From: a virus
DNA length: 31,460 nt
Virus record (IMG/VR): IMGVR_UViG_3300005289_000073
Location: 1-31,460 of that record
Direction: 5' to 3' (one strand)
Position 1 is the first letter of the stretch; every line of letters begins with the position of its first letter. Below are positions 1 through 31,460 of this stretch, one piece after another. The notes beneath the pieces were generated by a model. It saw nothing but the letters and a program-made list of their open reading frames with translations, ran no database searches and had not been told where the DNA came from. The position numbers and the translations under genes are program-made.

Positions 1-1
1 A

Positions 2-559
2 AAGCCGAAAGCCGCAAGACACTACAGCGCAGCAGCGCAAAAGGCGGCAGCCCTCATCAAGGAAGAAAAAAAAGAGATCGTCCTCAGCGATAACCAGCGC
101 GAGGCGATCGAGATCATGGTCTTCGAAGGCAAAGAGCGGAAAGAAGCCGCTAAAGCCGTTGGGATCACGGACGAGGCAATGAGACAGGCCCTCCTCAAGC
201 CCAAAGCACTTGCCTACTTGAACGAGTGCATGGAGGTGTTGAGAACGGGCGCTCGACCTCGGGCGTTACATAAGATTATCTCGCTCTCCGACAAAGCGAC
301 CAGCGAGCGCGTCTCCCTCGACGCCGCTAAGTATCTGGACGGTATGGACAGAGGCGCCCATCAGGTCGGGGCGACCGTCATCAACAACACCCAGATCAAC
401 AACACCGTGAACGTGACGCCTGGCTATGTGCTGGATCTGCGGCCGGACCACTTCGAAGCAGGCGCTAAACCTGCAGCACAGATAGAGCATCTGGGGTCTG
501 AAGACGTTATCCCATTGGAGGCGTTAGACAATTCGGAAGACGTTCCCCTCGACGAGTAG
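2..559 (+). CDS. Terminase small subunit-like protein, 5' end cut by window edge
   Basis: The frame is open from the left edge, so the true start lies outside; 185 codons are visible. An ATG at 116 is internal, because in-frame sequence before it (Lys/Ala-rich, then LSDNQREAIEIMV) reads as protein. The segment RKEAAKAVGITDEAMRQAL is a helix-turn-helix of the kind small terminases use to bind the packaging site on phage DNA; a helical stretch and an acidic tail follow. In the holoenzyme this subunit would recognise DNA and regulate the large subunit encoded at 1310. Three small genes and an inverted-repeat region separate the two, which is wider than usual. A generic HTH protein is the alternative. 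The role is inferred from the HTH plus position. Confidence 0.6.
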   Translation, partial: KPKAARHYSAAAQKAAALIKEEKKEIVLSDNQREAIEIMVFEGKERKEAAKAVGITDEAMRQALLKPKALAYLNECMEVLRTGARPRALHKIISLSDKATSERVSLDAAKYLDGMDRGAHQVGATVINNTQINNTVNVTPGYVLDLRPDHFEAGAKPAAQIEHLGSEDVIPLEALDNSEDVPLDE

Positions 560-567
560 GGGAACGT
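540..567 (+). repeat. Perfect 9-bp inverted repeat over the small-terminase stop codon
   Basis: ACGTTCCCC (540-548) and GGGGAACGT (559-567) flank a 10-nt loop that contains most of the TAG stop (557-559). No T-run follows, so it does not look like an intrinsic terminator. It may be an mRNA hairpin or a protein-binding palindrome. Its half-site CGTTCCCC is also the core of the arm-type repeats at attP. Confidence 0.6.
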
Positions 568-622
568 GCCCCCGTACCCCCTTTGTTCATGGTTCAGAGC
601 CGTTTCGAGGGGGTGGGGGGCA
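567..622 (+). repeat. GC-tract imperfect inverted repeat between terminase genes
   Basis: TGCCCCC (567-573) plus ACCCCC (576-581) can pair with GGGGGT (609-614) plus GGGGGCA (616-622), leaving a 27-nt loop. The repeat lies in a 160-bp stretch with no convincing gene, directly after the small terminase gene. Candidate roles are a packaging (pac/cos) recognition region or a strong RNA structure. Both roles are inferred from position only. Confidence 0.5.
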
Positions 623-719
623 AAATTCGGGCGCCATGTTCCCAGTCGTGTCTCACACACAATTCGCCCCATTCGGGAGATCAGGACCGGGAAATTTTTT
701 CACCTTACGGGGAATCGCG

Positions 720-845
720 ATGGCGATGAATGTGACCAAGAAGGGTTTCGGGAAATACGAGATCGAGTTCACCGGTTGGCACTCGGCGCTGTTTTTTGGT
801 GTGATCTTGCTAGCGGCGTTCGGCGCAGGGGTCCTCCTGTCCTAA
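720..845 (+). CDS. Small single-pass membrane protein, 41 aa
   Basis: The ATG at 720 follows a weak purine-rich site (GGGGAA). An upstream start at 636 would add residues that do not look protein-like. The protein has a polar, lysine-containing N-terminal half (KKGFGKYEIEFTG) and one C-terminal hydrophobic helix (ALFFGVILLAAFGAGVLL). The family was not recognised. A single-pass protein near the terminase genes could be a holin-like or superinfection-related protein, but nothing in the sequence proves that. Its stop codon lies 4 bp before the first TGTGCTTTGC promoter-like element. Confidence 0.6.
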   Translation: MAMNVTKKGFGKYEIEFTGWHSALFFGVILLAAFGAGVLLS

Positions 846-848
846 GCG

Positions 849-884
849 TGTGCTTTGCCGCGTTTCCCCGCATTGCCGATGATT
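849..884 (+). promoter_or_regulatory. Putative late promoter copy 1 (TGTGCTTTGC, 16 nt, GCCGATGATT)
   Basis: The decamer TGTGCTTTGC is at 849-858. After exactly 16 nt comes the second element GCCGATGATT (875-884), which has the A and T conserved among the six copies. Transcription would start near 890, giving a leader of about 20 nt before the SD-preceded ATG at 912. It would drive the large-terminase/portal block. No experiment is implied; the inference rests on recurrence and position. Confidence 0.6.
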
Positions 885-911
885 GGGCCATCTCAAGCGA
901 TGGAGACGACG

Positions 912-1052
912 ATGCTCGGAATGAAGGTTCGCGAAAAACTCACTGGTACGTTGCTGGGCGTGGTTGACGGCGTTTCCGTGGATGGTGCGGGTCGTGCGAT
1001 GGTGCGGGTCGCTGATCGGTGGTTCGAGGCTGCCGACTGCATCGGCGCTTGA
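912..1052 (+). CDS. Small phage protein of unknown function, 46 aa
   Basis: I chose the ATG at 912 because GGAG (902-905) sits six bases upstream. In-frame ATGs at 879 and 900 are possible alternatives. The product is a compact, beta-strand-like sequence (GTLLGVVDGVSVDGAGRAMVRVADRWFEA) without cysteine pairs or a membrane segment. No family was recognised. It is the first gene after promoter-like copy 1, and four bases separate its stop from the next gene's start, so it probably belongs to the terminase transcription unit. Confidence 0.6.
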   Translation: MLGMKVREKLTGTLLGVVDGVSVDGAGRAMVRVADRWFEAADCIGA

Positions 1053-1055
1053 TCC

Positions 1056-1310
1056 ATGACCGATCTCAAGGTTGTCAGGCTGGAAGCGAACGCCGGCCGG
1101 CGCGAGGAAGTGGTCGAGCGCGCGAAGATGCTCCTGAGCATGGCCGAAGAAGGCAAGATCGTCGATCTGTCCTATGCGGCGTCGAAACCGGACGGATCGA
1201 TGATTTCCGGCTTCACGGCGACGGATGACGCACCACGGCGCCTTTCCGGCGTCTCGATGCTTCAGTTCCGGCTTCTCCGGATCATGGAAGATCAGTCGGA
1301 GCCTGGCTGA
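1056..1310 (+). CDS. Conserved-looking phage protein upstream of terminase, 84 aa
   Basis: It is a soluble protein with an N-terminal helix (EANAGRREEVVERAKMLLSMAEEG) followed by a beta-rich part containing MISGFTATDD and the hydrophobic FRLLRIM near the end. The last base of its TGA stop is shared with the ATG of the large terminase (TGATG), implying translational coupling. I have no named family for it. Small proteins of this type often lie directly before phage terminase genes, and a role in packaging or regulation can only be guessed from that. Confidence 0.65.
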   Translation: MTDLKVVRLEANAGRREEVVERAKMLLSMAEEGKIVDLSYAASKPDGSMISGFTATDDAPRRLSGVSMLQFRLLRIMEDQSEPG

Positions 1311-2905
1311 TGCTGCAGATCGAAGAGCCCCCTCGCCCGGCTGAATTGCCGAAAATCGAGCACGACGCCGACGGTCGGAAGATCTACCGGCCGGATGGGC
1401 GTGTCCTGCGCGAATTCCTTCGTTGCCGAAAGCACGTTTCTATCGTCCGCGGCTCGATCGGTTCCGGCACGTCGACGGCCTGCATCATGAAAATGTGGGC
1501 GATTTCGTGTGAGCAGAAGAAGAACGAGGACGGCGTTCGCAAGACGCGCTGGGCGGTCTGCCGCAATACGTTTCCGGACCTGAAGAACACGACGGTCAAA
1601 TCCTGGCTCGATTGGTTCCCGGAAGAGGTCTATGGGCGGTTCTACTGGGACCGTCCGTTCAAGCAGATCATCCGGATCAACGATGTCGAGATGGAAGTCA
1701 TCTTCCTGGCGCTCGACAGCGAAGACGATATTCGCAAGCTGCGGTCGTTCGAATTCACCGGGATTTGGTTCAACGAGCTCGAGTTTATCGAGAAGGCGAT
1801 CGTCGACGAGGCGGAATCGCGAACGGGCCGCTATCCGGCGGTGAAGGACGGCGGGGCGACGTGGGACGGCGTGATTGCCGACATGAACGCGCCGCGCGAA
1901 GATCATTTCATTCCGCTGATGATGGGTGAGGTGCCTATTCCGGACGATTGGACGGAGGAAGAGCGGCTATCGTTTCAGCGCCCGGACAACTGGGGCTATC
2001 ACGTGCAGCCGCCGGCGATGCTTGAGGTGAAGGACGCGGGCGGGGCGCTGGTCGGGTACAAGATGAACCCGATGGCTGAAAATACGAAGTGGCTGAAACC
2101 GGGCTACTACGCGGAAAAGATCAAGGGCAAAACGAAGCAGTGGATCGATAGCCGCGTCCTGAACAAGATCACGGTCTACGTCGACGGCAAGGCGGTCTGG
2201 CAGCAGTTTTCCGAAGATGCTCACGTCTCGAAAACGCCGCTTGAGCCCATTCCGGGCTGGCCGGTCTATGTCGGGCTGGACTTCGGGCGCAATCCTGCGT
2301 GCGTCGTCGGGCAGCTGGTGAACAATCGCTGGCGGGTCTTTGCGGAATTGACGGCGCGCGATGCCGGCGCGTCGATCTTCGCGCCCCTGGTGAAGCAATT
2401 GCTCGATCGGCGCCTCGGGAACTGGGAACCGGCGAATCGGCGTTCGGACAATAACGGGTTTCAGGTCGAGTTTTTCGGCGATCCGAAGGGCGAAGACGGC
2501 GTTCAGACCGATGAAACGACGGCCTACGACGTTTTCCGCAAGCATGGGATGCCGGTTCGCGCCGCACCGGTGAAGAACAACCACATCCAGACCCGCATCG
2601 AGGCCGTCGAGTACGCCATGATCACAATGGTCAACGGCTTGCCGCGCTTTCTGGTGTGCGGGACACACTGCCGGACGCTGAAAGTGGCTTGCGCCGGCGG
2701 CTATCACTTCGCCCGCATCAAGGGCACGTCGCGCCATCGGCCAGATCCGGAGAAAGACCGGTATTCCGACATCGCGGACGCCTGCCAATACATGGTTCTG
2801 GGCGCTGGCGAGGGCCGCGCCGTCATCGGCGGGACGCATGCCGGCAAAAGAGCGCCGGTTGATATCAAGGTTCACAAGAAATCGAGGCGTCGCGGTGGCT
2901 TCTGA
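1310..2905 (+). CDS. terL: Terminase large subunit (packaging ATPase/nuclease)
   Basis: This 531-aa protein is the motor that translocates DNA into the prohead and cuts it. The N-terminal ATPase has the P-loop RGSIGSGTST (residues 47-56). Thr54 stands where the Walker A lysine normally is, although Arg47 begins the loop as in some deviant terminase P-loops. Walker B is GIWFNELE, with Asn155-Glu156. The C-terminal RNase H-like nuclease has acidic residues at VGLDFG (Asp324), FFGDPKG (Asp391) and RYSDIADAC (Asp487/Asp490). The length fits the terminases of T7/BPP-1-like phages. It overlaps the preceding gene by one base and sits in the expected place before the portal gene. Confidence 0.93.
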   Translation: MLQIEEPPRPAELPKIEHDADGRKIYRPDGRVLREFLRCRKHVSIVRGSIGSGTSTACIMKMWAISCEQKKNEDGVRKTRWAVCRNTFPDLKNTTVKSWLDWFPEEVYGRFYWDRPFKQIIRINDVEMEVIFLALDSEDDIRKLRSFEFTGIWFNELEFIEKAIVDEAESRTGRYPAVKDGGATWDGVIADMNAPREDHFIPLMMGEVPIPDDWTEEERLSFQRPDNWGYHVQPPAMLEVKDAGGALVGYKMNPMAENTKWLKPGYYAEKIKGKTKQWIDSRVLNKITVYVDGKAVWQQFSEDAHVSKTPLEPIPGWPVYVGLDFGRNPACVVGQLVNNRWRVFAELTARDAGASIFAPLVKQLLDRRLGNWEPANRRSDNNGFQVEFFGDPKGEDGVQTDETTAYDVFRKHGMPVRAAPVKNNHIQTRIEAVEYAMITMVNGLPRFLVCGTHCRTLKVACAGGYHFARIKGTSRHRPDPEKDRYSDIADACQYMVLGAGEGRAVIGGTHAGKRAPVDIKVHKKSRRRGGF

Positions 2906-3365
2906 GGTTGGTTTTGGCGGTTTGCGGCTTTCTGAGTGCGAGCCCAAGGATTGGTTCGTCGTTTTCCAGGAAGACAGCCCGAAATGGTGGGTCCGGTGGC
3001 TTGCTCGCGGCCGGTTCAAGCATGTTTCGGTTTTCGGGGTCGTTGAGCGGGCGAATTCGTGGGTGTTCTACGATTTCAACCTCGATCGAGCCCGGGTCTA
3101 CGTCGTTCCGGACCATGAATCCGACATCGCCATTGGACATTTCATCACCGGCGCCACTGTTGTGCGGATCGCCCGCCCGATCGGCAGGGAGGCGGAAGTG
3201 AACCTTCGGGCCGGCTGGTGGTGCGTCCCGGCCGTCGCTCACATCCTCGGCCTGCGCTCCTGTGCTTTGCGACCCGATACCCTTTTTCGGCAATGTCTCG
3301 CCCAAGGTGGCGAAATTATCGAGCCGAAAGGTGGACGAGATGAAGGTCAAGGAACCCAAGCCTGA
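2895..3365 (+). CDS. Phage protein with possible permuted NlpC/P60-like fold, 156 aa
   Basis: It overlaps the end of the large terminase gene. I place the start at GTG 2895, after a GAGG run; an ATG at 2838 would lie deep inside terL. The protein has KDWFVVFQED near the N-terminus, then RGRFKHVSVFGVV with a His, and a C-terminal WWCVPAVAHILG with a Cys followed by PDTLFRQCL. A conserved His before a Cys-plus-helix resembles circularly permuted NlpC/P60 papain-fold proteins found next to phage terminases. Such a protein could cleave peptides or amides, but activity is uncertain. Promoter-like copy 2 lies inside its 3' part, where it also encodes Cys-Ala-Leu. Confidence 0.6.
   Translation: MASEVGFGGLRLSECEPKDWFVVFQEDSPKWWVRWLARGRFKHVSVFGVVERANSWVFYDFNLDRARVYVVPDHESDIAIGHFITGATVVRIARPIGREAEVNLRAGWWCVPAVAHILGLRSCALRPDTLFRQCLAQGGEIIEPKGGRDEGQGTQA
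3261..3298 (+). promoter_or_regulatory. Putative late promoter copy 2 (TGTGCTTTGC, 18 nt, GGCAATGTCT)
   Basis: The decamer is at 3261-3270 and the second element GGCAATGTCT at 3289-3298. The spacing is 18 nt, against 16 in the other five copies. It lies inside the preceding gene, about 70 bp ahead of the start at 3340, and would serve the small connector protein and the portal. Confidence 0.5.
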
Positions 3366-3519
3366 CCCGGAACTGCAGCGCCAACAGGCCGCGGCTCAAC
3401 AGGAAAAGATCAACGCAATTCAGCAGCGGGTCGGCACGGAAAGCGACCAGGCGCTTCGCTATTTCGGCGCCCGCCGTGCTCTGTCCGGCGTCGGCGGCTC
3501 CCCGCTGTCGATGAGGTAA
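3340..3519 (+). CDS. Small hydrophilic protein before portal, 59 aa
   Basis: The ATG at 3340 follows AGGTGG at a normal distance. The same frame is open back to a GTG at 3262, but that start falls on the promoter-like decamer. The product is charged and glutamine-rich (DPELQRQQAAAQQEKINAIQQRV), then has RYFGARRALSG and a short tail. It is probably largely helical. Many T7-like phages carry a small protein of this kind just before the portal, and a minor virion or head-tail adaptor role is a guess. It overlaps the preceding gene by 26 bp and ends 6 bp before the portal start. Confidence 0.6.
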   Translation: MKVKEPKPDPELQRQQAAAQQEKINAIQQRVGTESDQALRYFGARRALSGVGGSPLSMR

Positions 3520-3525
3520 GCCGTC

Positions 3526-5124
3526 TTGGCGAAAAAACTCGAGAAGCCGGAAACGAAATTCCCGTCGGACGATTTGACGAAGGACGCGCTTTCGCGCCTG
3601 GCTGACGCTCGTGCGCAGAAGAACGAGTCCGAGGCCGATCTTCAGGAAGCGTATTTCTTCACGCGCCCCCGCCTGTGTTGGGACGTGAAGTCGACCACGA
3701 CGACGAAGCGCAACAGGGAACGCGAAAGCGAGCAGGAAGACCTTGCGACCGGGATTGGATCGGAAGTTTCAGAGGATTTTGCGACAGAGATCATTTCCGC
3801 ATTTTTCCCTCAAGGGACGAAGTGGGTTGTGTCCACTCTGGATGAAAGTGCGCTCGCTGATCTTGAGGAGCACCAAAAGGCCGATCTGAGAAAGGATGCA
3901 GAGGCGCGCGACAACAAGATCTTCTCCGCGATCCAGGCTTCGAACCTGGATTCGGAACTCGGCCTTGCGCTCGATCCCGATGCTTCCGTCGGGACGGTCG
4001 GCTTCTGGATCGACAAGCCGCAGAACACGCGCCCGATCTCGGTGCAGCATGTTCCGGTGCGCGAGCTCGAAATCAACGTTGAATGCGATGGCAGTGTCGG
4101 CGACCGTTTCCGCGTTCGTCACGTCAAGGCCTCGAAGCTGAATTCCGTGATCGGCAACATTCCGCTGCCCGAGAAGGTGACGCGCAAGGTCAAGGGCTCG
4201 CCGACGACGAAAATCGAGGTGGTCTGGTGTTTCTGGCGCGATTGGTCGGACCCGGAAAACTATCGCTGGATCCACGTGCTGTTGGTCGACAAGATCGCCG
4301 TGCACACGTCGACGCTCGATGATGAAGGGTGTTTGCCGCTTGTCGTCGCCCGGATCTCGCCGGACAAGGAATTCGCCTGGGGCTATGGCCCCGCAATCAA
4401 GTCGCTGCAGGAATTGCGCGTCCTCGACGTGATCACCGCGGCGACGCAGGATCGCGTCGACATCGCCATCGCCCCGCCGATCACCTATCCCGATGATGGC
4501 GTTCTCGATTTCGAAGGCGGGATTGAGGCCGGCAAGGCCTATCCGTCCCGGCCTGGGAGCGGGCGCGACGTTGCCAAGCTCTATTTCGAAGGCGACCCCG
4601 ATCTCGGTTTCTACACCGCGACGGACCTCGAACGCCGAATCCGTCGCAAGTTCTTTGCCGACTATCCGGAGCAGAAGGGCGACACGCCTCCAACCGCGAC
4701 CCAGTGGATCGATGAGATGGTCATGGCGCAGCGCCGCATCGGCACGCCCGGCCGCAAGTTTTGGCGCGAAGGCCCGTATGAGATCTATCGCCGCTTCGAA
4801 TGGCTGCTGGCGAAAGATGGCAAGATCGAAGCGGTCGAACTTGCCGGCAACGCGATCCCGCTGATCCCGAACAACCCGGCGACGCAGGCGGCAGACAATC
4901 AGAAGCTTCAGACTGGCGTTCAGGTGCTCAACATCGCGAAGAACTATTTCCCCGAGACCTCAGCGGCCGCGATCGACGAGCGCGCCACGCTCGAAAAAAT
5001 CCAGAAGCTGGCGAACGATGATGTCGTGGTTCTCCGTAACGAAGCCCAGACGCGCGAACTGCTGCAAACCGTGCTGGGTGCTGCACAGGAAGCCGGCGCT
5101 TTCCCCGGCGGAGGCCAGCAATGA
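3526..5124 (+). CDS. Portal protein (head-to-tail connector, T7 gp8-like)
   Basis: It encodes 532 aa, the normal size for podovirus head-tail connectors, which form the dodecameric ring through which DNA enters and leaves the capsid. The sequence has the family look: an N-terminal helical region (LADARAQKNESEADLQEAYFF), EDFATEIISAFFPQGTKWV, WGYGPAIKSLQELRVLD, and a helical C-terminus ending in a glycine-rich tail. The start is TTG at 3526, preceded by GAGGTAAG; no suitable ATG is near. Its stop overlaps the next start (ATGA). Position between terminase and scaffold agrees with the call. Confidence 0.9.
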   Translation: MAKKLEKPETKFPSDDLTKDALSRLADARAQKNESEADLQEAYFFTRPRLCWDVKSTTTTKRNRERESEQEDLATGIGSEVSEDFATEIISAFFPQGTKWVVSTLDESALADLEEHQKADLRKDAEARDNKIFSAIQASNLDSELGLALDPDASVGTVGFWIDKPQNTRPISVQHVPVRELEINVECDGSVGDRFRVRHVKASKLNSVIGNIPLPEKVTRKVKGSPTTKIEVVWCFWRDWSDPENYRWIHVLLVDKIAVHTSTLDDEGCLPLVVARISPDKEFAWGYGPAIKSLQELRVLDVITAATQDRVDIAIAPPITYPDDGVLDFEGGIEAGKAYPSRPGSGRDVAKLYFEGDPDLGFYTATDLERRIRRKFFADYPEQKGDTPPTATQWIDEMVMAQRRIGTPGRKFWREGPYEIYRRFEWLLAKDGKIEAVELAGNAIPLIPNNPATQAADNQKLQTGVQVLNIAKNYFPETSAAAIDERATLEKIQKLANDDVVVLRNEAQTRELLQTVLGAAQEAGAFPGGGQQ

Positions 5125-5417
5125 AGCTCTCGGATGAAGATGTGAAGCAGGCGCTGCGCTGGTTTGCGCGCCAGCCCGAGAGCGATCCGTTCTTTGCTTG
5201 CCTCGAATCCATCGTCGATGAAATCGGCCCTGTCGATACCTGTGCTTTGCACGCTCACAACGAGCGCCGCAAATTCGCTGCCAATCTGATTGCGATGGCA
5301 GAGAGTGAAAAACGCGATGGACAGGACAGCGACAGGACACATGCGCCAGATCGACCGAAACAGCTACGAAGAGGCCCCGCCAAAAAACGGCGCGCAGGCC
5401 CTGCTGGCCGGTCGTAG
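5121..5417 (+). CDS. Small protein between portal and scaffold, 98 aa
   Basis: It starts inside the portal stop (ATGA), which implies coupled translation. The first 70 residues read as a real protein: helical MKLSDEDVKQALRWFARQ, then FACLESIVDEIG and LHAHNERRKFAANLIAMAE. The last 25 or so are basic and low in complexity and overlap the scaffold gene in another frame. Function unknown. Promoter-like copy 3 is embedded in it at 5241, where TGTGCTTTG also encodes Cys-Ala-Leu. Confidence 0.65.
   Translation: MKLSDEDVKQALRWFARQPESDPFFACLESIVDEIGPVDTCALHAHNERRKFAANLIAMAESEKRDGQDSDRTHAPDRPKQLRRGPAKKRRAGPAGRS
5241..5276 (+). promoter_or_regulatory. Putative late promoter copy 3 (TGTGCTTTGC, 16 nt, CCGCAAATTC)
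   Basis: The decamer is at 5241-5250 and the second element CCGCAAATTC at 5267-5276, with 16-nt spacing. This is the least typical second half, with AA instead of AT at the core. It lies within a small gene, 67-91 bp upstream of the candidate scaffold starts, and would drive the scaffold/capsid block. A 5-bp stem (CGCTC/GAGCG) lies in the spacer. Confidence 0.5.
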
Positions 5418-6237
5418 CCCGGGCGCGTTCGTATTTTCTTCCCCTTTCGGACCCCGGATCACGCTCAACGCTGAAGGCGGTAGCGGCTCTGGTGGTGGTG
5501 ACGGCGGAGCCTCCGGAGGCGGAGCCGATGGCGGGAACGCAGGCGGTTCTGGCGGTGACGGCGGAGCCGGTGGCGAGGGCGGGTCTTCCGAAAAGGCTGC
5601 CCGTCCCGAATACATCCCGGAGAATTTCTGGGACACCGACAAGGGTTTCAAGTCCGAGGACTTCAACGCGCTGATTGCTCGCGACGCCGAACGCGCCGCC
5701 GAGCTCGCGCAGGTTCCGGACAGCAAGGACAAGTACGAGGTCAAGCTTCCGAAAGACTTCAAGCTACCCGACGGCTTCAAACTGCCGGAAGGTCAGGAGT
5801 CGATCATCGACGCCAGCGATCCGCGCGTCGAAGCTGCCCGCGATTACGCCCTCGCGAACCGGTTCAATCAGAGCCAGTTCGAAGGGCTTATCGCCTTCGG
5901 CGCTCAGATGGATATCGCCGAACAGACCCGGCTGAATACCGCGCTCGATGAGCAGCGTCAGCAGTTGGGTTCGAAGGGGCAGGACCGGATCAACGCCGTC
6001 ACGGCCTGGCTCGGCGCCAAGATCGGCGGAGACCTTGCGAACGCTCTGGCGCCGATGATGTTCACGGCCAAGAGCATCCAAGCCTTTGAGGCGGTAATGC
6101 GCCTCAATAGGGGAGACGTTCCGGGTAACCCCGGCGGCGGTCGCGATGCTGGAAAGACCGAAATCTCGGACGAGGAGTACAACAAAATGTCTCCGGTCGA
6201 GAAGATCAACTACGCCCGTCAACATTCCAAAAAGTGA
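5341..6237 (+). CDS. Capsid scaffolding protein-like, 298 aa
   Basis: It lies directly before the major capsid gene, where podoviruses encode the scaffold that guides prohead assembly and is then lost. From the ATG at 5341 (an ATG at 5317 is also possible) it has a short N-terminus, a very glycine-rich linker of GGSGSGG/GGDGG type (about residues 46-83), then an acidic, lysine-rich helical region with EYIPENFWDTDKGFK and KLPKDFKLPDGFKLPEGQ, and a basic C-terminal end (EKINYARQHSKK). Acidic helices ending in a basic tail are usual for scaffolds. The sequence alone does not prove the role. Confidence 0.75.
   Translation: MRQIDRNSYEEAPPKNGAQALLAGRSPGAFVFSSPFGPRITLNAEGGSGSGGGDGGASGGGADGGNAGGSGGDGGAGGEGGSSEKAARPEYIPENFWDTDKGFKSEDFNALIARDAERAAELAQVPDSKDKYEVKLPKDFKLPDGFKLPEGQESIIDASDPRVEAARDYALANRFNQSQFEGLIAFGAQMDIAEQTRLNTALDEQRQQLGSKGQDRINAVTAWLGAKIGGDLANALAPMMFTAKSIQAFEAVMRLNRGDVPGNPGGGRDAGKTEISDEEYNKMSPVEKINYARQHSKK
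5473..5590 (+). repeat. Gly-codon low-complexity tract in scaffold gene
   Basis: This is a run of GGC/GGT/GGA codons with near-repeats of GGTGACGGCGGAGCC, encoding a flexible glycine-rich linker. Such tracts can change length by slippage. Confidence 0.7.
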
Positions 6238-6257
6238 CGGCCTGAAGGAGACCCGCA

Positions 6258-7199
6258 ATGCCCGAAGTGATGACGCTCCCCGATTACGCCAAGGGTCTCG
6301 AAAAGACCAGCATCGAGCGCCCGCTGATCGAAACCTTCGCCAAGGAATCCGATATCCTTGAGGTTCTGCCGTTCGAAGGCTTCACCGGCGCGGCATACGA
6401 AGGATATCGTGAAACCGATATCGGTTCGGCCGCTTTCCGTGCCATCAACGAGGGCGCCGGCTCCTCGAAGGGCAAGATTGCGCCCTTCCAGGAAACCAGC
6501 TTCCCGATCGACACGATCCTGAAGGTCGACAAGGCCATCATCCTCCGTCACGGCGAAAGCCGCCGCGGCAAGGAAGAAGCCATGCAGATGAAGGCTCAGT
6601 CGAAGCTCTTCACCAACGCCTTCCTCTCGGGCGACAACGTGTCGAACCCGAAGGAGCCGAATGGCCTCAAGGCCCGTTGCACCGCGGCCAATGGCCGTCT
6701 CCTGCACAATTCGGTGGCTTCCGGCGGCGCGCCCCTGTCGCTCTACAATCTCGACAACGCGATCAAGAACACGCGCAACGCGAACCACATCATCGCGTCG
6801 CTCGATCTTCTCCCGCGTTTCATCCAGGCTGCCCGCGACACCACCATCTCCGGTTTCGTGATCCAGACCTGGGATGAAGTCGGCACTCCGAAACTGAGCT
6901 ACGCCGGCAAGCGCATCCTGTTCGGTTATCCGAAGGGCCGCGACGGTGTGATCCTTCCGTTCACCGAAGTCGCCCAGGGCGGCGGCGCTGCCGTGACGAC
7001 CTCCCTCTTCGTGGTCGACCTGAGCCCCGATGGCCTCCATGGCATTCAGCTGAAGAACATGGAAGCCCGCGACATGGGTCTCCTCGAAGATGCGGTGAAC
7101 TACGGCACCAACGTTTCGTGGGATGTCGGTCTCGTCGACGAGGCTGACTACTGCGTCACGCGCCTGACCTCGATCACCGACGCAGCGTTCGTCAAGTAA
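6258..7199 (+). CDS. Major capsid protein (HK97-fold type)
   Basis: This 313-aa protein is the main shell subunit. The N-terminal half has EKTSIERPLIETFAKES and ILEVLPFEGFTGAAYEGYRE, typical of podovirus capsid proteins of the HK97 fold, which assemble as T=7 shells. It is followed by an extended-loop region, the helix PRFIQAARDT, and a beta-rich C-terminal half (VLPFTEVAQ, LFVVDLSPDGLHG). The start follows AAGGAGA, a strong ribosome site fitting high expression. It sits between the scaffold and the Bbp16-like cement gene, the same pairing as capsid and cement protein in Bordetella phage BPP-1. Confidence 0.88.
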   Translation: MPEVMTLPDYAKGLEKTSIERPLIETFAKESDILEVLPFEGFTGAAYEGYRETDIGSAAFRAINEGAGSSKGKIAPFQETSFPIDTILKVDKAIILRHGESRRGKEEAMQMKAQSKLFTNAFLSGDNVSNPKEPNGLKARCTAANGRLLHNSVASGGAPLSLYNLDNAIKNTRNANHIIASLDLLPRFIQAARDTTISGFVIQTWDEVGTPKLSYAGKRILFGYPKGRDGVILPFTEVAQGGGAAVTTSLFVVDLSPDGLHGIQLKNMEARDMGLLEDAVNYGTNVSWDVGLVDEADYCVTRLTSITDAAFVK

Positions 7200-7206
7200 C
7201 CCTCGG

Positions 7207-7225
7207 TGCCCGCCTCGCGCGGGCA
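7207..7225 (+). repeat. 7-bp hairpin after the capsid gene
   Basis: TGCCCGC (7207-7213) and GCGGGCA (7219-7225) form a perfect stem with loop CTCGC. There is no T-tract, so it is more likely to stabilise the capsid mRNA or act as a weak terminator than to stop transcription completely. Confidence 0.55.
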
Positions 7226-7258
7226 TTCAGACTTTGGATTTCACTAAGGAGACGACCC

Positions 7259-7690
7259 ATGGGTCAGAGGATTTACAATCAGGATCTCGAACTGATCCTT
7301 GCCGACGGCGCTGCAGCTATCGTTGCCGATGGCGTCACTCAGGTCGGCGGTGCTGCCGCATCGAAGAAACTCGGCCCCGGCCGCTTTGAGGGTGTGCTGA
7401 TCATCGATGTTTCCGCGATCGACGTTGCCGGCGCCGACGAGGTGTATCACCTCTGCCTGCAGGGCGCCGCGGACTCGGCCTTCACTACGAAGGAAATTCT
7501 TGCGCAGATCTCGCTCGGCGCAACGGCTGTCCGCCCCGGCGGCGCGGTTACCTCCGTCATTGGCCGCTACGAGATCCCGTTCATCACCGAACAGCACGAT
7601 ACCGTGTATGACTGGGTTCGCCTGCACGTCGACGGTACCGGCGCCACGTTCTCCATCACCATGAAGGCCTGGATCGCCGAGCGCTACTAA
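7259..7690 (+). CDS. Capsid cement/decoration protein, Bbp16-like
   Basis: This 143-aa beta-rich protein has no membrane part. The start MGQRIYNQDLELILADGAAA and the segment VYHLCLQGAADSAF suit the jelly-roll family that includes Bbp16, the cement protein of phage BPP-1, which sits on capsid threefold sites and stabilises the expanded shell. The gene directly follows the major capsid gene and has a good ribosome site (AAGGAGA), consistent with near-stoichiometric production. The family call is from memory of the pattern and from order. Another small head protein is possible. Confidence 0.7.
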   Translation: MGQRIYNQDLELILADGAAAIVADGVTQVGGAAASKKLGPGRFEGVLIIDVSAIDVAGADEVYHLCLQGAADSAFTTKEILAQISLGATAVRPGGAVTSVIGRYEIPFITEQHDTVYDWVRLHVDGTGATFSITMKAWIAERY

Positions 7691-7731
7691 GCGCCCGGCT
7701 CCGCCTCTTGTAGAAAATAGGAACCGGACCA

Positions 7732-8043
7732 ATGCCCGAGAAGATGAAACTTCACCACATCGACGGTTCGACCGCCGACATCGACGCCATCGACGCGCGC
7801 CGCGTTCTTCGCGAACATCCGTCGGAATGGGCGACCTCAGCCTTCCCTGCCGATGTGCAGAAGAAGGCACAGGAAGCCGCCAAGGAAAAACGGCTGACGA
7901 TCCTCAAGATCAAGACCTCTGGCCGGCCGCAGCATGAGATCGACGCCGCCCTGGCCGAGATTGAAGAACTGGCACAGCTGGAAAAGGCAGACGCCGACAA
8001 GGCCGCCCGCGCAGGCAAGAAGGCTGACGACAAGAAGGGCTGA
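7732..8043 (+). CDS. Hydrophilic virion-region protein, 103 aa
   Basis: The N-terminus has a small beta-like part (MKLHHIDGSTADIDAIDARRVLREHPSEW) and the rest is a long, lysine- and alanine-rich helix (AEIEELAQLEKADADKAARAGKK). Length and place, between cement protein and tail tube A, fit a head-completion or assembly protein. No motif proves this. Its stop is followed within 40 bp by a strong intrinsic terminator, so it closes the capsid transcription unit. Confidence 0.65.
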   Translation: MPEKMKLHHIDGSTADIDAIDARRVLREHPSEWATSAFPADVQKKAQEAAKEKRLTILKIKTSGRPQHEIDAALAEIEELAQLEKADADKAARAGKKADDKKG

Positions 8044-8080
8044 GGTCAGTCGCTCACCATCGCGACCGGCTGGCTGAAGG

Positions 8081-8110
8081 AACCCCGGGGGCAATGCTCT
8101 CGGGGTTTTT
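8081..8110 (+). terminator. Intrinsic terminator closing the capsid unit
   Basis: AACCCCGGG (8081-8089) pairs with CTCGGGGTT (8099-8107) through nine pairs, one of them G-U, around a 9-nt loop, and the stem runs into TTTTT (8106-8110). It is the clearest rho-independent terminator in the window. Promoter-like copy 4 begins four bases further on, a classic terminator-promoter junction. Confidence 0.85.
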
Positions 8111-8113
8111 CTG

Positions 8114-8149
8114 TGTGCTTTGCTGGGTGTTGGCGATACGGCCATTCTC
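8114..8149 (+). promoter_or_regulatory. Putative late promoter copy 4 (TGTGCTTTGC, 16 nt, GGCCATTCTC)
   Basis: The decamer is at 8114-8123 and the second element GGCCATTCTC at 8140-8149. It lies between a terminator and the tail gene block, which is the strongest contextual support that this element starts transcription. Counting from the second element, the start site would fall at or near the ATG at 8155. Confidence 0.7.
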
Positions 8150-8154
8150 CGGCC

Positions 8155-8739
8155 ATGGACAAGCTCACTCTGATCAACAATGCGCTGTCGGCGACCGGCA
8201 ACAACGAGGTGAACGTTCTCAACGATCCCTCGGACGAATACCGCGTCGCCAACCGGGCGTTTGAACGGTGCATCAATTTCCTCGCCAGCCGCCATTCCTG
8301 GCCGTTCGCGATGGAAACTGAAATGCTTGTCCGTGTTCCTGACGCCGACAACCCGTCGCGTGTCTACTCGAAGAACGGTTTCCGTCTCCCGCAGAACACG
8401 CTGCACGTGAAAGAGGTCTATTACCGGACCCTCTTCCTCACCGAATACGAGATCATGGGAACGGTCCTGTCGTGCAACTACGACAGCGAGATCTATGCCG
8501 CCGTGGTCAGGATGCCGCCGGATCAGCAGTGGCATCCGATGGCTGAAGAAGTGCTGACCCGCTACGTCGAGGCGGGCTGTCTGCGCGGTCTCAACGAGGA
8601 TTTCGGCGAGGCGACCAAGCGCGAGAACAGCGCTGAAGCGTTGCTGATGGATGCTCGATCGCACACCGATCAGCAGAACCCGGCGCGCAACATGTACAAG
8701 TCCTCGATCCGCACCGCCCGGAGGACTCGCCGGGTATGA
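8155..8739 (+). CDS. Tail tubular protein A (T7 gp11-like)
   Basis: This 194-aa protein has MDKLTLINNALSATGN at the start, RHSWPFAMET in the middle and an arginine-rich end (IRTARRTRRV), as in tail tubular A proteins. These form the upper ring of the short tail below the portal. I chose ATG 8155 rather than an upstream GTG at 8113, because the extra residues look spurious and the GTG lies in the promoter-like decamer. No Shine-Dalgarno sequence precedes 8155, which fits a leaderless message from promoter copy 4. Its stop overlaps the next start (ATGA). Confidence 0.88.
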   Translation: MDKLTLINNALSATGNNEVNVLNDPSDEYRVANRAFERCINFLASRHSWPFAMETEMLVRVPDADNPSRVYSKNGFRLPQNTLHVKEVYYRTLFLTEYEIMGTVLSCNYDSEIYAAVVRMPPDQQWHPMAEEVLTRYVEAGCLRGLNEDFGEATKRENSAEALLMDARSHTDQQNPARNMYKSSIRTARRTRRV

Positions 8740-10913
8740 GCCTTAACGAGATCAATATCAGGCAGCGCGATTTTTCCGCCGGCGCGATCGATCCGGACGC
8801 TGTTCGTCGCGACGATACCGACGTTCTTGCGCGCGCCGTCAAGATTGGTCGGAACCTTGTGTCTCGGCATACGGGTGGCCTCGCGCAACGACCGGGACGC
8901 CGGATGCTGTTTCAGGACGATGGCATCATCGGCGAGTTCAAGCCGTTCGACGATGTGACCTATCGCGTCGTGTTCGTTGCCGGCGCCGTTCGTATCCGGA
9001 CCTCCGAAGGGGCGCTTGTCGCCTCTCTCGTCGCGCCGTGGACTGCCGACGATCTCGACGGCCTCGTATGGGAGCCGGACGATAACGAGATTATCGTTTG
9101 CTGGCGCGGCCGAACCCGCGTGATTACCGTGGCGCCCGGAACGCTGGTCTGGTCGATCGCCAACTATTCGTTCAAAACCGGCATCGATGGCGCGGTTCGC
9201 GTGCCGTTCTTCCGCTTCTCGGCCACCTCGGGCATCACCCTGAAGCCGTCGGCGCGCACCGGAAACATCACGGTCACTTTTTCGGCCAACATCCTGAACG
9301 CGTCGCACGTCGGATCGATCTTCCGCTATGCCGATCGGCAGCTACGGATCACCGGGGTCAGCAATGCCAAGGTCGGGACGGCGATAGTTCTCGAGAAGTT
9401 GCCGCCGACTTTCAATTTGACGGTCGCCAGCACCGACGGGTTTTCGGTCGGCCAGACCGTCGAGACCGAAACCACGAATGTGAAGATGGAGATCGTCACT
9501 ACCACACCGACGGTCTTGACGTGCATCTCTCTCGGCAACCTGACGACCCCGACTTCCGGCGAAAAGGTCGTTGGCCCTAACGCAACGGCGGCGATCAGTG
9601 GGGTCGCGGAAATATCTCCCGGCGCCACCGTTCAATGGGACGAGCAATTTATTTCCGACTATCGAGGCTGGCCGCGCTCGGTATCGAAGGATCGCCAGCG
9701 TCTCATCTTCACGAATTTCGCCTCGCTGAAGAACGCGGTCTGCTGGTCGGCAGTCGGCGACAACCGCGATTTCATGGTCGGGGCCGATCCCGACGACGCG
9801 ATCTTCGAGACGATCGACGCCGAGTGCCAGGTCTTCCACGTGGTCGGCGGCTACGACGAATTCGCGATCACCGACAAGGGCGCCTACTATATCCCGATAT
9901 CGGTCGGCACGCCGTTGCAGCCGGGCTCCGTTGAATTCCGCATCATCTTTTCCAGCGAGATCGCCAACATCCGCCCGATCCAGGTGACGGAGGGCGTGAT
10001 CTTCGTCGACAAGGCGATGACGGGCCTCTATGCCATCAACGCCACCGGCCAGACCGCTCGACCGTATATCGCGACGGAAGCGAACCGCTTGCACCGGCAC
10101 CTTTTCAGCGGCGTGAAATCGATCGCGGTCAGTTCCGGGACTAGCGTTTTCCCGTCGCGCCAGATCTATGCCGTGAACGCCGATGGCTCGGTCGCGGTCG
10201 GGCAGTTCAACCCGGATCGCGAATATATCGGCTGGTTGCCGTGGGACGGCGCCGGCGAGGTTCGCAGCGTGACCGGCAACTACGGCAGCGTGGTCATGAT
10301 GACGCGCTACACCATCGACGGCGTTCTGACGGGCGTTGCCGAGGAGCTCGATTATGATCTCCTCTTCGACTGCGCGACGGTCTTTGACGGCGCCGACGTA
10401 ACCGACTTTCTCGAATTGAACGATGGCGCGCCACTCGAACTGAACGACGGCGCACCGCTGACGCTCGAAGGATACGTGACCCAGTTTTATGCGGGACAAG
10501 AGGTCTCGATCTATGCCGGCGGCTTCTATTTCGGCGAGATCGTCGTTCCTGACACCGGCATCATCACCGGCTTTGCGGAATACGGCGAGGTGACCGCGGG
10601 CATTCGTTTCGACTGGGAGCTCGTTCCGCTGTTCATCAACTTCGACGGCGGACAGCCGGCCGGGCAGGCTGAGAAGCGGCGCAAGGTCGCCAACATGCTG
10701 ATCACCGTCAGGGACACTCAGGAATTCCAATGCGGCGCGCGGATCTTCGGAAGCTATCGCGGCGGCGAGGACATGTCGCTGCCGGTTCCTGAGCGTGACG
10801 AGACCTATCGATATCGCGAAACTGGCCGGTCCTATGATCCGGAAGTGCCGCTGAAATCGACGTTCCCCTGCAAATTCAAGCTTATCGAACTGACAACGAG
10901 GTTGACGGTCTAA
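8736..10913 (+). CDS. Tail tubular protein B / tail nozzle (T7 gp12-like)
   Basis: This 725-aa, mainly beta protein opens with INIRQRDFSAGAID and GLAQRPGRRML, typical of podovirus tail nozzle proteins, followed by blade-like beta repeats (VYRVVFVAGAVRIRTSEG, LDGLVWEPDDNEIIV). It would form the distal tube through which DNA leaves. A GGAGG site precedes its ATG, which overlaps the tail tube A stop. Near residue 565 the octapeptide LELNDGAP occurs twice in tandem. It ends by sharing a base with the next start (TAATG). Confidence 0.88.
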   Translation: MSLNEINIRQRDFSAGAIDPDAVRRDDTDVLARAVKIGRNLVSRHTGGLAQRPGRRMLFQDDGIIGEFKPFDDVTYRVVFVAGAVRIRTSEGALVASLVAPWTADDLDGLVWEPDDNEIIVCWRGRTRVITVAPGTLVWSIANYSFKTGIDGAVRVPFFRFSATSGITLKPSARTGNITVTFSANILNASHVGSIFRYADRQLRITGVSNAKVGTAIVLEKLPPTFNLTVASTDGFSVGQTVETETTNVKMEIVTTTPTVLTCISLGNLTTPTSGEKVVGPNATAAISGVAEISPGATVQWDEQFISDYRGWPRSVSKDRQRLIFTNFASLKNAVCWSAVGDNRDFMVGADPDDAIFETIDAECQVFHVVGGYDEFAITDKGAYYIPISVGTPLQPGSVEFRIIFSSEIANIRPIQVTEGVIFVDKAMTGLYAINATGQTARPYIATEANRLHRHLFSGVKSIAVSSGTSVFPSRQIYAVNADGSVAVGQFNPDREYIGWLPWDGAGEVRSVTGNYGSVVMMTRYTIDGVLTGVAEELDYDLLFDCATVFDGADVTDFLELNDGAPLELNDGAPLTLEGYVTQFYAGQEVSIYAGGFYFGEIVVPDTGIITGFAEYGEVTAGIRFDWELVPLFINFDGGQPAGQAEKRRKVANMLITVRDTQEFQCGARIFGSYRGGEDMSLPVPERDETYRYRETGRSYDPEVPLKSTFPCKFKLIELTTRLTV
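10412..10459 (+). repeat. Tandem repeat encoding LELNDGAP twice
   Basis: Two adjacent 24-bp units in the tail nozzle gene encode LELNDGAP-LELNDGAP and differ at synonymous third positions (for example GAATTGAACGATGG against GAACTGAACGACGG). The divergence suggests an old duplication or selection on the peptide rather than a recent slip. Confidence 0.75.
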
Positions 10914-11317
10914 TGGGTGCAGCTGCTCCAATCCTTGGCCTGGCTGGCGGTCTGGTTAACGCCTACGGGTCCTATCAGGCTGGCAATCACGCGGCGGCGC
11001 AGTCGCAGCGCGCGGCACAGGTCGGGCGCATCAACGCCGATCAGGTCGATGCCAGCTATCGCGACGAGCTCAACTCGACGATCGCCAACATCAATTCGAT
11101 CCGCGCCTCTGCCGGGGTCGGTGCCAATTCGCCGACGGGCCGCGCCATCGAGGCGGATCAGCAGCGGATCAGCGACCGCGACCGAAGGATTGAGGTCGGC
11201 TCTAAGCGCATGCAGGCGACGCAGGACGAGCAAGATGCGAAATTCCGCCGGTCGTCTGCTCGCATGGCGCTGTTCGGCGGCGCCGCAACTGGTTTGGCAA
11301 AATACTTCGGGTCTTGA
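10913..11317 (+). CDS. Small internal virion protein (T7 gp14-like), 134 aa
   Basis: The N-terminus is hydrophobic and glycine/alanine-rich (GAAAPILGLAGGLVNAYG), then comes a long helical region with many Gln, Arg and Ala and a second glycine-rich hydrophobic end (MALFGGAATGLAKYFG). This pattern and the place just after the tail tube genes match the small ejection proteins that form a pore in the outer membrane when DNA is injected. Little primary sequence is conserved in this class, so the call rests on composition and order. Four bases separate it from the next gene. Confidence 0.72.
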   Translation: MGAAAPILGLAGGLVNAYGSYQAGNHAAAQSQRAAQVGRINADQVDASYRDELNSTIANINSIRASAGVGANSPTGRAIEADQQRISDRDRRIEVGSKRMQATQDEQDAKFRRSSARMALFGGAATGLAKYFGS

Positions 11318-11320
11318 TCC

Positions 11321-14236
11321 ATGGTGAAACTCCCTACTCTTCAGCCGCGTGGCGTCCTCACTCGCGGACCTCAAACTTCGATTTCGGCCGCTGAGGTCGC
11401 TGACCCTTTTCGGCAGATCGCCAACGGTCTCGACGCCGCGGCGGAAGTCTTTCAGCGGAAGGAAGTCGCGGACGCCTCGAACGAGGGGCAGAACGCGGTC
11501 TATCGCGATGCCGACGGCAGCCTGAAGGTTGATCTGCAATCGAACATGTCGGCGCGCGGCCGGGCGTACAATGCCGCCGCGCAGCAGGGATATGCCGCCC
11601 GCGTTGCCGGCGATATCCGCAATCGCGGCACTGTCCTGCAGAACGACGCGAAGGGCAACATCGACAATTTCAACGCAGGCTGGAAAGCGTTCCGCGATCA
11701 GACCCTTTCCGCCGTGCCGAAGGACTTCCGCGGCGCCGTCACGACGATGCTCGATACCGAAGGTCCGCGCTTTGCTCTCGGCGTGTCCGAACAGAAGCGC
11801 ACGTCAGACCTCAAGGAATTCGAGGGGAACATCAAGGCTGAGATCCAGCTGATCGATGATGACATGTCGGCGCTCGCGCGTGCGGGCGGGACCGGGACCG
11901 ATGCCTACAAGCAAAAGCAGGCGCAGCTTCATACGCTCTGGGGCAGCCTGGCCGAAAACCCAGATTTCACCGTCGGCGAGAAGGAAGCCGGAATCGCGAT
12001 CCGCCGCATGGAAGCCCGGCATATGTCGGAGGCCATGCTTGGTTCTGTCGAAAAGGCGCTGGACACCGGCGGCGTTGGTGCTGCGCGGAAGATCGCGCAG
12101 GATATCCTCACCGACGACAAGATCGCGTTGCAGCCGTCGGAGCGTCGCCAGTACGCCGGCATGATCAACGAGCGGATCAATGGCTATGTCGCGCAGGCAA
12201 AGGCAAACCTGAAGCCGACGCAGGACCGCTCGAAGGAAATCCAGAAGCGGCTGAAGGAAGGCGTCGGGCTCGACAGCGATGACATCGACACCACGGCCTC
12301 AGAACTTGCACGAGGCGGCGATCTCGCCGGGGCAATGGAGCTTCAGCGCTCCCGCGCGATGGCGAAGACGTTGCAGGGCTTCCAGCGCTCCGACAACGCC
12401 GCGCAAGTGGCAATGGCCGAGAATGCCCTTGGCAACGCCAACCGCCCGGCGCCGGGCCGGTCTCGTCCGGTTTCCGTGGCTCCGGAACTCAATGGCCGTA
12501 TGCAGCAGGCGATGCAGCATTATATCGCTCGCGGCGTGAACCCCGTCATGGCCGCCGGCATCATCGGCAACCTCGTGCAGGAATCGAGCCTGAACACTGG
12601 CGCGATCAATCCTGGGGACGGTAGCGACGGATCGGACTCCGTTGGCCTCGGTCAGTGGAATGGCGATCGCGCGCGGGCGCTGAAGCAGTTTGCAGCATCT
12701 CGCGGCGCCTCGCCGGATGACTTCGCCACGCAACTCGATTTCGTTCTGCATGAACTCGAAACCACTGAAGGCGCGGCCTATCAGCGGCTCAAGGCGGCGA
12801 CGAACGTCGACGAGGCGACGGCCGCCATGATCGGATATGAGCGCCCGGCCGGCTGGTCTTCGGACAATCCCCGCGGCGGCCACGGCTGGAACAATCGCCT
12901 CGCCATGGCAGCAAAGGCGGCGGAGTCCGCTGGCCTCTCTGGGGAACTGATCGCCTCAAACGCTGGCACCATCGATCCCGAACTGATCAAGGAATATCGC
13001 GCAGAGATGACGCGCGACGCCCGCGAGACGTGGACCGACATCAAAGCGGGATACGACAAGGGCTTGACGCCGGCGGTGACGGACATCGATCTGCTCACCC
13101 GTCAGCTTGCCATCGTTGACGATAATGACTTCCGCAAGGAGGTCGCCGATTACCTCACCAGCCAGGCGGCGACGGAAGCGATCAGCGGCATGCAGCCGGC
13201 ACAGGTCGAAAGCCTGATCTCGACGCTTCGGGCCGATGCTGGCGAGGGTGCCACGCTGGCGCAGCAGCAGATCATCACCGGCATGGAAGAGGCGAACAAG
13301 GCGCGGACGCAAGCGCTGAAAGATGATCCGCTCGGCTATGCCGCAAACCGTCGTCTCGTCCCGGCAATGCCCGCGCTCGACATGAGCCAGCCCGATACCT
13401 GGGGACCGACGTTCAAGGCCTATCAGAACGGCGTCGACGTGCTGCGCGCCCGCGGTGAGGTCGGCAACATCTCGGCGCTCCGTCCTGCCGTGCAGGCACA
13501 GGTCGAGCGCACGCTTGCCGCTTCGACGCCACAGGATTCGATCCAGCTTCTCGGCTCGATGGCCCAGAACATGAGCCCGGAGACCTATCAGGCGACGCTG
13601 AACGCGCTTTCGGCCGGCGGCGATGGCCGGGCCACGGCGGCGGCCGGCGCCCTCGTGCAGCACAACCCCGAAGTCGCGGAAGGCATTCTTCGCGGCAAGG
13701 CGCTGCTCAAGGAAAACCCGAGCCTCGCGCCGAAGAAGACGGACGATAACCGGATCTCGATCGACGAGATGCTACCGCCGTCGGCGTTTGCTCCATCGCT
13801 CGAAGCCTCGCGTCAATCGCTCCTCGATGCGGCAACGGCGCGTTATGCCGATCTTTCGCAGCAGGCCGGCGATAGCTCGTCGGAACTGAACGGCGACCGG
13901 ATGCAGCAGGCGATCACCGAAGTGACCGGCGGCCTCGTTGACATGAACGGGGTGGATATCATCGCGCCGAAGTACGGCATGACGCAGGATGATTTCGATA
14001 AGGCGCTCGGCTCGCTGACCGATCAGGATATGGTCGGGGCGGTCACCGCTTCGGGCCAGCCTGTCCGGATCAGCGATTTGCGCAACGAGGGCCGGCTTCG
14101 CGCCGTGGCCGATGGCCGTTACATTCTCGAATTCGGAAGCCCCGATTATCCGACCTATGTCATGCGATCCGCTCCGCACCCGGGCGGCGGCGCTGACATG
14201 AATTCCGTCTTCGTCCTGGATCTGAGGGATCGCTGA
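11321..14236 (+). CDS. Ejection protein with embedded phage tail lysozyme domain, 971 aa
   Basis: A large, mostly helical virion protein. About residues 385-535 form a phage tail lysozyme-type domain: NGRMQQAMQHYIARG, then GIIGNLVQESSLN with the likely catalytic Glu421, VGLGQWNGDRARAL and GWNNRLAMAAKAAE. Such domains cut peptidoglycan so that DNA and ejected proteins can cross the wall, the job done in T7 by the transglycosylase of gp16. The remainder is helical and alanine-rich without known motifs. It lies between the gp14-like protein and two more ejection proteins, and its last base is shared with the next ATG (TGATG). Confidence 0.85.
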   Translation: MVKLPTLQPRGVLTRGPQTSISAAEVADPFRQIANGLDAAAEVFQRKEVADASNEGQNAVYRDADGSLKVDLQSNMSARGRAYNAAAQQGYAARVAGDIRNRGTVLQNDAKGNIDNFNAGWKAFRDQTLSAVPKDFRGAVTTMLDTEGPRFALGVSEQKRTSDLKEFEGNIKAEIQLIDDDMSALARAGGTGTDAYKQKQAQLHTLWGSLAENPDFTVGEKEAGIAIRRMEARHMSEAMLGSVEKALDTGGVGAARKIAQDILTDDKIALQPSERRQYAGMINERINGYVAQAKANLKPTQDRSKEIQKRLKEGVGLDSDDIDTTASELARGGDLAGAMELQRSRAMAKTLQGFQRSDNAAQVAMAENALGNANRPAPGRSRPVSVAPELNGRMQQAMQHYIARGVNPVMAAGIIGNLVQESSLNTGAINPGDGSDGSDSVGLGQWNGDRARALKQFAASRGASPDDFATQLDFVLHELETTEGAAYQRLKAATNVDEATAAMIGYERPAGWSSDNPRGGHGWNNRLAMAAKAAESAGLSGELIASNAGTIDPELIKEYRAEMTRDARETWTDIKAGYDKGLTPAVTDIDLLTRQLAIVDDNDFRKEVADYLTSQAATEAISGMQPAQVESLISTLRADAGEGATLAQQQIITGMEEANKARTQALKDDPLGYAANRRLVPAMPALDMSQPDTWGPTFKAYQNGVDVLRARGEVGNISALRPAVQAQVERTLAASTPQDSIQLLGSMAQNMSPETYQATLNALSAGGDGRATAAAGALVQHNPEVAEGILRGKALLKENPSLAPKKTDDNRISIDEMLPPSAFAPSLEASRQSLLDAATARYADLSQQAGDSSSELNGDRMQQAITEVTGGLVDMNGVDIIAPKYGMTQDDFDKALGSLTDQDMVGAVTASGQPVRISDLRNEGRLRAVADGRYILEFGSPDYPTYVMRSAPHPGGGADMNSVFVLDLRDR

Positions 14237-16542
14237 TGCCGATACTCGTCGATGACAGGCAGATGAATTCGGCGCTGCAGCTGGCGGCGCAACGTCCGTT
14301 CGAAGGCGTTGATCCGGGTTTCGGTGCGCGTCTCGCTGCCGATTGGTCGGCGATGCGGGAATTCTCAAACTCGAACGCCGACCACCGCAACGCGCTCGCC
14401 GCGCAGAACGATTTTCAGGTCCGGTTCTTCCGTGAAAGCGGCCAGCGCTTGCCGGGTTGGGTCGACAGCATGAACGCCAACGCGGAAGAGATGTCGCGTA
14501 AGCAGTTCGATGCCTGGAAAGCGACCAACCCAGATAGCGATTTGACCTTCCCGACGCGCGAGGAATTCCGGGCGGCGGCCGATGCCAAGGCACGAGAAGC
14601 CCGCAACGCTTCTGATGCTCTGTCCCGGCGCTCAACCAGTGCCTCATCGGCTGTCGGCGGTTTTCTCGGTACCGCCGCCGGCGCGATGACTGACCCGGTG
14701 AACCTGCTCGCCTCTGGCTTCGGTGCCTCGGCATCTGCCGGCATTCTGCGCACGGCGCTGACGGAAGCCGGCATCGGCGCGGCATCGGAGTCTTTGATCC
14801 AGGGCAGCACCTTCGATCGCAAGAGTCGCCTCGATCCGAATTTCTCGATCGACGATGCGTTGATGGAGATCGGCGCGGCCGGCGTGGGTGGTGCCGTCCT
14901 CGGCGGCGGCATCAAGGGCCTCGCCTCGATCTGGCATCGTGCTAAAACCGGGGAATGGCCGAGCCATGTCCGCGACACCGCGAACGTCGTCACCCGCGAA
15001 GCTGCCCTTCCCGAAAGCCGGTTCGCGAAATCGGTTCAGGGCGAGTCCGCGCATCGCGCCGCCGTCTCCAAGGCAATTGATGATCTGACCGCAAGCCGCC
15101 CGGTTGAACTGCCGCCGGAAGCCTTCACTCAGGCGAACGCGCGCCCGGGCCGGGTGTATGATGCAGACGGCAACAACATCGGCGTGCGCTACGAACTGGC
15201 GGAAGCCTCTGACCTGATCACCTCGCACAACGACGATCTGTCGACGAACCCGGCATTTCCCCCCGAGCTTCAGCCGCGCGACCGTTCCCGCGCGCTCTCG
15301 CAGGATCAGATTGCCGGTATCGCTGCCAACCTGCAGCCGGAACGCCTCGGCTTCTCGCCACAGGCGGAGTCCGGAGCCCCGATCGTTGGGCCTGATGGTC
15401 TCGTCGAATCCGGTAATGGTCGCGTGCTCGCGCTGCGTCGTGCATATAATCAGGCTGGCGTACCGTCGGAGAACTACCGCAATTTCCTGCGCTCGCAGAA
15501 CTTCGACATCGACGGGATGACAAACCCGGTGCTCATTGCTCGGCGCGTCACCGATCTCGAAGATCAGGCCCGCGTCGGCTTCGTCACCGCGGCAAACCGC
15601 TCGACGGCGATGAAACTGGGCGCGGCTGAACAGGCCCTTTCCGATGCCCGGCTTCTCGATAGCGGCTTGCTCGATTCCCTCGATGGTGCCGACATCAAGG
15701 CCGCGGCCAATCAGCCATTCGCCCGCGGCTTCATGTCGAAGCTGCCACGGTCTGAACAGGGTTCGCTGATCGACAGGGACGGGTTTCTGTCGCAGGACGG
15801 TGAACGGCGGATCACGGCGGCGCTGATGGGCCGGGCTTATGGTGAACCCGCGCTTCTTGGCCGCGCGCTTGAAGATACCGACAACAACATCAAGGCGATT
15901 GCCGGCGCGATGGCGGATTCCTCGGCGCCGTGGGCGAAGATGCGCGACGCCGTGGCACGCGGCGAAATCCCGGCCGGCATGGATATCACCGACGATCTGC
16001 TGAACGCCGTTCGTCTGGTAATGAAAGCCCGCGACGAGGGGCGCACGGTGCGCGATCTGGTCAACCAGGCGGAAATGTTCGGCGGCCCCGACGAGCTTTC
16101 GAAGATCATGGCCCGCGCGATGTTTTCCGACATGGACCTTCGCCGCCCGGTCGGCCGCGCCCGTCTCGCCGAGTTCCTGAAAGACTACGCCGACGAGGCG
16201 ATGAAGAACGACGCCGGACCGCGCCTCTTCGGTGATGCGCTCGAAGCCGGTGATATCCTGAAGTCGTCTCTCGAACGCACTGGCCGCAACGACCTGTTGC
16301 GGGTGGCTGAGGAGCGCCTGACGCCGGAAGCCGTCGACAAGCTGGCCGAAGACCCGATGACGGTGGAAGCCTCGATCATGGATGCGCAGCGCTTGCGGGC
16401 GGAGCGTTCTGATATCAAGGTTGATCTGGGCGACGGGCTCGGCGAGCGCTCCCTTGATGATATTCTCGACGAAGCCGACGACGAGATCGCGGCCGCGCAC
16501 GAAATTGAAGCCTGCACGATCGGTAGGGAACAGACCCAATGA
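14236..16542 (+). CDS. Ejection protein with DdrB/ParB-like domain, 768 aa
   Basis: The N-terminal 150 residues are helical. Residues about 150-235 are glycine/alanine-rich and hydrophobic (SSAVGGFLGTAAGAM, AAGVGGAVLGGGIKGL), suited to membrane insertion. Residues about 318-460 contain YELAEASDLITSHN, SQDQIAGIAANL and GLVESGNGRVLALRRAY, the signature of the DdrB-like ParB superfamily domain found in some large phage virion and mobile-element proteins. The C-terminus is acidic and helical. The gene order makes it an injected virion protein. Whether the ParB-like part binds or cuts nucleic acid is unknown. Its stop overlaps the next start by 4 bp. Confidence 0.75.
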   Translation: MPILVDDRQMNSALQLAAQRPFEGVDPGFGARLAADWSAMREFSNSNADHRNALAAQNDFQVRFFRESGQRLPGWVDSMNANAEEMSRKQFDAWKATNPDSDLTFPTREEFRAAADAKAREARNASDALSRRSTSASSAVGGFLGTAAGAMTDPVNLLASGFGASASAGILRTALTEAGIGAASESLIQGSTFDRKSRLDPNFSIDDALMEIGAAGVGGAVLGGGIKGLASIWHRAKTGEWPSHVRDTANVVTREAALPESRFAKSVQGESAHRAAVSKAIDDLTASRPVELPPEAFTQANARPGRVYDADGNNIGVRYELAEASDLITSHNDDLSTNPAFPPELQPRDRSRALSQDQIAGIAANLQPERLGFSPQAESGAPIVGPDGLVESGNGRVLALRRAYNQAGVPSENYRNFLRSQNFDIDGMTNPVLIARRVTDLEDQARVGFVTAANRSTAMKLGAAEQALSDARLLDSGLLDSLDGADIKAAANQPFARGFMSKLPRSEQGSLIDRDGFLSQDGERRITAALMGRAYGEPALLGRALEDTDNNIKAIAGAMADSSAPWAKMRDAVARGEIPAGMDITDDLLNAVRLVMKARDEGRTVRDLVNQAEMFGGPDELSKIMARAMFSDMDLRRPVGRARLAEFLKDYADEAMKNDAGPRLFGDALEAGDILKSSLERTGRNDLLRVAEERLTPEAVDKLAEDPMTVEASIMDAQRLRAERSDIKVDLGDGLGERSLDDILDEADDEIAAAHEIEACTIGREQTQ

Positions 16543-18953
16543 GCATTGCGAACTGCCTCACGAAACTGGTCTCGGCGAAGCGGATCACCCAGAAGCAGGC
16601 GGATGATGCCCTGGCGCTGCACGAGGGCTTGCAGGGGCGTCTCTACCCGAACATGGGCCCGACATCGGCGGAAGCTGCCAGCGCGCTTGAGGCAGCCCGC
16701 GTGATGGCGCAGGCGGCGCAGGAACGGAAGCTGATGGCCTCGAAGCAGGCGATTGCCTACGCGCAGGCTCTCGACCGGATGGAGAAGCACCCCGACGGCA
16801 AGACTGTCGGGCTTCAAAGCATGCTCGTCCGCGACAACATGGAAGGCGGCGCGGCGACCGGGAACGCAATCCACATCGACGGCCACAGCGAAAACGTGAC
16901 AAAGCGCCTCCTCGGTATGATGGATACGGCGATGCGGCCCTATGCATCGAGGCTGGCCGGCCTGAGCCAGGACACGGAGTCCATCTGGAATATCGTCCGC
17001 GAGCTCTTCGGCAAAGACACCGGCGACGACGCGGCGAAGGCTGCAACGGCGGGCTGGCAAAAGGCGACGAAGTACGCGGTCGATCGCGTGAAGCGCGCCG
17101 GCAAGCCGCTGTCTGTGCTCGAAGACTGGCGCCTGCCGCAGAACTGGGATAGCTCGCGCGTCCGCAAGTTCTCTGAGGCGCAATTCGTCGACGACCTGAT
17201 GACGGAATTCGAGGCCGGTAATCTGCGCGTCATGGACAAGCAGGGCAACGGCGACGCCCCGAAAGCGGCGGTCTCCGGGATCATCGCCAACGCCTACAAG
17301 GATATCACGTTGGGCAAGGCGAACAGCGGAACTGGCGGCTTCTCCAATCAGCTGCGCGTGTTCCGCTTCGAAGATCCGGAAGCCTATATACGCCTCATGA
17401 AGAAATACGGGATCGGCGACGGCGGGCTCTACAACACGTTGATGGGCCACCTCGGCGGGATGGGGCGCGAGATCGCGACCACGGAAATCCTCGGCCCGAA
17501 CTACGAGGACAATTTCAAGCGCCTCCTCGATGTCGCCACTGCCGACGATGCAACGCGCAACAAGACGGTCGGCTCGAAGCTGAAGCGCTCACTCTCACTC
17601 AATAGCCCGGCCGCGGTGAAGCGCACCTATGACGCGGTGACCGGGAAACTCGGTGTCGCGCAATCCGAACTGCTGGCCGGCATCGGTGGCGGCATGCGCA
17701 ACCTGCAGACTGCCGCGCGTCTGGGCTCGGCGACAATCGCCGCTCTGCCCGGCGACAGCTTCACGGCCTCGCTTGCCGCCAACTATAACGGCATTCCCGC
17801 GACCGCCGTGCTCAATCGCCTTGTCCGCGACCTGACGACGAACAAAGAGGGCGCCGAAGAGATCGCGCGACAGGTGAACCTCACCGCTGCGTCTGTCATG
17901 GATCACGCCCTCGGCTCGAAACGGTTTGCCGATGAGGTCGTCGGTCAAGGCTTCACTGGCCGCGTCGCTGATACCGCCATGCGCATGTCGGGGATCAACG
18001 TCTGGACGGAAGGCCTAAAACGCGCCTGGGGGATGGAGTTCAATGGCTTCATCGCCCGCCAGGCTGACAAGGCGTTCAACGAACTGGATCCAGCTTTCCG
18101 CAATTTCCTGAACCGCTACGGGTTCACGCCGGAACAGTGGGACAAGCTGCGCGCCACTCCGCCGATCGAGGCCGACGGCGCCCGGTTCTTCGACGTGAAC
18201 GCTGTCGAGGATCAGCAGCTTGCCGACCGCCTGATGTCGGCCATGCTCGACGAGCGACGTTTCGCCATCCTCGAACCTGATGCTCGAGTCCGTGGGGCGA
18301 TGACGGCCGGCCAGCAACGCGGCACCTTCATGGGCGAAATCGCTCGCAGCGCCACCCAGTTCAAATCGTTCCCTATGACGTTCATGATGACCCACATGAT
18401 GCGCTCGGCGATCCAGGACGGCGCGTGGGGCAAGGTCTCTGCCGGAACGAAGCTGGTCACGCTGATGACTATCGCCGGCGCTGTCACCTCGCAGATGCAA
18501 TCCCTCATCGCCGGCCGCGATCCGCAGGACATGAGCAAGCCGCAGTTCTGGTCACAGGCGTTCATCCGCGGCGGCGGTGGCGGCATGCTCGGCGATCTCG
18601 TCTATTCCTCGTCCACGCGCGGCGGTGACGGGCTCACCGAATACATCGCCGGTCCCGGCCCGGGCGCGGTGATCTCTGCCACCGGCGATCTCGCGCAGGC
18701 GCTTTCCGGCAACAAGGAAATGACGGGCAAGATGCTGGCGCAGCATATCAAGGCGTGGACGCCGGGTTCGTCGCTGTGGTTCTCGAAGATCGCAACCGAT
18801 CGAATCCTCTTCGATCAGCTGCAGTCAATGATCGATCCGAACTATCGGCAATCATTCGCGCGTTACGAGCGTCGGATGAAGAAGGACTTCGGCCAGGGGT
18901 TCTGGTGGCGGCCGGGTGAGGCGTTGCCGTCGCGCGGGCCGCAACTGCCTTAA
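16539..18953 (+). CDS. Large internal virion/ejection protein, 804 aa
   Basis: This largely helical protein is the last gene of the virion block and is the likely counterpart of the large ejected core proteins (T7 gp16-like position). Visible features are an alanine-rich helical N-terminus (AASALEAARVMAQAAQERK), a glycine-rich hydrophobic stretch (LLAGIGGGMRNLQTAARL), ARSATQFKSFPMTFMMTHMM, and a C-terminal basic end (YERRMKKDFGQGFWWRPG). I see no enzymatic motif. ATGA coupling to the previous gene supports co-expression. Its stop overlaps, tail to tail, the stop of the minus-strand Arc-like gene. Confidence 0.72.
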   Translation: MSIANCLTKLVSAKRITQKQADDALALHEGLQGRLYPNMGPTSAEAASALEAARVMAQAAQERKLMASKQAIAYAQALDRMEKHPDGKTVGLQSMLVRDNMEGGAATGNAIHIDGHSENVTKRLLGMMDTAMRPYASRLAGLSQDTESIWNIVRELFGKDTGDDAAKAATAGWQKATKYAVDRVKRAGKPLSVLEDWRLPQNWDSSRVRKFSEAQFVDDLMTEFEAGNLRVMDKQGNGDAPKAAVSGIIANAYKDITLGKANSGTGGFSNQLRVFRFEDPEAYIRLMKKYGIGDGGLYNTLMGHLGGMGREIATTEILGPNYEDNFKRLLDVATADDATRNKTVGSKLKRSLSLNSPAAVKRTYDAVTGKLGVAQSELLAGIGGGMRNLQTAARLGSATIAALPGDSFTASLAANYNGIPATAVLNRLVRDLTTNKEGAEEIARQVNLTAASVMDHALGSKRFADEVVGQGFTGRVADTAMRMSGINVWTEGLKRAWGMEFNGFIARQADKAFNELDPAFRNFLNRYGFTPEQWDKLRATPPIEADGARFFDVNAVEDQQLADRLMSAMLDERRFAILEPDARVRGAMTAGQQRGTFMGEIARSATQFKSFPMTFMMTHMMRSAIQDGAWGKVSAGTKLVTLMTIAGAVTSQMQSLIAGRDPQDMSKPQFWSQAFIRGGGGGMLGDLVYSSSTRGGDGLTEYIAGPGPGAVISATGDLAQALSGNKEMTGKMLAQHIKAWTPGSSLWFSKIATDRILFDQLQSMIDPNYRQSFARYERRMKKDFGQGFWWRPGEALPSRGPQLP

Positions 18954-19192
18954 GGCAGCTTTCCAAGCAACGCCTCAATAATCTTTTGCTGTTGTTCGAA
19001 TGCTTCCAGCATCCGATCGATGCGCCCATCAATCGCGCCGTGTTCTAATGTGGACTGCAGGCGGAAGACTATTTCAGCATTCAGAGATCGTCCTGACTGT
19101 TGGGCTGCCGCTTCTAATTGAGCTCTGAGCGACGGCAACATCCTGAGCCCGAATGGTGCAATATTGCCGATCTTTTCACCGCCTTTTGTCAT
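18950..19192 (-). CDS. Arc-like ribbon-helix-helix repressor, 80 aa
   Basis: The core APFGLRMLPSLRAQLEAAAQQSGRSLNAEIVFRLQ lines up by eye with the P22 Arc pattern FNLRWPREV...ENGRSVNSEIYQRV: a short beta strand that enters the DNA groove, then two helices. A C-terminal helix (IDRMLEAFEQQQKIIEALL) could form tetramers. I chose the ATG ending at 19192; a start at 19228 would place the operator inside the gene. No SD precedes it. It is divergent from the second Arc-like gene and probably represses both across the 19198-19241 palindrome. Confidence 0.8.
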   Translation of the reverse strand: MTKGGEKIGNIAPFGLRMLPSLRAQLEAAAQQSGRSLNAEIVFRLQSTLEHGAIDGRIDRMLEAFEQQQKIIEALLGKLP

Positions 19193-19197
19193 GGCTG

Positions 19198-19241
19198 CAC
19201 TTTGTAGACAAACTGCAGTTGCATTCAATGACTACAAAGTG
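19198..19241. promoter_or_regulatory. Palindromic operator between divergent Arc-like genes
   Basis: CACTTTGTAG (19198-19207) and CTACAAAGTG (19232-19241) are perfect 10-bp inverted arms with a 24-bp spacer. One arm covers the probable -10 of the leftward promoter and the other lies in the spacer of the rightward promoter, as expected for an autoregulatory operator. A related 10-mer TTTGTAGACA occurs at 19201-19210 and again at 19528-19537. Confidence 0.7.
19201..19228 (-). promoter_or_regulatory. Predicted sigma70-type promoter for the leftward Arc-like gene
   Basis: Read on the minus strand, TTGAAT (19228-19223) is followed after 16 bp by TACAAA (19206-19201). The start site would be close to the ATG at 19192, giving a very short or no leader. 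Confidence 0.45.
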
Positions 19242-19247
19242 TAATTA
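19219..19247 (+). promoter_or_regulatory. Predicted sigma70-type promoter for the rightward Arc-like gene
   Basis: TTGCAT (19219-19224), a 17-bp spacer, then TAATTA (19242-19247). The operator arm CTACAAAGTG fills the end of the spacer, so bound repressor should block polymerase. Confidence 0.5.
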
Positions 19248-19288
19248 GTTTCATTGTGTAACTATGGTTGCCAAAAGGGGAACGTGCT

Positions 19289-19471
19289 TTGAAAACGAAG
19301 AAGCCGCCGTTCGGACTCCGCATGCCAGATGAGGTGAAAAACTGGGTTGCGCTTCAGGCGAAGGCCAACATGCGTTCCCAAAACTCGGAAATCGTCGTTG
19401 CACTGAAAGAGAAAATGGAACGCCAGGCCGACACAACCATTTCTGAAAAAGGGCCGGCGAAGCGCAACTGA
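19289..19471 (+). CDS. Arc-like ribbon-helix-helix protein, 60 aa, TTG start
   Basis: PPFGLRMPDEVKNWVALQAK followed by NMRSQNSEIVVALKEKME is a second ribbon-helix-helix of the Arc/Mnt family and clearly related to the minus-strand neighbour. I place the start at TTG 19289, because AGGGGA sits seven bases upstream; a TTG at 19268 is an alternative. The C-terminus is a short charged tail. It is transcribed away from its partner from the shared operator region, the arrangement of Arc and Mnt in the P22 immI region, and like immI it lies just upstream of the tailspike gene. Confidence 0.78.
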   Translation: MKTKKPPFGLRMPDEVKNWVALQAKANMRSQNSEIVVALKEKMERQADTTISEKGPAKRN

Positions 19472-19509
19472 ACAGGGAGCGCATTCAACCCACTGAGGAG
19501 CCCAAGGAA

Positions 19510-19890
19510 TTGCATGACGATCCTCTTTTTGTAGACAGTAGACGAGGATACGCCGCCGCTCTCAAGACTTTAGCGGCAGATGTGCTGACGGAAATGGAGC
19601 ACGTCGAGGCTCTGTTCAAAGCCTATGAGGAGGCGTGGCGCGAAGTCGAAATCGCGTCTGGCTTCATGGAGAGGCCATCCCGCGACGATCAGTGTCGATG
19701 GGACAAGGCGGCGGCCAGGGAGGCGACGGCGCTGCATGCTCTCCTCTCGTATCAGGATAAGAGCCTGAACGCCTTCAAGATCAGAGCAGACTGCATCCAA
19801 ATGATCTTGCGGGCCGACAAACCCGTTCGCGACCTCGGAGACAATCGAGATGCGTTCGCGACCTTTGTGAGTTCGGTCGCACACTTCTAG
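19510..19890 (+). CDS. Unknown protein downstream of Arc-like repressor, 126 aa
   Basis: It starts at TTG 19510, nine bases after GAGGAG. The protein is acidic and mostly helical: ALKTLAADVLTEMEHVEALFKAYEEAWREVE, a middle with DQCRWDKAAAREATALHALLSY, and an end with IRADCIQMILRADKPVRDL. No membrane segment and no family recognised. It follows the rightward Arc-like gene in the place where P22 immI carries the antirepressor, so control by these repressors is plausible. It does not resemble the P22 Ant protein, and antirepressor activity is only a contextual guess. Promoter-like copy 5 begins three bases after its stop. Confidence 0.65.
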   Translation: MHDDPLFVDSRRGYAAALKTLAADVLTEMEHVEALFKAYEEAWREVEIASGFMERPSRDDQCRWDKAAAREATALHALLSYQDKSLNAFKIRADCIQMILRADKPVRDLGDNRDAFATFVSSVAHF

Positions 19891-19893
19891 CTC

Positions 19894-19929
19894 TGTGCTT
19901 TGCGGGCTTTTCTGGGCGCGGGCATCCTC
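19894..19929 (+). promoter_or_regulatory. Putative late promoter copy 5 (TGTGCTTTGC, 16 nt, GGGCATCCTC)
   Basis: The decamer is at 19894-19903 and the second element GGGCATCCTC at 19920-19929. The ATG of the tailspike is at 19936, 32 nt after the decamer, almost the same distance (31 nt) as in copy 4. GGGCGCG/CGCGCCC (19914-19920 and 19929-19935) form a 7-bp hairpin ending right before the ATG. Confidence 0.65.
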
Positions 19930-19935
19930 GCGCCC

Positions 19936-22755
19936 ATGTCTATCACCTCACCTGATGATCGCATCTCCGAGTATAACCCTGTCGTCGCGACCACTAAGTT
20001 CGCGGCTGAATTCCCGGTTTTCGACAATAGCGACCTCGCCGTATTCCATGATGGTGAGAAGCGGACTGATTTCACGGTGACCGCGAGCTACGTTGACGGC
20101 ATTTCGACGGACGCGGAGGTAGTGTTTAATCCCGGAATTATCGGGCGTGTGCAAGTGGTTGGGGTTAGAGACCCGCGCCGCACAAACCGCTTCAGCAATG
20201 GCGGACCTCTCCCTATCCGCGATCAGAACCTGGCTCTCGACACACTCGAAGCAGAGGTGCAGGAAGCTCACCGCGACGTAGGCCGCGCGTTCCTGGCGCC
20301 TGTTGGTGAGACAGCCGGCCGTATGCTGGCGTCAGATCCTGGCGATTTCCTCATATTGAATGAGAACCGCGACATCATCGGCTCCGATCCGCCGAGTGGT
20401 GCCGGCAACATGAATACTGCAGTATATGACCCTGCGTCTGTGGGGGCGAATGCGTTCAACGGCCTGCCCGTCGCCAGCCGGACGCTTCTTAAAGCTCTCG
20501 ACACGGCGTTCTTCAGCCACGTCGTTCTCACTGAGGCCGGCCGCGAAGGACCGTTTGCTTTAAGGTCTGGCAATTATTCTGCTCAGATCGCTGCAGACCC
20601 GCAAGAAGCCATCTTCATCGAGGCGGATGACATGCCGGCGACCGCCGGCGCTTGGGTGCGCCAGTCGGGGTGGGCTGTCGGCCCGATCGTCTACGAGTGG
20701 TGCGGAGGGCAGGCGTACACTCTTGCCGAGCTTGTCGCCCTCAACGGCGCGGGGTCGATCGACGCGAGGGCGACTGCAAATTCGATCGCGCTCGATGCTG
20801 CTGATGCGCTGAGAGTCTTTCTGACTGGTGGCGGCACCATCCTAGCCGAAGGACAGGTTTACGTCGTCAACAAGCGCTATGAGCGATCGTCAGGCGTCTA
20901 TCTTGTCGGTGCTGGCGTTGGGGCATGGGAGCCGATCTATCCTCAGCGCCCGAAGACTTGGACAGGTACGACGTTCCTCTTCAAAGGCACCGGCACCAAG
21001 GAAGTCACCTTCGACGGCATTACCTCAGGTGAGAAGAATGGTGGCTGGCGTCCCGACCCGGACAATGTAGGCCAGTTTTTCAAGCTTTGGTCGGCTTATA
21101 ACTCTGATGCGACTGGGACAACGCCCGCGACAAAGAAGCAATTCTCTGTTGGATTCCTCGTTAAGGAGAACGTCCGCTACGGCGGATTTCAGCACCTTCG
21201 CGTTTGCAATTGGGTCGGCACGGATGGTGTTTCCGATTGGAGCAATCAGGCGATGTCCTCGCTCGGAAGCGATTGGGACTTCGGTTATGTGTTCCGGAAT
21301 GCTGAATACGTCGACGACTACAATTTTCAAGTGGTCGGCGGCTTCCGTGAAGCGGCGGCCTTTCAGGCGATCACCGCGATCGTAGACAGCGCCGGTGAGC
21401 GTAATCTGCTCAAGCGTTGCAAGTTTTCTAGCCGTCGCGGTCTGATGATCCGTGGTCCGGACATTGTCAAAGTCATTTCTGCGACTGCGAACAGCATCAC
21501 GATTCCATGGACTGCGGAGAACTATCTTTCCCCGGCAGGCGGCACGCTACGCGGGTCTGACGGCCTGAATTATACGTACACTGGCATCACTCATGTCGGA
21601 ACCGACGCAAACATGGTGTTGACGGGAGTGACGCCCAATCCGTCGGCGCTCACTAGTCTTCGCCACGCATCCAGCGGCGTTGCAAACACAGAGTTTGAGA
21701 ACTGCTATATCTACGGCCTCGACCACGTGTCGGGTGCGTTGGCGGCCTCATTCGGTTTCCCAGATAGCCGGGCGGTAGAAATCAGCGGTTTCCCGATCAG
21801 GGGTATCAAGTTCGACCTGAGCAGCAAATTCCACACCAAAGAGCGCATTATCGCGCACCTGCATCACTCGACAGACCTCACGATGTTCTCTCATCAATTC
21901 GAGGGCGGGGGTCATGTCATCGCCAGCCCTGATGTCGCCAACCAGTCCTGGGCGTCGGCGGCTGTTTGGGAGACGCGAGGCCTCGTTATCGTCGGCAGCA
22001 ACGGGCTCTCTGATGGCATTGACAGCAGGCTCTTTACGCCCAGAAACGGCCTAATCACCGAGCTTCAGATTTCGCCTCGCTCGGATTTAAACGGGCATAT
22101 CTACCTGAAGGCCCTTGCTGGTAAGGATGCCTACATCCAGAACTTTGACGCGTCGGCCTACGTTCGTGCATTTGCCGCTGGCACCGTCACCGTTGTTGCG
22201 GGCAGTGCTTCGCGAATGCAGTTCTTCTCTTCCGGTTCCGTAGGCGCCGGCGCCGATAACACGCAGGCGTTGGGGACATCGACCTTCAGGTGGAGCCAAC
22301 TCTTTGCCGGCACGGCGACGATCAACACCTCAGACGAACGAGCCAAGCAGGATATCGGCGAAATCCCCGACGCCTGGCTTGACGCTTGGGGCGAGGTCTC
22401 GTGGTGCCGCTACAAGTGGAAGGACGCCGTTGCCGAGAAAGGCGAGGCGGCGCGCTGGCATACAGGTTTGATAGCGCAGCGCGTTCTTGACGTCTTTGCT
22501 AATCACAGCATCGACGCCATGGATATCGGCCTGCTCTGCTATGACGAGTGGGGCGATGAGGATGAGGTTTCAGAAGAGTTGTTCGACGGCAATGGCGAGG
22601 TCGTGGGGCACTCCGTTGTGCGCCCGGCCGTAGAGGCGGGAAGCCGTTATGGGCTGCGCTACGATGAGTGCTTCGCTATTGAGGCTGCATATCAGAGGCG
22701 GTGGATGCAGCGGCTCGAGCAACAGCTCGCATCCCTTGCTGCAAGTCCTCCATGA
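19936..22755 (+). CDS. Tailspike/tail fibre with C-terminal S74 self-cleaving chaperone
   Basis: This 939-aa receptor-binding protein has an N-terminus (residues 1-110; VVATTKFAAEFPVFDNSDLA, VVGVRDPRRTNRFSNGG) that resembles the anchor by which podovirus fibres attach to the tail. The middle is beta-rich, as in beta-helix spikes that bind or degrade surface polysaccharide. The C-terminus is a peptidase S74 intramolecular chaperone: INTSDERAKQDIGEIP with probable catalytic Ser799 and Lys804, then GLIAQRVLDVF and YGLRYDECFAIEAAY. It folds the trimer and cuts itself off. Start 19936 lacks an SD, fitting leaderless expression from copy 5. Base composition is AT-richer than the head genes, suggesting exchange. 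Its last 80 bp overlap the antisense gene. Confidence 0.88.
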   Translation: MSITSPDDRISEYNPVVATTKFAAEFPVFDNSDLAVFHDGEKRTDFTVTASYVDGISTDAEVVFNPGIIGRVQVVGVRDPRRTNRFSNGGPLPIRDQNLALDTLEAEVQEAHRDVGRAFLAPVGETAGRMLASDPGDFLILNENRDIIGSDPPSGAGNMNTAVYDPASVGANAFNGLPVASRTLLKALDTAFFSHVVLTEAGREGPFALRSGNYSAQIAADPQEAIFIEADDMPATAGAWVRQSGWAVGPIVYEWCGGQAYTLAELVALNGAGSIDARATANSIALDAADALRVFLTGGGTILAEGQVYVVNKRYERSSGVYLVGAGVGAWEPIYPQRPKTWTGTTFLFKGTGTKEVTFDGITSGEKNGGWRPDPDNVGQFFKLWSAYNSDATGTTPATKKQFSVGFLVKENVRYGGFQHLRVCNWVGTDGVSDWSNQAMSSLGSDWDFGYVFRNAEYVDDYNFQVVGGFREAAAFQAITAIVDSAGERNLLKRCKFSSRRGLMIRGPDIVKVISATANSITIPWTAENYLSPAGGTLRGSDGLNYTYTGITHVGTDANMVLTGVTPNPSALTSLRHASSGVANTEFENCYIYGLDHVSGALAASFGFPDSRAVEISGFPIRGIKFDLSSKFHTKERIIAHLHHSTDLTMFSHQFEGGGHVIASPDVANQSWASAAVWETRGLVIVGSNGLSDGIDSRLFTPRNGLITELQISPRSDLNGHIYLKALAGKDAYIQNFDASAYVRAFAAGTVTVVAGSASRMQFFSSGSVGAGADNTQALGTSTFRWSQLFAGTATINTSDERAKQDIGEIPDAWLDAWGEVSWCRYKWKDAVAEKGEAARWHTGLIAQRVLDVFANHSIDAMDIGLLCYDEWGDEDEVSEELFDGNGEVVGHSVVRPAVEAGSRYGLRYDECFAIEAAYQRRWMQRLEQQLASLAASPP

Positions 22756-23497
22756 GCGTCTGCCATTTCGGCTGATGCTTCCGTCTTTCATGATCGAGCA
22801 CAATCTGACGAACATCCGAGGCGTAGATCCGATACATCTCGCGCTGGTAGTGCGACGGCGCTTCCCCTTTTAGTTTATCCGGAACAATCTTCGTTGGAAT
22901 GACGGCGACACCTCGCGACTTTAGGTCTGCAGAAAAGCGGCTTTCCCAAACTCGTCGCTGTTCTTTGTCCGGATATGTGTTCCATGGAAAGGCTGTGAAA
23001 ACGATCGCGGCGCTTGGAAGCTTCCTGCGAAAGTGCCTCAGGAGTGCGCTGAAATTCGCGGCCGATTGTTCCGGTGTCAGCTTTGGCATGATGCGCATCC
23101 CGTTAGCCTCCGTCGCGGCCACCCTTGAGAAGAATTGCCCCCCGCCGATTGACCGCAGCGCCGCGGACGCGTCCATGAAGTTGTCGACTAGCAGCAGGTC
23201 GATGCTCTTCTCGTCCAAGGCATCAAGGAACGGCGTCCACCTCTTTAAAAGATGGCTTCCCATCGTTCCCCTGCATTGGTTGCGAAGAATTGCGTCTTCT
23301 TCAGAGCCAGAAACCACACCTGTAGCATGCCGGATCCTGTCGTAGGAAAGCTCATCTAAGGAACCATCAACGAAGCGCCCTAGGAATTGATCACTTCGAT
23401 TGTGATAGACACACGAGACGACATCGCCGCCATTAGCGGCACGGTATTGATCGGCGATCCGAAGAGATAGGCAAGATCCGAAGGTTGCAATCCGCAT
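22676..23497 (-). CDS. SGNH/DUF6270-like protein, possible polysaccharide-modifying accessory gene
   Basis: This 273-aa protein has an N-terminus, MRIATFGSCLSLRIADQY, resembling the GSC-S motif that opens DUF6270/GSCFA-type SGNH-like hydrolases, some of which sit in surface-polysaccharide loci. Later LLLVDNFMDASAAL and FTAFPWNTYPDKEQRR could hold other active-site residues, but a full Ser-Asp-His set cannot be proved by eye. GAGGAG precedes the ATG at a good distance. It is transcribed against the late genes and overlaps the 3' end of the tailspike by 80 bp, as expected for a prophage-expressed conversion gene that alters the host surface. Function is inferred. Confidence 0.6.
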   Translation of the reverse strand: MRIATFGSCLSLRIADQYRAANGGDVVSCVYHNRSDQFLGRFVDGSLDELSYDRIRHATGVVSGSEEDAILRNQCRGTMGSHLLKRWTPFLDALDEKSIDLLLVDNFMDASAALRSIGGGQFFSRVAATEANGMRIMPKLTPEQSAANFSALLRHFRRKLPSAAIVFTAFPWNTYPDKEQRRVWESRFSADLKSRGVAVIPTKIVPDKLKGEAPSHYQREMYRIYASDVRQIVLDHERRKHQPKWQTLMEDLQQGMRAVARAAASTASDMQPQ

Positions 23498-23549
23498 TAT
23501 AAGGCTCCTCTAACCGCAACTTGCCAGCGAGCGCACCCCCTAGTCAATC

Positions 23550-23585
23550 TGTGCTTTGCGGCGCTGCCTTCAACCGCCGATTATC
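23550..23585 (+). promoter_or_regulatory. Putative late promoter copy 6 (TGTGCTTTGC, 16 nt, GCCGATTATC)
   Basis: The decamer is at 23550-23559 and the second element GCCGATTATC at 23576-23585. It stands alone in the gap between the antisense gene and the lysis cassette, so it is the only visible source of transcription for the holin and endolysin. Start site about 23591, with a leader of roughly 25 nt. Confidence 0.65.
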
Positions 23586-23615
23586 CCGCTCGAACAAACG
23601 ACGGGAGCGATCACG

Positions 23616-23870
23616 TTGGATGAAGACGCCAAGACACCGGATCGGCTGATGGAACTGCCAGAAGAGACGCGCAAGTTCCTTGCGCAATTGCGTGACGACG
23701 ACATCGACACCCTGAAAGACGGCCTGAACCTCGTCAACTCGATCCGAACCGTCGGCACCTTCATGAAGTGGCTGATCATCGGCGTGATCGGTATCTTCAT
23801 CGGTAGCGTCATGATCTGGGAAAACGTCCTCAAGGTGATCCGCTTCCTCACTCCCGACCTGCCGAAGTGA
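23616..23870 (+). CDS. Holin-like single-pass membrane protein, 84 aa
   Basis: I place the start at TTG 23616, eight bases after GGGAG; ATG 23649 is an alternative with a poorer site. The protein has an acidic, helical N-terminal half (LPEETRKFLAQLRDDDIDTL), then one transmembrane helix (FMKWLIIGVIGIFIGSVMIW) and a short C-terminus. It directly precedes the endolysin gene and opens the lysis cassette, so it is probably the holin, or another membrane protein of the lysis system such as an antiholin. The charge pattern and cassette position are visible; holin activity is inferred. Confidence 0.72.
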   Translation: MDEDAKTPDRLMELPEETRKFLAQLRDDDIDTLKDGLNLVNSIRTVGTFMKWLIIGVIGIFIGSVMIWENVLKVIRFLTPDLPK

Positions 23871-23876
23871 GGCCAC

Positions 23877-24692
23877 ATGCGCGACAATCTCCCGAAATCC
23901 CTCGAACTCCTCTTCGGTCACGAAGGCGGGTACTCGAACGTCAAGACAGACAAGGGCGGTCCGACCAAATTCGGCATCACCCATCGGACGCTTGCCGCGC
24001 ACCGCGGCGTTGCCAGCGTGACGGCCGATCAGGTCAAGGCGCTGACCCTCAACGAGGCGGCGCAGATCTACGAGCGGAGCTACTGGGCGCAGTCTGGCGG
24101 CGATCTCCTGCCGGCCGGCCTGGATTATGCCGTCTTCGACTTCGGTGTGGGCAGCGGGCCGGCGCGCGCCGTCAAGGAACTGCAGGGCGCCGTCGGCGTG
24201 CCACAGGATGGCATCATCGGCGAAGCCACGATGAGCGCCGTCAACCGCTACATTCGATCGCATGGGCTCGGCGAACTGATCCGCGAATATTGCCTGAACC
24301 GGCGCATGAAGTTCCTGCGCTCTCTTGGCGGTCCGACCGGGTGGAAGGCGAACGGTCGTGGGTGGGAAATCCGGGTCACCGGCAAAGACCCCAAAGGCCA
24401 GTGGAAGGATCAGAAGGGCGTCGTCGGCAATGCCATTCAGCTGGCGGTCGGCGCCTCCGATCCTCGGCCGGAACCGCTGCCGAACGGCGGCCAGGCGAAG
24501 GGCAATCCCTCCGATGTGTCGATCACCGAGAAGCTGAAAGACCCGGCCGCGTGGGGTCCGCTTACGGGCCTGCTGACGGGGCTGGGCGCGATCTTCTCCG
24601 GCACTGGCCCGGTTCAATGGGCGCTCGCCGCATGCCTCCTGGCTGGCACCGGATACGGCCTCTGGCGGCTGATCAACCGGAGTGAGACCTGA
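23877..24692 (+). CDS. Endolysin: GH108 N-acetylmuramidase with C-terminal membrane segments
   Basis: It encodes 271 aa. The N-terminal GH108 lysozyme domain shows LLFGHEGGYSNVKTDKGG with likely catalytic Glu16, then PTKFGITHRTLAAH. A peptidoglycan-binding type-3 segment follows (ARAVKELQGAVGVPQDGIIG, ending near residue 185). It cleaves the glycan backbone of the cell wall for lysis. Unusually, the C-terminus carries two hydrophobic stretches (GPLTGLLTGLGAIF and QWALAACLLAGTGYGLWRLI) that would tether it to the inner membrane. It is six bases after the holin-like gene and overlaps the next gene's ATG (TGATG). Confidence 0.9.
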   Translation: MRDNLPKSLELLFGHEGGYSNVKTDKGGPTKFGITHRTLAAHRGVASVTADQVKALTLNEAAQIYERSYWAQSGGDLLPAGLDYAVFDFGVGSGPARAVKELQGAVGVPQDGIIGEATMSAVNRYIRSHGLGELIREYCLNRRMKFLRSLGGPTGWKANGRGWEIRVTGKDPKGQWKDQKGVVGNAIQLAVGASDPRPEPLPNGGQAKGNPSDVSITEKLKDPAAWGPLTGLLTGLGAIFSGTGPVQWALAACLLAGTGYGLWRLINRSET

Positions 24693-24931
24693 TGTTCACC
24701 GGCCTTCTCGCTCGGATCAAAGGATATGCGCTCGCGGTTGCGGGCGCTGTTGTCTTTCTGGCCTTCGCCTATTTCCGGGCCCGCCAGGACGGCAAGAATG
24801 CAGCCCTCGCCGAGCAGCGCCGAAAGCAACTGGATGCGATGAAGAACAAGAAGGAAAGCGACGATGAGGTTGATCGCATGGGCGCTGATCGCCGTGGCGA
24901 CGAGCTCGGCCGCTGGATGCGCGACCGGTGA
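24692..24931 (+). CDS. i-spanin (Rz-like), 79 aa
   Basis: One N-terminal transmembrane helix (YALAVAGAVVFLAFAYF) is followed by a charged periplasmic helix rich in Lys, Arg, Asp and Glu (RRKQLDAMKNKKESDDEVDRM). That is the form of inner-membrane spanins, which join an outer-membrane lipoprotein to fuse the two membranes at the end of lysis. It is shorter than lambda Rz but typical for phages of this group. The ATG shares a base with the endolysin stop. The o-spanin begins inside its 3' end in another frame. Confidence 0.85.
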   Translation: MFTGLLARIKGYALAVAGAVVFLAFAYFRARQDGKNAALAEQRRKQLDAMKNKKESDDEVDRMGADRRGDELGRWMRDR

Positions 24932-25052
24932 TTTCTGCGGCATTGCGTCACCGATCCGGCCCTCGGTGAATGACACGCTGACCGACGGGACCGGAAGCCA
25001 GATCCTGAAACACAATCGCTACGGCGAACAAGCCTGCGGGTGGAATCCATGA
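24864..25052 (+). CDS. o-spanin lipoprotein (Rz1-like), 62 aa
   Basis: It has a lipoprotein signal: MRLIAWALIAVATSSAAGC with Cys19 as the lipidation site. The mature part is about 44 residues, with Pro/Ser/Thr-rich sequence (ASPIRPSVNDTLTDG). It starts within the i-spanin gene in a different frame and overlaps it by 68 bp, the usual embedded/overlapping arrangement of spanin pairs. The partner helix and the lipid anchor together bridge the periplasm. Its stop overlaps the next start (ATGA). Confidence 0.88.
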   Translation: MRLIAWALIAVATSSAAGCATGDFCGIASPIRPSVNDTLTDGTGSQILKHNRYGEQACGWNP

Positions 25053-25456
25053 GCAAGGTAACCGCACTCACCGAGATCGACGCCGTTGCTGACAACGACG
25101 TGATGTATATCTGGGACGCCAGTACCCCGAGTGCGCCAGACAAGAAAGTACCGTTCTCGAAGCTGCGACCGTCCGGCGTCAGGATCACGAACAACTTTCG
25201 CTATGAGGGCAACATCACGATCCCGGCGCTCGCGGCCGGCGTCGAGGGGGATGCCACAATCGCCATCGCCGGCGCTGCGGTGGGCGATCACCTAGTGTTC
25301 AACCTGACCGCCGCGCTGCCTGGAAATATTGCGGTCCTGCATGCATGGGTATCTGCTGCTGACACAGCGACCGTGCGCTTCAGGAATACGCATGCCGCGA
25401 ATGCCTATGCGGGCGCGGCGATTGCATGTGTTGCGCTGGCGAGCCGATCGGTCTAG
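25049..25456 (+). CDS. Putative small structural protein after lysis cassette, 135 aa
   Basis: The ATG at 25049 overlaps the o-spanin stop; a GTG at 25040 is less likely. The N-terminus (KVTALTEIDAVADNDVMYIWD, then KKVPFSKLR) is like the short segments found in phage tail or fibre accessory proteins. The rest is beta-rich (NITIPALAAGVEGDATIAI, DHLVFNLTAALPGNIAVLHA, TVRFRNTHAANAYAGAAI), as in head-decoration or fibre-tip domains. No enzyme motif. A virion role is likely but the particular part is unknown. It is the last rightward gene before attP. Confidence 0.65.
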   Translation: MSKVTALTEIDAVADNDVMYIWDASTPSAPDKKVPFSKLRPSGVRITNNFRYEGNITIPALAAGVEGDATIAIAGAAVGDHLVFNLTAALPGNIAVLHAWVSAADTATVRFRNTHAANAYAGAAIACVALASRSV

Positions 25457-25457
25457 G

Positions 25458-25499
25458 CGTTCCCCACCATGTCCGGGGAATGGGGGAATGTGGGGAACG
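25458..25499. repeat. Left arm-type sites: inverted CGTTCCCCAC pair
   Basis: CGTTCCCCAC (25458-25467) and GTGGGGAACG (25490-25499) are perfect 10-bp inverted copies. Between them are two near-copies on the minus strand (CATTCCCCGG and CATTCCCCC, read from 25482 and 25490). They are likely arm sites for the integrase N-terminal domain. The palindrome could also fold in RNA, but it lacks a T-run. Confidence 0.65.
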
Positions 25500-25530
25500 T
25501 CCCGACACGATTTCAAACACTTGACCCAAA

Positions 25531-25575
25531 TTCCTAATCTGGGGGCCGCGCGTTCGAATCGCGCCGGGATCACCA
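25531..25575 (+). other. att core = 3' part of tRNA-Arg(CCT), not a complete tRNA
   Basis: It reads as anticodon loop TTCCTAA (anticodon CCT, U33 present), anticodon-stem 3' strand TCTGG, variable loop GGGCC, T stem-loop GCGCG-TTCGAAT-CGCGC, acceptor 3' strand CGGGATC, discriminator A and an encoded CCA. The upstream bases CCCAA do not form the full partner strand and no D arm or 5' acceptor is present. It is therefore a core that restores the host tRNA 3' end on integration. Confidence 0.85.
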
Positions 25576-25601
25576 TAAAAATCAAAGACTTATTTTCAGT
25601 C

Positions 25602-25633
25602 CGTTCCCCAGCATTCCCCGGGGCGTTCCCCAC
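25602..25633 (+). repeat. Right arm-type sites: direct CGTTCCCCA copies
   Basis: CGTTCCCCA occurs at 25602-25610 and again at 25624-25632, with CATTCCCCGG between them (25612-25621). Together with the left side this gives four exact 9-mers and at least three one-base variants around the core. The last copy ends right beside the integrase stop codon. Confidence 0.65.
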
Positions 25634-26899
25634 TTATGTTTGCGGAACGTTCTTTTGGCCGCGATGGGCGACACGAAGCTCGGCGACCTGCTTCGTTTTT
25701 TCGAGCGTATTTCTGTTGTAGCGCTGCGTCGTCTGAGCGTTTTTGTGGTTGGCATGATGGCGCAGATGTTCGAGGTCGGCGCCAGCATCAGAGCCCTCGG
25801 TAACACCGCCGGCGCGGCTGTCGCGATTCCAGACATTCTTCGGAACGCCTACCTCGTCGGCGAGCGCTCGCCACCGAAGGCGGAACTCTCTTCCGCGCCA
25901 CGGTATGCCGGTTGTCTCCATGATGATCATCGGCCCGACCCGCTTCTCTGGCGGGATCAAATCGATCATCTCGCGCAGGAAGGGATATGCCATCGTGTCG
26001 TGCTCGGCGACGACATCATCGACCTTGCTCGTCGTCTTCGTGAGAATGCCGTTCTCGTCGAGGTGAGACCACAGCAAACCGTCACGCCACCGTCTGCCGC
26101 GGTCAACGATGCCGCCGGCCTTCGCATCGGTGACCTTCTCCCAGCGGCCGATCACATCGATCTGGCGAAGGGTAAGCTCGAACTGAAGCGCCTGGGCGAG
26201 TGCGATCGACACCATTCCCTTCTTGACGGCCAACTCGCATATCGCTTTCGCCTGAGCGAAGGTGATCGCCTCGGTGCGAGCCTTGGGCGAACTGAATTCC
26301 ATCTTCGACAGGATCGTATCGAGGCGGAAGCATTCGGTGATATTGAGCACGACGCCGAATCCGATGACGATCCGGAGCAACTGCATGGCCTTGTAGGCTC
26401 GGCGCATCCGCTCGGGGTTCGGTGGCAGGATGATGCCCTGCTCTGCCATCTTGGCACGGTGCGCGGCCTGCTTTTCGGTGTCGGCCGCTGGCTGGCGGAA
26501 GTTCGCATACCAGCGCTTGAAGTCCAGGCCGGTCAACTTCTCGAGGCGCCGGTCGCCGACAGTCTTCTCTAACAGGCCCAGGCTCTCGTCGTACATCTCG
26601 CGGGTGTTCGACTTCACCTCGTGATACGGGCTTTCCTTCGTCTGCTGGTACAGGCGAATGACGGATTTCAACGTCCCGTCATACTGCGCTTTGCCGCTTA
26701 CGCCCTTGCCAGACAGCCATTCCTTGAACTCGGACTGCAGAACACGGCACTGTGCCGCGATCTCGTCGTCGGTTCCGGTCAGGCGTTTCGTCTTGATCGG
26801 GTATTCCTTGGCTTTGGGCGACGAGGATTTCGCCACCCAATAATGGGCGACACCATCGGCCCGCCTTCGGGTTTTCAGACCCGGTGCTTTCACTACCAT
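25634..26899 (-). CDS. int: Tyrosine-recombinase integrase, 421 aa
   Basis: It catalyses site-specific recombination between attP, which adjoins its 3' end, and a host tRNA-Arg gene. The N-terminus (LKTRRRADGVAHYWVA) suits the arm-binding region, and a core-binding helical domain spans roughly 70-170. The catalytic domain has LTLRQID (Arg245), DSRAGGVTEG (Arg362), HHANHKNAQTTQRY (His385) and nucleophile Tyr394. The His normally three residues before the second Arg is absent (Arg359 there). GGAG precedes the ATG. It is the last gene of the leftward operon and its start overlaps the excisionase-like gene by 7 bp. Confidence 0.92.
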   Translation of the reverse strand: MVVKAPGLKTRRRADGVAHYWVAKSSSPKAKEYPIKTKRLTGTDDEIAAQCRVLQSEFKEWLSGKGVSGKAQYDGTLKSVIRLYQQTKESPYHEVKSNTREMYDESLGLLEKTVGDRRLEKLTGLDFKRWYANFRQPAADTEKQAAHRAKMAEQGIILPPNPERMRRAYKAMQLLRIVIGFGVVLNITECFRLDTILSKMEFSSPKARTEAITFAQAKAICELAVKKGMVSIALAQALQFELTLRQIDVIGRWEKVTDAKAGGIVDRGRRWRDGLLWSHLDENGILTKTTSKVDDVVAEHDTMAYPFLREMIDLIPPEKRVGPMIIMETTGIPWRGREFRLRWRALADEVGVPKNVWNRDSRAGGVTEGSDAGADLEHLRHHANHKNAQTTQRYNRNTLEKTKQVAELRVAHRGQKNVPQT

Positions 26900-27138
26900 T
26901 TTTCGTCTCCATCACGGCCAGGATTGGCCTGCGGGGCTGATGATGATGCGAGTCCATACCTGCGATCAAGGAAAGCTTGGCAGGCCGGCCAATAGCGGCG
27001 GTTCTGGAAGAGCGGATCGGGCGACGGGAAACCTGACTTTTGCAGGGCAGGCAGCGCGGTATCTAATAGGGCCGCGCTGATCCCCATACGCTCGGCGATC
27101 TGCCCGTCGGTCAGAAACAGGGCGTTTGCCTTGCTCAT
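26893..27138 (-). CDS. Excisionase-like small DNA-binding protein, 81 aa
   Basis: ANALFLTDGQIAERMGISAALLDTALPALQKSGFP is a MerR/excisionase-type winged helix-turn-helix: a target-selecting helix (QIAERMG) then a recognition helix. RYWPACQAFLDRRYG follows. Overlap with the integrase gene upstream of it suggests it controls the direction of integrase (Xis-like) or regulates int. It starts inside the stop of the preceding gene (ATGA). It could instead be a general phage regulator, since excisionase activity cannot be read from sequence. Confidence 0.7.
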   Translation of the reverse strand: MSKANALFLTDGQIAERMGISAALLDTALPALQKSGFPSPDPLFQNRRYWPACQAFLDRRYGLASSSAPQANPGRDGDEKW

Positions 27139-27371
27139 CTTGTCGAGATCCTTTCCCGCGCCAAATATCCGTGATGGCTAAGCGACCCGCGAAATCCCCC
27201 GACGCACCCGCTGTAGGCGATACCGTCATCCTGACCGGTGAGGTGATCTGGGTTGACGACGACGGCGTCCTGCTGAGAGATGCGGGAGGCGTGTTCCTGC
27301 CGCATCTTCTCAATCTGCGCATCCTTGGCGTTGATGACGGCAACGAGCCGGTTCGCGTAATCGTCGCTCAT
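27135..27371 (-). CDS. Small unknown early protein, 78 aa
   Basis: The ATG ending at 27371 follows GGAG and overlaps the upstream gene's stop (ATGA); its own stop overlaps the next start in the same way. The first 30 residues are a charged helix (NRLVAVINAKDAQIEKMRQEHASRIS). The second half, with many Gly, His and Ser, is less protein-like. Unbroken ATGA coupling on both sides supports it as real. Function unknown. An open frame on the opposite strand (from ATG 27174) also looks protein-like, so coding strand is less certain here than elsewhere. Confidence 0.55.
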   Translation of the reverse strand: MSDDYANRLVAVINAKDAQIEKMRQEHASRISQQDAVVVNPDHLTGQDDGIAYSGCVGGFRGSLSHHGYLARERISTR

Positions 27372-27538
27372 GGCTTCTCCACTTGCGCTGCGAGGGCGGA
27401 GACGACACCGATACCGTCGCACTTCAGGCAAATCTTTCCAGATTTCCCTTTGCCAAATCCGGCGCATTTAACACACAGTTCCATGTCTCCACCGGATCTC
27501 ATGCGATTGATCGCGCCTACATTGATGCTGATTTTCAT
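27368..27538 (-). CDS. DnaJ-type zinc-finger-like microprotein, 56 aa
   Basis: MELCVKCAGFGKGKSGKICL and the following KCDGIG give two CxxCxGxG motifs (Cys22/25 and Cys37/40 from the longer start), the zinc-binding repeat of the DnaJ cysteine-rich domain. Here it stands alone without a J domain. The longer start at 27538 overlaps the upstream stop as ATGA. A second ATG at 27484 with GGAG in front would give 38 aa. Both ends couple to neighbours. It may bind a protein partner or nucleic acid; role unknown. Confidence 0.65.
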   Translation of the reverse strand: MKISINVGAINRMRSGGDMELCVKCAGFGKGKSGKICLKCDGIGVVSALAAQVEKP

Positions 27539-28488
27539 CTCTCCACCTCCCCGGACTTGGTAGAGGAGAGGGCGGCGCGGGCGGCCTCGATGTCCGAATG
27601 GCGGATCGAATAAGCGCCGGCATTGTATTGGGCGTTCTTCGGCACCTGAAGTGATGCAAACGGCTCCAGCGCCTTCGTCAGCCGCTCAATCACTGCACTC
27701 GCTTCAACTTCGCTCGGGTTGGGCTGGGGAGCGGCGGATAGGGACGGTAAAGGCATCCACTTAATAGGGGTAAACTCCAGCTCCGGGTTGAAGCCCGCAT
27801 CCTGCGAAAACCAGAAACCATTCTTCGTCAAGCCGCCCGTGCAGATCACGCTGCGCCCTCCGATGCGGATAGTTACGCCATCGGATAGGAGCGCCCGCAT
27901 CTTCTTTCGCGGGAAGGTGTCGATCGGTCGCCATCCCTCCGGCACGCTTACCGGCTCTCTGACTGCCACCGGGGCGGCGTAGAGGGGGACTATCTCAGAG
28001 TTCATTCCGCGTTCTTCGGCTCGATTCTGTGCAATCTGTTGATTGACGAACGCTTGATCACGATAAAGACCATCGCGGACCAACCAAGCCACAGGCTCAA
28101 TGTCTGCTGGCGTGGATAGGGCGGAACGGATGCGAGCTTCGTAGTCGGCCTGTGCGGCGGCTTTGGCGAAATCGCTCATTGAATATGATGCATGTGCGTC
28201 ATCGTTGTTCAGCAGATATAAGCACCATCCGTCTGGCTCGATCTGAATTACGTATTCCCCGAACGGCGTCTTTGCCACACTGTTGCCAGTACGAGAGCAG
28301 AATACCGTCCACTCCAACGCTTTGACCTTCACCACCGGCTTGCCTGCTTCAGCGGAGCGGGAGAGGGCGGCTTCGAGGATGTCGACGCGCACGTATTCCT
28401 GAGATCCGCTGATCGCTTCACGGCAAGTCCAGAAGCCGTCAGCATCCTGCGCAACTCTTATCCGTTCGGGTGTGTTGGTTACGGTCAT
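27535..28488 (-). CDS. Hypothetical early protein, 317 aa
   Basis: AGGAG lies eight bases before the ATG. The protein is soluble with several modules: an N-terminal FWTCREAISGSQEYVRVD, then VKALEWTVFCSRTGNSVAKT with a beta-rich part (FGEYVIQIEPDGWCLYL), PVAWLVRDGLYRDQAFVNQQ, PEGWRPIDTFPRKKMRALLS with FTPIKWMPLP, and a C-terminal helical part (IERLTKALEPFASL, DIEAARAAL). Such K-x-LEW and GWRPIDTFP segments recur in unrelated-looking rhizobial phage early proteins, suggesting a mosaic of small binding modules. No enzyme motif seen. Confidence 0.65.
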   Translation of the reverse strand: MTVTNTPERIRVAQDADGFWTCREAISGSQEYVRVDILEAALSRSAEAGKPVVKVKALEWTVFCSRTGNSVAKTPFGEYVIQIEPDGWCLYLLNNDDAHASYSMSDFAKAAAQADYEARIRSALSTPADIEPVAWLVRDGLYRDQAFVNQQIAQNRAEERGMNSEIVPLYAAPVAVREPVSVPEGWRPIDTFPRKKMRALLSDGVTIRIGGRSVICTGGLTKNGFWFSQDAGFNPELEFTPIKWMPLPSLSAAPQPNPSEVEASAVIERLTKALEPFASLQVPKNAQYNAGAYSIRHSDIEAARAALSSTKSGEVER

Positions 28489-28489
28489 G

Positions 28490-28801
28490 TCAGGCTCCTG
28501 CCTTCGAAAGGGCTGCGCGAACGAGCGTGAGAAGCTTCATTTCTTCGTTGGGGATGTAGCCGTCCTGATCGCAGTCAGCGTCGGCGCGGTTGTCGAAGTA
28601 CTCTTCGCAAGCTTCGAGGGCTTCGAGCAGGTCAGGGGAAGCGGCAACGAGCCGAGTGTTAGCTTGGAGGCTGCCGTCCTCTCCGATGTATCTCGAATAG
28701 ACGAGAGCGATCAGGTTTGATTCCGTGTTGCTGTTTTCGAGGCGGGGCGTCCGAACAGCAACGTCATCGAAGATCCACGGTCCAGGAGTGTGCTTGCTCA
28801 T
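28490..28801 (-). CDS. HTPGPW-type phage protein, 103 aa
   Basis: The start MSKHTPGPWIFDD belongs to a widespread phage family of unknown function that opens with HTPGPW. RLVAASPDLLEALEACEEYFD in the C-terminal half is also characteristic. The ATG ending at 28801 overlaps the upstream stop (ATGA); the frame is open further upstream, but that sequence is the other gene's shadow. The family lies in early or replication regions of many temperate phages. Function unknown. Confidence 0.75.
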   Translation of the reverse strand: MSKHTPGPWIFDDVAVRTPRLENSNTESNLIALVYSRYIGEDGSLQANTRLVAASPDLLEALEACEEYFDNRADADCDQDGYIPNEEMKLLTLVRAALSKAGA

Positions 28802-29235
28802 GCCAGCACCGCCCCGGCCACAAGGCCCTGTTGACGGTGGGAAAGCGTGCCGTAGTGGCGCTGAAGCCGAGCCGCCGAGTTGTGGCCGAAGCCGTTCTCG
28901 ATCCGGTAGCTCTCGCACCAGCTTTCCCAAGCGTCCGAAGTCCGCACGAAAGTCGGCAGAACGTCTTCGTCTTCCGGCGTCCGGTCGAAGTCTTCGAGGA
29001 AGGCCGATGCCATTTCCTCCGTCACGTCCTCGCCGTGCATCGCGTCCAGGTCGAAGCGGATGAACTTGGCCGCATCGTCGTCCAGATGAGCCTTGAGCGC
29101 GTCCTTTACGGTCTCATAGGACGTGCCGAAGACATCGGTCTCGCCGAAGTAGAAGCCATCCTTGAAGGCCGAGACGGTCATGATGACTTCGCGTGCCTGG
29201 ATGAAAGGCGTTCCTGCGGTTCTGGTGGTGAGCAT
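28798..29235 (-). CDS. Hypothetical early protein, 145 aa
   Basis: A perfect AGGAGG (29244-29249 on the complement) lies eight bases before the ATG ending at 29235, so I prefer it to an upstream start at 29268. The protein has VSAFKDGFYFGETDVFGTSY, an acidic middle (EDVTEEMASAFLEDFDRTPEDED) and WESWCESYRIENGFGHNSAARLQRHYG near the end. The acidity could suggest a DNA-mimic or protein-binding role, but nothing proves it. It is the best ribosome site in the early operon. Confidence 0.65.
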   Translation of the reverse strand: MLTTRTAGTPFIQAREVIMTVSAFKDGFYFGETDVFGTSYETVKDALKAHLDDDAAKFIRFDLDAMHGEDVTEEMASAFLEDFDRTPEDEDVLPTFVRTSDAWESWCESYRIENGFGHNSAARLQRHYGTLSHRQQGLVAGAVLA

Positions 29236-29268
29236 TTCGAAAACCTCCTGTTGAGGATCACTTTCCAA

Positions 29269-29286
29269 ATCCGCCCGAAGGCGGAT
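29269..29286 (-). repeat. UUCG-tetraloop hairpin in early operon leader
   Basis: On the minus strand this reads ATCCGCC-TTCG-GGCGGAT, a 7-bp stem capped by the very stable C(UUCG)G tetraloop, in the 62-bp gap ahead of the 29235 gene. It is followed by only three Ts, so it may act as an mRNA end-protector or partial terminator. This gap is the only larger break among the coupled early genes apart from 29481-29630. Confidence 0.6.
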
Positions 29287-29297
29287 GCAGAAGGGGA

Positions 29298-29480
29298 TCA
29301 GTCCCCATAGGGTGAGAAGGCATCGAGGCAGTGGGTGTTATCTTCATCGGCATCAGCCCACTCGCGATTGAGGGCGCTGTCGCATTCGTTGCAGACCTGC
29401 ATGCCGTTGTGTCCCGCTAGCATCTCGTGTTCTTCCGAGACGCCGCACCGTTCGCACTTCGCGTAAATCCGAGTTCCCAT
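29298..29480 (-). CDS. Zinc-ribbon-like small protein, 60 aa
   Basis: MGTRIYAKCERCGVSEEH and MQVCNECDSAL provide two CxxC pairs, fitting one zinc ribbon, followed by an acidic C-terminus (REWADADEDNTHC). I place the start at the ATG ending at 29480, nine bases after GGAG; the frame continues upstream to 29600 with sequence of doubtful quality. Such mini zinc ribbons in phage early operons often bind host proteins or DNA. The function here is unknown. Confidence 0.65.
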   Translation of the reverse strand: MGTRIYAKCERCGVSEEHEMLAGHNGMQVCNECDSALNREWADADEDNTHCLDAFSPYGD

Positions 29481-29547
29481 TTCCGTCTCTCCATCCGTTG
29501 ACCAGATCTGCCTGCCGAGGCGGGGAGTGTCTGGGGTGTGCTGAACT

Positions 29548-29661
29548 CTTTCGATATTCGTTTGGGTCCTCGTAGCGCTGGATGCTTGAGGCGCGCGCAT
29601 AACCCATTCCGTGGGCCAATGCGTCCATACTCAGTCCTGCGCGCTCGCGCAGTCGGCGGAA
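29548..29661 (-). pseudogene. XRE-type helix-turn-helix fragment in a broken frame
   Basis: One minus-strand frame reads FRRLRERAGLSMDALAHGMG, then YARASSIQRYEDPNEYRK. This is the pattern of XRE/Cro-C1 repressors: L-R-E-x-A-G-L-S, turn, then A/S-S-I-Q-R-Y-E-D-P. No proper start codon opens the whole domain; ATG 29628 lies inside helix 2. A possible start, ATG 29684, is in the frame of the 87-aa gene and would join only by a one-base shift at a C5 run (29664-29668). After RK the repressor-like pattern is lost. It is either a decayed repressor or a frameshifted gene. Confidence 0.5.
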
Positions 29662-29894
29662 CTGGGGGTGCGAACGGCGGTCATTGCGGTGGCACGGCGG
29701 CTGATGATGCGTGCCATCGCGTCGCGGCGGGCGGGGGTGAGCTTGCTGATGAACGTGTCCATGTCCCGGCCGAAATTGGTCCAGGCGCGGTCACCGTCTT
29801 TGCCGCTGTCGATCACGCCGGCGCGCTCAAGGTCCGACCGGTCAAGGTTGATCCGGACAAGCGAGATGTGCAGCAGATCGGTTCCTGTGATCAT
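29631..29894 (-). CDS. Hypothetical early protein, 87 aa
   Basis: The ATG overlaps the upstream gene's stop (ATGA). The protein has a basic helical body: HISLVRINLDRSDLERAGVI, then RAWTNFGRDMDTFISKLTPARRDAMARII. The last 17 residues, from MTAVRTPSS on, look out of character and overlap, in another frame, the start of a helix-turn-helix-like sequence. This suggests that its natural end may lie elsewhere or that a frameshift has occurred nearby. Function unknown. Confidence 0.6.
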   Translation of the reverse strand: MITGTDLLHISLVRINLDRSDLERAGVIDSGKDGDRAWTNFGRDMDTFISKLTPARRDAMARIISRRATAMTAVRTPSSADCASAQD

Positions 29895-30220
29895 CGGGAG
29901 ATTCCTTGCTGTCTGTGATTGATGGTGCCGTGGGTGCGTTGGTTCGGCGCCTGGCCCGCGTCCTCGGCCTCTTCCTGCTCGATCAAGTCGTGGTAGCCAG
30001 AGCCGATATCGTCGGCGATGCCGTCGGCGCCGTAGAGATAACCGTCGTCTCCGCCGTCGGTGGCGATGATCTCGGCGATCGTGTTCATCAGCGCGCGGCC
30101 AAGCCTGATCATGGCGTCACGGTGGTTCTTGGCGCCGGCCTTACCGAAATCCTGATCCGCCTCGTCGATCGCTTGGCGCATCGTCTGAAACGATCCGGCG
30201 ATGTGGAGACGAGCGTTCAA
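29891..30220 (-). CDS. Hypothetical early protein, 109 aa, TTG start
   Basis: The TTG start ending at 30220 overlaps the previous stop as TTGA, mirroring the ATGA couplings elsewhere in this operon, and GAGGAG lies upstream. Sequence: MRQAIDEADQDFGKAGAKNHRDAMIRLGRALMNTIAEIIA, then an acidic part with DGGDDGYLYGADGIADDIG. It is helical with an acidic tail and no known motif. ATG at M14 is a possible alternative start. Function unknown. Confidence 0.6.
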   Translation of the reverse strand: MNARLHIAGSFQTMRQAIDEADQDFGKAGAKNHRDAMIRLGRALMNTIAEIIATDGGDDGYLYGADGIADDIGSGYHDLIEQEEAEDAGQAPNQRTHGTINHRQQGISR

Positions 30221-30411
30221 GACACGAAGCTCCTCGCCCTGGCGGCAAGCTTCCGCAACTCGCCGATGATCGTCGTCTGATCCATCCGCGTGATCGCATC
30301 CCGGCGCAGTTCGTCGTGCACCGCTTCACGCTTCAGGCGGACAACGATGTCCTTCGCCTTGGCGTTCGGTGCCTCCTGCTCAAGGAATGCGATCATCGCG
30401 GAACGGTCCAT
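30217..30411 (-). CDS. Small charged early protein, 64 aa
   Basis: The ATG ending at 30411 has GGAG seven bases upstream; a GTG at 30417 overlapping the Sak4-like stop (GTGA) is also possible. The product is a basic, helical protein (MIAFLEQEAPNAKAKDIVVRLKREAVHDELRRDAI) with TTIIGELRKLAARA near the end. A nucleic-acid or protein-binding role would suit the charge. It follows the recombination ATPase gene directly. No family recognised. Confidence 0.6.
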   Translation of the reverse strand: MDRSAMIAFLEQEAPNAKAKDIVVRLKREAVHDELRRDAITRMDQTTIIGELRKLAARARSFVS

Positions 30412-30413
30412 GG

Positions 30414-31460
30414 TCACTCTCCGTCGATCAGTCCGGTGACATAGGTGTTGGTGGAGTCGGCGTCGGCGAGGCCCTTCAGACGGTCGTTGTGAGCGCGGAG
30501 AACCGACTGTGCCGCCTTCATCGTCTCAGCGCTGGCACCGCTGAACCGCGGCTTGAACGCCTCGTGCTCGACCTTCAGGCCGTCGCCGTCGATCTCACCG
30601 GCAAGCTTGCCGTGATATTCCGTCAGCAACACGCGATCATGGGTGGGGGCCGGCTCTTGGGAGGAGCGCGGGCCGGCCCCCGTATCAACCTGCCGGGAGG
30701 AGGAGGGAGCAGGTCGATCTTGTGTGTTCTCGCCACGCGCCCATGAGCGAAGGCGCTGGCCGGTCTCATATGAAACCTGCTGGCCGGGGCGGAAGAACTG
30801 CGAATAGGGAGGGTTAAGCTTTCCGTAGAACTCGCCGCCCTGCATCAACGGGACGCCCTTTGCATCGGGCGTGACCATGAAGGAAATCGTCATGTCGTAG
30901 AGCATCCCCTGCTCGCAGATGGGTTGCCAGCCGACGTTCTGAACTGTCGTGCGCTTCCGGCCCCTGTCGTCTTCGACTTCAACCGGCTTGGTTACTTCTC
31001 GAGCGCGGAAGCAGAAGATGACGTGCGCGCGGACCTGACGCAGGTTCTTCATCAGGTGCGTCTTATGCTGAGCTTTCGGAACGGCCCAAGCCGGGAAATT
31101 GGTCTTGTGGATTTCCCAGTCCTGCATCTCTTCGTACGGCTTCTTCGCCAGCCGGGCCATCTCGGCATAGTGCATGTCATGGAGACCGCCGACGCCTTCC
31201 CACTCGTCGGACGCGGAATCGATAACAACGACCTTGGCCCCGACCTTCTCGACAGCCTCGTCGATCGCGTCCCAGATCGCCTTTGGCGTGAAGGGCGGGC
31301 GCATATCTTTGTATTTCACGCGGAACAGGAATTCTTTCAGCAGCTCCGACTGCGGGCGCGGGTCGCTCGGCGTCGGGAAATAGTGCCGGGCCCGACCGCC
31401 TTCTGTGTCGATGAAGGCAATCGGCTCTTCGCCAGCCAAGCCAGCAGCCAACAATAGGGC
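30414..31460 (-). CDS. Sak4-like RecA-type recombination ATPase, N-terminus cut by window edge
   Basis: 348 codons are visible and the frame is open to the right edge (ALLLAAGLAGEEPIAFIDTEGG). That sequence normally follows the Walker A loop of phage Sak4/AAA-type ATPases, so the P-loop lies just outside. Walker B is KVVVIDSASDEWEG. HLMKNLRQVRAHVIFCFRAREV and GMLYDMTISFMV fit the RecA core. A proline/serine-rich linker (about 30,640-30,730) leads to a C-terminal helical part. Sak4 proteins work with single-strand annealing and recombination during phage replication. It is the first visible gene of the leftward early operon. Confidence 0.82.
   Translation of the reverse strand, partial: ALLLAAGLAGEEPIAFIDTEGGRARHYFPTPSDPRPQSELLKEFLFRVKYKDMRPPFTPKAIWDAIDEAVEKVGAKVVVIDSASDEWEGVGGLHDMHYAEMARLAKKPYEEMQDWEIHKTNFPAWAVPKAQHKTHLMKNLRQVRAHVIFCFRAREVTKPVEVEDDRGRKRTTVQNVGWQPICEQGMLYDMTISFMVTPDAKGVPLMQGGEFYGKLNPPYSQFFRPGQQVSYETGQRLRSWARGENTQDRPAPSSSRQVDTGAGPRSSQEPAPTHDRVLLTEYHGKLAGEIDGDGLKVEHEAFKPRFSGASAETMKAAQSVLRAHNDRLKGLADADSTNTYVTGLIDGE

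Follow-up and report, generated by a model that had tools for sequence, protein, structure and literature searches.

The window, i.e. the whole stretch of 31,460 nucleotides analysed here, is a 31.5-kb viral record (IMG/VR record IMGVR_UViG_3300005289_000073) of a phage of soil bacteria, whose right end cuts the gene of an AAA_24-type ATPase (30414–31460), upstream of which relatives carry an intact CI gene. This gene and all the features described in this and the following paragraph lie on the minus strand. To the left of the ATPase gene are g29891 (29891–30220), gene A (29631–29894; 87 aa, MITGTD...), gene B (29298–29480; MGTRIYAKCERCG..., zinc-ribbon-like from its sequence and from weak zinc-ribbon matches), g28798 (28798–29268), g28490 (28490–28930), and intact integrase and xis-like genes (25634–27138).

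Between genes A and B, and overlapping both, a frame of 145 codons is open from 29790 to 29356, and both LRERAGLSMDALAHGMGYAR and ASSIQRYEDP are encoded in it. The part homologous to phage repressors comprises ~42 residues (29670–29548), i.e. the codons for PQFRRLRERAGLSMDALAHGMGYARASSIQRYEDPNEYRK, corresponding to helices 1–3 of a helix-turn-helix (HTH) domain; it was delimited by profile matching and by tblastn and blastn alignment to 34 distinct homologues. Outside these limits, the open frame is gene A, gene B or the intervening stretch read in the wrong frame. The remnant is out of frame relative to gene A (29894–29631), keeps its coding pattern and has no internal stop. No ATG, GTG or TTG precedes it in its own frame until ATG 29628, which lies inside helix 2 and two bases after the stop codon of gene A, in agreement with the initial annotation of this locus, which had noted that the HTH frame has no usable start. 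That annotation had also proposed that a one-base shift at a run of five cytosines (C5; 29664–29668) would attach the HTH to ATG 29684, which is in the frame of gene A and yields MTAVRTP; run, start codon and peptide are indeed at these positions.

When this frame was tested for HTH matches, they were readily obtained. A profile of 20 intact repressors, run against the window, matched it with an E-value of 4.4e-23 over model positions 10–51 of 269, while the second-best match in the window had an E-value of 3, and shuffled windows gave zero matches. The Pfam family HTH_31 also matched (E-value 5e-5), although the match fell slightly short of its gathering score, as a fragment would be expected to. 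Given the strength of the profile match and the silence of the shuffled windows, the HTH pattern is true homology, not chance. Matches were found in 26 viral contigs (48–76% identity), and at least one Bartonella MAG is among the matches listed from a search of genome contigs with the fragment. The nearest homologues are 70–78% identical over about 37 residues; the "repressor protein CI" of Sinorhizobium phage phi2LM21 (phi2LM21_p16) is 72% identical over 36 residues. The lysogeny region of phi2LM21 contains one CI-like gene and one Cro-like gene (PMC5537653). Intact homologues are thus at hand: they are S24-type CI repressors (HTH plus S24 domain) from rhizobial phages and prophages (L002–L030, L060, L074). 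Nearly all of the 34 distinct homologues compared run on through the rest of the repressor, and in intact ones the frame stays open for 121–279 codons from the corresponding point.

Compared with phi2LM21 CI and its homologues, the remnant has HTH helices 1–3 in common with them, but is without the start, the promoter/operator block, helices 4–5, the linker, the S24 domain and the adjacent divergent cro gene. The XRE HTH domain itself is thereby incomplete, as the region of helices 4–5 is absent, and of the properties of an S24-type repressor the remnant displays the homology in the recognition part of the HTH, with no full HTH, S24 domain, start or promoter. The remaining ~215 repressor residues are absent from the window, and the repressor profile found no other S24/CI piece in any of its six frames. 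The initial annotation had stated that the frame loses sense after 38 residues; the loss is confirmed (after about 40), with the qualification that it stems from the missing remainder of the gene and not from a single frameshift. Many homologous cI genes have a conserved block, TGTCAACGTGGAAAACGTAAACG, just upstream of their start, which was not found in the window even when three mismatches were allowed. This block followed by a second GCGTAA is strongly conserved upstream of cI in L002–L018, L060, L074, L078 and L085, and the two are likely to be the promoter/operator of this repressor clade. Near the remnant we found no sigma-70-like site, promoter pattern, terminator, tRNA or Rfam family.

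The two flanks of the remnant are sharp. DNA similarity to the homologues ends at 29661 on one side and at 29539–29566 on the other. Gene A is conserved from residue 1 to about residue 70; its homologues (L029, L031, L032; 72–76 aa), which occur in Ensifer plasmids and in L029, end at or a few codons past window residue 70, i.e. about where the remnant starts, so the last ~17 residues of gene A are DNA of the joint and the remnant read in another frame. On the other side, gene B, with GGAGAG about 8 bases ahead of its ATG 29480, starts just past the remnant. Since the relatives of gene A end where the similarity to repressors begins and gene B starts just beyond it, the repressor piece is a leftover, truncated and enclosed by a joint on each side.

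Homologues of g28490 are found downstream of CI in the clade of the remnant (L011, L015, L017, L022) and also in phiLM21. A homologue of g28798 (39%) likewise follows CI in L105, as do weaker ones in L109–L111; relatives of gene B and g28798 were not found in a short-pattern search of IMG/VR. As these homologues follow CI in other phages, the remnant probably arrived together with its old neighbours, g28798 and g28490, in the variable region bounded by g29891 and xis. g29891 is kept in the four closest relatives of this phage and is paired with gene A in Ensifer. Homologues of this pair (29631–30220 in the window) adjoin Ku genes in Ensifer plasmids and in L029, and in L032 they are near a LigD-like gene too; these are bacterial end-joining repair loci.

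The substitutions in the remnant are informative as to its age. Counted by codon position, its differences from the nearest homologues (e.g. 9, 4, 14) fall mostly at the third position, and the truncation therefore looks recent. The same third-position bias is seen between intact homologues, so that either little neutral decay has occurred since the truncation, or the divergence is mostly older than the truncation.

We consider it highly probable that the feature is the fossil 5' end of a CI (HTH plus S24) repressor gene of the phi2LM21 clade, lying at a mosaic joint. According to this scenario, an early-gene block from a different rhizobial phage, with the start of cI and its old downstream neighbours on it, would have joined behind gene A, in the leftward early operon, by non-homologous recombination, and the upstream promoter/operator and about 80% of cI (the downstream part) would have been lost at or after the joining. 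Both the donor and the order of the events are what we infer; the same joint was not seen in any relative. The locus has the marks of a recombination scar: sharp homology limits, intact flanking genes, and a segment that is absent from the relatives. Against this reading counts the uninterrupted coding pattern of the remnant, which is as in a piece that is still translated, and the joints may also be those of an assembly chimera. Temperate phages commonly carry gene fragments at their mosaic joints. Such fragments are likewise truncated, lie between intact genes and border a segment absent from the relatives; the remnant differs from the usual ones only in its origin from an immunity repressor. 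With helices 4–5, the linker and the S24 domain absent, the remnant presumably yields no functional protein, and in all likelihood it is a recombination scar of the ordinary kind, not a working switch. The suggestion of the initial annotation that this is a decayed repressor is borne out in that a CI fragment is present without the remainder of the gene. The locus thus provides a concrete case of a part of an immunity repressor left at a mosaic joint, and it cautions that a strong HTH in a shifted frame need not mean a programmed frameshift or lost lysogeny, above all in incomplete records. The practical value of this finding is in annotation.

To judge the one-base shift at the C5 run proposed by the initial annotation, we scored both possible extensions of the remnant with the repressor profile, in a frameshift-aware manner, and compared them with sites drawn at random from this genome. 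With the larger non-redundant profile set neither reached significance (p 0.56 for the upstream and 0.14 for the downstream extension), and a downstream p of 0.04 obtained with a smaller set did not hold in the larger one. As a repressor N-terminus, MTAVRTP resembles the homologues by one Thr only, and the pattern VRTPxFRxLRE is absent from IMG/VR contigs according to a pattern search. Even if the shift is accepted, it would leave ~50 sensible residues of ~265, and so it does not restore a repressor. There is no convincing evidence for the C5 run as a frameshift site, and the one-base shift is neither needed nor demonstrable. We find it unlikely that a cI gene starting from ATG 29684 (MTAVRTPQFRRL...) decayed in place, losing its frame by one-base deletions (placed at the C5 run and again past EDPNEY) and then most of its length. 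The shift would put a Thr where most homologues have Thr, the KEF of many homologues is encoded in another frame past EDPNEY, and a one-base gap follows EDPNEY in several of the blastn alignments; however, L060 aligns past EDPNEY without a gap, the p-values given above support neither extension, and the promoter/operator is missing. Moreover, gene A continues directly into the fragment, while a promoter lies ahead of the intact homologues, and close relatives have their CI elsewhere.

The other possibilities raised for the C5 run fare worse. An error of sequencing or assembly, behind which the real genome would have an intact repressor at this place, could be sought in the homopolymer run, the record being an IMG/VR contig, but a single-base change cannot explain the loss of about 215 residues together with the promoter, and immediately behind the fragment gene B begins with a ribosome site of its own; as long genes in the rest of the window are undamaged and full length and the read quality looks good, such an error is highly improbable. 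A programmed frameshift would make use of the overlap of the two frames at the C5 run and join the N-terminus of gene A to the HTH, giving a fusion with a regulatory role. We find this hard to credit at all: homologues of gene A stop ahead of the C5 run and carry no fused HTH, the run does not form a canonical slippery heptamer in the frame of gene A, and the product would still be a truncated HTH followed by gene B in the wrong frame. There is also only the slightest chance that the truncated HTH is translated, e.g. by reinitiation at ATG 29628, and acts as an interfering or decoy regulator against incoming phages of the phi2LM21 type.

A pattern search for relatives of the ATPase gave nothing; they were retrieved later by a search with the integrase, which found 15 related records. 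The four closest (L098–L101) have integrases of 81–82% and TerL proteins of 82–89% identity, and their leftward operon consists of the ATPase, g30217, g29891, a variable stretch, xis and int. In their early regions we found no homologue of gene A, gene B, g28798, g28490 or the remnant. The last search for the remnant, in 12 records, was empty; it was run without a positive control, and a near-identical query had earlier found intact homologues. An intact S24 CI (about 222 aa), whose HTH is a different one, lies 4–6 kb upstream of the ATPase gene in L098, L099 and L101, and in L100 there is a weak CI match only. As the right end of the window cuts the ATPase gene and the records of the relatives are 44–45 kb long, compared to 31.5 kb here, the corresponding CI would be in the ~12 kb that are missing from this record, and a working repressor is to be expected there; these ~12 kb could hold anything, and it is from the relatives that we infer a working CI for this phage.

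These relatives also bear on the proposal that the remnant is the former immunity repressor and that the phage has become virulent or depends on a pair of Arc-like proteins. Such a pair is present at 18953–19471, and there is no intact CI within the 31.5 kb seen, but int and xis are intact, and the close relatives carry their intact, different CI beyond the right end of this record, in the part unseen here; we thus judge this proposal very unlikely, and a loss of lysogeny is not supported. The remnant itself says nothing about the ability to lysogenize, and the relatives suggest that the phage can form lysogens. In comparison with L098–L101, positions 27140–29890 of the window form a hypervariable cargo stretch, from g29891 to xis, in phages that are otherwise similar.

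The order of genes (terminase, portal, capsid, tail, structural, spike, lysis, int, leftward early genes) is shared with temperate podoviruses of the epsilon15/phiV10 type, and phiV10 has its own repressor at the far end of the leftward operon. In contrast to these phages, the integrase is on the other strand, the early genes differ, and the identity of a structural protein is only about 28%. Hyphomicrobiales prophages found via the structural protein do not share the early region, and named phages gave no megablast match to the leftmost 25 kb. The Arc-like pair is a divergent pair of ribbon-helix-helix proteins (Pfam Arc, E-values 9e-6 and 8e-10) with the structural genes on one side and the tail spike on the other, a location reminiscent of the immI region of P22. 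At 25456–25634 the lysis genes run directly into int, whereas in the prophage records L099 and L101 the record ends with int, and the opposite strand carries the terminase genes; from this adjacency the window seems to be an excised or virion form, with attP probably at 25456–25634.
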